64,000 bases of DNA from Clostridiales bacterium (GTDB lineage: Bacteria > Bacillota > Sulfobacillia > RBS10-35), in contig JAHHQG010000032.1 in assembly GCA_018729555.1 (NCBI GenBank), positions 1 through 64,000 on the forward strand, read 5' to 3'. The translations under genes were made by a program, and so were the position numbers. Position 1 is the first letter of the stretch. Each line of letters begins with the position of its first letter. Shown here piece by piece: positions 1 through 64,000 of the stretch. Below the pieces are notes generated by a model, which did no database searches, was not told the DNA's origin, and saw nothing but the letters and a program-made list of their open reading frames with translations.

Positions 1-30
1 CCCTATAATGAGCCCGATCAAGGGGGATAA

Positions 31-618
31 GTGCAGCAAAGCCTCACCATGAAGGAGACGTGGATCACCCTATTTCGCCCCTTCACCCCTACCCTTCCCC
101 GAGGAATTCACCCGCAGGCAGTGAACATGTGGCGGGTTTCGACAGCCATCTGGGCGGTCGTCCTGGCCATCCTGATCCTCATCGCCGACGTCTTGATCCT
201 TTTGTTCGCCCTTGAGGCGGACGTAGAAGAATTTCTTCCGTTGAGAAAAGGGTGGGCCCTCTTTCCCCTCTGGGCGAAGGGTCTCTTTGTCGGTGAAGCA
301 GCCGTCTTTGCGCTCTGGTTTTTCCTATCTTTTTTCATCGCCCCTCCCCTGCGCCAGGCCCGCTTCCGCTACGAGCTGAGGGAAAACGAGCTGGAAGTGG
401 AATCGGGGATCTGGACCATGGAACGGCGGCTGATCCCTTATGCCCGCGTCCAACACGTCGATCTGGAACAGGGACCCATTGCCCGGCTCTACGGTCTTGC
501 CGAGGTCGTCATCGCCACGGCAGCGGGGAGCACCTCCATTCCGGCCCTCTCCCTGCAAGACGCAGAGAAGCTCCGGGATCTGGTGGCGGAAAAGGCTGGA
601 ATCGCCGATGCCTTCTGA
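31..618 (+). CDS. PH-domain (YdbS-like) membrane protein
   Basis: Two hydrophobic segments followed by bPH2-like region (ELRENELEVESGIWTMERRLIPYARVQHVDLEQGPIARLYGLAEVVIATA). Likely start at the internal ATG near 49. Confidence 0.75.
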   Translation: MQQSLTMKETWITLFRPFTPTLPRGIHPQAVNMWRVSTAIWAVVLAILILIADVLILLFALEADVEEFLPLRKGWALFPLWAKGLFVGEAAVFALWFFLSFFIAPPLRQARFRYELRENELEVESGIWTMERRLIPYARVQHVDLEQGPIARLYGLAEVVIATAAGSTSIPALSLQDAEKLRDLVAEKAGIADAF

Positions 619-2251
619 GTCCTCCGGCATGGTTGCGCAGCCAACCCGCGCCCATCCTTCCTACATCGTCATCGCGGCTTTGCGTTCCCTCAAAGAATCG
701 TACGAACTTGCCGTCCCCCTGGCTTTCCTCGGCCTTTTACTGCTGAGGAAGTACTTTGCCGTAAGCGTGTGGAAGACCATCCTCGGCGCCCTTCTCCTCT
801 TCGGTATACCGCTAGGCGGGCTCGCCCTTATCGGGTTTGCCCACTGGTGGACCCACACCTTCTGGATTGCCCATGGAGCCCTTCAGGTGCAGTACGGGAT
901 TTTACGCCGGACCACGCAACACATCCCTCTCAGGCGCATCCAGGCCGTCTCCTTTGAGGCGGACCTCCTGGAAAGGCTCTTCCGGGTGGTGCGCCTACGC
1001 ATCTTCCTTGCGGAAAGCTCAGGGCTGGAAGGGGGGGAAATCCTGATCCGTGCCCTCCCCAGGGAAGAGGCCGAGATGTGGGCGCGGGAGATCCTCCCTG
1101 CGTCGTTTGCCTCCTCTTCACCCGCGGCTGATCCCGCGTCGGTTTCTCCCAAAGGAGAAACCTTAGTAGACGCCGGGGATCCCAAGGGAGACGGGGCGTC
1201 CCAGAAAGGAATTCTCTCCGGCGAACTGCGGGGGGATGCTCACGGGAAGGCCCATCGCTACAGCACCTCCGAAGCCTTCGTCACTGCCCTCACCTCTGCC
1301 CCTCTCCTCCAAACCTTTCTCCTCTTAGCACTTATTTATTACGGTGAGCTCGCATCCTTTCGAGATGACGCCCTCGCTGAGCTGGTAGCCCGGGGGATCC
1401 TCGCCGCGCCTCCCGATCCCCTGGCCCTGGAGCTCATCCAACTGATCCTTCTCTTCTTTCTAAGCTGGATCGTCGCCTTTATAGGGAAGTGGATCTACAC
1501 CCTGCGCTATCGTTTTTTCCGCACCCCGGAGGCCATCATCCTGGAGGAAGGATGGATTTCCCGTAGGACAAAGGTGATCACCATTGAACGCATCCAGGCC
1601 CTCGAAATCCGCCAGAACCTCCTCCAGCTCTTCTTTGGGTTTGCCTCCTTTCGCATCCATGTGGCCGGCAAAGGAGATGTAAGTACAGGAACGATTCCTT
1701 TTTTACGCACCAGCCACCTGAACACCCTTTTACAAGACCTTTTGCCGGAATTCCCCGATATCCTGGCGGATTTAAAGCCCCTGCCCGCTGGCGCTCGCAG
1801 CCGCTACTGGGTCCGCTTCTCCCGCTACATCGTCCTTCTCATTCTCTTCCTCTTTGGCCTGGCAGCCATCCTTTATCTCTTTTTTCACTTCCGTCTGGCC
1901 GTTTATCTCTTCGATGAGCTCTCTCGCCTTCTCACCGTCTCTCCCGTGTCGGGAAGGGGGATTCTGCTAAGTTTTCTTTTACTCCTTCTTTCCGTCGGCA
2001 TGGCGTGGGGAGAACTGTCCTATCGCTTTTCGGGTTACCGCCGCACATCCCAAGGATACGTGATGGCTTCTTTCGTCTTCTCCCGCTACAGGACTTTCGT
2101 TCCGCGAAACCGGGTGCAGCAGATCCACCTTTTCCAAAACCCCTTCCAGCGGCCGGCTGGACTGGCTACCGTTCGCTTGCACTGGGTCGGGGGATCGGAA
2201 AAGCTCTTCCACCTTCCCCTTGACGACGTCCTATCGTGGCGGCGCCCCTAG
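608..2251 (+). CDS. PH-domain (YdbT-like) membrane protein
   Basis: Multiple TM segments with repeated bPH2 motifs (RRTTQHIPLRRIQAVSFEADLLERLFRVVRLRIF; RRTKVITIERIQALEIRQNLLQLFFGFASFRIHVAG); overlaps the upstream stop codon, consistent with an operon. Confidence 0.75.
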   Translation: MPSESSGMVAQPTRAHPSYIVIAALRSLKESYELAVPLAFLGLLLLRKYFAVSVWKTILGALLLFGIPLGGLALIGFAHWWTHTFWIAHGALQVQYGILRRTTQHIPLRRIQAVSFEADLLERLFRVVRLRIFLAESSGLEGGEILIRALPREEAEMWAREILPASFASSSPAADPASVSPKGETLVDAGDPKGDGASQKGILSGELRGDAHGKAHRYSTSEAFVTALTSAPLLQTFLLLALIYYGELASFRDDALAELVARGILAAPPDPLALELIQLILLFFLSWIVAFIGKWIYTLRYRFFRTPEAIILEEGWISRRTKVITIERIQALEIRQNLLQLFFGFASFRIHVAGKGDVSTGTIPFLRTSHLNTLLQDLLPEFPDILADLKPLPAGARSRYWVRFSRYIVLLILFLFGLAAILYLFFHFRLAVYLFDELSRLLTVSPVSGRGILLSFLLLLLSVGMAWGELSYRFSGYRRTSQGYVMASFVFSRYRTFVPRNRVQQIHLFQNPFQRPAGLATVRLHWVGGSEKLFHLPLDDVLSWRRP

Positions 2252-2452
2252 GGCGCCGGGCCCCTGCGAGGTCCGCCCCAACGCTGTCCGATGGGGTAAG
2301 GGATCATCCATGGCGGATCCCTGAAGCCGGAGTGGGTCGAAAGACCCAAACTCTGTGGATCAGGAGCGCTTTACGCTCCATCCTGGACCCAAAGGATCCT
2401 TCGTCGTATCCTTGGGCTAAGGATTTCCGCCGGGAAAGGGAGGATCCCGGTC

Positions 2453-3475
2453 ATGGCCTTTCGCTTCTGGCGCAGGGTCAAGATCGCTCCAGGCGTCACA
2501 GTGAACTTCAGCAAATCAGGGGCTTCCCTTTCGGTGGGGCCGCGGGGTGCCAAAATCACTTTTGGTCCCCGAGGCACCCGCATCACCGCGGGAATCCCCG
2601 GCACCGGCCTCTACCACACCACCCTCCTCCCCCAAGGGAAGAAAACCTCCGCCTCTCTTTCTTCTGTCCCTTCCCCCGCCGCCTCCGCCCTCACCCTGGG
2701 GTTCTTCCAACGCCTCCTCACCCCTCCGGCGGAGATCGCCTTTGTGGAAGGGTGCCGGGAGCTGATCCTAGGCCACGAAGAAAACGCGTTAGAAAAGCTG
2801 CAAAAGGCCCTTTCCCTCCCCGATGGAGCGCTTACGGCCGGCCTGGTGGCCCTCCGCCTGGAGCGGTCAAAAGAAGCCCTCCCCTATCTGGAGAGAGCTC
2901 TTCAGCTCAAAGAAGGCCTCGGCAAAACCTTCGCCAAGTACGGCATCCACCTGCAGTTTACCTTGACCTTCCCCTACGGCATCACCCTTCCCGTCCCCGC
3001 CGATCCAAAGGGCCTTCTCCTGGCCTTGGCTCAGGTCTACGAGGATCTGGGAGAGGTCGATCACGCCCTCACCCTCCTCGAGGGGCTCTTAGACACCCAT
3101 CCCGAGGATGAACTTCCAAAGCTGGCCGTCACCCGACTTCTCATGGATCGAAAACCCGGAGAGGATACTTACCGCAGGGTGCTGCAGCTCACGGCCTCCC
3201 TCAAGAATGAGACCGCGGCCCATACCCTTCTTCTCCTCTACCGGGCCCGGGCTCTTAAAGGCCTAAAACTTCTTGAAGCCGCCAAGGACACTTTGACCCA
3301 GGCTCTCCGGCGAAAGAAAGACCGGCCTTCTGAACTGATGAAAGCTCTTCAATATGAAAGAGCCCTTCTCTACGAGGATCTGGGCGAACACCCACGGGCC
3401 CGCAAGGAGCTGGAAAAGCTCTATGCGGAAGATCCCACCTTTTCGGATGTGGCTGCCCGCCTAGGTCTTTCTTAA
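2453..3475 (+). CDS. DUF4236-domain protein with TPR-like repeats
   Basis: N-term FRFWRRVKIAPGVTVNFSKSGASLSVGPRGAKITFGPRGTRITAGIPGTGLYH is DUF4236-like, followed by helical repeats. Confidence 0.7.
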   Translation: MAFRFWRRVKIAPGVTVNFSKSGASLSVGPRGAKITFGPRGTRITAGIPGTGLYHTTLLPQGKKTSASLSSVPSPAASALTLGFFQRLLTPPAEIAFVEGCRELILGHEENALEKLQKALSLPDGALTAGLVALRLERSKEALPYLERALQLKEGLGKTFAKYGIHLQFTLTFPYGITLPVPADPKGLLLALAQVYEDLGEVDHALTLLEGLLDTHPEDELPKLAVTRLLMDRKPGEDTYRRVLQLTASLKNETAAHTLLLLYRARALKGLKLLEAAKDTLTQALRRKKDRPSELMKALQYERALLYEDLGEHPRARKELEKLYAEDPTFSDVAARLGLS

Positions 3476-3616
3476 CCCTTCTTCATCCGTTTGACCTCTC
3501 AGAACATCTGTTCCCGTCCGTAGATGGCGGAGTGCCTCCCGTATATTCCAACCGCGGACAGGCTCCTCCCGGAAGGATGTCCTTTCCGACAACCCACCCA
3601 AAAGGAGGCGGTTTTC

Positions 3617-3721
3617 TTGCGCAGTCGCTCCAAAGTCGGCTTGCTGGTGGCTCTCCTCGCCCTCTCCCTTCTCATCTCGTCGGCGGTCTGGGCGCAGCCT
3701 ACCCAGATCTCCAACACGCTC
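3617..3721 (+). pseudogene. 5' fragment of a secreted-protein gene (signal peptide), interrupted by inverted duplication
   Basis: SD aaaggagg at 3601-3608, TTG start, signal peptide LRSRSKVGLLVALLALSLLISSAVWAQ; homology breaks at 3722 where an inverted copy of the WYL gene begins. A plausible C-terminal tail (..AEIYAIQVGK*) ends at 4549 just before the SLH gene. Confidence 0.6.
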
Positions 3722-4516
3722 CTGAGGAGCTACATCGGGGGAAAAGTGCAAGATGACCTTTTCGGGAGCTCCAGAATCGCCACGAAAGCTCTGCCAGATG
3801 TTCTGCAAGAGGCGGGTCGGATCGAAGTCCTCGGGTACTGAGAACCGCCGCTGGGTTTTCTCCAGGTGGCGGATGCGCTGGAGGGCGAAGAGACGAAGGT
3901 CCTTTCGCAAATGGCAATAGCCCAGAAGATACCAGGTACTGCGGGCAAAGTAGAGGTAATAGGGGTCCACGTGGCGCCGGGTGATTTCCCTTCGGGAGGC
4001 GCTGTGGTAGCTGAGGAGCAGGGTGGTCTTGGCACGGATGGCTTGGAGGATGTCCTGAATCAACGGTGAGAGAGCATGAGGGTCTTCCAAACCATGGCTG
4101 GGGCCGAAGAGAAGGGCCTCTTCGAGATCTGAGAACTGGACCATTACTTCTTCAGGGAAAAGGCGCGTCAGCCGCTCCAAGACCCGCTGGATCATAGGAG
4201 CCAGAGGAGAGTCCATGTGCTTTTGTAAGAGCTGGGTGGTGATCAAAAGGGCGGCGATCTCGCTTTCCGTCAGAGGGACGGGGGGAAGCTCGAAGGTCGG
4301 TTCGGTGTAGACATAGCGGTTTTTCGCCCGATCAAAGTGTAGAGGAGCTCCAAAGACATCCCTGAGGTATGCCAGATCCCTTTCGATGGTCCGGGGGCTT
4401 ACTTCCAGCCGGCGGGCCAGCTCAGGAACCGACGGGCACTGACCGGTCTTGATGAGGAGATGGATCTGCCAGAGGCGAAAGGCGGCAGGGCGGCCCGGGC
4501 GGGATGGAGAGGTATC
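3722..4516 (-). repeat. Inverted repeat A, copy 1: truncated inverted copy of WYL regulator gene
   Basis: Near-identical reverse complement of 5860-6654 (795 bp each), lacks the SD/start region and the 3' end; a few mismatches clustered around 3827-3870. Confidence 0.9.
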
Positions 4517-4553
4517 GCCGAAATCTACGCCATCCAGGTCGGGAAGTGATCCC

Positions 4554-5735
4554 ATGGATCGCCAGGGAAAGCAGCGTTTCTGGATCGCACTTTTGGCGGG
4601 AGTGGGGCTCCTCCTGAGCTCCATCCCCGCCTCCCTGGCGGTGATGGGGGCAGGCAACAGCACAGCTGGAATCGTGATCTCCAATACCCTCCACGGCAAC
4701 CTGACCCAGGTGACGCCTCCACCCGGCCCCGGACCCGCCCCGACCCCTCCCGCCCCGACTCCAGAGACACCGGGAACCTGGACGGTGAAGCCGGGTGAGG
4801 AAACAGCCGTCACCTTTAACGACGGCGCTTTGGAGATCACCCTCCCCAAGGGAGGGGTGGCGGAAGATGCCACCTTGACGGTCCAAGAAGTGCCCCGGGC
4901 CAGCTGGCCGTCTTTGGGCTCCCGCATCCTTCTGGGTAACACCCTGTACGACATCACCCTGAAGGACAAAGATGGGAAGCCCATCCGGGAGCTCTTGAGC
5001 CCCCTGACCTTAAGCTTCCGGCTCCCGGCCGACCGTCCGCAGGAACCTCTCCACGTCTTCTACTACGATGAGTTCCTGAAGGCCTGGATCGCCCTTCCCT
5101 CCAAGGTTGAGGGGGATCGGATCTATGCCAAGGTGAGCCACTTTACCGTCTTTGCACCTCTGGCAGCTCCGGGCTTCCCCCAGCTCAAGGACATCGAGGG
5201 ATATTGGGCTGAAGAGGACATCTACAAGCTCATCAGCCTGGGAGCCATCACGGGGTATGATGACGGCACCTTCCGGCCCCAAAGCCTCACCACCCGGGCG
5301 GAGATGACCGCCATGCTGGTGAGGGCCTTGAAGCTCCCCCTAAGAGGAACGGTTCCTTTCCGGGATCCCATCCCCGCCTGGGCTCAGCCGTACATCGGGG
5401 CCGCCTATGACAAAGGCCTGGTGCGCGGCTTTGAGGACGGAACCTTCCGGCCGGATGAGCCCATCACCCGGGAAGCCAGCGTCGTCCTCCTCATCCGGGG
5501 TCTCCCCTTCCTCCCCCAAGGGAAGGATCTGGCCGGCTTCATGCCTTCGCCGGAACCTCTCCCCTTCAGGGATCAAGGGAAGATCGCCTCCTGGGCCCTG
5601 GAAGATGTCCGCCTCGCCTACCAGCTGGGGCTGGCCAGGGGCTTTGAAGATGGCACCTTCCGTCCGCAAGAGCCGACGTCCCGCGGCCAGATGGCAGCCC
5701 TCATCGCCCGCTGGTTGAGTCTCGGTCAGAAGTAA
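4554..5735 (+). CDS. S-layer homology (SLH) domain surface protein
   Basis: Signal peptide, Pro-rich linker and three SLH motifs (GYDDGTFRPQSLTTRAEMTAMLVRAL; GFEDGTFRPDEPITREASVVLLIRGL; GFEDGTFRPQEPTSRGQMAALIARWL). Confidence 0.85.
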   Translation: MDRQGKQRFWIALLAGVGLLLSSIPASLAVMGAGNSTAGIVISNTLHGNLTQVTPPPGPGPAPTPPAPTPETPGTWTVKPGEETAVTFNDGALEITLPKGGVAEDATLTVQEVPRASWPSLGSRILLGNTLYDITLKDKDGKPIRELLSPLTLSFRLPADRPQEPLHVFYYDEFLKAWIALPSKVEGDRIYAKVSHFTVFAPLAAPGFPQLKDIEGYWAEEDIYKLISLGAITGYDDGTFRPQSLTTRAEMTAMLVRALKLPLRGTVPFRDPIPAWAQPYIGAAYDKGLVRGFEDGTFRPDEPITREASVVLLIRGLPFLPQGKDLAGFMPSPEPLPFRDQGKIASWALEDVRLAYQLGLARGFEDGTFRPQEPTSRGQMAALIARWLSLGQK

Positions 5736-5745
5736 CGTCATGGGT

Positions 5746-5775
5746 GGAAGGTCCTCGTCCGGGCGGGGACCTTCC
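5746..5775 (+). terminator. Intrinsic-terminator-like hairpin after SLH gene
   Basis: GGAAGGTCC ... GGGACCTTCC stem followed by T-rich TTCTCTTTG. Confidence 0.5.
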
Positions 5776-5844
5776 TTCTCTTTGCTTCGATTGAAGGATC
5801 TTCCTTATCGCCATGGAAGGAACACCTTGGAAGGAGGAGAGACG

Positions 5845-6777
5845 ATGGTGAAACCCCTGGATACCTCTCCATCCCGCCCGGGCCGCCCTGCCGCCTTTCG
5901 CCTCTGGCAGATCCATCTCCTCATCAAGACCGGTCAGTGCCCGTCGGTTCCTGAGCTGGCCCGCCGGCTGGAAGTAAGCCCCCGGACCATCGAAAGGGAT
6001 CTGGCATACCTCAGGGATGTCTTTGGAGCTCCTCTACACTTTGATCGGGCGAAAAACCGCTATGTCTACACCGAACCGACCTTCGAGCTTCCCCCCGTCC
6101 CTCTGACGGAAAGCGAGATCGCCGCCCTTTTGATCACCACCCAGCTCTTACAAAAGCACATGGACTCTCCTCTGGCTCCTATGATCCAGCGGGTCTTGGA
6201 GCGGCTGACGCGCCTTTTCCCTGAAGAAGTAATGGTCCAGTTCTCAGATCTCGAAGAGGCCCTTCTCTTCGGCCCCAGCCATGGTTTGGAAGACCCTCAT
6301 GCTCTCTCACCGTTGATTCAGGACATCCTCCAAGCCATCCGTGCCAAGACCACCCTGCTCCTCAGCTACCACAGCGCCTCCCGAAGGGAAATCACCCGGC
6401 GCCACGTGGACCCCTATTACCTCTACTTTGCCCGCAGTACCTGGTATCTTCTGGGCTATTGCCATTTGCGAAAGGACCTTCGTCTCTTCGCCCTCCAGCG
6501 CATCCGCCACCTGGAGATAACCCACCGGCGGTTCTCGGTACCGAAGGACTTCGATGCGACCCGCCTCTTGCAGAACATCTGGCAGAGCTTTCGTGGCGAT
6601 TCTGGAGCTCCCGAAAAGGTCATCTTGCACTTTTCCCCCGATGTAGCTCCTCAGATCCAGGAACGCCGCTGGCATTCCACGCAGGTTCTCGAGCCTCTAC
6701 CCGACGGCGGATGCCGCCTTCAGTTTCATGTGGCCGTCACTCCAGAGCTAGAGGGATGGATCGCTCAAAGCGGGTGA
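5845..6777 (+). CDS. YafY/WYL-type HTH transcriptional regulator (C-terminus probably truncated)
   Basis: SD aaggagg, HTH (SVPELARRLEVSPRTIERDLAYLRD) and WYL domain (RRHVDPYYLYFARSTWYLLGYCHLRKDLRLFALQRI); ends GWIAQSG* exactly at the junction with inverted repeat B. Confidence 0.8.
   Translation: MVKPLDTSPSRPGRPAAFRLWQIHLLIKTGQCPSVPELARRLEVSPRTIERDLAYLRDVFGAPLHFDRAKNRYVYTEPTFELPPVPLTESEIAALLITTQLLQKHMDSPLAPMIQRVLERLTRLFPEEVMVQFSDLEEALLFGPSHGLEDPHALSPLIQDILQAIRAKTTLLLSYHSASRREITRRHVDPYYLYFARSTWYLLGYCHLRKDLRLFALQRIRHLEITHRRFSVPKDFDATRLLQNIWQSFRGDSGAPEKVILHFSPDVAPQIQERRWHSTQVLEPLPDGGCRLQFHVAVTPELEGWIAQSG
5860..6654 (+). repeat. Inverted repeat A, copy 2 (probable donor)
   Basis: Reverse-complement match to 3722-4516; this copy keeps SD, start codon and a longer 3' end. 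Confidence 0.9.
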
Positions 6778-7528
6778 TGTCGCGTTCCATTTCCAGGGTC
6801 ACGGCCTCAAGTAGTCGCGCACTGCCGCCCACGTGCGCCGGTTGGATTCCCAGTACAGCTCCGCCTCTACGGCGGAGACGGGCACCCACTTCCAGTCGTC
6901 GTGTTCCTCCGGAGAGGCGTTTGCGCGAACCTGGAGTGGTGGCCAAAACCCCAGGAGGTTCGCGATCCCATAACGACGCGGGTTAGAGGCTATTTTCCAG
7001 AAGATGGCGTCGTAAAACTGAGCTTCAACCCGTATCCTCAGGGACGTCTCTTCATAGACCTCCCGGACGCAAGCCTCGCGCGAGGTTTCGCCTTCCTTGA
7101 TTCCGCCCGTAACGGGCTGCCAGAAACCGGTTGGAATGTCAGGGCTCGCCGCCACGTGCAAGAGGAGCACCGCATCCTCCGCATCCACCATGCGGCGGAT
7201 TATCCAGCATTCTACGCTCTTCTTGACGGGTTTACCCACCAACTGATGCACACCTCCGACGACAGATGGCTTTTTCGCGGCCGTACAAAGAATTTTGGGC
7301 TTGTGTTTCATAGGGGGCACCGGGCGGAAAGGAGGTGTCCCATGGACCAGCATACCTTGCAAGCCCTGCTTCGAGATGCGGCGAGGGAGCGGGCGACCGA
7401 AGGGTTCTAGCTTGTACTCCAACGGGATAGGGATGCTTTTAGGGAGGGAAGACGGGGGACCAAAAACGACCACTACTCCCGTAGGTGAGAGCCCTGCCTC
7501 AGTCCCTAGGGGTCTTAGGATCCCTAGG
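6762..7528 (-). repeat. Inverted repeat B, copy 1
   Basis: Reverse-complement match to 8833-9589 except for an internal ~110-bp non-homologous cassette (about 6907-7020). Confidence 0.85.
6799..7473 (-). CDS. NUDIX hydrolase, copy 1 (variant internal cassette; likely start at ATG near 7312)
   Basis: Nudix-box sequence GGIKEGETSREACVREVYEETSLRIRVE; the following ~36 residues differ completely from the copy at 9013-9552. Confidence 0.65.
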   Translation of the reverse strand: MVVFGPPSSLPKSIPIPLEYKLEPFGRPLPRRISKQGLQGMLVHGTPPFRPVPPMKHKPKILCTAAKKPSVVGGVHQLVGKPVKKSVECWIIRRMVDAEDAVLLLHVAASPDIPTGFWQPVTGGIKEGETSREACVREVYEETSLRIRVEAQFYDAIFWKIASNPRRYGIANLLGFWPPLQVRANASPEEHDDWKWVPVSAVEAELYWESNRRTWAAVRDYLRP

Positions 7529-7581
7529 GGGGAGAGAAGGGAGGTATGACCCGAGCTTGCGACAACCCCACGTCCGCCGGG

Positions 7582-7760
7582 CGAAAGCCCCGGAATTCAT
7601 GCCGGGGATGAAGCCGGTTTTACATTCTTGATACACATAGTAGAATATGCGCATAGCGGAGATAAAGTCCAGTAGACACTCCAGGTATCTCATTCTGTAC
7701 CACATGGTCTGGATCCCGAAATATAGGCGAACAGTCCTTGGAGGCCCCATTGCGGATCGG
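7582..7760 (+). repeat. Inverted repeat C, copy 1: IS200/IS605 left end + tnpA 5' fragment
   Basis: 179 bp matching the reverse complement of 8603-8781 with ~2 mismatches; contains hairpin CCCCGGaattcatgCCGGGG. Confidence 0.85.
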
Positions 7761-7993
7761 ACCATGTTCATCTCTTTGCTTCCGTTCCGCCGACGATCCG
7801 TCCGGCCGATGTTGTGAAGGTGTTCAAGGGAGTGGGTGCCCGTAAGCTGCTTCTGGAGTTTCCCTATCTCCACAAGCGCACCGGGCGCGGTACCCTGTGG
7901 GCGCCATCCTACTTCATGGCCACAGCCGGCAATGTTTCCGCCGAAACCATCCGCCGCTACATCGAAGAACAAAGGCAGAAAGGAGGGAGTTGA
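7680..7993 (+). pseudogene. IS200/IS605-family TnpA (Y1 transposase) remnant, frameshifted with internal deletion
   Basis: RYLILYHMVWIPKYRRTVLGGPIADR then, in another frame, DHVHLFASVPPTIRPADVVKVFKGVGARKLLLEFPYLHKRTGRGTLWAPSYFMATAGNVSAETIRRYIEEQRQKGGS*; the segment expected between VLxGxVAERL and MPDHVHLF is missing at 7760/7761. Confidence 0.8.
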
Positions 7994-8090
7994 TTGCAAA
8001 CCATCAACCTTCGCCTCCGGCTCCATCGCCCGACGCAGGCGAAGATCCGGCGGTATCGGGAACTCGTGGAACGCACGACGGCTTTCGCCA
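7994..8090 (+). pseudogene. TnpB 5' remnant
   Basis: LQTINLRLRLHRPTQAKIRRYRELVERTTAFAN directly downstream of the tnpA remnant, then homology is lost. Confidence 0.5.
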
Positions 8091-8104
8091 ACATCCACCC
8101 GTTT

Positions 8105-8295
8105 CCAGGAACGCTTCCCAGGCCTCCAAGGCCTTCGGGAAGCGCCGAGCGAGGATGCGCGTCACTTCGTCGGCCACATAGGCGGGGAGGACGAGAACGT
8201 GGTGCTCCAGCACCTCAGCCAGCGCACGTGCCGAAACCGAGTGCGGAAAGGCCAGGGCGGAGACGAGAACGTTTGCCTCCGGTCTCTGTGGTACA
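8105..8295 (-). pseudogene. PIN-domain (VapC-like) toxin fragment
   Basis: Antisense reading NVLVSALAFPHSVSARALAEVLEHHVLVLPAYVADEVTRILARRFPKALEAWEAFLE matches the N-terminal PIN pattern (xNVLVSAL..S.....L...). Confidence 0.55.
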
Positions 8296-8321
8296 ATGAG
8301 ACGCAAGACAACGAAGTTGAG

Positions 8322-8602
8322 GTGGCGCGCTTGCGGCGACATCAGGATTGGCTCAAGCAAGCAAGTCGCGACCTGCGACACGCCGAGAACTCTGTGAGCC
8401 AGGGCGACTTCGAATGGGCGGCCTTCGCGGCCCACCAGGCGGCTGAAAAGGCCGTCAGAGCGCTCTTGCAATATCACGGTATCGACGCCTGGGGGCATTC
8501 CGTGTATTTCCTGCTCAGAGGTCTATCCCAACAGGTTGGCATCCCGCAGGAGTTAGAAGACCTGGCCAAGGCCCTCGACCGTCACTACCTCGCGCCACGG
8601 TA
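8322..8602 (+). pseudogene. HEPN-domain protein fragment (HEPN/MNT toxin-antitoxin type)
   Basis: VARLRRHQDWLKQASRDLRHAENSVSQGDFEWAAFAAHQAAEKAVRALLQYHGIDAWGHSVYFLLRGL...LDRHYLAPRY, then truncated at the IR-C boundary (8603). Confidence 0.75.
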
Positions 8603-8781
8603 CCGATCCGCAATGGGGCCTCCAAGGACTGTTCGCCTATATTTCGGAATCCAGACCATGTGGTACAGAATGAGATACCTGGAGTGTCTACCGGACTTTA
8701 TCTCCGCTATGCGCATATTCTACTATGTGTATCAAGAATGTAAAACCGGCTTCATCCCCGGCATGAATTCCGGGGCTTTCG
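8603..8781 (-). repeat. Inverted repeat C, copy 2
   Basis: Reverse complement of 7582-7760. Confidence 0.85.
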
Positions 8782-8784
8782 TCG

Positions 8785-8837
8785 GCGGGAAGATCATCTT
8801 GTTCGGCTCACTGGCCCGGGGTGACCAAAGCGCCTAG
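8785..8837 (+). pseudogene. MNT-type nucleotidyltransferase fragment
   Basis: GKIILFGSLARGDQSA: GSxARGD nucleotidyltransferase motif in the expected position downstream of HEPN, truncated by IR-B copy 2. Confidence 0.5.
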
Positions 8838-9589
8838 GGATCCTAAGACCCCTAGGGACTGAGGCGGGGCTCTCACCTACGGGAGTAGTGGTCGTTTTTG
8901 GTCCCCCGTCTTCCCTCCCTAAAAGCATCCCTATCCCGTTGGAGTACAAGCTAGAACCCTTCGGTCGCCCGCTCCCTCGCCGTATCTCGAAGCTTGCAAG
9001 GTATGCTGGTCCATGGGACACCTCCTTTCCGCCCGGTGCCCCCCTGTGAAACACAAGCCCAAAATTCTTTGTACGGCCGCGAAAGAGCCATCTGTCGTCG
9101 GAGGTGTGCATCAGTTGGTGGGTAAACCCGTCAAGAAGAGCGTAGAATGCTGGATAATCCGCCGCATGGTGGATGCGGAGGATGCGGTGCTCCTCTTGCA
9201 CGTGGCGGCGAGCCCTGACATTCCAACCGGTTTCTGGCAGCCCGTTACGGGCGGAATCAAGGAAGGCGAAACCTCGCGCGAGGCTTGCGTCCGGGAGGTC
9301 TATGAAGAGACGTCCCTGAGGATACGGGTTGAAGATATCCACCAGATTCCCGGGCAGTGGGAGTTTGAGCTCCCGCACCAGGTCATTCGCAAGGATCTGT
9401 ATTGGGTCGAGACTTATGAACCCGCCCTTCGGATCGCCCCGGAGGAACACGACGACTGGAAGTGGGTGCCCGTCTCCGCCGTAGAGGCGGAGCTGTACTG
9501 GGAATCCAACCGGCGCACGTGGGCGGCAGTGCGCGACTACTTGAGGCCGTGACCCTGGAAATGGAACGCGACATCACCCGCTTTGAGCG
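8833..9589 (+). repeat. Inverted repeat B, copy 2
   Basis: Reverse complement of 6762-7528 apart from the internal cassette. Confidence 0.85.
9013..9552 (+). CDS. NUDIX hydrolase, copy 2 (likely natural arrangement)
   Basis: FWQPVTGGIKEGETSREACVREVYEETSLRIRVEDIHQIPGQWEFELPHQVIRKDLYWVETYEPALRIAPEEHDDWKWVPVSAVEA reads as a continuous Nudix domain. Confidence 0.75.
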   Translation: MGHLLSARCPPVKHKPKILCTAAKEPSVVGGVHQLVGKPVKKSVECWIIRRMVDAEDAVLLLHVAASPDIPTGFWQPVTGGIKEGETSREACVREVYEETSLRIRVEDIHQIPGQWEFELPHQVIRKDLYWVETYEPALRIAPEEHDDWKWVPVSAVEAELYWESNRRTWAAVRDYLRP

Positions 9590-9789
9590 GTTGGGCGTCT
9601 CCTTTGACTTGTAAGGGGATGCAACCGAACGCGCGGCGTTTCCCCGTCGTCTGCAGCCATTCTTTTGGGCGGCGGCCGGATCCCATGACGGAGCCATGGA
9701 AATCTCCTACCGAGTGAGTCACAGTACCGCAGGCGCTCCCCTGATGCAGGGCGACCATAAACGACGCCGTATGGCCGAGTGGTCAAGCC

Positions 9790-10020
9790 GCGTTTATGTC
9801 CAACGACCATGTATAGAACGATTCGCATATAGCCCACGCCTGGCCCTTGGCCGTAGGCGTACGCCGGGGCACGGCGAAACCCACACCTCTCCTTGACCCC
9901 TCCGTCAGGAGCCGAAAACTGTGCCCAGAGTTCCCGGTTAGCGACCGGGTCAGCTGGCCCAGCTTCATTGGAACGTTGCCTACAGCATCAGCTCTGACCC
10001 GTCAGGCCCCTGGCGCCTAA
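9790..10020 (-). ncRNA. Candidate structured RNA / IS200-IS605 right-end (omega-RNA-like) remnant
   Basis: Dense perfect hairpins on the minus strand: CTGACGGGTCAG, CCCGGTcgctaACCGGG, CTCCtgacGGAG, CGCCGtgccCCGGCG, ACGCCTacGGCCaaGGGCCAGGCGT. No convincing ORF. Confidence 0.3.
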
Positions 10021-10143
10021 AAACCCGCCTCGGCTCGAGCCAGTGACGAGCCCAGTCCCCCTTCCCCGACCCCTGGCCACCCTCATGAAAGAGCTGTATG
10101 ATCCCCTCTTGGAGGCTTCTAGAGCCTTCAAGGAGGTTATCCC

Positions 10144-11234
<1,091 letters not shown>

Positions 11235-11238
<4 letters not shown>

Positions 11239-11318
11239 ACCCGGTACCTCTTCCGCATCTCCCGGAGGACGATATGTCTCTGGATCGCACTGGTCCCTTC
11301 GTAGATCGGGAGGAGCCT
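11235..11318 (-). pseudogene. Acyl-CoA dehydrogenase 3' fragment
   Basis: Minus-strand reading LLPIYEGTSAIQRHIVLREMRKRYRV* matches the ACAD C-terminal YEGTsxIQrxxixRE motif. Confidence 0.75.
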
Positions 11319-11600
11319 GGGTTTGAGGGAGAGGACATCCTTGAGGGGCATGGCGGTTCCCCCCAAAGAGACGGTGACGTCCACTTCCACCTTGAGGAGC
11401 CAGGCCCGCTCTTCCGGGGTGAGCTCCCGGGAAGGCGCCGAAGGCGCCTCTTGAGGCGTCCCTTGGTCGGCCTTTTCCGCCGCGCCGGACTTAGCCTGCG
11501 CTCCGGCGATCTGCTGGAGCAAGAGGTCGATCTCTTTTTGCGAAAGGGGGCGGTCGCTTCCCATGGTTCCCTCCCTTAGAGCAGCCGTTCCAACGCTTGC
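11319..11600 (-). repeat. Inverted repeat E, copy 1 (fliN-like/cheY 3' sequence inside ACAD remnant)
   Basis: 282 bp reverse-complement match to 13738-14019 with very few mismatches. Confidence 0.9.
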
Positions 11601-11765
11601 GCCCTTCTTCGATGGCCCTCCGGGCCAACCCTAAGCCAAAGGCTGCCACCAAGGGCCGGAAGGCATCAAAGACCTTCCGAGAAAGCCAGGGATCATCCGC
11701 TCGCGGGCAAAGTCCATGGCATAGGACAAAAGCGCTGGGCCGGGAAAAATCCACCTCGGCCCATC
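11601..11765 (-). pseudogene. Acyl-CoA dehydrogenase internal fragment (probable)
   Basis: Minus-strand FDAFRPLVAAFGLGLARRAIEEGRKR resembles the ACAD helix (xxxRPxVAAxALGxARAAxExA). Confidence 0.45.
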
Positions 11766-11852
11766 CTTCCCCATAGATTCCCCTAAAATGATTGGCCTTC
11801 CCCTGCGATAAACCCTTTAGGATAACCGGCAGTCTTCGTCAGAAAGGCAGGG

Positions 11853-12911
11853 ATGGGTATGCGCCGCATCGCCCTCTCCTCCCTTCAGGGAGAAGCCATC
11901 CTGGCCAAAGGCATCGCCACCCCTCAAGGCACCCTCATCGTCCGGGAAGGAACCCCCCTTACTCCCCCGGTAGTGGAAAAGCTCCGAGCCATGAACATCA
12001 CCCACGTCATCATCGAAGAACCCGGCACCGACCATATCCAGGTGGTGGAACCCCTCACCAGCCGCACCTACTGGCTTTTGCGGGAAGTCAGCCGAAACCT
12101 GGTGAAAGCCGTCCAGGGAGGAAAGGGCTTTCCCACCGCCCTCTCCCGCCTGCAAAGAGCCATCCCCTCCCTGGTGGAGGAAACCCTCCAGTCCCCGCCC
12201 TTCGTCCTCTACCCCCTGGCAGGGGATCTCGAGGATCTCTTTGCCGTTCGGGCCATCAACTCCGCCTGCCTGGCCGTCTACACGGGAAAGGCTCGTTTCA
12301 CCCACGCCGAACTTCAGGCCCTCGCCCTGGCGGCCTTCTTGCAGGACCTGGGCCTCTTTCGGTTGGACCCCCACCTTTTGCGAAAAGCCCTGGCCGAAGG
12401 CCACGCCCTCTCCGAAGACCCTTCCCTCCGGCCCCATGTGGAAGCCTCCAGCCGCCTCATCCAGGAAAACCTCCTGGTGAGCGCCTACGCCAAAAAGATC
12501 GTGGCCCAGCACCATGAGCGCTGGGACGGCTCCGGGTATCCCCACGGGGTCTCGGGGGAAGAGATCCATCCCCTTGCCCGCTGGATGGCCATCGTCGACA
12601 GTTACCTCTCCCAGATCCTCCGCGTGGAAGGGGCAATCCTTCCCCACGAAGGGCTGGAATGGCTCTTCGCCGGGGCCGGCTTTCTCTACCATCCGGAGAT
12701 GGTCATGGCCTTCCGCGACCGGGTGCCCCTCTATCCCCCCGGCACGGAAGTAAAGCTCTCCAGCGGGGAGATCGGCATCATCGCGGGGCCCGGCTCCCTC
12801 CCTTTCCGCCCCCAGGTAACCGTCATCCGGGACGCCGAGGGAGCTCCCCTTCCACCCCGCCAGGTGGATCTTTCCTCGGAGCTCCAGCTCATGATCGTGG
12901 AGGTGCACTGA
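11853..12911 (+). CDS. HD-GYP-related protein with degenerate HD motif
   Basis: [32 protein letters not shown] present; canonical HDIGK replaced by QDLGL. Confidence 0.75.
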
Positions 12912-13406
12912 ATGCGGGCACGGGACCAGCTGGTGGACATCTTTGTACGGAGCGCCAAAGAGATCTTCGCCTCCCTGGGGGTGTCGGTGGAACAGGCGGG
13001 GGAACCGGTCCTCCTCCAGCAGCCGCCTCTACCCCACCCCATCAGCATCACCGTCTCCCTCCATGGGGCCTTTGAAGGGGTGGCCTGCTACGGCATGCCC
13101 CCCGAGACGGCCGAAAGGGTGGCGGCCGCCATGCTCCAGGGCATGGCGGAGGACGAGGACCCTTCCCCCTTCGCCTCCCCCCTTGCCCAGAGCGCCCTGG
13201 CGGAGCTGGGCAACATGATCACCGCTCGGGCGGCCAACCTCCTGGGAAGCAACGGGGAAACCTGCGACATCTCCGTCCCCATGGTGGTCCTGGACGCCCG
13301 GAAAATCGTGGCGGGCTCCAGCTGGCCCCAGCTGTTGGTGCCCCTTACCTCTCCCCTGGGAGACCTGGCCATCGGCCTCGCCAGCCGCCAAATCGAGGAG
13401 GTTTGA
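12912..13406 (+). CDS. Chemotaxis protein CheX-like phosphatase
   Basis: VACYGMPPETAERVAAAMLQGM...SALAELGNMITARAANLL: CheX/CheC-type ExxN helix. Confidence 0.75.
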   Translation: MRARDQLVDIFVRSAKEIFASLGVSVEQAGEPVLLQQPPLPHPISITVSLHGAFEGVACYGMPPETAERVAAAMLQGMAEDEDPSPFASPLAQSALAELGNMITARAANLLGSNGETCDISVPMVVLDARKIVAGSSWPQLLVPLTSPLGDLAIGLASRQIEEV

Positions 13407-13408
13407 TT

Positions 13409-13762
13409 ATGGCCAAGATTCTCGTCGTCGACGATGCCGCCTTCATGCGCCTTCGCCTCAAGAGCATCGTGGAAGGCAAGGGCCACCAGGTGGATGAAGC
13501 CGAGGACGGTCAAAGCGCCCTGGAGAAGATCCAAAAGGATGAGTATGACCTGATCTTTCTGGACATCACCATGCCCCGGATGGATGGCCTAACGGCCTTA
13601 AAGGCTATCCTCAAGGAAACCCCCGATGCTAAAGTAGTCATGTGCACCGCCATGGGGCAGCAGAGCATCATCCTGGAGGCCATCCAAGCGGGGGCGAAGG
13701 ATTTCATCGTCAAACCCTTTGACCCGGACCGGGTGGTGCAAGCGTTGGAACGGCTGCTCTAA
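13409..13762 (+). CDS. CheY-like response regulator
   Basis: MAKILVVDDAAFMRLRLKSIVEGKGHQVDEAEDGQSALEKIQKDEYDLIFLDITMPRMDGLTALKAI...FIVKPF. Confidence 0.93.
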   Translation: MAKILVVDDAAFMRLRLKSIVEGKGHQVDEAEDGQSALEKIQKDEYDLIFLDITMPRMDGLTALKAILKETPDAKVVMCTAMGQQSIILEAIQAGAKDFIVKPFDPDRVVQALERLL

Positions 13763-14019
13763 GGGAGGGAACCATGGGAAGCGACCGCCCCCTTTCGCAA
13801 AAAGAGATCGACCTCTTGCTCCAGCAGATCGCCGGAGCCCAGGCTAAGCCCGGCGCGGCGGAAAAGGCCGACCAGGGGACGCCTCAAGAGGCGCCTTCGG
13901 CGCCTTCCCGGGAGCTCACCCCCGAAGAGCGGGCCTGGCTCCTCAAGGTGGAAGTGGACGTCACCGTCTCTTTGGGGGGAACCGCCATGCCCCTCAAGGA
14001 CGTCCTCTCCCTCAAACCC
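13738..14019 (+). repeat. Inverted repeat E, copy 2 (probable donor)
   Basis: Reverse complement of 11319-11600; here inside intact cheY/fliN-like genes. Confidence 0.9.
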
Positions 14020-14169
14020 GGCTCCTCCGTCCTCCTCGACCGCATGGTGGGCGATCCCGTGGATATCCTGGTGGGATCCCTCCTGGTGGCGAGGGGTCGC
14101 CTCCTCGTCCAAGATGATCAGTACGTGGTGGAAATCCTGGACGTCCCTGGAAGGGTCTCTCCCTCCTGA
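13774..14169 (+). CDS. FliN/SpoA-domain protein
   Basis: LLKVEVDVTVSLGGTAMPLKDVLSLKPGSSVLLDRMVGDPVDILVGSLLVARGRLLVQDDQYVVEILDV. Confidence 0.85.
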   Translation: MGSDRPLSQKEIDLLLQQIAGAQAKPGAAEKADQGTPQEAPSAPSRELTPEERAWLLKVEVDVTVSLGGTAMPLKDVLSLKPGSSVLLDRMVGDPVDILVGSLLVARGRLLVQDDQYVVEILDVPGRVSPS

Positions 14170-14251
14170 ATTTCCCAGAGGAAAGCTCCCTCGTCATCGA
14201 GAAGAAGGTTTTCACCCCTCATGTTCCTCCTGCCCGAAAGGAGGTTTTGCC

Positions 14252-15571
14252 ATGGCAACCCAAGTCGCGCCCGCCCGCTGGACCGTCTACGTGGAAGAGT
14301 TCACCGACGGCATCCTGGATCCCGGAAGACCCATGCTGGGTCCTGTGAAGGATGGTGGCCGCATCGTGGCCTACACCGCCCCCGGCTGCTGGGGCCCCAT
14401 GCTCACCCCCAGCCTAAGGGGCGGCCATGAAGTGACGGTCCCCGTGGCCGTGGAAGGCACCCAGCCCGGCGATGCCGTGGCCATCGTCATCGAATCCATC
14501 CAGGTGACCTCCCTCGCCACCGCCTCCGGCAACGACCGGGTGATGGAAGGCCGCTTCATCGGCGACCCTTACGTGGCGGCCCGCTGCCCTCAGTGCGGCA
14601 CCCTCCATCCCCCCACCCGCATCGAAGGCATCGGGCGAGAGGCCATCCGCTGCGCCATCTGCGGCGCCGACGTGGTCCCCTTCACCTTCCGCCACGGCTA
14701 CACCATGGTCTTCGACCACCAACGGGGCGTCGGCCTCACAGTGGCGGGTAGCCGTGTGGAGGAGATCGCCCGCAACGGCCGCGAATGGATGAAGATCCCC
14801 GAGGCTTCCCGGCAAAACCCGGTGGTCACCCTCATGCCCCAGGACCTCAAGGGGGTCGTGGCCCGCATCCGGCCCTTTTTGGGCCAGCTGGGCACCACCC
14901 CTTCCCGCCCCTTCCCCGACTCCCACAACGCAGGGGATTTCGGCGCCGCCCTGGTGGATGCCCCTCATGATTACCGCCTCACCGCCGATGAGCTGAGAGA
15001 GCACCGCACCGACGGCCACATGGACATCAGCCGGGTGCGGGAAGGGGCCATCGTCCTGGCGCCGGTGAAAGTCCCCGGAGCCGGCGTCTACCTGGGGGAC
15101 CTCCACGCCATGCAAGGGGACGGCGAGATCGCCGGCCACACCACCGACGTCAGCGGCATCATCACCCTCCGCGTCCACCGCATCCCCGGCCTCAACCTCC
15201 CCGGGCCCATCCTCCTCCCCCGGGTGGAAGACCTCCCCTACCTGGCCAGGCCCCTCACCGCCGAAGAAAGGGAAGCGGCTCGCCAGCTGGCGGCCCAATG
15301 GGGCCAAGAGGAGCCGGAAGAGGATTACCCCATCTCCTTTGTGGGGACCGGCCCCAACCTGAACGAAGCCACGGAAAACGGCCTGGAACGGGCGGCCCAG
15401 GTCCTGGGCATCTCCGTCCCCGAGGTCCTCAACCGGGCCACCATCGCGGGGAGCATCGAGATCGGCCGCCACCCCGGCGTGGTGACCGTCACCTTCCGGG
15501 CTCCCAAATCCCTTCTGGAAAAAAAGGGCCTCCTCCCGTGGGTGGAAGCCCAGTACGGAAACCGAGGGTAA
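14252..15571 (+). CDS. Acetamidase/formamidase family protein
   Basis: FmdA-type sequence incl. RCPQCGTLHPPTRIEGIGREAIRCAICGADVVPF and GDLHAMQGDGEIAGHTTDVSG; SD aaaggagg. Confidence 0.9.
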   Translation: MATQVAPARWTVYVEEFTDGILDPGRPMLGPVKDGGRIVAYTAPGCWGPMLTPSLRGGHEVTVPVAVEGTQPGDAVAIVIESIQVTSLATASGNDRVMEGRFIGDPYVAARCPQCGTLHPPTRIEGIGREAIRCAICGADVVPFTFRHGYTMVFDHQRGVGLTVAGSRVEEIARNGREWMKIPEASRQNPVVTLMPQDLKGVVARIRPFLGQLGTTPSRPFPDSHNAGDFGAALVDAPHDYRLTADELREHRTDGHMDISRVREGAIVLAPVKVPGAGVYLGDLHAMQGDGEIAGHTTDVSGIITLRVHRIPGLNLPGPILLPRVEDLPYLARPLTAEEREAARQLAAQWGQEEPEEDYPISFVGTGPNLNEATENGLERAAQVLGISVPEVLNRATIAGSIEIGRHPGVVTVTFRAPKSLLEKKGLLPWVEAQYGNRG

Positions 15572-15600
15572 AAGGCCGAGAGGGTGGGAGGGGAGCGCTT

Positions 15601-18501
15601 TCAGTCCCCCGTCACCGGGGTGAGGACCTGGAAGCGCTCCTTCTCTGCCTGAAGCCGCTCGCTCCCACCCAGAACGCAGACGTACCCTTCCTCGGGGAGG
15701 GACGCGAAGAGGGATGCCGTCTCCCGAATATCCTCCGGCCGCGCCCGGAGGATCTCCTGCCGCTCCCGGTCCAACACCTCCTGACTGAGGCCCGTCAGCA
15801 CCATGGCATCGGCCCGCTCCCCCTTCATGGAGGGCGTCAGGGGTTGATCCAGACCCCGGATGGTCCCGATGACGTACTTGGTCATCTCCCGTTCATCGGT
15901 ATCAAAGGTCCGGAGGTAGTCCGCCAGGCCGTCGAAGGTCTTGAGAGTCTCCTCCAGGTGGGGGTCCCGGTAGGAAGCCAGGGCCACCTCCCCCGCCCGG
16001 CTCAGCTGGAAGAGGGCTCCGTAGGCGCCTCCCTTCACCCGCACCCGGTTCCAGAGGTAATCCAGCCGCACCACCGTCTGGACCACCCGCCAGATGCCCG
16101 TGGGCTTCCCCTGGACCTTTCCCGCCTTGGCCACGTACTGCACCCGGGCGCCGGAAAGAAGCCCCTCGCTCCGGGGACCGGGGCTAAAGGGCCGGGGGGC
16201 CGCCCCCACCGCTTCCCCGCCCATGAGGGCTTCCCCTCCTTCAAAGGCCTTGAGGAAGGTGGCTTTCTCCTTTTCCCCGCCGGTAAAGGAGTAGATGAGT
16301 TCCTCCCCCGCAAAGATGCGGCCGTAAAGGTCCTGAAGCTTCTCCAGGACCTCTTGCGGCCGCTCCTTCATCCGCCGGAGGACTTCTTTCAGGAAGAGGA
16401 AATACCCCACCCCGTCCGCCATATCCCGCATGCGGGCCGAGGGGGAAAAGAGGGAGAGGGCCCTTTGGGCGGCGATCTCATGGCCCTGCCAGTAAAGGCT
16501 CATCTCCATGCGGGAACGCTGCTCCAAAAGGAGGGTCTGGATCCGCTCCCGATTCTCAAGGAGGCTTTCCTTGAGGATCTCCAGCAGAAGCTCCCAGGCC
16601 GAAGGGATCTTATCCTGAAGCGCCCGCCACCGAACGACCCCGTAGGTCTCGTAATGGTCGGCGGAAAAGGCCTGGTGGAAGGTCTCCACCCCCATGGTGA
16701 GCTGCCCGAAGCGAAGGCCGATCTCATCGGCCACATCGGCGTATGACCTCCTTCGGGTATCCACCTTCCCCAAGAGGTAGAAGAGGAGGCTCGCCCAGGG
16801 GATCTCCTCCACCTCCAGATGGCGAAGGGGCACGTAGAGGTTCACGTACCCGATCCCCCGTCCGTCCACCGGGTGGTAGAGGAAGCGGCGCCGGCCGCGC
16901 CGTTCCTCCTCCGTGGGGATGGCCTCTCCTCGGGGAGCCACATCCTCCCTTTGGAGAAGGGGCAAAAGGGCCAGGACCTCCGGAGCATCGGGTTCCGTCT
17001 GGCGTTTTAAAAGGGCTTGGGTTTCCGCCATGATGCGGCTTTTTTCTTCCTCGGAAAGCTGGGCCTTCTTTTCCGCCAGCTCTTTCTTGAGCTTCTCTTC
17101 TTCTTCGTCGAAAAGCCCTTCCGTCGCCTCCAGCACGAGGTAGAGGGCATGGGGATTCTTCAAAAGGCGCTCTTCGATGAGGGCCTCGAAGTAGCCTTTC
17201 TCCACCCCTTCCTTCAGCCGGGGAAGGATCTTCTCATAGCGGAGGTAGCCCAGGGGATCGGCCCCATAGACCCAGGGCGTAAGGGCCTGGAGGGAGATGG
17301 CAAGACCCTTGGGGAAGCCCCGCATGTCGGCTTCCCGCAAGCGGAACTCCAGCTGGGTGAGGGAGCTCAAAAGAAGCTTTTTGGGAAGCCCCTCTTTCAC
17401 CAGGCGCTGGAGCTCTTCCTTCAACACCCGGACAAACTCCTCCGCCCGCTCCCGGCGTCCGTTCTTCACCGCCACGGCAAAGACCGGCTGCTGGAGGTCG
17501 TCGGTGAAGAAGGCCATGACGTCCTCGCCAAGGCCCGCATCCAAAAGGGCCTTTTTGAGGGGCGCCGCCGGCGATTCCACCAGGACGGCCGTCAGGACGG
17601 AAAGGGCCATGTGGACGTCCGGTTCATCGGCCCCGGCCGCCACCGCGGCAAAGGTGAGGTAATCCTTCCCTTCCGGCGATGTGCCCCGGGGGAGGGAGTA
17701 GCGGGCCTTCGCCCACTTGGGTTCGGGAAAGGGCGGCTGAAGGGGAAGGGCGGCATGGACCTCCTTTCGCTCAAAGCGGGAAAGGTACTCTTCGTCCAGC
17801 TTTTTCAAAAGAGCCTCCAGGTTGACGTCCCCGTAGACCAGGATGCGGCTGTTGCTGGGGTGGTAGTAGGTGTCGTGGAAGGCCACGAAGGTCTTTTGAT
17901 CCAGGGTGGGGATCACCGCCGGATCGCCCCCGCTGTCAAAGCGGTAGGGCGTATCGGGGAAGAGCTCTTCCTGGACGGCCTTGAAGAGCACCGCCTCCGG
18001 CGACGAATAGGCCCCCTTCATCTCGTTGTAGACCACCCCGCGGATCTCCAGAGGCTGGTCTTCGCCCAAAAGCTCATAGTGCCAGCCTTCCTGCATGAGG
18101 ATATGGGGATCTTCTTTCAGGCGCGGGAAGAACACTGCATCTAAATAGACATCCACCAGATTGAAAAAGTCTTTTTCGTTCCGGCTGGCTACCGGATAGA
18201 CCGTCTTATCGGGGTAGGTCATGGCGTTCAAAAAGGTGGCCAGGGACCCCTTCAAAAGCTCGACGAAAGGCTCTTTGCTGGGGTACTTGCGGGACCCATT
18301 CAGGACCGAGTGCTCCAGGATGTGAGGAAGCCCGTTGCTGGAGGGAGGCGGCGTTGTAAAGGCGATGGTGAAGACTTTGTTGTCGTCATCGTTCAAAAAG
18401 GCCAGCAGGCGGGCTCCCGTCTTCTCATGCTCCAGCTCCAGGACCTCCGCAGGAATCTCTTCCACGTAGGTCCGGCTCAGCTCGCGGAAACCGTGGGTCA
18501 T
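15601..18501 (-). CDS. M16C insulinase-family metallopeptidase (presequence-protease-like)
   Basis: GLPHILEHSVLNGSRKYPSKEPFVELLKGSLATFLNAMTYPDKTVYPVASRNEKDFFNLVDVYLDAVFFP (HxxEH-equivalent HILEH). Confidence 0.93.
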   Translation of the reverse strand: MTHGFRELSRTYVEEIPAEVLELEHEKTGARLLAFLNDDDNKVFTIAFTTPPPSSNGLPHILEHSVLNGSRKYPSKEPFVELLKGSLATFLNAMTYPDKTVYPVASRNEKDFFNLVDVYLDAVFFPRLKEDPHILMQEGWHYELLGEDQPLEIRGVVYNEMKGAYSSPEAVLFKAVQEELFPDTPYRFDSGGDPAVIPTLDQKTFVAFHDTYYHPSNSRILVYGDVNLEALLKKLDEEYLSRFERKEVHAALPLQPPFPEPKWAKARYSLPRGTSPEGKDYLTFAAVAAGADEPDVHMALSVLTAVLVESPAAPLKKALLDAGLGEDVMAFFTDDLQQPVFAVAVKNGRRERAEEFVRVLKEELQRLVKEGLPKKLLLSSLTQLEFRLREADMRGFPKGLAISLQALTPWVYGADPLGYLRYEKILPRLKEGVEKGYFEALIEERLLKNPHALYLVLEATEGLFDEEEEKLKKELAEKKAQLSEEEKSRIMAETQALLKRQTEPDAPEVLALLPLLQREDVAPRGEAIPTEEERRGRRRFLYHPVDGRGIGYVNLYVPLRHLEVEEIPWASLLFYLLGKVDTRRRSYADVADEIGLRFGQLTMGVETFHQAFSADHYETYGVVRWRALQDKIPSAWELLLEILKESLLENRERIQTLLLEQRSRMEMSLYWQGHEIAAQRALSLFSPSARMRDMADGVGYFLFLKEVLRRMKERPQEVLEKLQDLYGRIFAGEELIYSFTGGEKEKATFLKAFEGGEALMGGEAVGAAPRPFSPGPRSEGLLSGARVQYVAKAGKVQGKPTGIWRVVQTVVRLDYLWNRVRVKGGAYGALFQLSRAGEVALASYRDPHLEETLKTFDGLADYLRTFDTDEREMTKYVIGTIRGLDQPLTPSMKGERADAMVLTGLSQEVLDRERQEILRARPEDIRETASLFASLPEEGYVCVLGGSERLQAEKERFQVLTPVTGD

Positions 18502-18598
18502 GGGCAGGCATCCTCCTTCACGGTAGATGGAATCATACCACAGTTGACGATTTGTTGACGATCGCCGGGTAAAAGAAAGCCAGAAAGGAGGTGACCCA

Positions 18599-19273
18599 TT
18601 GAAGCGCTACCTTTGGGCGATCGTCGCCGCAGCCCTCATCCTGGCGGCGGGGACCGGCGCCTTTATGGGGGGCAAGGCTCTGGCGGCCGCCAGCGGGGAG
18701 CCCAGCTTTTTGAGCTATCTCGCCAAAGAGCTGGGACTGACCCCGGACGACCTGAACGCCAAGATCGAGAAAGCCTACCAGGAGTATCTCCAGGATCAGG
18801 TGGATGCCGGGCAGATCTCCAAGGAAACGGCCCAGAAGCTGGAGGAACGTCTCCAGGACGGGTTGGAGAAGGGCCATGTCTTCTTCACCCTTTCCCGGGA
18901 TTGGCCGTTCTTCAGCTACGAGGAGAAGGGGCACGGCCATCAGGGGGGCATCACCCTCATCCCCTTCCCCAAGCTGGCTGACACCCTGGGCTTGACCATG
19001 GACCAGCTGGCCCAGGAGCTGCGCTCCGGAAAGACGCCGGAAGAGCTTCTCCAGGCGGCGGGGAAATCCACCCAGGCCTTCATCGATGAAGCCACGGCCT
19101 CCTTCAAGGACCGGCTCCAGACCCTCGTCCAGGACGGGAAGATCACCCAGGAGAAGGCCGACCAGATGCTCCAGCAGCTAAAGGCCCGGCTGCAGGACTG
19201 GCTCCAGAAGCCCTTCCCTGCCACGCCCGAGAAGCACCCGTGGCGGAAGGGCCAGCCGGGCGCCGGCGTCTAA
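18599..19273 (+). CDS. Secreted DUF2680-like helical-repeat protein
   Basis: Signal peptide then LSYLAKELGLTPDDLNAKIEKAYQEYLQDQVDAGQISKETAQKLEERL and similar repeats. Confidence 0.55.
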   Translation: MKRYLWAIVAAALILAAGTGAFMGGKALAAASGEPSFLSYLAKELGLTPDDLNAKIEKAYQEYLQDQVDAGQISKETAQKLEERLQDGLEKGHVFFTLSRDWPFFSYEEKGHGHQGGITLIPFPKLADTLGLTMDQLAQELRSGKTPEELLQAAGKSTQAFIDEATASFKDRLQTLVQDGKITQEKADQMLQQLKARLQDWLQKPFPATPEKHPWRKGQPGAGV

Positions 19274-19863
19274 CCGGATACGCCGGAAAACCGGCTTCTC
19301 ACATCCTCACGGAGGGGGCGAAGGGCCTCCTCCCATTTTTTGAGCTCCTCCAGCATGGCGGGGGCCGCCTGCTTGAGGACCTCGTTGGGAACGAAGACCC
19401 CGTCCCGGATGAACTGGGCCACAAAGGGGATGGAGACGGCCTCAAAGAGGGGCATCATCTTCAAGGTGGTCACCACCTGCTTGATCTGCTGAGCGGCCCG
19501 CAGTCCCGCCGAGACCCCTCCGTAGCTCACCAACCCCACCGGCTTGTACTGCCACTCCCAGTGGAGGTAATCGAGGGCGTTCTTTAAGGGTGCCGTCATG
19601 GCGAAGTTGTACTCCGGGTGGACGAAGACAAAGGCATCCTGCTCATCGATGAGCCGGCTCCAAGCTTTGGTGTGCTCGTGGACATACTGGCGAAGGCGCG
19701 GGTGCTGGGGCTCATCCATGAAGGGTAGGTTCACCTCTTTAAGGTCGATCCAGGTGACGTCGAAATACCCGTGGCGCTTCACTTCCTCCAAAAACCAGCG
19801 GGCCACGGGAAGCCCCACCCTTCCGGGCCGGGTGCTGGCGACGATCAAACCGAGCTTGGGCAT
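19270..19863 (-). CDS. NADPH-dependent FMN reductase family protein
   Basis: MPKLGLIVASTRPGRVGLPVARWFLEEV...AFVFVHPEYNFAMTAPLKNALDYLHWEWQYKPVGLVSYGGVSAGLRAAQQIK. Confidence 0.9.
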   Translation of the reverse strand: MPKLGLIVASTRPGRVGLPVARWFLEEVKRHGYFDVTWIDLKEVNLPFMDEPQHPRLRQYVHEHTKAWSRLIDEQDAFVFVHPEYNFAMTAPLKNALDYLHWEWQYKPVGLVSYGGVSAGLRAAQQIKQVVTTLKMMPLFEAVSIPFVAQFIRDGVFVPNEVLKQAAPAMLEELKKWEEALRPLREDVRSRFSGVSG

Positions 19864-19885
19864 GGTCTCCCTCCGTCCCCTTCTC

Positions 19886-21828
19886 TCAAAGATTCTTGAT
19901 CTCCACCGCTTCCAGCTCATCCGCCGGGGTAAAGCCAAAGACCCGGCCATAGAAATAGAGCTCCGCCTCCAGGGTCCGCCGGATATTCTCCGCCTTCCGA
20001 AACCCATGGCCTTCCCCCGGAAAGGCCAGGTAGGCCACGGGGATCCCCTTTTCCCGCAGCTTTTCCACCATCATCTCCGCCTGATGGGGCGGCACCATTT
20101 TGTCGTTGCGGTTGAGGTCCAGCTTGAAGCGGTTTCCCCCGGAGGGGAAGGGACCGCTCTCATAGGGGCCTCGGATGCGCCCCTCCACGTAGAGGTGATA
20201 GAATTCCCCCTCTACCTCATCGATGCCCCGGCGCACAACTTATGGGTGTCTTTGGCGAGAGCCTCCAGGTCGCTGACCCCAAAGTGGCTGGCCCCTGCCT
20301 TAAAGGTGTCTCCAAAGACCAGGGCCGCCATGGTGGTATAGCCGCCGGCGCTCCTTCCCCGGATGGCCAGGCGCTCCCCATCGACCAAACCCTCTTGCAC
20401 CAGGTAGTGGGCCGCCGCCTGGCAATCCTCCACATCCACCTGGCCCCACCTTTCCTTGAGGAGCTCCCGGTAGTTCCGTCCATAGCCTGTGCTGCCCCCA
20501 TAGTTCACATCCACCACGGCAAAGCCGCGGCTGGTCCAGTACTGGATCCCCAAGTTGAAGGACGGGCGGACATGGCTGGTGGGACCTCCGTGGGTGAAAA
20601 CCAAAAGGGGAGGCTTTTCCCCCTCCGGTCCCTGGAAATCCTTATTCTGGGGCGGGTAATAGAGGGCATGGGCCTTCCTTCCCCCCTGGGAAGGAAAGGT
20701 GATGGGCCGGGGCCGGGAAAGATAACCCTCATCCAAAGGAGCCTCCATGCTCCCCTGCCGCTCTTCCCACTCCCCTGTGCCAAGGTCCAAAAGAATGACC
20801 CCCATGGGCCTTTCGGGAGAGCTTCCCACAAAGGCGGCCTTCCCTTCCCGCACCTTCACGTGCTGGATGGCCGTAAAAGGGAGATGGAGAGGGGTGAGCC
20901 GACCGGTCTTCAGGTCCAGGGCCGCCAGGTGGGAAAAGGTGTCCTTTTCATACTTCAAGACCAGACGATCGGACCCCGCGAAGCCATAGGTCGTGGCCCC
21001 CAGCTGCCAGAGGGGCTCCCCGAATTCTGCCTCCATCGGCAAAAGGCCCACCCCCTTCTCCCCTTCCAGCCGGTAGAGGTTCCACCAGCCTTGCCGGTCG
21101 GAGATGTAATAGAGGGTGCCCTCAGGGGACCACTCGGGCTGGAAGATGGATTCCTCCAGGCCTCCCGCCACCTGCCTCTTTTCACCCAGGCGGCCATCGG
21201 GAAGGATGGGGGCCACGTAGAGAAAGGTGCCGTCCCAGGGCATGCGCGGATGATCCCAGGCGATGAAGGAAAGAAGGCTTCCGTCGGGGCTCAGGCGGGG
21301 GTAAGCGTAGAAGTCGTGGCCTTCCTCCAGGACGGTTACCTCCCCCGTGGAAAGGTCCACCGCCGCCACGGTGTTTTGGGCCTCCCGGTCGGAAATCCCG
21401 TGATCCTCCCGAATCACGATCAGCCGCCCCCGCTCTGCATCCAAAACGCCATCGGCATAGCGAAAAGGGCCTTCCGCGGTGAGGGGCCGCGGGGTCTCTC
21501 CCGGCCGCACCCGGTACAGGCGCTGATCGGGGAAGTGGCTGAAGAAAACCTCTCCCTTTCCTAGGGTCACAGACCCGCCCCCGTATTCATGGACCCGGGT
21601 GCGGGCATCAAAAGGGGGCGGCGTCACCTCTTCCTTCTCACCTCTTTCTCTGGAGCGGCAGAGGACGCTTCGCCCTCCGCTGAAAGGCCGGTTCTCCAGC
21701 CAGTAGAGGCCATCTGCCTCCAGCCACACCCCCGCGAAGGTGATGCTCCCTTGGGCGATAAGGGAAGCGGTGATAGGCGAAGCCCACGAACCATAAGGCG
21801 CTTTCTTTATTTCCATGGCGGTTTCCAT
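19886..21828 (-). pseudogene. S9 prolyl-oligopeptidase-family peptidase, disrupted by a 132-bp inverted patch
   Basis: N-term beta-propeller plus [40 protein letters not shown], then a foreign 132-bp segment, then [58 protein letters not shown] in a different frame. Confidence 0.85.
20105..20236 (-). repeat. Inverted repeat D, copy 1 (M14 peptidase fragment inside S9 gene)
   Basis: 132-bp reverse complement of 23100-23231 with ~1 mismatch; encodes [43 protein letters not shown]. Confidence 0.92.
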
Positions 21829-21889
21829 CCTTCCCTCGGGTATGCCTTTCCGCCTTCCTCGCCCATACTAACACCCGGGGAGGTCCGCC

Positions 21890-22240
21890 ATGGAAGCCAG
21901 GCACTTGGGCCTTTTCGTCGGAAAGTGGCTCTCCCTCTGGCTCACCTTGAGCCTCACCTGGCGCCTCATCGGAGCACCCCGCCAGCCCGATGCCCTCATC
22001 GCCCTGGCCCTGGCGGCCCTTCTCTACCCCTTCGGGGACCGATGGCTTCGACAGCGGGAAGGGCCCCTGGCAGGGGCCCTGGGGGAAGGGCTGTTGGCCT
22101 TCTTCCTCCTCTGGGCCATGACCTATTTCCTCTACCCCGCCCGCCACCTCACCCTGGACCAGCTCCTCGTGACCGCCGGCGCCGTCGCCTTCATCCAGTA
22201 CCTCTGGCATCGGCTCACCCCCCACCTTCCCCTGAGGTAG
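21890..22240 (+). CDS. Small integral membrane protein
   Basis: Four predicted hydrophobic segments; no family recognised. Confidence 0.55.
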   Translation: MEARHLGLFVGKWLSLWLTLSLTWRLIGAPRQPDALIALALAALLYPFGDRWLRQREGPLAGALGEGLLAFFLLWAMTYFLYPARHLTLDQLLVTAGAVAFIQYLWHRLTPHLPLR

Positions 22241-22272
22241 CTCAAAGAAGGAAAAGAGCTTCGCGTAGGGAA

Positions 22273-22300
22273 AAAGGTCCCTTGGTAAAGAGGGACCTTT
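22273..22300 (+). promoter_or_regulatory. Hairpin overlapping the ribosome-binding region of the next ORF
   Basis: AAAGGTCCCT tggtaaag AGGGACCTTT, immediately followed by c-GTG start at 22302; the GAGG SD-like stretch abuts/enters the 3' arm. Confidence 0.5.
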
Positions 22301-22301
22301 C

Positions 22302-22490
22302 GTGAATAAGCTTTTTAAGAAGCTCAAGGAAGACGAGGCGGGCCAGTCCCTCTGGGATTACTACCTCATCACCCTGGGTCTCGCCGCCACCGCCCTCCTG
22401 GCCGTCACCGACACGGGCCACACCTTTTTGAACTGGCTCCTTCGGGTGTGGGATCTCTTCCGGAACCTCTTCCTCTGGCCGGAGGTTTAA
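22302..22490 (+). CDS. Flp-like small pilin/class III signal-peptide protein
   Basis: LKEDEAGQSLWDYYLITLGLAATALLAV resembles Flp N-termini (D-E-G-x-S/T..EY...). Confidence 0.45.
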   Translation: MNKLFKKLKEDEAGQSLWDYYLITLGLAATALLAVTDTGHTFLNWLLRVWDLFRNLFLWPEV

Positions 22491-22568
22491 CCGCCTTTAA
22501 CACTCCCGGGAGGATTTTTCTTTCGTATCCCGAATAAGGGCTCCCAAACTAGGAAAGGAGTCCTGCCC

Positions 22569-24260
22569 TTGTCGCGCTTAACCCTCACCTTCGATCACTT
22601 TCCCGACTACGAGGAGCTGACCCGCTGGCTGCAACGGGCCCACGACCAATACCCTGACCTTACGGAGCTTTACTCCATCGGCAGAACCTATGAAGGTCGG
22701 GAGATCTGGTGCCTGGAGATCACCCAAAAGGCCACGGGCCCAGGTCTGGAAAAGCCCGGCATGTACGTCGACGCCAACATCCACGCCAGCGAATTCACCG
22801 GCGGCATGGCGGCCCTGGAGACCATCCGCGTCCTTTTGGAAGAATACCCCCGGGATCCCCTGGTCCGCCACCTGGTGGATACGCGGGTCTTCTACATCCT
22901 CCCCCGCATCAGCGCCGACGGCTCCGAGATGGTGCTGAAAACGCCCTACTACGTCCGCTCTAACGTGCGCCCCTACCCCGAAGAAGAGCGGGAAGGCCTC
23001 TACCCCGAGGACATCAACGGCGACGGCCTCATCCTCACCATGCGGGTGAAAGATCCCAACGGCGCCTGGAGGAAATCTGCAAAGGATCCGCGGGTCATGG
23101 TGCGCCGGGGCATCGATGAGGTAGAGGGGGAATTCTATCACCTCTACGTGGAGGGGCGCATCCGAGGCCCCTATGAGGGCGGTCCCTTCCCCTCCGGGGG
23201 AAACCGCTTCAAGCTGGACCTCAACCGCAACTTCCCCGGCGATTACCGCCCCGAAGGGATCCAGCCGGGGGCCAGCCTCTACCCCCTGGATCAGCCGGAA
23301 ACCCGGGCCATGGCGGAGTTCTTTGCCGCTCATCCCAACATCGCCTGTGCCCAGACCTTTCACACCTTCTCGGGGGTCATCCTCCGTCCCTACGCCACCC
23401 GTCCCGACAAGGAGATCCCGGGAGAAGACCTCCGCTGGTTCGAGATCCTGGGGCAGCGGGGGAAAGAGATCACCGGCTATCCCATGGTTTCGGTCTACGA
23501 AGGGTTCCGCTTCGACAAGGCCAGCCCTGTCTACGGCTACGGCACCCTTTTCGAATGGTGGTACGGCCAGCAAGGGGTCTTCTACCTGGCGACGGAGCTC
23601 TGGAACCCCTATGAGGCGGCGGGGGTAACGGGCCCCTTTTCGGGCCACCGGGAGCTCACGGAGGAGGATTGGCTGAAGATGATGGAGTGGAACGACAAGG
23701 AGCTGAAGGGGGAGGGCTTTGTGGACTGGCAGCCCTTCCAGCACCCCGATCTGGGCGAAGTGGAGATCGGCGGATGGAAGACTCTCTATTGCATCAGCAA
23801 CGCCCCCTTCGGTCGTTACCTTAAAGAGCACGCCCAAAGGAACGCCCGCTTCAACCTCACCCATGCCGCCATGAGCCCCCGCTTGGCCATCGCCCGGGCC
23901 AGCGCCAAACCCGTGGGAGACGGCGTCTTTGAAGTCTGGGCCGATGTCCAGAACCAGGGGTACCTTCCCACCTACGTCACCCGCCAGGCCCTCCAGATGA
24001 AGGCCGTCAAAGAGGTGGAGGCCTTCCTAGAGGCGGAAGGGGATATCGAGGTCCTCACCCGCCCCGCCACCCAAACCCTGGGTCACATCTCGGGAAGGGG
24101 CCTTCCGCCCCAGTTCTTCCGCCCAGGTTCCCTGGAGACCCCCTCGGAAAAGAGGGTCCGGTTCTTGGTGAAGGCGCCCCGGGGCGGGGAGGTGACGGTG
24201 GTGGTGCGCCATGCCCGGGCCGGCACCGCCCGGGCGAGGGTGCAACTCCCCCCTTTCTAA
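22569..24260 (+). CDS. M14-family zinc carboxypeptidase
   Basis: YSIGRTYEGREIWCLEIT...GMYVDANIHASEFTGGMAALETIRVLLEEY...LDLNRNFPGDYRPEG; HxxE zinc motif. Confidence 0.92.
   Translation: MSRLTLTFDHFPDYEELTRWLQRAHDQYPDLTELYSIGRTYEGREIWCLEITQKATGPGLEKPGMYVDANIHASEFTGGMAALETIRVLLEEYPRDPLVRHLVDTRVFYILPRISADGSEMVLKTPYYVRSNVRPYPEEEREGLYPEDINGDGLILTMRVKDPNGAWRKSAKDPRVMVRRGIDEVEGEFYHLYVEGRIRGPYEGGPFPSGGNRFKLDLNRNFPGDYRPEGIQPGASLYPLDQPETRAMAEFFAAHPNIACAQTFHTFSGVILRPYATRPDKEIPGEDLRWFEILGQRGKEITGYPMVSVYEGFRFDKASPVYGYGTLFEWWYGQQGVFYLATELWNPYEAAGVTGPFSGHRELTEEDWLKMMEWNDKELKGEGFVDWQPFQHPDLGEVEIGGWKTLYCISNAPFGRYLKEHAQRNARFNLTHAAMSPRLAIARASAKPVGDGVFEVWADVQNQGYLPTYVTRQALQMKAVKEVEAFLEAEGDIEVLTRPATQTLGHISGRGLPPQFFRPGSLETPSEKRVRFLVKAPRGGEVTVVVRHARAGTARARVQLPPF
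23100..23231 (+). repeat. Inverted repeat D, copy 2 (probable donor, in M14 gene)
   Basis: Reverse complement of 20105-20236 in an intact M14 frame. Confidence 0.92.
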
Positions 24261-24294
24261 AGGGCTTTTCTTTCGCCAAGGGCTGTGCTAACCT

Positions 24295-24432
24295 TGCATG
24301 AGGTTGGGGAGTAGCCTCCCGCCCTTGGAGGCGGGCCGGACGGCCGTCAGGACGGTTCCCCAAGGGGAGCCCGGCCGCCGGGGATTCACCTCCTGGCAAG
24401 ACCACCGCCAAACCATGGGCGGTGGTTTTTTG
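24295..24432 (+). promoter_or_regulatory. yybP-ykoY (manganese-sensing) riboswitch
   Basis: Conserved GGGGAGTAGCC (24306-24316) and GGCCGCCGGGGA near the 3' side, followed by a terminator, directly upstream of a TerC-family gene. Confidence 0.88.
24401..24431 (+). terminator. Riboswitch expression-platform terminator
   Basis: ACCACCGCC aaaccatg GGCGGTGGT TTTTT. Confidence 0.85.
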
Positions 24433-24455
24433 CCGCCCGAAAAGGAGGTCGACCG

Positions 24456-25466
24456 GTGGACATCTCCCCTTTTGTCAGCTGGCTTTCCCGCCCGTGGGGC
24501 GGAGCCAACCTTGGCGCATGGCTCCTTTTCCACGCCATCTTTCTTTCCCTGGTGGCCCTGGATCTCTTTCTTTTTGGCCGCCGCTTTTCGACAAGACCTC
24601 CCCGGGGAAGGGAAACCCTGGCCTTGGCTTCCCTCTTCATCCTGGCCGCCCTTCTCTACGGCGGATGGATCGCCCTCGCCTACGGGACCGAGCGAGGCCT
24701 TCTCTTTTTCACCGGTTACCTGGTGGAAGAAGCCCTCTCCCTCGACAACATCCTGGTGATGGTCCTCATCTTCGAGGGGCTGGCCATCCCTTTGGTCTTC
24801 CGCCACCGCCTCCTCTTCCTTGGGATCCTGGGGGCCATGATCCTGCGGGGTGCCATGATCTTCATAGGGGCTGCCCTTCTGGCGCGCTTTGAGTTTCTCC
24901 TCTTCGCCTTTGGCATCTTCTTGGTGGCCATGGGGATAAGCATGCTGATCCGGAGGGAAAGGCCCCGGGAACTCCAGGAAAACCGTCTCTTCCGGTGGCT
25001 TTCGGCCCGCCTCCCCCTGACCCCTCATCTGGACGGGCCAAGATTTTTTAGCGGCGGCAAAGCCACTCCCCTCTTCCTCGCCCTCCTCTGGATCCTTTTC
25101 GCCGACGCCATCTTCGCCCTCGACAGCATCCCCGCCATCTTCTCCATTACCACCGACCCTTTCCTGGTCTACACCTCCAATATGTGGGCGGTGGCCGGCC
25201 TACGGGCCCTCTATTTCGCCCTCGCCTCCCTCGTGGAGCGCTTCCGGCACCTCAAGACGGCTCTTGCGTGGCTCCTCCTCTTCATCGGGGGGAAGATCTT
25301 CTACCAGGAATGGGTAGCGCCCGTCTCGCCCCTTGGGTCCCTGGCCATCACCCTCGCCATCCTGGGGCTGGGCATCGTCGCTTCCCTCCGGCCCGGGGAA
25401 AGGCCATCCACCCAAGAAGAGACAGGGAAGGGCGGGGAAGGAACAGCGCACGAAGGCGGGGCGTAG
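24456..25466 (+). CDS. TerC/Alx-family membrane protein (putative Mn2+ exporter)
   Basis: LVEEALSLDNILVMVLIFEGLAIP ... LLWILFADAIFALDSIPAIFSITTDPFLVYTSNMWAVAGLRALYF. Confidence 0.92.
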   Translation: MDISPFVSWLSRPWGGANLGAWLLFHAIFLSLVALDLFLFGRRFSTRPPRGRETLALASLFILAALLYGGWIALAYGTERGLLFFTGYLVEEALSLDNILVMVLIFEGLAIPLVFRHRLLFLGILGAMILRGAMIFIGAALLARFEFLLFAFGIFLVAMGISMLIRRERPRELQENRLFRWLSARLPLTPHLDGPRFFSGGKATPLFLALLWILFADAIFALDSIPAIFSITTDPFLVYTSNMWAVAGLRALYFALASLVERFRHLKTALAWLLLFIGGKIFYQEWVAPVSPLGSLAITLAILGLGIVASLRPGERPSTQEETGKGGEGTAHEGGA

Positions 25467-25504
25467 GAGGGGAGGAGGGGATGAGGCGAAAAGGAAAGGG
25501 AAAT

Positions 25505-25534
25505 GGGAAGGGCCGGCCATAGCCGGCCCTTCCC
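25505..25534. terminator. Bidirectional terminator-like hairpin between convergent terC and cydB
   Basis: GGGAAGGGCCGGC cata GCCGGCCCTTCCC perfect stem. Confidence 0.65.
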
Positions 25535-25573
25535 CTTCGCTTCCTACCCTTCACCCGCTTTTCGCGGAAGCCG

Positions 25574-26593
25574 TCAGCTGTACCCCTTGGCTTCCTCCGG
25601 CTTGATGGGTTTCCGGAAGAGGCCGTAGGCCCAGAGCTGATACCCCACCACGATGGGCACCATGACGACGGCCACCCCCAGCATGATGCTCTGGGTGAGG
25701 GGGCTGGACGCCGCCTCGTAAAGGGTGATGGTGGCCGAGGGATCCAGGCGGGAGATCAGCATCCGCGGGAACATCCCCACAAACCCCGTGCCCATCAGGA
25801 GAAAGAACCCCAGGGAGTGGCTGAAGAAGGCCCCCCAGGGGAGCTTACGCCCCTGGAAGTAGGGCACCAGGAGGAAACCCACCACCGCCAGAGCCGGGAT
25901 GAGGAACAAGACGGGATGCTCCAGGTAGTTTCCCAAAAGGGTCGTCCGATCCCCCGTGGCCGCCAGGAAGAGGCCTGCCACCACCAGGACTGCCGGCCAG
26001 AGGTAGCGGCTATAGGTGGATGCCTTTTCCCGAAGGGGCCCTTCCACCTTGGCACTGAGCCAAAGGAGCCCGCTCTGGACCATGACCGTCACAAAGAGGA
26101 GGCCCCCCAGGATCCCGTAGGCGTTCAAAAGGGAGGTGAAGGCCACGCCGTAGACTTCCTTCGAGAACTCCAAGCCCAGGAAGAGGTTGGCGAAGGCCAC
26201 CCCCAAAAGGAGGCTCACCAGAAGGCTTCCCGTGAAAAAGGCCCACTTCCAGAAGGTCTGCCAGGAGCCTCCCTCCAGCTTTTTCATGAACTCCAAGCCT
26301 GCCGCCCGGTAGAAGAGGGCGAAGAGGATGAGGTAGAGGGGGATGTAGAGCTTGGAGAACATCTGGGCGTACACCAGGGGGAAGGCCGCAAAGGTGGCGC
26401 CTCCTGCCGTGATGAGCCAGACCTCGTTGCCGTTCCAAAAAGGCCCGATGGCCTCCTGCATCTGGCGCTGCTCCTGATCCTTTTTCCCGAGGAAGGGGAA
26501 GACCATCCCCACCCCCAGGGTGTAGCCGTCCACCACGAAGTAGACCAGCCAGAGGAGCGCCCAGAGGAAGAACCAGGTTTCCGCCAGCCACAT
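25574..26593 (-). CDS. cydB: Cytochrome bd ubiquinol oxidase subunit II
   Basis: WLVYFVVDGYTLGVGMVFPFLGKKDQEQRQMQEAIGPFWNGNEVWLITAGGATFAAFPLVYAQMFS. Confidence 0.95.
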   Translation of the reverse strand: MWLAETWFFLWALLWLVYFVVDGYTLGVGMVFPFLGKKDQEQRQMQEAIGPFWNGNEVWLITAGGATFAAFPLVYAQMFSKLYIPLYLILFALFYRAAGLEFMKKLEGGSWQTFWKWAFFTGSLLVSLLLGVAFANLFLGLEFSKEVYGVAFTSLLNAYGILGGLLFVTVMVQSGLLWLSAKVEGPLREKASTYSRYLWPAVLVVAGLFLAATGDRTTLLGNYLEHPVLFLIPALAVVGFLLVPYFQGRKLPWGAFFSHSLGFFLLMGTGFVGMFPRMLISRLDPSATITLYEAASSPLTQSIMLGVAVVMVPIVVGYQLWAYGLFRKPIKPEEAKGYS

Positions 26594-26611
26594 GACCCAT
26601 TCCTCCTTTCC

Positions 26612-27976
26612 TTACCGGTGGCCCATCAGCAGAGCCGCCGGGACCTTCTCCACCGTCGCAGGCGTATCTTCCATGCCTTCGTAACCCTTCCTGGCCGTCC
26701 GGGCGATGAGGATGATGTCGGCCACGATGAGGGTGCCGTAGAAGACCACCAGGCCGATAAGGGTGAAGAGGATCTGGCCCGGCGGGAGGGGGCTCACGGC
26801 GTCGGCCGTCCTCATGAGGCCGTAGACGATCCAGGGCTGCCGCCCCACTTCCGTCACCACCCACCCCAAGAGGGTGGCCACATAGGGAAGGGGGATGGCG
26901 TAGAGGAAGAACTTCAAGAGCCAGGGTTTATCCAGGAGCTTCTTCTTCCGCACCAGGTAGAAGGCGTACCAGGTGGCGCCCAGGAAGAGGAACCCCAGCC
27001 ATACCATGATCCGGAAGCTCCAGGTTACCATCCAAACCGGCGGCCGATCTTCAGGCGCGATGCTGTCCAGGCCGGGCACATAGCCCCTAAGGCTGTCGGT
27101 GTAGAGAAGGCTTCCCAGGTAGGGGATCCTCCCCCACTCGATGAGGTTTCCGGTGTTGTCCATCTTGGGCACCACAAAGAGGTAGTAGGGCTGATCGGGG
27201 CCCGACTGCCAGATGGAGTCCATGGCCGCCGCTTTGGCAGGCTGGTCCACCACCGCCGCCGTGGCGGAGATGTGGCCCGTGACGGGCTGCAGGGTGGCGG
27301 CGATGAGGGCCAGGATCAGGCCGAAGCGGAAGGAGGTGTTGAACACCTCATCCTTGGGCCGCCGCAGGAGATGGTAGGCGCTGACCCCCATGACGAAGAA
27401 GCCGCCCACCACATAGCTGGCCCCCAGGGTGTGGATGAGGATCCTCCAGGCGTAGGGGTTGAAGACAAGGGCCCAGAAGTCCTTCAAGATCACTTTGTCG
27501 GGGAGAAGCTCATACCCCACCGGGTGCTGCATGAACCCGTTGGCGGTGATGATCCAGAGGGAAGAAAGGGTGGTCCCAAGAGCCACCATCCACATGCTGA
27601 GGGTCCGCAGCTTCGGGAACCTGTGGCGCCCAAAGACCCAGATGCCGATGAAGGTGGACTCCAAGAAAAAGGCCACCATGGCTTCGATGGCCAGGGGTGC
27701 CCCGAAGATATCCCCCATGAAGTGGGAATAGACGGACCAGTTGGTCCCGATCTGAAACTCCATGGTGATCCCCGTGACGACCCCCAGGAGGAAGTTGATG
27801 AGGAAGATCTTCCCCCAGAATTCCGCCATCTTGTAGTAGAGCTCTTTCCCCGTCCTCCGATAGAGGGTCTCCATGATGGCCACCAGGATCACGAGACCCA
27901 GGGTCAGAGGCACGAAGAGAAAGTGGAAGGCGATGGTCACCGCAAATTGAATACGGCTCAAAAGAACAGGATCCAT
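26612..27976 (-). CDS. cydA: Cytochrome bd ubiquinol oxidase subunit I
   Basis: LSRIQFAVTIAFHFLFVPLTLGLVILVAIMETLYRRTGKELYYKMAEFWGKIFLINFLLGVVTGITMEFQIGTNWSVYSHFMGDIFGAPLAIEAM. Confidence 0.96.
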   Translation of the reverse strand: MDPVLLSRIQFAVTIAFHFLFVPLTLGLVILVAIMETLYRRTGKELYYKMAEFWGKIFLINFLLGVVTGITMEFQIGTNWSVYSHFMGDIFGAPLAIEAMVAFFLESTFIGIWVFGRHRFPKLRTLSMWMVALGTTLSSLWIITANGFMQHPVGYELLPDKVILKDFWALVFNPYAWRILIHTLGASYVVGGFFVMGVSAYHLLRRPKDEVFNTSFRFGLILALIAATLQPVTGHISATAAVVDQPAKAAAMDSIWQSGPDQPYYLFVVPKMDNTGNLIEWGRIPYLGSLLYTDSLRGYVPGLDSIAPEDRPPVWMVTWSFRIMVWLGFLFLGATWYAFYLVRKKKLLDKPWLLKFFLYAIPLPYVATLLGWVVTEVGRQPWIVYGLMRTADAVSPLPPGQILFTLIGLVVFYGTLIVADIILIARTARKGYEGMEDTPATVEKVPAALLMGHR

Positions 27977-28076
27977 GGATGTTCACTCCCTTCCCCTCCA
28001 CCGTAAGGGGGAAAGGGAGATTCCCTGTAGAGCGCTCCGGCCCTGCCCTTCGGGCCCTTTTCCTCTCACCAAAAGG

Positions 28077-28107
28077 GGAGGTGGCCCTTCCCCGAAGGGC
28101 CACCTCC
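28077..28107 (-). terminator. Terminator of cupredoxin gene
   Basis: 14-bp perfect stem GGAGGTGGCCCTTC ccc GAAGGGCCACCTCC followed (minus strand) by CCTTTT. Confidence 0.7.
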
Positions 28108-28130
28108 CGAAGGACCAAACGGCCCTACCC

Positions 28131-28517
28131 TTAGGGCGTGACGACGATCTCCCCCACCATGCCGCCCTGGGCGTGGCCCGGCACGGTGCACACATAGGGG
28201 TAGGTGCCGGGCTTATCGAAGGTGAAGGACCACTTCTGCCCCGGTTTCAAAAGGGGCGACTTGAAGTATCCGTCCAGGACCACCTGGCCGTTTTCCACCT
28301 TGCCGCTGGCGGCATCGTGCTCCATGGTGTCCTTGTTGACCCACGTCACCGTGGTGCCCACCTTGATGGTCACCGTCTTCGGCGTAAACTTCAGCCCCGG
28401 CCCCGCCTCGATGGTGACGCCATTCCCTTGAGCCGCCGGCTGCTTCGTCCCGCCGCATCCGGCCACCAACCCGGCCAGAAGGAGGGTCACCAGCAAAAGC
28501 CCCCACCAACGCTTCAT
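28131..28517 (-). CDS. Cupredoxin/plastocyanin-like lipoprotein
   Basis: Lipobox LVAGCGG; KVGTTVTWVNKDTMEHDAASG...YPYVCTVPGHAQGGMVGEIVV. Confidence 0.88.
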   Translation of the reverse strand: MKRWWGLLLVTLLLAGLVAGCGGTKQPAAQGNGVTIEAGPGLKFTPKTVTIKVGTTVTWVNKDTMEHDAASGKVENGQVVLDGYFKSPLLKPGQKWSFTFDKPGTYPYVCTVPGHAQGGMVGEIVVTP

Positions 28518-28587
28518 GGACTCATCTCCTTTCCCTCCGAGAGCTTAACTCGGATTTTTGCTGCCGCAAGGCCCAGCTGGCCCCTCT

Positions 28588-29790
28588 TTAGGGGCCATCC
28601 GGACCCTTATGGAAGGGGATCTCCACCACAAAGAGGCTCCCTTGCCCCTCCGCCCGGCCTTCCACCCAGACCCGTCCATCGTGGCGCTGCACGATATGCT
28701 TCACGATGGCCAGCCCCAGCCCCGTCCCTCCGGCCTGGCGGCTGCGTCCCCGATCTACCCGGTAAAACCGCTGGAAGATCTTCTCCCGATCTTCCGGTGG
28801 CACCCCGATGCCCGTATCCTCCACCTCCAGGCGGGCCCAGAGCTTTCCCCGCTCATCCTCCCGCACAAGGGTGCGGATCCACACCTTTCCCCCTTCAGGC
28901 GTATATTGGACCGCATTGGACAAAAGGTTACGCAGCACGTGGCCCAGCTGCACCGGGTCACCCCAACAGGGGGCTTCCTCCAGTTGGGTGGCGAGGGTCA
29001 GGCCCCTTTGGCGAAAGAGATCTTCGTAGAAGGGCCGTTCTTCTTCCACCAGCCGCGCCAGATCCAAAGGCTTCATGTGGAAGGGCTGCTCGAAGCTTTC
29101 CACCCGGGCCAAAAGGAGCATATCGTCGATGATGCGGGCCATGCGCTGGGTGTTCCAGAGGATCCGCTCCAGCGAACGGCGCTCCCCTTCCTCCTCGGCC
29201 TGGTCCAAAAGCCCTTCCGCATACCCCTGGATGGCCATGAGGGGGGTCCTCAGCTCATGGGAGGCGTTGGCCACAAACTCCCGGCGCATCCGCTCCACCG
29301 CCCGCCGCTCCCGGATGTCCTGCTGCACCACCAAAAAGCCGCCTTCCGGCAGGGGCAAGAAGCGGGTCTCCAGAATAGGACCTTCAGGAAGGGGCTGGAT
29401 GACTTCTTTCAACGCCCCTTCCCTCCGGCTGGCGGAAAGGGCGCTATTGAGGGCGCTGTAGGGGAAAAGCTCCACGTGGTGGGCCCCCAGCCGCCGCCAT
29501 TGAAGCTCTCCCCACCAGAGTCGGGCTTGCCGGTTCATGTAAAGGGGGCGGCCTTCGCCATCCAGCAGGAGGATGCCCTCCTCGAGGGCGTCGAGGGTGC
29601 CCTCCAGGCGGCGCAAAAGGTCCCCTTGGGCCTCCGCCTCCCTCTTTAAGGCCTGCCACCCTTGCGCGAGGGCGTCGGCCCCTTCTTCCGGGTCGGCCAA
29701 CTCCCGGCCCAAAAGCTGCCGGACGGTGAAAAACAGCACTTGCCAGCGATCTTCCTCCCGGCGCCGGCCCAGGTAAAAGGCCGCCACCAC
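28588..29790 (-). CDS. PhoR-like sensor histidine kinase
   Basis: FVANASHELRTPLMAIQGYAEGLL; NLLSNAVQYTPEGGKVWI; VEDTGIGVPPEDREKIFQRFYRVDRGRSRQAGGTGLGLAIVKHIV. Confidence 0.93.
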   Translation of the reverse strand: MVAAFYLGRRREEDRWQVLFFTVRQLLGRELADPEEGADALAQGWQALKREAEAQGDLLRRLEGTLDALEEGILLLDGEGRPLYMNRQARLWWGELQWRRLGAHHVELFPYSALNSALSASRREGALKEVIQPLPEGPILETRFLPLPEGGFLVVQQDIRERRAVERMRREFVANASHELRTPLMAIQGYAEGLLDQAEEEGERRSLERILWNTQRMARIIDDMLLLARVESFEQPFHMKPLDLARLVEEERPFYEDLFRQRGLTLATQLEEAPCWGDPVQLGHVLRNLLSNAVQYTPEGGKVWIRTLVREDERGKLWARLEVEDTGIGVPPEDREKIFQRFYRVDRGRSRQAGGTGLGLAIVKHIVQRHDGRVWVEGRAEGQGSLFVVEIPFHKGPDGP

Positions 29791-29829
29791 CGCCAGAAGG
29801 ACAAGGACCCAGGTGATGGCGCTAAACCC

Positions 29830-30504
29830 TCACACCCCCAGCCGGTACCCCGCTCCCCGGACCGTCTCGATGAGATCTTCCCGCCCCAAAGCCTCCAGCT
29901 TCGCCCGGATATGCCGGATGTGGACATCCACCGTCCGCTCATCGCCGTAAAAATCAGGGCCCCAGACCCTCTCCAAAAGTTCCCTTCGGGAAAGGGTCAC
30001 CCCCGGCCTTTCCGCCAAGGCCGCCAGAAGGCCAAACTGCATGGCCGTGAGATGGATCTCCTTTCCGTCCAGGTGGAGGACGTGGCGGGTGGCATCCAGG
30101 CGGAGCCCTGGCCGCGGCGACACGTCAGGCGAAGGGTCGGGAGCCAAGCGCCTTAACACCGCCCGCACCCTCGCCACCAGCTCCCGGGTGCGGAAGGGCT
30201 TGACGATGTAGTCATCGGCCCCGATCTCCAGCGCCGCCACCAGATCGGCTTCCTCCGAAATGGCCGTCAAGATGATGATGCCCACCTGATCGGAAAAGCG
30301 CCGGATGTAACGGGCAAAATCGAATCCGTGACCGTCGGGAAGGAGCAGGTCCACCACCGCCAGATCGGGGGCTTCCTTTGTGAAAAGGGCCTGGGCTTCC
30401 TGGAGGTTCTCGGCCGTCACCACCTGGTACCCGGCTTTCTCCAGAGCGCCCGCCACGATGTGGCGGATGTCGAGGTCATCTTCCAGGACGAGGATTTTCG
30501 CCAC
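29830..30504 (-). CDS. PhoB/OmpR-family response regulator
   Basis: MAKILVLEDDLDIRHIVAGALEKAGYQVVTAENLQEAQ..., winged-helix C-term RRELLERVWGPDFYGDERTVDVHIRHIRAKLE. Confidence 0.95.
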   Translation of the reverse strand: MAKILVLEDDLDIRHIVAGALEKAGYQVVTAENLQEAQALFTKEAPDLAVVDLLLPDGHGFDFARYIRRFSDQVGIIILTAISEEADLVAALEIGADDYIVKPFRTRELVARVRAVLRRLAPDPSPDVSPRPGLRLDATRHVLHLDGKEIHLTAMQFGLLAALAERPGVTLSRRELLERVWGPDFYGDERTVDVHIRHIRAKLEALGREDLIETVRGAGYRLGV

Positions 30505-30539
30505 CGGTATTCCTCCACCTCCAGCTTAACTTAACCTCC

Positions 30540-30720
30540 TTTCCGTTAAGATTCGACCTTTGTGAGAAAACCTTCACCTTCCCGTTCTGCAACTCATAGA
30601 CAAATATCCCAGCGGGATACCGTCCCGGTTGCTTCCTGCTTCTGCGATAGGATGCTCGTAGACCGGTTTCCCGTTCCGCCGCAGAGCCCATCTCCACAGG
30701 CGTCACTTCCCGTGGAACTC
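30540..30720 (-). ncRNA. Predicted omega/reRNA locus at tnpB 3' end (position inferred, not demonstrated)
   Basis: Inference from TnpB biology: the guide RNA overlaps the tnpB 3' end and element right end. Confidence 0.3.
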
Positions 30721-31952
30721 ACGGTAGGGCAGCCTAAGCTGGCTGCCAGAGCGAAGTTAAGGAGGTTTTTTGCCGCATTCTCGTCCCGGTCGTGATGCGC
30801 GCCGCATACGGGGCATGTCCAATCCCGGATAGAAAGCGGAAGCTCAGGAAGCACATGCCCGCAGACAGAGCACCTCTTCGACGTTGGCTCAAAGTGAGGT
30901 GCCTTTATGATCAGCGCGCCTCGAAGCTTGGCTTTCGCCTCAAGGAGCACCTGAAAGGCGCCCCAGCCAACGTCAGTGATATTCCGGGCGAGACGGTTGT
31001 TCTTAACCATACCGGCGATGTTTAGGGTTTCTATGCCGATGACCGGATGCGCTCGCACCAGGTGGGTCGTTAGCTGGTGGAGGAAGTCCAACCGGATGTT
31101 TCGAATCCGGCGGTGAAGCTTGGCGACGGCCCGGCGCGCCTTTTCGTAGTTCCGGGTGCGTTGTTGAAGTCTTCCTTGAGAGTCCCGCACGCCCCGGCGC
31201 GAAAGGCGCCGCTGGAGCCTTTGAAGACGGCGTAGCACCTTTTCAAGCGGCTTGGGCGCCTCGACTTTCTGAACTTTGCCCTCCTCATCCACGATGGTGG
31301 CGAAATGATTCAACCCAACATCCATACCTGCCGCTGGCCCCTTCACCGGGCAAGGATCGGGGATCTCTTCTTCTACCGTGAGGCTCACGAACCACCGGTC
31401 GGCCTCGCGGCTCACGGTGGCGTGAAGGATTTTCCCCTGCGGGATGTAGGTTTTTTCGCCGTTCTTCTTCCGGCGGATGGGTTTTTCCTTAATCCGCACG
31501 GCACCAATCCTGGGAAGAACGATGTGCCGCGCCTTTCCGGGGTGGCGCCGGTCTCCCCCATCTAGAAGAAGGCGAATCGTGCCCGAACTGTTGTCCAGCC
31601 GGAAGCTGTCCCGCCGATCGTGTTTGCGGCGGAACTTCGGGTAGCCGACTTTGCGGCCAGCCTCCCGCCCACGAAAGAAATCTTTGAATGCCCTTTCCAG
31701 ATCCCGAAGCGCTTCCTGCGGCGCCCACTTCGACACTTCATACAGCCATGGAAACTCCGTCTTTTTGAGGCGGTTCAGTTCCCGGTGGAGTTCATAGGCG
31801 CTGGTCGTGCGGCCTTCGTTTTCATAGATCTCCTTCCACCGCGCAAGACCCCAGTTATAAGCAAATCGGGCGGCTCCCGCGTGCTTGGCCAGGAGCACCC
31901 GCTGCTCTATGTTGGGATCGAGCTCGTACCGGTAGGCTCTATGGATCTTCAT
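30594..31952 (-). CDS. tnpB: TnpB RuvC-like RNA-guided nuclease
   Basis: RuvC-I GMDVGLNHFA, RuvC-II GIETLNIAGMVKN, zinc finger CSVCGHVLPELPLSIRDWTCPVCG, RuvC-III HDRDENAAKNLL all present. Confidence 0.95.
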   Translation of the reverse strand: MKIHRAYRYELDPNIEQRVLLAKHAGAARFAYNWGLARWKEIYENEGRTTSAYELHRELNRLKKTEFPWLYEVSKWAPQEALRDLERAFKDFFRGREAGRKVGYPKFRRKHDRRDSFRLDNSSGTIRLLLDGGDRRHPGKARHIVLPRIGAVRIKEKPIRRKKNGEKTYIPQGKILHATVSREADRWFVSLTVEEEIPDPCPVKGPAAGMDVGLNHFATIVDEEGKVQKVEAPKPLEKVLRRLQRLQRRLSRRGVRDSQGRLQQRTRNYEKARRAVAKLHRRIRNIRLDFLHQLTTHLVRAHPVIGIETLNIAGMVKNNRLARNITDVGWGAFQVLLEAKAKLRGALIIKAPHFEPTSKRCSVCGHVLPELPLSIRDWTCPVCGAHHDRDENAAKNLLNFALAASLGCPTVSSTGSDACGDGLCGGTGNRSTSILSQKQEATGTVSRWDICL

Positions 31953-32511
31953 GGTGCAGCGCCTCCAATGCCTTTTGGGCCCGGCGTCTCGCGGAAGGCT
32001 TGCCGTACAGGCGAGCGGCGAGGGAGGTGAGGACCTCGGTCATATCGCGCACCAAATCGTCGTCCACCTCTCTTTCTTCGACCACCAGAATGCGGCGTCC
32101 TTGCGCCCGAAGAGCAGCCTCGAGGAATTCAAAGCCGAAACGGGTTAGTCGTTCTCGACGTTCCACGACGATGGTTGTTACGTTGGGGTCGGAAAGCAGC
32201 TTCAAAAGTTCTTTCCGCTTGCCGTTTAGGCCGGATCCGATCTCCTTGACTGTCTTTGCGACTGAAAGGCCCTGCTCGTTGGCGAATTCGAGAAGCCGTA
32301 CCACCTGCCTTTCCAAATCGGCCTTCTGGTCAGAAGACGATACCCGGGCGTAGATGGCGGCGATCCCTTCCTTAGGTGCTTCGGGTTCATGGACGAGGAT
32401 GGTGCCTGACGGCGTGATTTCAAACGGCACGGGCATTTTACCTTCTTTAACCCAGCGCCACGCCGTTTTGTAGGTGATGCCGTGTTTTTTGGCCCATTGA
32501 CTGAGTTTCAT
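31939..32511 (-). CDS. tnpA: IS607-family serine recombinase (resolvase) transposase
   Basis: MerR-like HTH KLSQWAKKHGITYKTAWRWVKEGKMP and AIYARVSSSDQKADLERQV...VVERRERLTRFGFEFLEAAL. Confidence 0.95.
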   Translation of the reverse strand: MKLSQWAKKHGITYKTAWRWVKEGKMPVPFEITPSGTILVHEPEAPKEGIAAIYARVSSSDQKADLERQVVRLLEFANEQGLSVAKTVKEIGSGLNGKRKELLKLLSDPNVTTIVVERRERLTRFGFEFLEAALRAQGRRILVVEEREVDDDLVRDMTEVLTSLAARLYGKPSARRRAQKALEALHHEDP

Positions 32512-32573
32512 GGGTACCCATTACCACAAAACACAACGATATGCAACGTTATTTTCAGCTGTTGGAAACCCTC

Positions 32574-33605
32574 CTATGGGGAGGGAACCGTTTCGGGAAA
32601 GAGGTACGAAAGCCGGAGGGGAAGATCTCTTCGGCCCACCACCTGCCCCTTTTCGTCGACCACCACGAGGTGCCCTTCGGCGTCCAGGAAACCCCACCGG
32701 CCATCCTGGAGGACCACCACCCAGGGCCACGGGCTGGGATCAGCCTCCACCTCGCGGTATTCGCCCGTCCACCCGTTCCCCACATAAAAGCCGTAGCGGG
32801 GCGAGTTTCCCTCGCCTCCAGGACCCACCGAAAGGCTGGAGACCCAAAGGGAAGGGGAAAGCTCCGCCCACGCAGGAGCCCAGGTGCTGAAGGGAGCTTC
32901 TGTTGCCTCCTTTAAACCCGGCTCAAAGATGAAGAGGCGATAGCTGGCGGGATCCACGGGAAAAAGGCGGGCCCCCACCACCTCGCCGCTTCTGAGGGAC
33001 CCCAGGAGGGTGAGGTCATAATCCATCGGGACGGGTTCCAGGTTGGAAGGAGGGGCCACTTCCTTTGGAATGAGCTCCCCTGTTACGTCCACCTCGAAAA
33101 AGGCGGAGGGAAAGCGGCTGCCATCCACCCAGAGGAGGCGGTCTTCCCCGGCCCAAGCCACGCCCCCCACCCCTCCTTCTCCTTGAACCGGAAGCACCCT
33201 TAGACCTCCCTCAGGCGACCAGAGCCCTATCTCCCCCGCTCTTCTCGCCACCGCCAGGAGGGTTCCCCCTGGCTGGGGACGAACCCAATCCCAAGCGCCG
33301 ATCTCCTCGGATGTAGGAGCATCCAGGGACTGGATCCGCCATACCCCGCCGTCAAAAAAGATCACCTTTCCGTCGGAAAGGAAGGGCCATCCCCGGGGGG
33401 CCAAAGGATCGATCCGGCTCTGGATATCCCTAAAGGACACGTTTCCGTCGGCAAGGTTCAAAAGGACCAGCTGCCCCGCATGGCTAAACCCGGCGAGGAT
33501 GCCTTCCAAAGGGAGGTCTTGGTCCTGGGAGGATCCTCCCCTCTCGCAGCCCAAAAGAAAAACCAGGGCGGCCAAAACCACGGCAGTAACCAGGTGACGG
33601 GCCAT
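32574..33605 (-). CDS. Putative lipoprotein, beta-propeller-like
   Basis: Signal/lipobox MARHLVTAVVLAALVFLLGCERGG; repeated W/G-containing blades. Confidence 0.5.
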   Translation of the reverse strand: MARHLVTAVVLAALVFLLGCERGGSSQDQDLPLEGILAGFSHAGQLVLLNLADGNVSFRDIQSRIDPLAPRGWPFLSDGKVIFFDGGVWRIQSLDAPTSEEIGAWDWVRPQPGGTLLAVARRAGEIGLWSPEGGLRVLPVQGEGGVGGVAWAGEDRLLWVDGSRFPSAFFEVDVTGELIPKEVAPPSNLEPVPMDYDLTLLGSLRSGEVVGARLFPVDPASYRLFIFEPGLKEATEAPFSTWAPAWAELSPSLWVSSLSVGPGGEGNSPRYGFYVGNGWTGEYREVEADPSPWPWVVVLQDGRWGFLDAEGHLVVVDEKGQVVGRRDLPLRLSYLFPETVPSP

Positions 33606-33895
33606 GACCGGGAACTCCCCCTTTGGTCGGCGGGCGAGCTGCTTCTCGGCCCTCCGGCGGAGAGTCGGCACCCACGCCATCGAGCAGCATTTCCCCGCAG
33701 CATTTCCCAGCGGGCGTTCCGCCTATCATATGGAACGATTCGCCAGGTGATCCAAAAGCTACTACTCCGCCAGTTGCCAGTCAAGGGTCAAGTTTCCCCC
33801 GGGCGTCGGTGCAAGGCGTTCGGGCAGCAAAACCGTTAGATCCAAAGAGGTTCAGGTAAGGAGAAGGAGGGGGAGGGAGTTCCCCCCGCTCCCCC

Positions 33896-35322
33896 TCAGC
33901 GAATGGCCTCCGGCAGCATGAAGAAGATGGTCTGGGTCCAGTAGTAGCTGCGGCTCTTGGGGTCGTACACCGGTTTTCCTTCCACCTGGTCGTAGTGGGG
34001 CCGCCAGTCGCTCCCGTCTTGAGCGGCCGGGATCCAGGCCATGAAGCCCGCCACCCCGCCGTCCCGGTTCACCAGGGCCATGAGGCCGGGACCGTCAAAC
34101 CCCCACTGATCGCCCTTGGCGGGGCTGAAGGTCCCGATCTTCCGAGCATCCTTCCAGGCAGGGTTGAGCCTTACGAACTCGCTCCACTTGCGAAGGGCCG
34201 ACGCTGCCCCCGTGGTGGTGGCGGTACCCGTATTGGGCCCTGTGGTACCAAGAGAGTACCGGTGGTGCCCGTCGTTCCCCCCGTGCCCGCGGTACCCCGG
34301 TTCGTTCCTGTCGTCCCGGTGGTACCCGTGGTCCCGGTCGTTCCTGTGGTGCCGCGGGTCGTGGTGGTGGTCCCCGTGGTTCCCGTGGTGGTACCCGTCG
34401 TTCCGGGTGCCGTCGGGGTCCCGCTCATCCCGGCCCGCCTATCGGTAAAGTAGACCGTCTGGGTGGGACCCATGGTCCCCGCCGCTGTCCCCACCGTCCC
34501 CGTCGTAGTTCCCGGGGTTACGCCCGTCGTACCGGTCGTGCCGGTGGTACCCGTCGTACCGGGAGCGGTGGTGGTTCCCGCTGTCCCGCGGGTGGTGGTG
34601 GTGGTACCCGTGGTGCCCGTGGTGCCGGTCGTTCCGCGGGTGGTCCCCGTGGTCCCGGTAGTCCCCGTGGCATTCCCGGTGTTCTGGTCAAACCAGGGCT
34701 TCGTTTCCGTCCCGGCCGGGAGCACCGCCCGCACCCCGATGACTTCGCCCCCCGAGCCTACGATCACCCAGAGGCCGGGCTCATCAGCCGTGGCGGTGGT
34801 GGCCACCGGAGCACCATCGGCTCCCGGAATCGTCTGATTGCCCGTGGGGACACCCGGAGGTGGGGTCCGGGGGGTCGTGGCCGTCCCCCGGTTGGTGGTG
34901 GTGCCGGTGGTGCCCGTCGTACCTCTCGTCGTGCCGGTGGTCGTCCCTGTCGTCCCTGTCGTTCCACGGGTCGTCCCCGTCGTTCCCGTCGTTCCGGGGG
35001 TGGTTCCGGGCGCCGTGGTGGTCCCCGTCCTGCCGGGTATCACGCCCGTGGGGCCGTAGAGCTGCCCCCCCGACTGGAGATCGCGCCCGCCACCCCCGTA
35101 GGTTTCCAGCTTCGGATTGAGCGTCTGTAAGTCACGCCAGCTGATGAGCGTAGCCAGGGCTGTATTCATCTGCAGCCGGGACGGTATGAGGCCCGTACCC
35201 GCATTGGTGGCCCCCGTCTGGGGCTGCTGGGCCGGGCCCCTTCCCGTCACCCAGGTGCAGCTGGAAAGCGTCAGGGCCAAGGCCAGGACTACGCCCATCG
35301 CCCAGTGGCGACGTTTGCCCAT
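33896..35322 (-). pseudogene. Gly-Thr-Thr repeat lipoprotein with frameshift at 34251-34256
   Basis: Lipobox TLSSCTW; long (GTTGTT)n region; removing one CT unit restores a frame into ...LGTTGPNTGTATTTGAASALRKWSEFVRLNPAWKDARKIGTFSPAKGDQWGFDGPGLMALVNRDGG...LPEAIR*. Confidence 0.75.
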
Positions 35323-35490
35323 GAATATCCCCTCCGCGAAGGAGTGTGCATCCGCCCGAAGGCTTCTATGAGGCGAAAAAAAGGAAGCCCGGCTCCTTCG
35401 AAGGGTCGTCGTCTCTTGCCGTCAACGTCTTCCTTGGGTTTTGCCGCGCTTTGCGGCCTCGGTAGCAATTGTTGAAAGCCGTGGCAGCCT

Positions 35491-36549
35491 TCACCGCCGG
35501 CTTTCCTGCCGGACCTTCTGGACGTTTCTCAGATGAGTCCCATAATCCCTGGCGTAATAGGTAGTGCCGTCGGGCGCCGACACAAAGTAGAGGTAATCCA
35601 CTTCGGCCGGGTGGAGGGCCGCCTCGATGGCCCCCTCCCCCGGGCTGGCGATGGGCCCCGGGGGAAGCCCCTCATAGACGTACGTGTTGTAGGACACCTC
35701 CGCCTGAAGATCCCGCTTCGTCAGCTGATCCCCCGGCTTTCCCAGGGCGTAGGCCACCGTCGGATCGGCCTGGAGCTTCATCTTGAGCTTCAGGCGGTTG
35801 TGAAACACCGCCGAGATCTTGGGCTGGTCCTCCGGGAACCTGGCTTCCTTCTCGATGATGGAGGCCAAGGTCAAAACCTCATGGACGCTCATCCCCAGCT
35901 CCTTCGCCCTTTCCCGCCGCTCGGGCGTAAACCGCCGGTAGGTCTCCTCCACCATCTTTCCCACCACCTCAGCCACCGGCGTCCCGTAGGGGAAGCGGTA
36001 GGTCTCGGGAAAGAGGTACCCCTCCAACGGCTCTTTCACGCCCGGCGGAGGAAGTTCTTCCAGCCAGCGGGTGTCGCGAAGGGCCCGATCCACCTCATCG
36101 GCCGACCAAAACCCCAAACCCAGGAGGATCTCCCGGATCTCCTCCACCGTCTTTCCTTCCGGCACCGTGAAGGAAAACTCCAGGACCTCCCCCCGGCGGA
36201 GCATGGCCACGATGGACGCCACATCCTGGGAAGGGCTAAAGCCGTACCAGCCCGCCTGGAGCTGGCCGTCCTCCCCCTTGAAGCGAACGTACAGGCGAAA
36301 GGCGAGGGGATCCCGGATGATCCCCTTCTCGTAAAGGAGCTGGGCGATGGCCTGGGTGCTGGCCCCCTCAGGGATCTGGACCACCACCTGGGATGGGCTT
36401 TCGGCGTCCACGGGGGAAAGGCGGGCCTGAAAGGCTTCCCAGGCCCCAAAGGCGCCGCCGCCTAGAAGAAGGAGGAGGACGAGAAAGGCAAGAGCCCAGG
36501 GCCGGAAAGGCCGCCTGGGCTCTTGCCGCCGTTCCAATTCAGCGCCCAC
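35491..36549 (-). CDS. mltG: Endolytic transglycosylase MltG (YceG-like)
   Basis: ALGKPGDQLTKRDLQAEVSYNTYVYEGLPPGPIASPGEGAIEAALHPAEVDYLYFVSAPDGTTYYARDYGTHLRNVQ; LASIIEKEARFPEDQPKISAVFHNRLKLKMKLQADPTVAYA. Confidence 0.95.
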   Translation of the reverse strand: MGAELERRQEPRRPFRPWALAFLVLLLLLGGGAFGAWEAFQARLSPVDAESPSQVVVQIPEGASTQAIAQLLYEKGIIRDPLAFRLYVRFKGEDGQLQAGWYGFSPSQDVASIVAMLRRGEVLEFSFTVPEGKTVEEIREILLGLGFWSADEVDRALRDTRWLEELPPPGVKEPLEGYLFPETYRFPYGTPVAEVVGKMVEETYRRFTPERRERAKELGMSVHEVLTLASIIEKEARFPEDQPKISAVFHNRLKLKMKLQADPTVAYALGKPGDQLTKRDLQAEVSYNTYVYEGLPPGPIASPGEGAIEAALHPAEVDYLYFVSAPDGTTYYARDYGTHLRNVQKVRQESRR

Positions 36550-36557
36550 CTAGAGGG

Positions 36558-36977
36558 TCATTCCTCTTCGTCGTCGTCTTCGTCCTCAAAATCATCGTCC
36601 TCGAAGTCGTCCTCATCGAAGTCGTCGAAGTCGTCCAGGTCCTCATCCTCGTCATCCAGGTCGTCTTCTTCCCATTCCGCCTGGATTTCATCCCAGCGCT
36701 TGGCCACCCGCTGGAATTCCTCCTCGTCCTCGATGCTGGTGAGGATCTCCTCGCCCTTCTCATCCGTCTCCAGCCGCATGACGATGGCCTCCTCGTCGTT
36801 GTCCTCCTCGGCCAGGATCACGTACTGCTGGCCGTCCACTTCCAGGACATCCACCATGTCGTAGGTGTGCTCGTGGCCTTCGTCATCGGTGATGACGATC
36901 TGGGTGTCCTCTTCGTCCGCAAAAAGAAATTCCTGGTCCTCATCATGGTTGTGCCGATCCTCTGCCATCCATGCCAC
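36558..36977 (-). CDS. DUF1292 protein with poly-acidic C-terminal tail
   Basis: IVITDDEGHEHTYDMVDVLEVDGQQYVILAEE... then D/E-rich tail; conserved position between ruvX and mltG. Confidence 0.85.
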   Translation of the reverse strand: MAWMAEDRHNHDEDQEFLFADEEDTQIVITDDEGHEHTYDMVDVLEVDGQQYVILAEEDNDEEAIVMRLETDEKGEEILTSIEDEEEFQRVAKRWDEIQAEWEEDDLDDEDEDLDDFDDFDEDDFEDDDFEDEDDDEEE

Positions 36978-37098
36978 CTCCTGGCTGCTGCTACAGACGT
37001 AGTCTATCCCACGAAGTTCCCGTTATAAAGATGCCCCTCGCCCTGGCCATCGACCCCTTCCCCTACCAGTTTCCAGTCTCTTGCAGCCCCTGTCCAGC

Positions 37099-37527
37099 TC
37101 AAGGCCGCCGCCGCTCCAGGTAAGTCTGCAAAAGGAGGATGGCCGCCACCCGGTCCCGCACCCTTTTCCGCTTCCTCCGGGAAAGGTCGCCCTCCAAAAG
37201 GATCCGCTCCGCCTCCTTGGTGGTCCAGCGCTCGTCGAAAAGGACGGCCTTCACCCCCGCCTTTTGAAGGGCTTCGGCAAATCGCCGGGCTTCCCGGGCC
37301 ATCACCCCTTCTTCGCCGCGGAGGCGGCGGGGCATCCCCACCACCACCTCCGATACCCCCTCTCTCTCCACCAGCTCCAAAACCGGGGGAAGGGCCCAGA
37401 GGAAATCTTCGCCCGCTTCCTCCCTTGAAAAGACGGGGCCTCCCTGGGCCGTCAAGCCCAAGGGATCGCTGAGGGCCGTCCCCACCCGGCGAAAACCGAG
37501 GTCCACGGCTAAAATCCGCCCGGCCAC
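37099..37527 (-). CDS. ruvX: Holliday junction resolvase-like RuvX/YqgF
   Basis: ILAVDLGFRRVGTALSDPLGLTAQG...VVVGMPRRLRGEEGVMAREARRFAEALQKAGVKAVLFDERWTTKEAERILLE. Confidence 0.95.
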   Translation of the reverse strand: MAGRILAVDLGFRRVGTALSDPLGLTAQGGPVFSREEAGEDFLWALPPVLELVEREGVSEVVVGMPRRLRGEEGVMAREARRFAEALQKAGVKAVLFDERWTTKEAERILLEGDLSRRKRKRVRDRVAAILLLQTYLERRRP

Positions 37528-38177
37528 GAAGGGCGCCTCCTTCCCCAGAGGCGCATCAAAAAGATGCCCGCCAAAAAGCCTCCGATGTGGGCAAAATAGG
37601 CCACCGTCTCGCTCCCCGGCTGCTGGAAGACGCTGAGGCCTCCGATGACCTGGAGCAAAAACCAGTAGAGGAGCATGAGAAAGGCCGGCAGGCGCACCAC
37701 CGTGATGAAGATCCCGAGGAAGAGGAGGGTCCGCACCTGGGCCCCGGGAAAGGCCACCCAGTACCCTCCAAGGACCCCCGCCACAGCCCCGCTGGCCCCC
37801 AAGGCCGGGACGGTCGAGGTGGGATGGGTGAGGATGTGGAGGGCGTTTCCCAGGACCCCCGTCACAAGATAGAAGGCCAGGTACCGCAGGGACCCCAACC
37901 GGCCCTCCACGTTATCCCCGAAGACCCATAGAAAGAGCATGTTCCCCAGGAGATGGAGCCAGCTCCCGTGGAGGAACATGGCGCTCACCAGGGTGATGTA
38001 GGGCGTCGGGCCCGTAAAGAAGTCCCGGGGTACCACGGCCCATTGCCGGAAAAAGGCATAGAGCTCGGGCCCCGAAAGAAGGGTCTCGTGGTAGAAGACG
38101 TAGACGTTCATCAGGATGAGGGCCCACGTCACCCAGGGCGTCCCCCGCCGGGGGGCATCGTCGGCAAAGGGGATCAT
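37509..38177 (-). CDS. Rhomboid-family intramembrane protein
   Basis: MFLHGSWLHLLGNMLFLWVFGDNVEGRLG; GASGAVAGVLGGY; AHIGGFLAGI. Confidence 0.95.
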   Translation of the reverse strand: MIPFADDAPRRGTPWVTWALILMNVYVFYHETLLSGPELYAFFRQWAVVPRDFFTGPTPYITLVSAMFLHGSWLHLLGNMLFLWVFGDNVEGRLGSLRYLAFYLVTGVLGNALHILTHPTSTVPALGASGAVAGVLGGYWVAFPGAQVRTLLFLGIFITVVRLPAFLMLLYWFLLQVIGGLSVFQQPGSETVAYFAHIGGFLAGIFLMRLWGRRRPSWPGGF

Positions 38178-40777
38178 GGCTTAGGGCTGTGGGCCTTTAA
38201 GAGCTCCCGGGCTTTCGCCAGGGCCCGTTCCAGCCCCCGGGGATCCTTTCCCCCGGCCTGGGCAAAGTCGGGGCGTCCGCCGCCGCCGCCTCCCACTTCC
38301 TTCGCCACCTCCCCCAGAAACTTACCCGCATGAAGACCCCTTTCCACCGCCTCGGGGCTGAAGGCCGCCACCAGGAGCACCCGTCCCGAAGCGGTGGCGG
38401 CGAGAAGGGCCCCGCCGCCGGGGAGCTTTTGCCGCAGCTCTTCCGCCAAAGTGCGGAGCTCCTCGGGATCCTGAAGGGACGTCTCCGCCACCACAAAATC
38501 GCCGTCCCGCTCCTTGAGGAGCCGCTCCCTCTCCTGGCGGCGGATGCGGGCCTCGTAGGACCGCAAGGCAGCTTCCAGGGCCTCCCTTTCCGCCTCCAGC
38601 TGCTCCAGGCGCCGGGGAAGATCGTCCCACGGGCTCTTGGTCTTTTCCTCGAGGAGCCGGAGGATTTCTTCCTTGCGGCGAAGGTCATCCAGGAGGCCCC
38701 ATCCCGTCACCGCCTCGATGCGGCGGACACCCGTTCCCACCCCGCCCTCGTGGACGATGTGGAAAAGGCCGATCTGGGAGGAGCGGTCCACATGGGTGCC
38801 CCCGCAGAGCTCCAGGGACACCGATCCCACCCCCACCACCCGGACCCTCTCGCCGTATTTCTCCTCAAAGAAGGCGAGGGCGCCCCTGGCGAGGGCCTCG
38901 TCGCGGTCCATCTCCTCCACCGTCACGGGAAGATCCTCAAGGATCCAGCGGTTCACCTCATCCTCCACCGCCCGGAGATCCTCCGGCGTGAGGGGGCGGA
39001 GGGCGGTGAAGTCGAATCGCAGCCGGTCGGGGGCCACCAGGGACCCCTTTTGGTGGGTCTGGGGGCCGAGGAGCTTTCGGAGGGCGCTATGGAGAAGGTG
39101 GGTGGCGGTGTGGTTCCGCATGGCAGCCCGCCGCCGGTCCTCATCCACCCGGGCCACCCCTTCCATCCCCGGCTGGAGGCCCTCTTTCTCCGCCACCCGG
39201 TGGAGGTACCAGGCCCCTTGCCGCTGGGTATCCAGGACGCGGATCTCCCTCCCTTCCAGGCGAAGGACCCCCTGATCCCCCACCTGGCCGCCCCCTTCGG
39301 CGTAAAAGGGCGTCTGGTCCAGGATGACCCAGGCGCCTTCCTCGTCCCCGTCCACCGCCAGGATCTCAAAGGGCGCCTCCAGCCGCCGGTAGCCCACAAA
39401 GCGGGTGGGGGGAAGATCCTCGGGCCAGGCGAAGCGGGTTTCCCGCAGCTTTCGCTGCCGGTCCTCCCGGGCCCGCCGCCGCTGCTCCTCCATGGCCTTC
39501 TCAAAGCCGGGGAGATCCAAGGCGAGGCCTTCTTCCCGGGCCGCATCCTGCAGGAGGTCCAGGGGGAAGCCGTAGGTGTCGTAGAGGCGGAACATGTCCT
39601 CCCCGGCGATGACGCCCCCCTTCCTGCGGGCCTCTTCCACCACATCCGCCAGGCGCCGCAACCCCTCCTGGAGGGTCTGGCCGAAGCGCTCCTCCTCCTG
39701 GCGGAGGGCCAGGGCGATGGTCTCCCTTTCTTTCCGGAGTTCGGGGTAGGCATCCCCCATGATGGCCTCCACCACAGGCAAGAGCTCCCCCAGGAAGGGC
39801 CCTTCCAACCCCAGCTGGCGCCCGTAGCGGATGGCCCGCCGGAGGATGCGCCGGAGGACGTAGCCTCTTCCCTCGTTGGAGGGAAACACCCCGTCGGCCA
39901 CCAGGAAGGCCGCCGCCCGCACATGGTCGGCGATCACCCGGAAGGGCTTTCCCTCGGGATCCCGGCGGTAGGGCCGCCGGCTCATCTCCTCCAGCTTCTG
40001 GATGATGGGGCGGAAGAGATCCGTCTCCCAGTTGGCCTCCACCCCCTGCAAGAGGGTGAGGACCCGCTCCAGGCCCATGCCGGTATCCACGCCGGGCTTG
40101 GGGAGGGGCAAAAGGGGGCCCCCGGGCTCTTTCCGCTCGTATTGCATGAACACCAAGTTCCAGATCTCCAGCCACCGGTCGCAGTCGCAAAGGCCGATGC
40201 CGCACTGGGGACCGCACCGGAAGGCTTCTCCCCGATCGATGAAGATCTCGCTGTTGGGGCCGCAGGGGCCGGTGTCGCCCATGGCCCAGAAGTTGGTGTC
40301 ATCCCCCAAAAAGACGATGCGCTCCCGGGGAAGGCCGGCTTCCTCCTGCCACAACCGGGCCGCCTCCTCATCGTCCTTATGGACCGTCACCCAAATGCTT
40401 CCCGGATCCATCTCCAAGTAGCGGGTGACATACTCCCAGGCATAGCGGATGGCTTCGCGCTTGAAGTAATCGCCAAAGGAAAAGTTCCCTAGCATCTCAA
40501 AGAAGGTCTGGTGGCGGGCCGTCTCCCCCACGTTCTCCAGATCGTTATGCTTCCCCCCGGCCCGCATGCACTTTTGCACCGACACCGCCCGGGGATAGGG
40601 AGCCGGCCGCGCCCCGGTGAAAAAATCCTTGAACTGCACCATCCCGGCGTTGGTGAAGAGAAGGGTGGGGTCTTCGGCGGGGACCAAACTGGAGCTGGGC
40701 ACCACCGTGTGACCCCTCTCGGCGAAAAACTGCAAAAAGGACTGGCGGAGCTCCGCCGCTGTCTTGGGTCTCGCCAT
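38174..40777 (-). CDS. alaS: Alanine--tRNA ligase
   Basis: Full-length AlaRS: LLFTNAGMVQFKDFFTG; RMRAGGKHNDLENVG-like; HTATHLLHSALRKLLG; ELCGGTHVDRSSQIG. Confidence 0.98.
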   Translation of the reverse strand: MARPKTAAELRQSFLQFFAERGHTVVPSSSLVPAEDPTLLFTNAGMVQFKDFFTGARPAPYPRAVSVQKCMRAGGKHNDLENVGETARHQTFFEMLGNFSFGDYFKREAIRYAWEYVTRYLEMDPGSIWVTVHKDDEEAARLWQEEAGLPRERIVFLGDDTNFWAMGDTGPCGPNSEIFIDRGEAFRCGPQCGIGLCDCDRWLEIWNLVFMQYERKEPGGPLLPLPKPGVDTGMGLERVLTLLQGVEANWETDLFRPIIQKLEEMSRRPYRRDPEGKPFRVIADHVRAAAFLVADGVFPSNEGRGYVLRRILRRAIRYGRQLGLEGPFLGELLPVVEAIMGDAYPELRKERETIALALRQEEERFGQTLQEGLRRLADVVEEARRKGGVIAGEDMFRLYDTYGFPLDLLQDAAREEGLALDLPGFEKAMEEQRRRAREDRQRKLRETRFAWPEDLPPTRFVGYRRLEAPFEILAVDGDEEGAWVILDQTPFYAEGGGQVGDQGVLRLEGREIRVLDTQRQGAWYLHRVAEKEGLQPGMEGVARVDEDRRRAAMRNHTATHLLHSALRKLLGPQTHQKGSLVAPDRLRFDFTALRPLTPEDLRAVEDEVNRWILEDLPVTVEEMDRDEALARGALAFFEEKYGERVRVVGVGSVSLELCGGTHVDRSSQIGLFHIVHEGGVGTGVRRIEAVTGWGLLDDLRRKEEILRLLEEKTKSPWDDLPRRLEQLEAEREALEAALRSYEARIRRQERERLLKERDGDFVVAETSLQDPEELRTLAEELRQKLPGGGALLAATASGRVLLVAAFSPEAVERGLHAGKFLGEVAKEVGGGGGGRPDFAQAGGKDPRGLERALAKARELLKAHSPKP

Positions 40778-40822
40778 GACTCACCGCCTCCACGTTGGTG
40801 ACCTCCACCGGCATCTTCTACA

Positions 40823-41728
40823 ATGGGACAGTACCAGCTTGCGCCGCCTGCCGTCCAGGAGCGGCGCCAGGGAGGAGACGCACCCTTGCCCACCTTAAGC
40901 TACTGGAACGCCCTCTGGTTTGCCATCGTCCAGGGTATTACCGAGCTTTTCCCCGTCAGTTCCGTCGCCCACGCCGTCCTCATCCCGGCCCTCTTCCCCG
41001 TCCCCATCGACCTGGACGCCCTCTTGCCCTTTACCGTCATGCTCCACCTGGGGACCGCCTTTTCCCTCCTGCTCTTCTACTGGCGGGAGTGGCTCTCCTT
41101 CCTTCTGGCCCTCTTCAAGAAGGAGAAGACCACCGCAAGGGACGTCTTCTGGCGGGTGGTCCTGGGGACCATCCCGGCCGCCCTCATCGGGTTTTTCTTC
41201 CTCGATAAGCTCCGGGCCCACTTCCCCTCGGGCGCCAGCGCCGCCTTCTTTCTGATGGTTAACGGCCTCATCCTCTGGATCGCCGACGGGCGCCGGCGGA
41301 AGGCCCCCGTCACCAGCCCCGACGTAGATCGGGAGATCGCCCGCCTCACGCCCCTCCAGAGCATGGGGGTGGGCCTCGCCCAGAGCCTGGCCCTCATCCC
41401 CGGCTTCAGCCGCTCCGGCATGACCATGGTGGCGGGCCTCTACGCGGGCCTCAGCTACTCCGCCGCCGCCCGCTTCGCCTTCCTCTTGGGCACCCCCATC
41501 ATCCTGGGGGCGGGACTGGTGGAGGTGCCCCGCCTCTTCGAGCCCCAGTTCCGCCCCATCCTGGGTCCCTCCATCGTCGGGGCCCTCGGTGCCGGGGCCG
41601 CCGCCTACCTGGCGGTGACCATCCTGGTGAACTACTTCCGCCGCCATGAGGTGGAGGCCTTCCGGCCCTTCGCCCTCTACTGCCTCCTGGTGGGGGCCGC
41701 CGCCTTCCTCTACCTCCGGTTTTTCTAG
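40823..41728 (+). CDS. uppP: Undecaprenyl-diphosphatase
   Basis: ALWFAIVQGITELFPVSSVAHAVLIP; QSLALIPGFSRSGMTMVAGLYAGLS. Confidence 0.95.
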   Translation: MGQYQLAPPAVQERRQGGDAPLPTLSYWNALWFAIVQGITELFPVSSVAHAVLIPALFPVPIDLDALLPFTVMLHLGTAFSLLLFYWREWLSFLLALFKKEKTTARDVFWRVVLGTIPAALIGFFFLDKLRAHFPSGASAAFFLMVNGLILWIADGRRRKAPVTSPDVDREIARLTPLQSMGVGLAQSLALIPGFSRSGMTMVAGLYAGLSYSAAARFAFLLGTPIILGAGLVEVPRLFEPQFRPILGPSIVGALGAGAAAYLAVTILVNYFRRHEVEAFRPFALYCLLVGAAAFLYLRFF

Positions 41729-41731
41729 GCC

Positions 41732-42751
41732 TTAAGCCCATCCCTGGGTGAAGAGGCGGTAGAGAAACCGCACCGTCACCACCAGGAATCCCAGGGCCGG
41801 AAGGGCCAGGAGCACCCCGAGAAAGCCGAAGAAGTGGCCCCCCAGAAGGAGGGCGAAGATGACCACCAGGGGGTGGAACCCCAGGGTGGTCCGCATGATG
41901 GCGGGCCCCATGATGGCCCCCTCCAGCTGCTGGATGACGAGAAACACCGCCGCCACCCAGAGGAGCTTCCCCGCGGACTGGCCGGCCGCCACCCAGAGGG
42001 CGGGCACCGCGCCGAGAAAGGGCCCCACGTAAGGGATGAGCTCCCCGATGGCGGCGGCCACCCCTAGAAGAAGCCAGTAGGGGAGGCCCAGGAGGGCCAT
42101 GGCGAGGGCCGTCAGGGTCCCCACCAGGATGCTAAGGAAGAACTGCCCCCGGATGTATCCCGCCAGCATCCGGTCCAGCTCCTGGACGTAGCGGAGGAAA
42201 AGGGTCCTTTGGCGGGTCGGGACCCAGCGCAGGAGCACCTGGCGAAACCGGGGCCAGTCGGCCAGCATGTAAAAGGCCACAAAGGGCGAGAGGAGAAGGA
42301 GAAAGAGGCTCTCCAGCAGGCGGTCCGCCTGCTCCAGCCGGGCTTTGACCCACCCCTCCACCCGCGCCTGCCAGATGGGAAGGCTCTCCCGGGCGGCATC
42401 GGCCACGGCCGGGGGAAGGCGCCCCGAGAGGGTTTGGATCTCCCGGAACCAAGGGGGGATGGATTGGGCGAAGGCCTCCATCTCCTCCCCCAGGGTGGGA
42501 AGCCAGAGAACCGCCAAAAGGGTGACGAGGCCTCCCAAAAGGAGAAAGAGGAGGGCCGTCGCCAGCCAGCGGGATAGGCCCTTTTGGTGCAGAAGGTTGA
42601 CGGCCGGCATGAAGAGAAAGGCCAAGGCGCCCCCCACCAGAAAGGGGAGGGGCACCGGCCACGATAGCCAGAGGAAAAGGGGCACCGCCAGGATGAGGAG
42701 CAGGGCCAGGATGCCCTGCATCCAGCGCTCCCTGGCTCCCAGCTCCTCCAT
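41732..42751 (-). CDS. AI-2E family transporter (PerM-like)
   Basis: Typical C-terminal GELIPYVGPFLGAVPA ... QQLEGAIMGPAIMRTTLGFHPLVVIFALLLGGHFFGFLGVLLALPALG. Confidence 0.9.
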   Translation of the reverse strand: MEELGARERWMQGILALLLILAVPLFLWLSWPVPLPFLVGGALAFLFMPAVNLLHQKGLSRWLATALLFLLLGGLVTLLAVLWLPTLGEEMEAFAQSIPPWFREIQTLSGRLPPAVADAARESLPIWQARVEGWVKARLEQADRLLESLFLLLLSPFVAFYMLADWPRFRQVLLRWVPTRQRTLFLRYVQELDRMLAGYIRGQFFLSILVGTLTALAMALLGLPYWLLLGVAAAIGELIPYVGPFLGAVPALWVAAGQSAGKLLWVAAVFLVIQQLEGAIMGPAIMRTTLGFHPLVVIFALLLGGHFFGFLGVLLALPALGFLVVTVRFLYRLFTQGWA

Positions 42752-42757
42752 GGGCCC

Positions 42758-42949
42758 TCAGGCCCTCAGGCTCTGCAGCGCCTGCCGCCAGCGGCTGTGG
42801 GTCCGCCGGAGGTGGTTCCTGGCCCGTCGGCCCCCCCGCTGCGCCATGCGCCACACCCTCGCCGTCCATGGCTGGTTTCGCCGGCGCCACCACCAGAGGG
42901 CTCCGGCCGTCAGGACCCCTCCGGCCAGCACCCCGTGCCAGAACCTCAT
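42758..42949 (-). CDS. Small basic protein, unknown
   Basis: 63 aa, one TM segment, Arg-rich; adjacent to same-strand genes. Confidence 0.35.
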   Translation of the reverse strand: MRFWHGVLAGGVLTAGALWWWRRRNQPWTARVWRMAQRGGRRARNHLRRTHSRWRQALQSLRA

Positions 42950-43140
42950 GTGCCCATCACCTCGCTAGCGGGGGGAACGGGGGGATCCAGGGGGATGAGC
43001 TCCCCTTCCTCATCGGGTCGATAGAGGGCCAGCTGCCCGTTCTTCCACGTGAACTCCACGCAGCATTCCCGGCAGAAGAACCCGTGCTGGCCCACCCGGC
43101 CCACATCCCTGGTCCCGCAGATGGGGCATTCCATCGCCAT
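42946..43140 (-). CDS. Small zinc-ribbon protein
   Basis: MECPICGTRDVGRVGQHGFFCRECCVEFTWKNGQLALY. Confidence 0.6.
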   Translation of the reverse strand: MAMECPICGTRDVGRVGQHGFFCRECCVEFTWKNGQLALYRPDEEGELIPLDPPVPPASEVMGT

Positions 43141-43150
43141 TCCCCCTCCT

Positions 43151-43654
43151 CTAGGTTTCCTCCGGCGAAACCTCTTTCATGCGCCGGACGAGAAGGATGT
43201 CCTCCTTTCCCAGGGCCAAGGACGCCTCCCGGGGCAAAAAGAAAGGACCCGCCAGGAGGTCGGCCAGGATCCCCCGGGAAAGGGCATACCCCGCCACACG
43301 GCCCGTCCTGGGGTGAAAGAAGATATCGTCCACCGTTCCCAAATCCCGCCCGCCCTCGTCCAGCGCTCGACGCCCCAAGAGCTTTCGGGCAGGCTCCAAA
43401 AGAGGCTCCAGCTTTTTTCCGCCGGTCTTCATGGCCACCCGCTTTCTCACCAGGATGGCGTCGGGGCCGAAGGCGAGGACCTCCTCCCGCGGCAAAAACC
43501 GCCGCGCCAAAAGGCCTCCGCCGTCCAAAAGAAGGGCCACCACCCGCTCCCCTTTCCGGTTGAGGAGGAGATCCTCCACCCGGCCCACAAAGGAAAAGGG
43601 CTCCTTCACGTAGACGGGGAGCCCGATGACCGCTTGGCGCCGAAGATAGCCCAT
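43151..43654 (-). CDS. PRC-barrel domain protein (two domains)
   Basis: AVIGLPVYVKEPFSFVGRVEDLLLNRKGERVVALLL... LLGRRALDEGGRDLGTVDDIFFHPRTGRVAGYALS. Confidence 0.75.
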   Translation of the reverse strand: MGYLRRQAVIGLPVYVKEPFSFVGRVEDLLLNRKGERVVALLLDGGGLLARRFLPREEVLAFGPDAILVRKRVAMKTGGKKLEPLLEPARKLLGRRALDEGGRDLGTVDDIFFHPRTGRVAGYALSRGILADLLAGPFFLPREASLALGKEDILLVRRMKEVSPEET

Positions 43655-43687
43655 GGGACCATCGCCCCTAAGCCATAGGCTTTTCCG

Positions 43688-44818
43688 TCAGGAGCCGGAC
43701 AACACCGTTACCTTCTGGGCCGGGTGGGGAAGGGCGGCGGCGATGGTGGCGCCCCCCAAGACTTCATCGCCCATGTAGAAGACGGCCGCCTGACCGGGGG
43801 TCACCGCCCGGGCCGGCTCGTGGAACCGGAGGCGCACCCGCGTTCCCTCCACCTCCACGATGGAGGCGGGCCGCGGCTCGCCGCGATAGCGGATGCGCAC
43901 CTCCACCCGCAGGGGAAGCTTCTCCTTGAGCTCCTCCTCCGTCATGGCCACCAGGTGAAGGTCTTCGGCGATGAGGCCGTCCCGGTAGAGGTATTCTTCG
44001 GGCCCCACCCACACTTCGTTGGCGGCTTCATCCAGGTGAACCACATAGAGGGGTTCCCCCGCCGCCACCCCCAGGCCCCTTCGCTGCCCCACGGTGTAAT
44101 GGGCGATGCCCCGGTGGGTCCCCAGGACCTCCCCGTTCACGTGGCGGATGATCCCTTCCCGGAGGGCCTCGGGATGGCGCCGCCCCACCTCTTCGGCATA
44201 CTTCCCCGTCGCCACAAAGCAGAGCTCCTGGCTGTCGGGCTTAAAGGCCGTGTGGAGGCGGCGCTCCGCCGCCATCCGGCGCACCTCGTCCTTGGTGAAG
44301 TTCCCCAGGGGGAAGAGGGCCCGGGCCAGCTGCTCCTGGGAGATGGCGTAGAGGGCGTAGCTCTGGTCTTTGCGCTGATCCACCGCCTTCAAAAGGTGCC
44401 AGCGGCCATCCCGCCACTCCTTGCGGGCGTAGTGGCCGGTGGCCACGTAGTCGGCCCCCAGCTCCAGGGCCCGCTCCAGGAAGGCATCAAACTTGATGAA
44501 GCGGTTGCAGAGGACGCACGGGTTGGGGGTCTTCCCCCTGGCGTACTGGAGGGCGAAGGGCCGCACCACGTGGGCTTCGAACTCCTGGCGGAGGTTCAGG
44601 ACATAGTAGGGGATCCCCAGGCGGAAGGCCACCGCCCGGGCATCGAAAACCGCCCCCAGGCCGCAGCAGCCCCCCCGCTCCTGGATGACCCCCGGCTCTT
44701 CTTCCGGCCAGAGGTTCAAGGTCACGCCGATGACCTCGTACCCTTCCTCCAGGAGAAGGGCTGCCGCCAGGGAGCTGTCGACACCCCCGCTCATGCCGAC
44801 CACCACGCGGCCCTTCAT
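43688..44818 (-). CDS. mnmA: tRNA-specific 2-thiouridylase MnmA
   Basis: VVVGMSGGVDSSLAAALLLEEGYEVIGVTLNLW; GKTPNPCVLCNRFIKFDAFLE; VGQRRGLGV. Confidence 0.97.
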   Translation of the reverse strand: MKGRVVVGMSGGVDSSLAAALLLEEGYEVIGVTLNLWPEEEPGVIQERGGCCGLGAVFDARAVAFRLGIPYYVLNLRQEFEAHVVRPFALQYARGKTPNPCVLCNRFIKFDAFLERALELGADYVATGHYARKEWRDGRWHLLKAVDQRKDQSYALYAISQEQLARALFPLGNFTKDEVRRMAAERRLHTAFKPDSQELCFVATGKYAEEVGRRHPEALREGIIRHVNGEVLGTHRGIAHYTVGQRRGLGVAAGEPLYVVHLDEAANEVWVGPEEYLYRDGLIAEDLHLVAMTEEELKEKLPLRVEVRIRYRGEPRPASIVEVEGTRVRLRFHEPARAVTPGQAAVFYMGDEVLGGATIAAALPHPAQKVTVLSGS

Positions 44819-45996
44819 CGCATCACCTCCCGGCGGCGGGCCCGCTCCACCTGGTCTTCCCAGGTTTGGGCCACCACCGCCACTGCCCGCCGGATCTCTT
44901 CCTCCGTCGTCGGCCGCCCGATGGAAAAGCGGAAGGACCGGGCGGCTTCCTCTTCCGAAATCCCCATGGCCAGGAGCACATGGCTGGGCTCCAGGCTTCC
45001 CGCCGTGCAGGCCGACCCGGTGGATAGGCAGATGCCCGCCATGTCCAGGGCCAGGAGGAAGCTCTCCCCCCTCACCGCCGGAAAGGCGATGTTCAAGAGG
45101 CCCGGCAGGCGAAGGCTTTCATCCCGGGGGCCGTGGACCCGGGCGCTGGGGATGGCGGAAAGCAGCCCGTCTTCCAGCTTCTTCCGGAGCTCCCGGATCC
45201 CCTCGTGTCCGCCCCGCTCCAAGAAAGTCTGGGCCAAAAGGCAAGCTTCCCCAAAGCCCACGGCCCCCGGCACGTTCTCCGTCCCCGGCCGCCAAGCCCG
45301 CTCCTGACCCCCTCCGTAAAAGAGGGGGACGAGGCGCTTTCCGGCTGCCACGTAGAGGGCCCCCATGCCCTTGGGGCCGTAGATCTTGTGACTGGAGATG
45401 CTGAGGAAATCCACCCCCCAGCGGCTGACGGAAAAGGGAAGCTGCCCCGCCATCTGGACGGCATCGCAATGGACCCAGGCCCCCACCCCATGGGAAAGGG
45501 CCACCACCTCTTCGATGGGCTGCAGGGCTCCCGTCTCGTTGTTGGCCGCCATGACGGCCACCAGGGCCACCTGCCGGTCCAAGAGCTCCCGGAGGGCCTC
45601 CAGGCGGATGCGGCCCTCCCCGTCCACCGGGATGACATCCACCTGGATGCCTTCCGCCCGGAGGGCCCGGGCTGCCTCCAGGACCGAGGGGTGCTCCACC
45701 GCCGACACCAGAAGACGGGTTCGCCCCTCTTTCTTCCGCGCCCTCACGGCCCCCTGGACGGCCAGCTGGTTGGCTTCCGTCCCGCCGCTGGTGAAGAGGA
45801 TCTGGGAGTAGTGATCCGCCCCCAGGAAAGACGCCACCCGTTCCCGGGCCTCATCCAGCGCCTGGCGGGCTCGCCGCCCCTCCTGGTGGAGGCTCGACGG
45901 GTTCCCCCAGTAAAGTTCCATGGCCATGGCCACGGCCCGCTGCACCCGCGGGTCCACAGGGGAGGTGGCAGCATAATCGAGGTAAATGGGCTTCAT
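44815..45996 (-). CDS. Cysteine desulfurase (NifS/IscS-like)
   Basis: MKPIYLDYAATSPVDPRVQRAVAMAMELYWGNPSSLHQEGR; SISSHKIYGPKGMGALYV; STGSACTAGSLEPSHVL. Confidence 0.96.
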   Translation of the reverse strand: MKPIYLDYAATSPVDPRVQRAVAMAMELYWGNPSSLHQEGRRARQALDEARERVASFLGADHYSQILFTSGGTEANQLAVQGAVRARKKEGRTRLLVSAVEHPSVLEAARALRAEGIQVDVIPVDGEGRIRLEALRELLDRQVALVAVMAANNETGALQPIEEVVALSHGVGAWVHCDAVQMAGQLPFSVSRWGVDFLSISSHKIYGPKGMGALYVAAGKRLVPLFYGGGQERAWRPGTENVPGAVGFGEACLLAQTFLERGGHEGIRELRKKLEDGLLSAIPSARVHGPRDESLRLPGLLNIAFPAVRGESFLLALDMAGICLSTGSACTAGSLEPSHVLLAMGISEEEAARSFRFSIGRPTTEEEIRRAVAVVAQTWEDQVERARRREVMR

Positions 45997-46454
45997 AGCA
46001 CCGCCCGCATCTCCGCCCAGGCTTTCTTCGCCTGGCGATCCTGTTCCACCAGATCCTTCAAGGTGATGTGATCCACCACGCCTTCGATGGCCCGGCGGAC
46101 TTTCACCCACACATCCTGGGCCACGCAGGGCCAGCTGTCCCCGCAGTAGCGGATGGCGTACTCGGGACCGTGGAGGGCGCATTCCGTGGGCGCGATGGGC
46201 CCTTCCAGGGCCCTTAGGATATCCCCCACGGAAATATCCTCCGGCGGTCGGGCCAGGACGTACCCTCCCTGCGCGCCGCGGATGCTTTTCACCAGGCCCG
46301 CCCGGCGCAAGGTGCCGAAAAGCTGCTCCAAGTAATGCTCCGAGAGGTTTTGGGCCTGGGCGATGGTGCGAAGGGCCACCGGCCCTTCCCCGTGCCGCAA
46401 GGCCAGTTCAAAGAGCGCTTTGGTGCCGTACCGGCCCTTCGTCGTGATGTACAT
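45993..46454 (-). CDS. Rrf2-family transcriptional regulator (IscR-like)
   Basis: MYITTKGRYGTKALFELALRHGEGPVALRTIAQAQNLSEHYLEQLFGTLRRAGLVKSIRGAQGGYVLARPPEDISVGDILRALEGP. Confidence 0.93.
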   Translation of the reverse strand: MYITTKGRYGTKALFELALRHGEGPVALRTIAQAQNLSEHYLEQLFGTLRRAGLVKSIRGAQGGYVLARPPEDISVGDILRALEGPIAPTECALHGPEYAIRYCGDSWPCVAQDVWVKVRRAIEGVVDHITLKDLVEQDRQAKKAWAEMRAVL

Positions 46455-46502
46455 AAGCCTCCCCCACGATCATGAATTCCGGGTTATTGCCCTGGATTTA
46501 TC

Positions 46503-46976
46503 CTATGCGCCGGAGGAAAAGGGGTCAAGAAAAACCATGAGGGTCCCCAGGGCGAAGAAGGGCGCAAAGGGAAGGCTGTCCTTTCGTGAAATTTTTTTCA
46601 TGAGAAGGAGGAGAAGGGCCGTCAAGCCTCCGAGGAAAAACGCCCACAGGACGGCGGCAAGCCCCGCTTCCGGTCCCAAAAACGCCCCCAGGACCCACCC
46701 CAGCTTCACATCCCCCATGCCCAGCTGGCCGCGGCTCAAAAGGTGCAGAGCGAGGAGAAGGAAGAAGACCAAAAGACTTCCTTTGAGACTGGTCCACAAG
46801 AAGGATTTTCCCCCCATGAAGGCGAAGGTGAAGGCCAAAAGAGCACCGATGAGGGTCAGAAGATTGGGAATGCGGCGCTGCCTCAGATCCGTTACGCTGG
46901 CCACCGCCAAAACCCCCACCAGCGCTGCCAGTTGTCCCACCCCCCAGGGCCAGGGCAATTCCAGGGGCGTCGACAA
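46503..46976 (-). CDS. A24-type prepilin peptidase
   Basis: VASVTDLRQRRIPNLLTLIGALLAF; GMGDVKLGWVLGAFLG (GxGD motif). Confidence 0.9.
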   Translation of the reverse strand: MSTPLELPWPWGVGQLAALVGVLAVASVTDLRQRRIPNLLTLIGALLAFTFAFMGGKSFLWTSLKGSLLVFFLLLALHLLSRGQLGMGDVKLGWVLGAFLGPEAGLAAVLWAFFLGGLTALLLLLMKKISRKDSLPFAPFFALGTLMVFLDPFSSGA

Positions 46977-47113
46977 AGGGACCCACCTGCCTCTCGCCTT
47001 GGTCAGCCTATAATGGACAAGACGGATCTTCGGGGCGAGCCCTACCCTTTCCTTCTCCGCCGCGTAAACCTTTGGGCGGCGGCCCTCGATTCAATGAAGT
47101 AAGGAGAGCCAAA

Positions 47114-48328
47114 ATGTCCAGATGGGTGCGGCCGATGTACACAATCGTCCTGGTGGTCCTGGCCGCCGCGGGCTGGGGTTGGGCGGGGCTGCCGGCCTTT
47201 GATGCCGCGCTCCTCTTCCTGGTCCTGGGCATTATCCTCTTGGACGCCTACCACCTGCTCCTCCCGGGAGGCCTCACCTATTCCCTTACCCTCCCCCTGG
47301 TGGTGGCGGGCGTCGCCCACAGCGGCCCCGGAACCGCCCTCTTCCTGGCGATGGCCGACGGCCTGGTGCGCATCGTCATGAACCCCAAGTGGTCGTGGAC
47401 CAGGCGGATCATCGGCCTCAGCCAGGCGACGGTGGCGGGGGCGCTGGCCGCGTGGGTTTACCTCCAGGTGCCGCCGTCCCTCTCGGTCGTGGCGGGAGGC
47501 CTGGCGGGTGCCGCCTTTCTCGCGGCCAACGTCACCTTGGTGGTCCTCATGGTCCTCACCGACCCCGACCCTTCCCCCCGGCTGCGCCTCCGCCCCGCCC
47601 TGAGGGCCACCTTCCAGCTGCAGCTCCTGGAGGTGGTGGGGTCTGCCGTGATGGCCTATGAGATGGCCCAGGGCCACTTCCCCCTGGTGGCCCTTCTCCT
47701 GGTGATGCTGTTCGCCTTCAGCCTCACCTCTCACCAGCTGGTCCTCGCCCGCTTCGAATCCCGGCAGGATCGCCTGACGAAGGTCTGGAACCTCCGGGGC
47801 TTTGCCGACGACATGCAGATCAGCCTGGATCTCTATCACCAGACGAAAAAACCCTTTGGCCTCATCCTCATGGACATCGACGCCTTCAAGAGCATCAACG
47901 ACACCTACGGCCACGATGCCGGCAACGACGTCCTGCAGGTGGTGGCCCAGCGCCTCCGCCACCATGTCCGCCCCGGCGACGGGGTCTACCGCATCGGGGG
48001 GGAAGAGTTCGCCATCATCCTCCCCGATATCCAGCGGGCCCCTTTAGACGAGCGGATGCGCCACCTCCAGGAGGCCGTCCGCCGGGAACCCATCGCCCTA
48101 ACCGACGGAACTTCCCTCGAGGTAACGGTGTCGGCAGGAGCCGCCTGGTGCCCCGAGGACGGCACCGACTACGAATCCCTCTTCCGCCGCGCCGACCAGG
48201 CCCTCTACCGCGCCAAGGAGCGCTACTACGCCCAGCTCCGCCTGGAGCCGCGGGGGGAGACCCGCGGCGACACCACCCCTCTCCTCACCTCCGAACCCGA
48301 TCCGGGGCTCCACTATCAGGCGCGGTAA
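47114..48328 (+). CDS. Membrane GGDEF diguanylate cyclase
   Basis: [55 protein letters not shown]. Confidence 0.92.
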
Positions 48329-49350
48329 GCTTCCCTCATCCGGCGGAGAGCCTCATCCACATCCTCCCGGCTGACGTCCTTGTGGGTCACCAGGCGGATG
48401 AAGCGGGGCCCCAGGGCCGAGACCTTCACCCCCGCCGCCTCAAAGCGGGCGCTCAAGGCCGGGGCCTCCAGATCCTCCCGGGTCACCGTCACCTTCACGA
48501 TGTTGGTCTGCACCGTGGAAAGGTCCACCTCAAGGCCCGGCCAGGCGGCCAGCTCCTCCGCCAGAATCCGGGCATGGCGGTGGTCTTCTTCCAGCCGGTC
48601 CACCATCTCTCGGAGGGCCACCAGCCCTGCCGCCGCCAGGATCCCCGCCTGGCGCATGCCGCCCCCCAGAAGCTTTCGCCACCGCCTGGCCTCTTGGATG
48701 AGCTCCCGGCTCCCCGCCAGGAGGGACCCCACCGGCGCCGCCAGCCCTTTGCTGAGGGAGACCATCACCGTGTCGAAGGGAGCCGCCAGATGGGAAGGTT
48801 TCACCTTTAGGGCCACCGCCGCATTGAAGAGGCGGGCGCCGTCCAAGTGGAGGGCCAGCCCCAGGCGACGGGCGGCCGCCGCCACCTCTTCGGTCTCTTC
48901 CCGCGTCCACACCACCCCGCCTGCCCGGTTGTGGGTGTTCTCCAGGCAGAGAAGCCTCGGCCGGGGCCGGTGGATGTCGGGGGCCTCGTGGAGAGCCTCC
49001 AGGTCCTTGACCCCGAACTTTCCCTTATCTCCAAAGATCAGCCGGGGCTGGACCTGGGCCAGGGCCCCCAAACCCCCCACTTCGTACCAGTAGATGTGGC
49101 TTTCCGCCTCCAGCCAGACTTCGTCGCCCCTCCGGGTGTGGAGCAAAAGGGCGATTTGATTCCCCATGGTGCCGCTGGGCACAAAGAGGGCCGCTTCCTT
49201 CCCCAAAAGGTCGGCCGCTTCCTCCTCCAGCCGGTTGACGGTGGGATCTTCGCCGTAGACGTCGTCCCCCACCTCGGCTTCCGCCATGGCCTTTCGCATG
49301 GCGGGCGTCGGGGTGGTGACGGTATCGGACCGCAGATCGATGGGACGCAA
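48316..49350 (-). CDS. ltaE: Low-specificity L-threonine aldolase
   Basis: [95 protein letters not shown]. Confidence 0.95.
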
Positions 49351-49382
49351 AACGGATCTCTCCTTCGCATAGGTCTCTAAGC

Positions 49383-50228
49383 GTGCTGGCCTGGGCTTTC
49401 GTCTTCCTGCGGCTCTTCGCCATCGGGGCGGAACGGGCCCTTTTAAAACGCTTGGGGAACCGCAGCCCCCATGGCCTCATCCCCGCCTTCTGGTTCTTCG
49501 CCCTCCCGGCCCTGGCCCTCCTCCCCTGGGGGTGGACCCTCTCCGCCAAAGGGGTTCCGTCGGGCGTTCTCCTGGCCCTGGCGACGGCCCTTTACATCCG
49601 GGCCCTGAGGGAAGGGGAGCTCTCTCGGCTGGCCCCCCTCAGCAGCCTGAGCTACGGGTTTCTCTTCCTCATGGATCTTCTCCTGGGAAAGGGGAAGGCC
49701 TGGGGCGCTCCTTCCCTCCTGGGGCTTCTTTTGATCATGGGAGGATCGGCATCCCTCTACCCCAAAGGGCCTTCGTCCCTCCTCTTCCTCCCCCGGCTGG
49801 GCAATCTTCCCGGAGGAAAACCCATGCTCCTTTACGCCTTCCTCCTCGCAACCCAGCGCCAGGTGGATGCCAAGCTTGTCCCGGGGGAAGATCCCCTTTC
49901 CTACAGCGCCTCCGCCTTCCTTACGGTGGCGGTGCTCCTCGGGCTTCTCCTGGGAAGCCGCCATGACCTTCCCCTGGCGGTGGCCTTCGCCCGCCGGAAC
50001 ATCTTCCTCTTGGTGGCGGCGGGCGGCAACAACCTCCTCACCTTCCTCCTCGCCCTCTGGGCCCTCCCCTCCGTGCCCCTCTCCCTCCAGGAACCCCTCA
50101 TGGCCCTCTCCCACGGCGTGACGGCCCTTTTGGCCCGCCTCTTCTTCGGGGAAGACCTCCGGGGACGCCTGGGGGGCATCGGGCTCATCATCCTAGGCTC
50201 CGCCCTGATCCTGGGAGACCCCCGGTAA
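49383..50228 (+). CDS. EamA/DMT-type transporter
   Basis: Ten-TM hydrophobic pattern; C-term [42 protein letters not shown]. Confidence 0.65.
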
Positions 50229-50936
50229 GGGAAGGCCGGGAAGGACCTGAAGGAGGAGATCCACCGCCCGGCGCACCTCCTCGGGCCGGCTCCCGTGGCC
50301 GCCGATCTCGATGAGGAGGGACGGGGGACCCACCTCCTGGTTGTAGGAGCCGGTCTTCACCCAGATCCCCCGCATGACCCGGGGAGCCTCCTCCTGGAGG
50401 CGCTCCGTCAGCCAGGCGGCCAGGTCCAAGTTCTCCCGCCAGGGATAGGGCTGAAGCGGCTTCGATCCCACCACCAATAGGAGGCGAGCCGTCGGCTCCC
50501 CGCGCCAGAGGGCGGTGGCATCTTCGTGGGCGAGGGCATCCCGGTGGACGTCGATGACGAGGTGGGGGCGGAGCTCTTCCACCCGCCGAAGCAAAAGGGG
50601 GCGGACATCCAGGTAAGGGCTGGAGGAACCGCCCGTCTCCCCCAGGGTTTCATCGTGAAAGACCGACCAGCCCTTTTCCCCGAGGCCCTTGGCCAGGAGC
50701 CGGGCCGCCGCCACCACGTGGCAAGGGCCCTCGTCGCCCTTGCGGCAGTCGTAGGTTTCGTACCGGTGGGTGCTGATGATCAGCACCCTGGGATAGCCCT
50801 CGAGGGGCCCGTAGTGGCGAAGGATCCCCGCCTCCACTCGCCCCACCTCCCTTCCCCCAAGGCTGCAGCCCTGAAACACCATGGCCACCGCCAGGAAAAG
50901 AAGGAGTCCAACCCCTTCCCTTGGCCCCACCTTCAC
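50193..50936 (-). CDS. SpoIIP-like N-acetylmuramoyl-L-alanine amidase
   Basis: VLIISTHRYETY; HLVIDVHRDAL; LLLVVGS; MRGIWVKTGSYNQEVGPPSLLIEIGGHGSRPEEVRRAV. Confidence 0.75.
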   Translation of the reverse strand: MKVGPREGVGLLLFLAVAMVFQGCSLGGREVGRVEAGILRHYGPLEGYPRVLIISTHRYETYDCRKGDEGPCHVVAAARLLAKGLGEKGWSVFHDETLGETGGSSSPYLDVRPLLLRRVEELRPHLVIDVHRDALAHEDATALWRGEPTARLLLVVGSKPLQPYPWRENLDLAAWLTERLQEEAPRVMRGIWVKTGSYNQEVGPPSLLIEIGGHGSRPEEVRRAVDLLLQVLPGLPLPGVSQDQGGA

Positions 50937-50957
50937 ATGAAGACCCCTGGAGGAGCT

Positions 50958-51356
50958 TTATGCGGAAGGCGCCGGAAAGCTCACGAAGGGCTCCTCATGG
51001 GTGCGGATGGAAGTGATGCGGTTCTCGTCATCCACGAAGACCACCCGCGGCCGGAAATCCTTCAGCTCCTCATCGGAAAAGAGGCCCAGGGAAAGGATGA
51101 TCACCTTGTCCCCCGGCTGGAACCGGCGGGCCGGCGGGCCGTTGAGGCAGATGTCCCCCCCGCCCCGGGGCCCCGGGATGGCGTAGGTCTGCCAGAGGTC
51201 GCCGGTGCTGAGGTTGGTGATCTGCACCATCTCGAAGGGCAGGATCTGGGCGGCCTCCATCAGCTCCTGGTCGATGGTGATGCTCCCGATGTAGTGGAGG
51301 TCCGCCTGGGTCACCGTGGCCCGGTGGATCTTTCCCTTGCAGAGGGTCCGCAGCAC
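50958..51356 (-). CDS. panD: Aspartate 1-decarboxylase
   Basis: VLRTLCKGKIHRATVTQADLHYIGSITIDQELMEAAQILPFEMVQITNLSTGDLWQTYAIPGPRGGGDICLNGPPARRFQPGDKVIILS. Confidence 0.95.
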   Translation of the reverse strand: MLRTLCKGKIHRATVTQADLHYIGSITIDQELMEAAQILPFEMVQITNLSTGDLWQTYAIPGPRGGGDICLNGPPARRFQPGDKVIILSLGLFSDEELKDFRPRVVFVDDENRITSIRTHEEPFVSFPAPSA

Positions 51357-51358
51357 CC

Positions 51359-52477
51359 TTATCCTCCTTTCCCGCGGCCGCCCCGGGTCCAGCCCAAAAG
51401 GTAGCGGGCCAGCTCGGGGCGCACGTACTGGGGAGGGGGCGTCACCCCCGCCTGGAGGAGGCGCCCCAACCGCTCCCGATTCATCATAACCTTCTCGAGA
51501 GGGCCGTGGGGGCAGGTGCGGGAGGTGGTGAGCTGGCCGCAGCCGTCGCAAAAGTAGACCTGGAAGGAAAGAAAGGGGGTCACCTCCAGGTGGTGGGCGA
51601 AATGGGAAAGCCACGACTCCAGGAGCCGGTAGTTCCTCCCTCCCCTGCCGCCGGGCACCCCGTCTTCCCCCACGTCGTCGGGGTGGTAGAGGATGCGCCG
51701 GCACCCGTAGTTTCGGAGGACCACGGCGCCTAAAAGGGCCTTTCGCACATGGCCTCCCACAGGCCACCAGGGCCTCACCACCACCTCCACCCTCCTGGGA
51801 GGAAGGTAGCTCTGGAGCACCCGCCGGATGCCTTCCGCCCGCAGCCTGGCCGGAAGGCCGAAGGCATCGTCGTCGTAGAGGAGGAGAAGGACTCCGTCCT
51901 CTTCTTCCAGGACCAGGCGCAAGAGGTATTCGGTATCCCGAAAGAGAGGATCCCTTAGGGCTTTTCCCGCAAGGGACGTCATCCCGCGGCGAAAGAAGAG
52001 CTCCCGCACGGAGTAAGGCTCATCCCCCGCCCAGAGGCGCCGGACCACCTTAAGGGTTCCTCCCAAAAAGACATGGGGATACCTCGGGGGAAACACATCC
52101 TCCGGACCCAGGCAAGGCTTCCAGCGGGGATCGAAGGTGAAGACATCGTGGACCTCCAGAAGGGCGACGGCGTTGCCGTGGGTATCCTGGAGGCCCACCC
52201 GGTCCCCTTCCTTCAGGCGCCGGGCAAAAAGGGGCGGCACCGGCAGCCAGATGGGGTACGGGAAGGGAAGGCCCCCCGGGAGACGCATCTCCTCCACCAC
52301 GCTGCGGCTGGCCTCCCGGTCCATGAATCCGCGGAGGGGGCTCAAGGCCCCCGAAGCCAGGGCTCCGATGATCTGGATGAGGTTTTCCCCCACCGGCATG
52401 GTGACGGGAGGCTCTTCCCAACCCTCGTCGTAGAGGGAGACGAGGGTCCCCCCGTAGGGCGGCAAGAGCTCACCCAC
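51359..52477 (-). CDS. ATP-sulfurylase-like protein lacking canonical catalytic motif
   Basis: N-term LSPLRGFM-type and C-term YFCDGCGQLTTSRTCPHG...RERLGRLLQAGVTPPPQYVRPELARYLL match Sat; QTRNPxHxAHE position reads GKALRDPLFRDTE. Confidence 0.75.
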   Translation of the reverse strand: MGELLPPYGGTLVSLYDEGWEEPPVTMPVGENLIQIIGALASGALSPLRGFMDREASRSVVEEMRLPGGLPFPYPIWLPVPPLFARRLKEGDRVGLQDTHGNAVALLEVHDVFTFDPRWKPCLGPEDVFPPRYPHVFLGGTLKVVRRLWAGDEPYSVRELFFRRGMTSLAGKALRDPLFRDTEYLLRLVLEEEDGVLLLLYDDDAFGLPARLRAEGIRRVLQSYLPPRRVEVVVRPWWPVGGHVRKALLGAVVLRNYGCRRILYHPDDVGEDGVPGGRGGRNYRLLESWLSHFAHHLEVTPFLSFQVYFCDGCGQLTTSRTCPHGPLEKVMMNRERLGRLLQAGVTPPPQYVRPELARYLLGWTRGGRGKGG

Positions 52478-53300
52478 GGACCCTCTTCTCCCGCAGCAAG
52501 CGCCGCAAACTGTCAGCCCGTAAGCCCAGGCGAAGGGCCTCCAGGGAAAGGACCCCCTGGGGCGGGATGTTGCCGAGGTTGGCGTTCACCCCGTGGCGCT
52601 GGAGGAAAAAGAGCTGCTGATGTTTCTGAGGCGCCTCCCAGATGAGCCGCTCCAAAGGCGCCGCTCCTTCCAGGGCCTCCAGCACTTCCTCATCTACCTC
52701 GCCTTTCTCATCATAGAGGCCGGTCCCCCGGCCCGATTCCCGCGCCTCCACCAGGACGAAGCGGGCGCCCGCCTTAAGGTCCTGGTGGATGGCCTCCACC
52801 CACCGGGATAGGGGCAGGCGATCCTCGGGGTGCTTCTGGCCCACCTCCGTCACCACCTCCAGCCCCAGGTCCCGGGCCAAGAGAAGGAGCTCCCGGCGCC
52901 TCCGGAGGCTGAGGGGCACCGTCCCGTCGGAGATCTCCACGAAATCGAAGCCGGCCTTGTGGATCTTTTGTAGGAAGACCTCCGCCTTTCCCTGGACCTC
53001 CGCCGCCTCGAGGAACGTCCCTCCGCAGTAGACGTGAACCCCGTAACTCCGCAAGAGGCGGACTTTCGCCTGGAGAAGCCCCGCCGGGTAAAGGTAAGCG
53101 GTGCCGAAGCCCAGCTTCACAAAGTCGATAAAAGGCCCTGCCAGCTCCAGGAGCTCCCGGGTGCTCTCCAGCCCCAGGCCGGTATCCATCACCATGGTGA
53201 TGCCCGTAAGCCTCGGCTTTTGGGTACGCCCCTTCTGGAGGGGTTTGAGGTCGGGAGCGAAAAACCCCTCTTCCATCCTGCCCTTCCCCCTTTCGGCCAT
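52470..53300 (-). CDS. Phosphosulfolactate synthase (ComA family)
   Basis: GITMVMDTGLGLESTRELLELAGPFIDFVKLGFGTAYLYP...KLLRSYGVHVYCGGTFLEAA...FVEISDGTVPLSLRRRRELLLLARDLGLEVVTEVGQKHPE. Confidence 0.92.
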   Translation of the reverse strand: MAERGKGRMEEGFFAPDLKPLQKGRTQKPRLTGITMVMDTGLGLESTRELLELAGPFIDFVKLGFGTAYLYPAGLLQAKVRLLRSYGVHVYCGGTFLEAAEVQGKAEVFLQKIHKAGFDFVEISDGTVPLSLRRRRELLLLARDLGLEVVTEVGQKHPEDRLPLSRWVEAIHQDLKAGARFVLVEARESGRGTGLYDEKGEVDEEVLEALEGAAPLERLIWEAPQKHQQLFFLQRHGVNANLGNIPPQGVLSLEALRLGLRADSLRRLLREKRVRG

Positions 53301-53375
53301 TACGTTATGAGGGGGGAAGGCTGGCGGTATCTTGGCCGCCTCCGGTATCCTGGGAAGGCGAAAAGAGGTGTGGCC

Positions 53376-54143
53376 TTGTCCTTCACCGTCGCTGTGGCCT
53401 TAAAGCGTCAAGATCTCACTCCCCATGAACCTACCGTCAGCGCCGCCATCCCCTTTCCCTGGGAAAAGGTCCAGGTGGCCGCCGTGGACCAGACCCGGGC
53501 CACCAGCACCATCGTGGCGGCCCTCTATCACGGCGCCAAGGAAGTGCGCCCCTTCGACGACCTGGAACTCTGCCGGAAGGAGAAAGGCAAGGGAGCCGTC
53601 ATCGCCGCAGAGGTGAAGGGCCTTCGGGCCCCGGGCTTTGACCTGGGGAACTCCCCCAGGGAAGTGGCGCAGCACCCCGAAGCCATCCGGGGAAAGGCCC
53701 TCGCCCTTTACACCACCAACGGCAGCAAGACCATCGTAGCGGTGCCGCCTTCGGTGCCCCTTTTCGCCTTTTCCCTCTTCAACGTCACGGCCACCGCCCT
53801 CGCCATGGCCCGCCAGGCCCGGAGCCTTCCCCACGCTGTCATCGCTTGCGCCGGGACGGAAGGGGAAGCGGCCCTGGATGACCTCCTGGCGGCAGGCCTC
53901 TTGGCGGAAACCCTTTTAACCTTGGGAGGGGAGCCCCGAGGCGACGGGGTTCACCTGGCCCTTTCCGTCGCCCGGGCGTGGCAAGGCCGGGAGCTCCCGT
54001 GCCTTTTCCAGAGCCAGGCGGGCCAAAACCTCCTGGCGGTGGGCTTGGAGGAGGATCTTCCCTTTTGCGCCCAAAAGGACCGCTTTCCCGTGGTGGTCAT
54101 GCGGTCCGCCGACGGCGCCTTGAGAAAACTGGAACTGGTATGA
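53376..54143 (+). CDS. 2-phosphosulfolactate phosphatase (ComB family)
   Basis: AAVDQTRATSTIVAALYHGAKEVRPFDDLE...AEVKGLRAPGFDLGNSPREV...ALYTTNGSKTI...NVTATALAMA. Confidence 0.9.
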   Translation: MSFTVAVALKRQDLTPHEPTVSAAIPFPWEKVQVAAVDQTRATSTIVAALYHGAKEVRPFDDLELCRKEKGKGAVIAAEVKGLRAPGFDLGNSPREVAQHPEAIRGKALALYTTNGSKTIVAVPPSVPLFAFSLFNVTATALAMARQARSLPHAVIACAGTEGEAALDDLLAAGLLAETLLTLGGEPRGDGVHLALSVARAWQGRELPCLFQSQAGQNLLAVGLEEDLPFCAQKDRFPVVVMRSADGALRKLELV

Positions 54144-54167
54144 TGATCCTCGAAAGGATGGTGCGCG

Positions 54168-54683
54168 ATGGCGCAGGTGCGAAAAGGCGTCTTCATCCTC
54201 GGCGGAAACCAGGTGGACCTCATCGGCCCTGAGCTGAAGGTGGGGGATGAGGCCCCTGACTTTACGGCGGTCAACACCGATCTTCAGGTGGTGAAGGGCT
54301 CCGACTTTAAGGGAAAGGTGCGGATCATCGGGAGCTATCCTTCCCTGGATACGCCCGTCTGCGACCGGGAAGCCCGCCGCTTCAACCAGGAAGCCCTGAA
54401 CCTCCATGACGACATCGTGATCCTCGCCATCTCCATGGACCTCCCCTTCGCCCAGAAAAGGTGGTGCCAGGCGACGGAATCGGACCGCATCATCACCCTT
54501 TCCGACCACCGGGAGGGTTCTTTCGGACAAGCCTACGGCACCCTCATCGACGGGGTGCGCCTCCTCTCTCGGGCCGTCTTCGTGGTGGACAAAAACGACC
54601 GGCTGGTCTACGTGGAGTATGTGCCGGCGGCGGCCCAGGAACCTGACTACGAAAAGGTGCTGGAGGCGGCCAAGAGGGCATGA
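54168..54683 (+). CDS. tpx: Thiol peroxidase
   Basis: GNQVDLIGPELKVGDEAPDFTAVNTDLQ...IIGSYPSLDTPVCDREARRFNQEA. Confidence 0.95.
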   Translation: MAQVRKGVFILGGNQVDLIGPELKVGDEAPDFTAVNTDLQVVKGSDFKGKVRIIGSYPSLDTPVCDREARRFNQEALNLHDDIVILAISMDLPFAQKRWCQATESDRIITLSDHREGSFGQAYGTLIDGVRLLSRAVFVVDKNDRLVYVEYVPAAAQEPDYEKVLEAAKRA

Positions 54684-55588
54684 CGGAGGTCGTCATCCAG
54701 GAAGTGGGGCCCCGGGACGGGCTCCAAAATGAGCCCGTCCGCCTCAGCTTGGAGGAAAAGCTGGAGCTCATCCGCCGCCTGACCTCGGCCGGCGTCAAAC
54801 GGATGGAGGCAGGGAGCTTTGTCCATCCCCAGGCGGTCCCTGCCATGGCCGACAGCGATGAAGTCTTTGCCCGCCTCCCCGACGTGGAGGGCGTCACCTA
54901 CAGCGCCCTCGTTCTCAACGCCAAAGGGTACCAGCGGGCCCGGGCGGCGGGTGCGAAGGAGATCCACTTTTCCTTCGGCGTCACCTCCTCCTTTAACCGC
55001 CAGAACCAACGGGCAGAGCCGGAAGAGAGCTTTGCCACCTTCCTCTCCCTCCTCCCCCGGGCCAAGGAAGAGGGGGTCCGGGTCACCCTCACCCTCTCGG
55101 TGGCCTGGGGATGCCCCTTCGAAGGCTGGGTGGACCCCGACCGGGTCCTTTCCTTTGTGGAGCAGGCGGGAAAGGCCGGCTTTCCCGAGATCGTGCTGGC
55201 GGATACCATCGGGGTGGCCGTCCCCTCGGCGGTCCGCCGCCTCATCGAGGAGGCCCGGAAAGTCGCTCCCCAGGCCGTCATCGGGGGCCACTTCCACAAC
55301 ACCCGCAATACGGGCATCGCCAACGCCTATGCCGCCCTGGAGGGAGGGGCGAAGGTGCTGGATGCCTCCGTAGGAGGTCTGGGAGGCTGCCCCTTTGCCC
55401 CGGGGGCCACGGGTAACATCGCCACGGAAGATCTGGTGTATATGGTAGAGGGGATGGGGATTCCCACCGGGATCCAGTTAGACGCCCTCATCGAGGTGGC
55501 CAGGTGGTTGCGGGACGTTTTGGGTCATCCACTGGAAAGCAGCCTTCTGCGGGCAGGTCCCTTCCGGCCCCGAGGGGCCCTCGCCTGA
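54680..55588 (+). CDS. Hydroxymethylglutaryl-CoA lyase family protein
   Basis: VVIQEVGPRDGLQNEPVRLSLEEKLELIRRLTSAGVKRMEAGSFVHPQAVPAMAD...GGLGGCPFAPGATGNIATEDLVYM. Confidence 0.94.
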   Translation: MTEVVIQEVGPRDGLQNEPVRLSLEEKLELIRRLTSAGVKRMEAGSFVHPQAVPAMADSDEVFARLPDVEGVTYSALVLNAKGYQRARAAGAKEIHFSFGVTSSFNRQNQRAEPEESFATFLSLLPRAKEEGVRVTLTLSVAWGCPFEGWVDPDRVLSFVEQAGKAGFPEIVLADTIGVAVPSAVRRLIEEARKVAPQAVIGGHFHNTRNTGIANAYAALEGGAKVLDASVGGLGGCPFAPGATGNIATEDLVYMVEGMGIPTGIQLDALIEVARWLRDVLGHPLESSLLRAGPFRPRGALA

Positions 55589-56736
55589 AGGGACCTCTCA
55601 AGGCAGCTCTGGTCCTGGCCCTTCTCCTCCTTCCGGGAGGGAACCAGCCGGCATTGAGCCAGCCTTCCAAACCTTTTCTTCTCTTTGACGACTTTCAAAA
55701 GGGCAAGGGCGAAGCCCTGGCCCTTACCCCCGAGGGATACCTCACCTTAAACCCCGAAGCGTGGCAGCTCTGCCCGCGGCGCCCCATCGACTTGGAAGAG
55801 CCCTATTACTGCGGCCGGTGGACATCCCCGGTGGTGGAGGTCCCCTTCGAGGAAGCCATCGCCTCGTGGGAGGCGGTGACACCCCCCGGCACGTGGGTGG
55901 AGATCCTCTTCCAGGCGCGGACGGTCGAGGGTTGGACCGGGTGGTACAGCATGGGCCTCTGGCACGACGGCGGGGGCCCTTTCCCTAGAACCTCCCTCCC
56001 CTGGCAGGGAGATGCCTTCGGAAGGGTGGAGACCGACACCTTGATCCTTTTCAAGGAAGCCGATGCCCTTCGCCTCCAGGCGATGCTCTATACCGCCGAT
56101 CCTTCCTCACGCCCCCTCTTGCGTCAGGTGGCCGTCACCTTCGCGCCGCCCCTCCACCAGCGGACCGCCTCCCTCCTGCCTGCTGCCCGCTCCCCCATCC
56201 TTCTGGAGGTTCCCCCCCGCTCCCAGATGGTCTATCCCGACGGTGGGGAAGCCTGGTGCTCCCCCACCTCCACATCGATGGTGATGGCCTACTGGGCGAA
56301 GAAAAAGAAGGAACCCCGCTGGGACCTTCCCGTGCCGGAGGTGGTGAAGGGCGTCTGGGACGAAGCCTACGGAGGAGCCGGAAACTGGTCCTTCAATACA
56401 GCCTTTGCCGCCTCTTTGGGCCTTTCCGCCCAGGTGGCCCGCTTCTCCAGCCTCGATGAGCTGGAGGCCTGGATCCGGGCGGGGATCCCCGCCGTCATCA
56501 GCGCAGCCTGGCGGGAGGGGGAGCTTCCCGGCGCCCCCATCTCCAGGACCGGAGGCCACCTCCTGGTGGTGAGGGGCTTTGACGAAGTGGGGGATGTCCT
56601 CGCCCTGGATCCCGCCGGCGCCACCGATGAGGAGGTCCCCCGCACCTATCCCCGAAGCATTCTGGAAAGGCTTTGGCTGCGCCATTCCAAAGGCACCGCC
56701 TATCTCATCTACCCGCCCGATTGGAGAACGCCATGA
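55504..56736 (+). CDS. C39-like peptidase domain secreted protein (likely start near 55588)
   Basis: Signal peptide; EVPPRSQMVYPDGGEAWCSPTSTSMVMAYW...GGHLLVVRGFDEVGDVLALDPA. Confidence 0.85.
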   Translation: MVAGRFGSSTGKQPSAGRSLPAPRGPRLKGPLKAALVLALLLLPGGNQPALSQPSKPFLLFDDFQKGKGEALALTPEGYLTLNPEAWQLCPRRPIDLEEPYYCGRWTSPVVEVPFEEAIASWEAVTPPGTWVEILFQARTVEGWTGWYSMGLWHDGGGPFPRTSLPWQGDAFGRVETDTLILFKEADALRLQAMLYTADPSSRPLLRQVAVTFAPPLHQRTASLLPAARSPILLEVPPRSQMVYPDGGEAWCSPTSTSMVMAYWAKKKKEPRWDLPVPEVVKGVWDEAYGGAGNWSFNTAFAASLGLSAQVARFSSLDELEAWIRAGIPAVISAAWREGELPGAPISRTGGHLLVVRGFDEVGDVLALDPAGATDEEVPRTYPRSILERLWLRHSKGTAYLIYPPDWRTP

Positions 56737-57269
56737 AAAGGCTCTTTTTAGCTTTTCCCCTTCCCAGAACCCACGAGGCGTGGCTTTCCGCCTGGATGGA
56801 GGCCCTCAAAAAGGAGCTTTCCTTTGCCCGCTGGGTGAAGCCGGAACGCCTCCACCTGACGGTGTTTTTCATCGGCGCCTGGCAGGAAGAGGAGCTCCCC
56901 CGCCTCTACGCCTCCCTGGAGGAGGTGTGGTCCCGCATCCGCCACCCCATCACCCTCAAGATCTGGCCGGATCTGGGGACCTTCGGGCCGCCCCGAGCCC
57001 CGAGGATCCTCTGGGCCAAGACCACCCTCCTTCAGGGGGATCCCTCCCCCTGGCCCCTGGAGGTGGCCCGGGCCCTCCGCCTCCCCCGCCCCCAGCCCTT
57101 TACGCCCCACATCACCCTGGCGCGGGAAGGGAGGGGACCCCTTCCCCCAACCCTTCCTCCACCTCCCGAGCCCCTCCCCCAGCCCTTTTCGCCATCCCAT
57201 CTCATCCTCTATGAAAGCTTCCTTGGCCCCTCCCCCCGCTACGAGGCCCTGAGGGGTTTTCCCCTGTGA
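56733..57269 (+). CDS. thpR: RNA 2',3'-cyclic phosphodiesterase (ThpR/LigT)
   Basis: RLFLAFPLP...RWVKPERLHLTVFFIG...PFTPHITLAR: two HxTx motifs. Confidence 0.93.
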   Translation: MKRLFLAFPLPRTHEAWLSAWMEALKKELSFARWVKPERLHLTVFFIGAWQEEELPRLYASLEEVWSRIRHPITLKIWPDLGTFGPPRAPRILWAKTTLLQGDPSPWPLEVARALRLPRPQPFTPHITLAREGRGPLPPTLPPPPEPLPQPFSPSHLILYESFLGPSPRYEALRGFPL

Positions 57270-58894
57270 GGCTTTGGCAGCTCCCTTTGGCTTTCGTCCT
57301 CCTCCTCTACACCCGCCTGGTCTACCCCATCGACATGGATGGCCGCCTTCCGGCGGCCCGAAAAGGGCTCCTGGTCATCAGCAACCACGTCCATGACCTG
57401 GAGGGCCTCTATCTCCCGCCGTATCTGGCCCTCCATGGGAAGAAACCCGTCCGGCCCCTAGCCTCCTCCCGCCTCTTTGAACCGGGCTTTCTCAAGGGGC
57501 GCTCCCCTCGGTGGCTGCGACCCCTCATCCCGGGGGTCAACATCGGGCCGATCCTGAAGGCCTTGGGGGTCCTCCCCATCGAGAACATGCCCCGCCTCCT
57601 CTACCGCCGGGGGCTTAGCGCGGAAGCGGTGCGAAGGATCATCGAAGGGCAGCTGGAAGATGCCCGGGACGCCCTCCAACGGGGCCACCTCCTCTACCTC
57701 ACCCCCGAAGGCCGCATGACCCGCGACGGCTCCCTCGGGCGCCTCAAGCGGGCCCTCCGGGAGCTGGCCCTTCCCGACACCCCCATCCTCCTCTGCGGCA
57801 TCAGCCCCGACCCTTTTTCCCCCGGGCCCCTCCGCCTGGTTTTGCGCCTGGTGCCCCCCGCCCTCCCCGAAGACCTGGAGACATCCCTCTTGGCGGCCCG
57901 GCCCCTAACCGCAAGCCATCTCCTGGCGGCCGCCTGGGAAGCCTTCGGCTTCCCTTCCGGACCGGATCCCAGGGAACTTTTACGAAGGGCCCTAGCCCTG
58001 AAAGAGGAGGTCTCTCCGTTGGCCCTCTGGGATCGATCCATGGCGGAGGACCCCGAAAGGGCCCTTTGGACGAGCCTTTCTCACCTGCGCTCCCATCACC
58101 CGGCCTTTCCTGACGTGGAACACATGGGCCGCTACCTCGCCCGGGGCTTCCGGGAAACCCAAGAGGCCCTTTCCCGGGTGGAAAAGGTCCAGAGGGAGAG
58201 AATCCGCAAGGTGAGCTTTGTCATCCCCGCCCACAACGAAGATGGCCTGGTGCAAAAGGCCCTTCAGTCGGTCCTCTTACAGGAGGGGGACATGCCGTTG
58301 GAAGCGGTGGTGGTGGAAAACGGCTCCCGGGATGGGACGGCGGAGGCGGTGGAGGCGTGGGCGCGGGAGCATCCTTCCCTCCCCGTGAAGTTCCTCCGCG
58401 CTCCCAGGACGGGCCGCTCCTTGGCAAAGAACCTGGGGGCAAGGGAAGCCACTGGAGATCTTCTCATCTTTCTCGATGCCGACTCTCAAGCTTCCCCATC
58501 CCTCACGCAGGAAGTCCTTCGCCTGGCCCGCCAGGGCTGGCCGGCGGCCAGCATCCCCGTGACGGCATCGGAGGGAACGTTTCAGGAGCAGCTTTTCTTT
58601 CGCCTGGTGGATATCGGCCAGCGCCACATGGGGGTGAGGGCCCAGATGTTCTTTTGCCGAAGGGACCTCTTTCTCCGCCTGAAAGGCTTTCGCGAAGACT
58701 ACCAACTGGGGGAGGATCGGGATTTCCTCCAGCGCCTCGAGAGGGAAGGCTATCCGGTGGCCTACCTGCAGGGCGCCTCCATCGATACCTCTCCCCGCCG
58801 CTTTCGCCGCTGGCCCCTGGGCCTGGGGCCCCTCTTCACCCTCATCCGCTGGGGCCTCGCCCACATCGGCATCGGGCGGCGCTGGACCTACTGA
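57266..58894 (+). CDS. Fusion: PlsC-like acyltransferase + GT2 glycosyltransferase
   Basis: N-term LLVISNHVHDLEGLYLPPYLALHGKKPVRPLAS...LYLTPEGRMTRDG; C-term SFVIPAHNEDGLVQKALQSVLLQEGDMPLEAVVVENGSRDGTAEAVEAWAREH. Confidence 0.85.
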   Translation: MRLWQLPLAFVLLLYTRLVYPIDMDGRLPAARKGLLVISNHVHDLEGLYLPPYLALHGKKPVRPLASSRLFEPGFLKGRSPRWLRPLIPGVNIGPILKALGVLPIENMPRLLYRRGLSAEAVRRIIEGQLEDARDALQRGHLLYLTPEGRMTRDGSLGRLKRALRELALPDTPILLCGISPDPFSPGPLRLVLRLVPPALPEDLETSLLAARPLTASHLLAAAWEAFGFPSGPDPRELLRRALALKEEVSPLALWDRSMAEDPERALWTSLSHLRSHHPAFPDVEHMGRYLARGFRETQEALSRVEKVQRERIRKVSFVIPAHNEDGLVQKALQSVLLQEGDMPLEAVVVENGSRDGTAEAVEAWAREHPSLPVKFLRAPRTGRSLAKNLGAREATGDLLIFLDADSQASPSLTQEVLRLARQGWPAASIPVTASEGTFQEQLFFRLVDIGQRHMGVRAQMFFCRRDLFLRLKGFREDYQLGEDRDFLQRLEREGYPVAYLQGASIDTSPRRFRRWPLGLGPLFTLIRWGLAHIGIGRRWTY

Positions 58895-59586
58895 GGTGCT
58901 TCATCCAGGCGGCGAAAGCGATAGCCTTCCCCTCGGATCTTCTCCAGGAGGTAGGGAAGGTTTCGGGCCGTGGCCAAAGGCGCCTCCGGATGGCCGCGGC
59001 CGTCGTGGAGGACGAGAATGGCCCCAGGCTTCAAAAGCCGCCGCACCCGCCGCCAGAGCTCCTCTTTCGAAAGGGGTTTCCAGTCCCCGGGAAGGATGCT
59101 CCAGAGGACAGGGATGAGCCTTTCCCGCCGGAGGGCCCACCAGAGGGGGAGGGAAAAGCTTCCCCAAGGGGGGCGAAAATACCGCGGTTCCTCCCCCGTG
59201 AGGGTTTGGAGGACCTTTTGGCTCTCTTTCACCTCGCGGACGGCCTCCCATGGGAAGAGGAGGTAGGCATGGCGGTGGGAGAAGCTGTGGCCGGCGAGGA
59301 GGTGGCCTTCTTCCCGGGCCCTTTGGATGAGCTCCCGATGCTTGAGGGCCGACTCTCCCACGACAAAAAAGGTGGCCGGTATGCCTTTTTCTTTGAGGGT
59401 ATCCAGGATGAGGGGGGTAGCCTTAGGGTTTGGGCCGTCATCGAAGGTGAGGTAGAGGATCTTTTCCCGGGAAGGCTTTCGCCTCCAGACCCTCGGATCG
59501 AGAAAGTGGAGCCAGCCGTCGGGAAGGGGTCCCTGGAGGATCCAGGGGAGAAGGAGAAGACCTAAAAGCTTTAGGAAAAGCGCCAT
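58888..59586 (-). CDS. Polysaccharide deacetylase (NodB-type)
   Basis: YLTFDDGPNPKATPLILDTLKEKGIPATFFVVGE...HLLAGHSFSHRHAYL; RPPWGSFS. Confidence 0.94.
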   Translation of the reverse strand: MALFLKLLGLLLLPWILQGPLPDGWLHFLDPRVWRRKPSREKILYLTFDDGPNPKATPLILDTLKEKGIPATFFVVGESALKHRELIQRAREEGHLLAGHSFSHRHAYLLFPWEAVREVKESQKVLQTLTGEEPRYFRPPWGSFSLPLWWALRRERLIPVLWSILPGDWKPLSKEELWRRVRRLLKPGAILVLHDGRGHPEAPLATARNLPYLLEKIRGEGYRFRRLDEAPQ

Positions 59587-59601
59587 CGGTGTTCCCTTTC
59601 C

Positions 59602-60855
59602 TCAGGAGGCGGGTTCTCTTCCTCCCGGAAGGATAAGGCGTATGCGGTCGGTGAAGAGGAAGTTCCAGAACCAGCCGCTCAAGACGTAGACCCGGTTTCT
59701 AAAGCCCACCAGCTGGGCGATGTGGACGAAGGCCCAGGCCAGCCATGCGGGAAACCCCTGGAGGTGGATCTTCCCGATGCGGGCGACGCCCCTTCCCCTC
59801 CCGATGGAGAGGAGAACCCCCGGGTCCTTGTACCGAAAGGGAAGGGGCGGCTTTCCCTCTAGGGAGCGAAGGACATTTCCGGCGGCGTGGCGGCCTTCCT
59901 GGATGGCCACCGGCGCCACCTGGGGAAGGGCCCGGCCATGCCCATCTTCCAGGTAGGCGAGATCCCCCACCACGTAGACCTCGGGGTGACCTGGAAGCTG
60001 GAGGTATTCGTTCACCGGGATCCGCCCTCCCCGGGCCAGGGAAAGGCCCAAGGTTTCCCCCACCGGCGACCCTTTGACGCCGGCGGTCCAGATGAGGGTC
60101 TGGGTGGGGATAGGCGGGCCCTCCTTCAGGAGGACCCGCCCTTTATCTGCGCCCGCGATGGGCGTTTGGGTGCGAACGTCCACCCCCAATCGGGTGAGGA
60201 CTCTTTGAGCATAGGCGGCCTGGCCTTCGGGAAGCCCGGGGAGGATGCGGTCGGCAGCCTCCACCAGGATGATCCGCGCCCTTTCCATAACCGAGGGCGG
60301 GTAATCTTTCACCAGAACCTCCCGGATCCATTCCGCCAGGGTGGCGGCCAGCTCCACGCCGGTTGGGCCTCCTCCGGCGATGACGAAGGTCAAAAGGCCT
60401 TCCTCATGGGGGCCCTTTCCCCAGGCAGCCCGTTCAAAGAGGGTGAGGATGTGGTTGCGGAGGGTTAAGGCCTGGGCCAGGCTCTTTACGGTAAAGGCAT
60501 GCTCTTTCACCCCGGGAAGGCCAAAGAAGCTGGTTTCGCTCCCCAGCCCCAGGATGAGGACGTCGTAAGGGACATCACCTTCGGACGTGAGGAGCTTTTT
60601 CCCCTGGAGATCCACCCCCCGCACTTCGGCCATGAAGAAAGCGGCCTGGGGCCTTCTCCGCAAGAAGGTTCGGATGGGGTAGGCGATTTCCACCGGTTCC
60701 AGTTCCGCAGCGGCCACTTGGTAAAAGAGAGGGACGAAGGCGTGGTAGTTGTGGCGGTCCACCAGCACGAGATCCACAGGCTTTTTGGCGAGGCGGTGGA
60801 AGGCGAAGAGCCCGCCGAAGCCCATGCCGGCGATGACCACCCGAGGACGATTCAC
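59602..60855 (-). CDS. Type II NADH:quinone oxidoreductase
   Basis: VVIAGMGFGGLFAFHRLAKKPVDLVLVDRHNYHAFVPLFYQVAAAELEPVEIAYPIRTFLRR; VIAGGGPTGVELAATLAE; VYVVGDLAYLEDGHGRALPQVAPVAIQEGRHAAGNV. Confidence 0.93.
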   Translation of the reverse strand: MNRPRVVIAGMGFGGLFAFHRLAKKPVDLVLVDRHNYHAFVPLFYQVAAAELEPVEIAYPIRTFLRRRPQAAFFMAEVRGVDLQGKKLLTSEGDVPYDVLILGLGSETSFFGLPGVKEHAFTVKSLAQALTLRNHILTLFERAAWGKGPHEEGLLTFVIAGGGPTGVELAATLAEWIREVLVKDYPPSVMERARIILVEAADRILPGLPEGQAAYAQRVLTRLGVDVRTQTPIAGADKGRVLLKEGPPIPTQTLIWTAGVKGSPVGETLGLSLARGGRIPVNEYLQLPGHPEVYVVGDLAYLEDGHGRALPQVAPVAIQEGRHAAGNVLRSLEGKPPLPFRYKDPGVLLSIGRGRGVARIGKIHLQGFPAWLAWAFVHIAQLVGFRNRVYVLSGWFWNFLFTDRIRLILPGGREPAS

Positions 60856-61724
60856 CCTTCTTTCACCCCCTGGCGGCCCGCAAGAAAGAGGCTCAGGAGC
60901 AAGAGGACCATCCCGATGAGCTGGTAGATATCGGGGCGCTCCCTCAAGAGGAGTATACCCAGGGTGGAGGCCACCAGGGGTTCGGCCAAGGTCAAGGTGA
61001 CGGCGGTGCTGAGGGAAAGGCGCTGTAGGCCGTAAGCGAAGAAGAGGTAGGCCACGGCGGTGGTCAAGAGGCCTAGGTGCAAAAGGACCAGAAGACCCCT
61101 TGGCTGGAGGATCCAAGAGGAGGGTTGGCTTAAGGTCAGGGGGAGAAGGAGGAGGCCTCCTCCGCCGAAGAGGAGGGCCATGACGAAGGAGGAGGCATGG
61201 GTCTCCAGGAGTTTTTGGCTGAAAAGGGAGTAGAAGGCATAGGCGAGGCCCGCTAGGAGGGCAAGGGTCAGGCCCAGAAGGGAAGTCCCCCGCGAAGGCG
61301 AAATGCCGCCCAGAAAGAGAAGACCGGTGATCCCCAAGAGGACGGCACCGTACCAAAGGCGGCCGGGGCGCTCTCCCCGAAAGAGGTAGGCCAGGGCTCC
61401 GGCCCAAAGAGGTGCGCTCCCGATGGCGGTGATGGTGCCCAGGGCGACGCCTGCCAGGCGCACTCCCGAAAAGAAGGTCACCTGGTAGAGGGCCACCATC
61501 AAGGCGCCCAGGAGAAGGGGAACCAGCTCATTCTTCCGCAAGGGCGTTCCCTCTTGGCGTAAAAGCACCCACATCCAGAGGGCTCCCCCGCCCACAAGAA
61601 GCCGCCAACCACCCACGCTCAGGGAGGATGTCCCCAAAGGGGCAAGGGCCTGGGCCGTTCCGGTGGTGCCCCAGAGGAAAGAAGCCAGGAGGATGGCCAG
61701 GATGGCAGGAAGGCGCCTCTCCAT
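60852..61724 (-). CDS. EamA/DMT-family transporter
   Basis: LPAILAILLASFLWGTTGTAQALAPLGTSSLSVGGWRLLVGG...; ten TM segments. Confidence 0.9.
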   Translation of the reverse strand: MERRLPAILAILLASFLWGTTGTAQALAPLGTSSLSVGGWRLLVGGGALWMWVLLRQEGTPLRKNELVPLLLGALMVALYQVTFFSGVRLAGVALGTITAIGSAPLWAGALAYLFRGERPGRLWYGAVLLGITGLLFLGGISPSRGTSLLGLTLALLAGLAYAFYSLFSQKLLETHASSFVMALLFGGGGLLLLPLTLSQPSSWILQPRGLLVLLHLGLLTTAVAYLFFAYGLQRLSLSTAVTLTLAEPLVASTLGILLLRERPDIYQLIGMVLLLLSLFLAGRQGVKEG

Positions 61725-61797
61725 GGTTCCATGCTCACCTAGTTGAGAGAGAAGTGCAATGTACTGGGGTGTAGGATACAGTTTCAGTCCATCCTCA

Positions 61798-61815
61798 CCC
61801 GGCCCGAAGGCCGGG
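61798..61815. other. Perfect GC hairpin, possible transposon-end relic
   Basis: CCCGGCC cgaa GGCCGGG; region upstream of the EamA gene also encodes GLKLYPTPQYIALLSQLG on the minus strand (weakly TnpB-N-term-like). Confidence 0.3.
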
Positions 61816-62125
61816 GTGTTTTCCGCCACGGGTTTCGTCATGGTGGCCACGTACGCGTAAACGACAGGTTCATCCTGCATGGCATTTCACCCCATTCTGT
61901 TGACCGTCCTCCTCGCTACGGTTCTTTCAGATGCCAGGTGCCGACGGGTGGTTGAACGCCCCCACCGACAGAGCCACGTGGGCCGAAGTCCCATCCCATG
62001 GACTTTCTTCTTCCAGACTACCGTCTCCGGAGGAGAAGGCCCCCCGAAGCTCACCGCCACCTTCGGTCCGGAACTTCGGCAACAGGACGCGCCAGAGGAA
62101 ACATCCCGCCGCCCTCTTAACGGGC

Positions 62126-63067
62126 TTAAAGCCCCCACCCAAAAAAGAAAGGCACCAAAAAGGGAGCGAGAAGGCTCAAGACCGCCCCATGGACCACCGC
62201 AAAGGAAGCGGTCGGCCCATCCCCTGCCGTCGCATAGAGGGGAAGGGTGGTATCCATGGTGGTGGCGCCTCCCGGAAGGACGGCCCGCCACCTTCCCTCC
62301 TTCGGCAGAAGGGCCATCAGGAAGGGCACCGTCACCACCGTCAAGACTTCGCGAAAGAGATTGCCGAGAAACCCCAGCATCCCCGCCTCGGGACCTCCCA
62401 ACTGGGTGAGAACCACCCCCGTAAAGCTGTACCACCCAAAGCCGGCAGCGGTGCCCAAGGCCCAGGGCAAGGGGATGGCGAAGAGAAGAGCCGCCCCCCA
62501 GGCCCCAAGGAGGCTTCCCGCCGCCCCAAGAAGGGGTCGAAAGAGCCAGTGCCAGCCTTCCGATCGGGCCCGTTGCCCCACTTCCTTGGCCTGAGATGCC
62601 ATCTGCCGGCCGATGAGAACCAGGAGGAGCACCAGGAAGATCTGGGTGCCCTCTTCGGCGAGGGTGGAAAGATCCGTCCCGAAAGGCCGGGCCCATAGCC
62701 CTACCCCGGTCCCCGCCGCCACCGCCCCCAAGGCCAGGGCCGCCAGCCCCCAGACCTTCTCCGCGGAATCCCCCTCTAGGAGACCCTCTCTCCTTGCCTG
62801 GAACCTTTCTCTTCTCGTGGGGTAAAGAAACCCCGCCAAAAACGCTCCCCCTGCCCCCGCCACCGCCAGGATCAGGCTCCAGAACCCCAGGCGGCTCAAG
62901 ACACCCGCGAGGTCGGGGTAAAGGCCCAGCTGCAGCCCGATGGAGAAAAGCAAAAGGGCCAGAAGGGCGGCCATGGCCTTCCCCCAAAGGTTTTCTCTGA
63001 GGGCTTTACCGATCCCCAGGAGATGGAGTAGGATTCCCGCTAAAAGGCCCGCTGCCAGCCAGATCAC
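62126..63067 (-). CDS. LysO-family (DUF340) membrane transporter
   Basis: LLALLLFSIGLQLG...GWYSFTGVVLTQLGGPEAGMLGFLGNLFREVLTVVTVPFLMALLPKEGRWRAVLPGGATTMDTTLPL. Confidence 0.9.
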   Translation of the reverse strand: MIWLAAGLLAGILLHLLGIGKALRENLWGKAMAALLALLLFSIGLQLGLYPDLAGVLSRLGFWSLILAVAGAGGAFLAGFLYPTRRERFQARREGLLEGDSAEKVWGLAALALGAVAAGTGVGLWARPFGTDLSTLAEEGTQIFLVLLLVLIGRQMASQAKEVGQRARSEGWHWLFRPLLGAAGSLLGAWGAALLFAIPLPWALGTAAGFGWYSFTGVVLTQLGGPEAGMLGFLGNLFREVLTVVTVPFLMALLPKEGRWRAVLPGGATTMDTTLPLYATAGDGPTASFAVVHGAVLSLLAPFLVPFFFGWGL

Positions 63068-63248
63068 CGGTGGTCCTTCTCCTTCCCAGGCTCTATCCTA
63101 CCAGGCACCTAAAAGCCCCTCCTTGGGAAGGGCTCTACTGGACAACTCCCCTAAATTTTGTCCAGTTTTCCTGAGCTATGCGGGAGGAACTAAGGCTTTT
63201 CCGTCGAAAGAGGGACGAAACCTACTTTGTGAACAGGAGGTCATGCCC

Positions 63249-64000
63249 ATGGAGAAACCTTCTCGTCGACGCCTCCGCCTCGGAGCCCTCGCCCTTTTTC
63301 TGAGCTTTTCTTTGCTCCTCAGCGCCTGCGGCGGATCGGCTCCCGCTCCGTCGGGGAACGGCGGGTCCGGGGCCCCTACCTCGGGATCGGGTGAAACCCT
63401 TCAGGTGGCCATCGGCATCGATGCCGACACCCTGGACCCTGCCGGCCAGACCACCACCACCATCCAGAACATGGTGGACTACGTGGTGGAAACCCTCGTC
63501 ACCATGGACCAAAACGGCGATACCCAGCCCCTCCTGGCCGAAAGCTGGGAGACCAGCCCCGACGGCCTCACCCTGACCTTCCACCTCAAAAAGGGCATCC
63601 AGTTCCACGACGGTACCCCCTTTAACGCCGAAGCCGTCAAGTTCAGCATGGAGCGGCTCCTAAACCCGGAGGTGAAGGTCCCCCTCCGGGCCCCCTACAC
63701 CGTCATCGAGAGCGTCGAGGCCCCCAGCGAGGATAGGGTGGTCTTCCACCTGAAGCAGCCTTCTCCGGCCCTGGTGGCCGCCCTCACCTCCACCGCCGCG
63801 GGCATCATCTCCCCCGCGTCGGTGGACCGGCACGGCAACACCTTCACCAACTACCAGCACCCGGTGGGAACGGGTCCCTACGTCTTCAAGGAGTGGGCCA
63901 AGAACGACCACATCACCCTCATCCGGAACGAGAGCTACTGGGGAAACAAGCCCTACTACGGCTCCGTGACCTTCAAGGTGGTGCCCGAAGCTGCCACCCG
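63249..64000 (+). CDS. Family-5 (peptide/nickel) ABC transporter substrate-binding lipoprotein, 3' truncated by window
   Basis: MEKPSRRRLRLGALALFLSFSLLLSACGGS...LQVAIGIDADTLDPAGQTTTTIQNMVDYVVETLVTMDQNGDTQPLLAESWETSPDGLTLTFHLKKGIQFHDGTPFNAEAVKFSMERLL. Confidence 0.95.
   Translation, partial: MEKPSRRRLRLGALALFLSFSLLLSACGGSAPAPSGNGGSGAPTSGSGETLQVAIGIDADTLDPAGQTTTTIQNMVDYVVETLVTMDQNGDTQPLLAESWETSPDGLTLTFHLKKGIQFHDGTPFNAEAVKFSMERLLNPEVKVPLRAPYTVIESVEAPSEDRVVFHLKQPSPALVAALTSTAAGIISPASVDRHGNTFTNYQHPVGTGPYVFKEWAKNDHITLIRNESYWGNKPYYGSVTFKVVPEAAT

Follow-up and report, generated by a model that had tools for sequence, protein, structure and literature searches.

What does a homologue of ATP sulfurylase (Sat) do once its catalytic motifs are gone and it is encoded beside genes for sulfonate synthesis? 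The question is raised by a 64,000-nucleotide stretch of DNA (the window) from a Clostridiales bacterium of the GTDB class Sulfobacillia. The first-pass annotation, made from the sequence alone, described a motif-less Sat homologue next to homologues of phosphosulfolactate synthase (ComA) and phosphosulfolactate phosphatase (ComB), likened the group to the yit genes of Bacillus subtilis, and suggested spore-linked sulfonate metabolism because of a nearby SpoIIP-like gene. We refer to the protein as Sat* and find that it is a paralogue of Sat that is real, conserved and degenerate, encoded within a sulfonate operon. This operon includes a gene overlooked in that annotation, directly downstream of Sat*, for a homologue of aspartate decarboxylase (PanD; Table 1).

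Table 1. Features of the Sat* locus, with positions in the window.
Feature	Position	Strand	Basis
comA, phosphosulfolactate synthase	52470..53300	-	TIGR03849 and PDB match 1qwg
Sat* (ATP-sulfurylase fold, catalytic motifs lost), 372 aa, GTG start	51359..52477	-	Pfam, alignment, AF2/Foldseek
Sat* degenerate QTRNPxHRAH segment, codons for ALRDPLFRDT	51932..51961	-	Alignment of 40 Sats and sequence position
Sat* segment in place of GRDHAG, codons for HPDDVG	51668..51685	-	Alignment and sequence position
panD-like, pyruvoyl aspartate-decarboxylase homologue	50958..51356	-	PF02261, TIGR00223, PDB alignments, residue table, tree
comB homologue, 2-phosphosulfolactate phosphatase family	53370..54143	+	PF04029; start inferred from the homologue in a congener (G001)
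SpoIIP-domain protein gene (probably outside the system)	50193..50936	-	PF07454

The 3' end of comA overlaps the start of Sat* by 8 nt, and the panD-like gene begins 2 nt past the Sat* stop. The comB homologue is divergent from comA, with a probable start at ~53370. ComA passes the TIGR03849 equivalog (301.5 bits vs. a cut-off of 280) and matches the structure of the methanogen enzyme (PDB 1qwg, E 3.5e-54). The ComB homologue exceeds the Pfam cut-off (PF04029, 162 bits vs. 26) and is below every NCBIfam ComB equivalog cut-off. The SpoIIP-like gene lies downstream of panD-like on the same strand, and its product passes Pfam (PF07454, 109 bits) but not TIGR02867 (98 bits vs. a cut-off of 123).

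Sat* matches the Pfam ATP-sulfurylase family (PF01747, 79 bits) and PUA_2 (73 bits), both above cut-off, and falls far under the NCBIfam cut-offs for sulfate adenylyltransferase (141 of 387 bits for PRK04149 and 92 of 323 for TIGR00339). An alignment of 40 sequences shows QTRNPxHRAH replaced by ALRDPLFRDT, within the segment that the first-pass annotation gave as GKALRDPLFRDTE, and GRDHAG replaced by HPDDVG. Three motifs that it had not listed (HPLVG, MRYAGPRE, and LSGTxxR) are lost too. A motif shifted rather than lost was rejected because the alignment is colinear across the region. The retained parts were also described correctly: Pfam and the alignment support the PUA-like N-terminus, the zinc ribbon (CxxCG..TCPHG, with the preceding Phe in the earlier FCxxCG form), and PPxYxRPE (earlier PPxxxRPE), along with NYGC. 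In total, 38 near-invariant positions of canonical Sat are kept, including the zinc-ribbon Cys/His. Another 21 positions are invariant in Sat* only, among them D181, R187, L254, D311, and MNRE332-335 (where canonical Sat has LSGT), and several of these lie in or beside the old active-site motifs.

The fold itself appears complete. An AF2 model built from only four sequences was poor (pLDDT 41), and the model used here is a rerun with 40 sequences, which shows a complete Sat fold (pLDDT 88.2, pTM 0.89). All top PDB matches in Foldseek are ATP sulfurylases (E to 7e-29, TM up to 0.84). Sat* therefore shares the PUA-like domain, nucleotidyltransferase fold, and C-terminal zinc ribbon of ATP sulfurylases (PF01747/TIGR00339; PDB 1v47, 8a8d, 1jhd) and differs from them in lacking HxxH, HPLVG, MRYAGPRE, GRDHAG, and LSGT. 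A repurposed Sat fold, as first proposed, is plausible, and the lost motifs suggest that this paralogue of ATP sulfurylase is catalytically dead.

We searched for Sat* in three overlapping genome sets: 101 relatives, the full set of 154 from the class, and 399 members of the phylum. Within these sets it occurs in four genomes only, all drafts, from two families of one order: the genome of the window (G000), its congener (G001; 83% identity to the window copy), and two members of a sister family (G002 and G006; 42%). Profile scores separate these proteins (649-713 bits) from all other Sats (<=296 bits). The order comA-Sat*-panD-like is found in all four genomes, and the comA/Sat* overlap is also conserved across the two families at 42% identity. 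A divergent comB homologue is nearby in G001, G002, and G006 too; in the latter two genomes a class-III aminotransferase gene lies upstream of comA, followed by the comB homologue in the opposite direction. The SpoIIP-like gene adjoins the operon in the window's genus only, and in G002 and G006 the panD-like gene is followed by succinate-dehydrogenase genes and no SpoIIP. Conserved linkage thus does not support the spore link, and the comA-Sat*-panD-like context points to a pathway for C3/C2 sulfonates more than to spores in particular.

All five active-site motifs are replaced in all four proteins. The Arg of QTR is the sole motif residue common to the four, and one His of HxxH is present in G002 and G006. 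The former pocket differs between the two subclades, with ALRDPLFRDT vs. LTRHVIHRDG at the QxRNPxHxxH position (FxxT vs. HxxG) and HPDDVG vs. TPELVG at GRDHAG. Each of the four genomes also has an intact cysH-sat pair; in the genome of the window it is on another contig, and its Sat has QTRNPVHRAH and GRDHAG.

Sat* is under purifying selection. Between G000 and G001 its dN/dS is 0.14-0.22, compared to 0.13-0.20 for canonical Sat, and with a reading frame open in four genomes this led us to reject a pseudogene. Between the two families, catalytic-domain identity is 38% for Sat* vs. 68% for canonical Sat, PUA-like domain identity is 43% for both, and identity of the C-terminal zinc-ribbon region is 59% vs. 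73%. These values indicate that constraint has moved off the catalytic domain without vanishing.

Sat* forms a monophyletic group in a maximum-likelihood tree (support 100), on the basis of which its origin as a recent copy of the Sat of its own genome was rejected. Sat* groups as sister to the Sat portion of a Sat-ComA fusion in genome G013 (support 76), a relation that is provisional because of the long Sat* branches. This fusion is a single 680-aa ORF (L101:5310-7352, minus strand) in which both halves, a canonical Sat and ComA, are above cut-offs. Here Sat is physically joined to ComA and keeps all catalytic motifs, whereas Sat* is a separate, degenerate protein. A cysH-like ORF is located just upstream of the fusion.

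The PanD-like protein of the window scores 147.5 bits against PF02261 and 131 bits against TIGR00223 (cut-off 106). It shares the fold family of PanD (PDB 1ppy, 2c45) and the Gly-Ser processing site, but has Leu in place of Arg54. In aspartate decarboxylase (ADC), the beta-carboxylate of aspartate is bound through a salt bridge with Arg54, and L-cysteate strongly inhibits the normal enzyme (PMC3461031). Arg54 is absent from all 15 comA-linked PanD-like proteins, where Leu or Trp takes its place; PDB alignments and a residue table show that these proteins keep Lys9, His11, Tyr58, and the Gly24-Ser25 site (Trp-Ser in G001). Among 80 homologues, 15 of the 38 PanDs with Leu, Trp, Phe, or Met at position 54 are comA-linked, vs. 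none of the 42 with Arg or His, in counts that ignore shared ancestry. Leu54 PanDs occur away from comA as well. The class contains a third PanD clade with His54 (22 sequences, support 100; L116:9934-10329, L163-L165, and others), never linked to comA. As a separate observation, the substitution of the otherwise invariant Gly24 by Trp in G001 (L033:3143-3541) may be an assembly error or a real change in this MAG.

The Leu54 protein is the only PanD in G000, G001, G002, and G006, and panC is present in all four, so the PanD-like protein of the window may simply be the ordinary pantothenate enzyme. By contrast, the three genomes of family f28 yielded no panC, and their PanD-like copy is therefore unlikely to act in the usual pantothenate route.

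Class-wide searches for ComA and PanD found comA and a PanD homologue about one gene apart in ten more genomes, and directly adjacent in G018. The gene between them in the ten encodes a SerA-like 2-hydroxyacid dehydrogenase (three genomes from one family, seven from a second; L098, L099, L104, and L105-L111), with a histidine-phosphatase gene upstream in six. We consider these comA-dehydrogenase-panD-like clusters a candidate taurine pathway independent of Sat*. Elsewhere, comA occurs with the dehydrogenase and a canonical sat in G089 and G074 (in G074 with cysH also), and with cysH and sat in G118. In L105-L111 the comA linked to panD-like is a divergent paralogue (~240-260 bits), and many of these genomes encode a second, typical comA (~290-300 bits) elsewhere.

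Sat* occupies the slot of the dehydrogenase. Its substitution for this enzyme was judged unlikely in G000, G001, and G002, because these carry an unlinked dehydrogenase; in a tree with weakly supported deep nodes, the three group together among the comA-linked ones. G006 yielded no dehydrogenase belonging to the comA-linked group.

These gene contents suggest an operon for the synthesis of C3/C2 sulfonates (phosphosulfolactate, sulfolactate, sulfopyruvate, cysteate, and perhaps taurine). The enzyme families are present, and each substrate, like the product taurine, is predicted. Sulfite would be supplied by the canonical CysH-Sat pair encoded elsewhere and joined by ComA to phosphoenolpyruvate, yielding phosphosulfolactate, which ComB would dephosphorylate to sulfolactate. 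The unlinked 2-hydroxyacid dehydrogenase could then oxidize sulfolactate to sulfopyruvate, and an aminotransferase could convert this to cysteate, although no dedicated aminotransferase gene linked to the operon was identified in the window. Finally, the PanD-like enzyme without Arg54 may decarboxylate cysteate to taurine. In its strongest form, this proposal envisages a new route by which bacteria convert PEP and sulfite via sulfolactate and cysteate to taurine, with a PanD-derived pyruvoyl cysteate decarboxylase and the Sat* fold in a new catalytic or obligate partner role; as a whole, we consider it doubtful.

Given that Sat* has no catalytic motifs yet is kept by selection, it has probably either become a helper protein or taken on a new enzymatic task. 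We tentatively favor the former, with a confidence somewhat short of even: Sat* may be a pseudoenzyme that arose from a ComA-linked Sat and has been retained, without catalysis, as a partner or regulator (ComA being the most likely target) in an operon leading from sulfite to sulfonates. Its ancestor would have been a Sat working with ComA, and the present protein would act on, or together with, the translationally coupled ComA. Motif loss, an intact fold, purifying selection, conserved gene order, the ComA-fused Sat as tree sister, and the presence of the other enzyme families count for this reading. Counted against it are the sister support of only 76, the long branches, the restriction to four draft genomes, and the Leu54 protein being the sole PanD where panC is present, as well as the Leu54 PanDs away from comA, the failure to find the dehydrogenase in G006, and the lack of a linked aminotransferase gene in the window.

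An enzyme with a new job is a real possibility, if a less than likely one. In that case the pocket of Sat* would bind another anion (phosphosulfolactate, sulfolactate, sulfopyruvate, or cysteate) and catalyze an unknown step of the sulfonate pathway. The strong purifying selection, the position in a slot held by a pathway enzyme in related clusters, and the 21 Sat*-specific invariants are consistent with this. However, pocket residues differ between the two subclades, a pattern not typical of an active site common to both, and conservation is lower in the catalytic domain than on either side of it. Moreover, the one step that is obviously vacant, the oxidation of sulfolactate, already falls to the unlinked dehydrogenase in three of the four genomes.

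Two further explanations are distinctly unlikely, neither more so than the other. Sat* could be a regulatory or hetero-oligomeric subunit of canonical Sat (or CysH) that tunes the supply of sulfite to the operon, in line with the intact cysH-sat pair in every Sat* genome and with the best conservation in the PUA-like and zinc-ribbon regions, which are usually outside the catalytic site. But Sat* is not co-located with canonical sat, and both linkage and fusion point to ComA instead. Alternatively, the genes could be chance neighbours, with panD-like being the usual panD of pantothenate synthesis and Sat* a degenerate gene that has nothing to do with the pathway. The TIGR00223 score of the PanD-like protein and its status as the sole PanD alongside panC fit this explanation, which does not account for the recurrence of a comA-X-panD-like order in several families (including the f28 genomes), the replacement of Arg54 in every comA-linked copy, or the purifying selection on Sat* and its linkage across families. 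Lastly, ATP sulfurylase activity through an unusual active site is very improbable, since apart from the shared Arg and the single His of G002 and G006 the motif residues are lost, differently in each subclade, and these genomes also encode a canonical Sat.

If Sat* does partner ComA, it represents a sulfate-activating enzyme turned helper in sulfonate synthesis. Our searches of the open-access literature returned nothing relevant on Sat pseudoenzymes, on ATP sulfurylase in connection with phosphosulfolactate, or on comA in combination with PanD or taurine, and catalytically dead Sat proteins under selection are little described. The comA-dehydrogenase-panD-like clusters in turn predict that Bacillota have a cysteate decarboxylase of the pyruvoyl type and a taurine route starting from sulfite. 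Annotating comA-linked PanD homologues as enzymes of pantothenate synthesis, or Sat* as a sulfate adenylyltransferase, calls for caution.

The closest known arrangements differ in informative ways. The yitCD and yitBA-yisZ genes of B. subtilis also place ComA/ComB homologues alongside sulfate-activation homologues, and the Sat homologue yitA is grouped there with yitB, of the PAPS-reductase family. The close parallel drawn earlier is not supported: in the genome of the window cysH-sat is on another contig, Sat* is an additional, degenerate paralogue, and a panD-like gene is part of the operon. B. subtilis spores store sulfolactate at 5% of spore dry weight (PMC517825). Entry into coenzyme M synthesis in methanogens (ComA/ComB/ComC) is expected to share the first reactions, namely those of ComA, ComB, and a sulfolactate dehydrogenase, but clusters of the type seen here differ in having a SerA-like dehydrogenase and a linked PanD-like amino-acid decarboxylase.

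A precedent for altered Sat domains is the ATP sulfurylase-APS kinase of Thiobacillus denitrificans (PDB 3cr8), in which HxxH aligns with HRAQ and whose Sat domain we take to be inactive; unlike Sat*, it is fused to APS kinase and has no ComA linkage. Four other Sat homologues (G048:C219, G465:C78, G144:C223, and G146:C106) score low against the Sat* profile, at 80-112 bits, and may be degenerate too.
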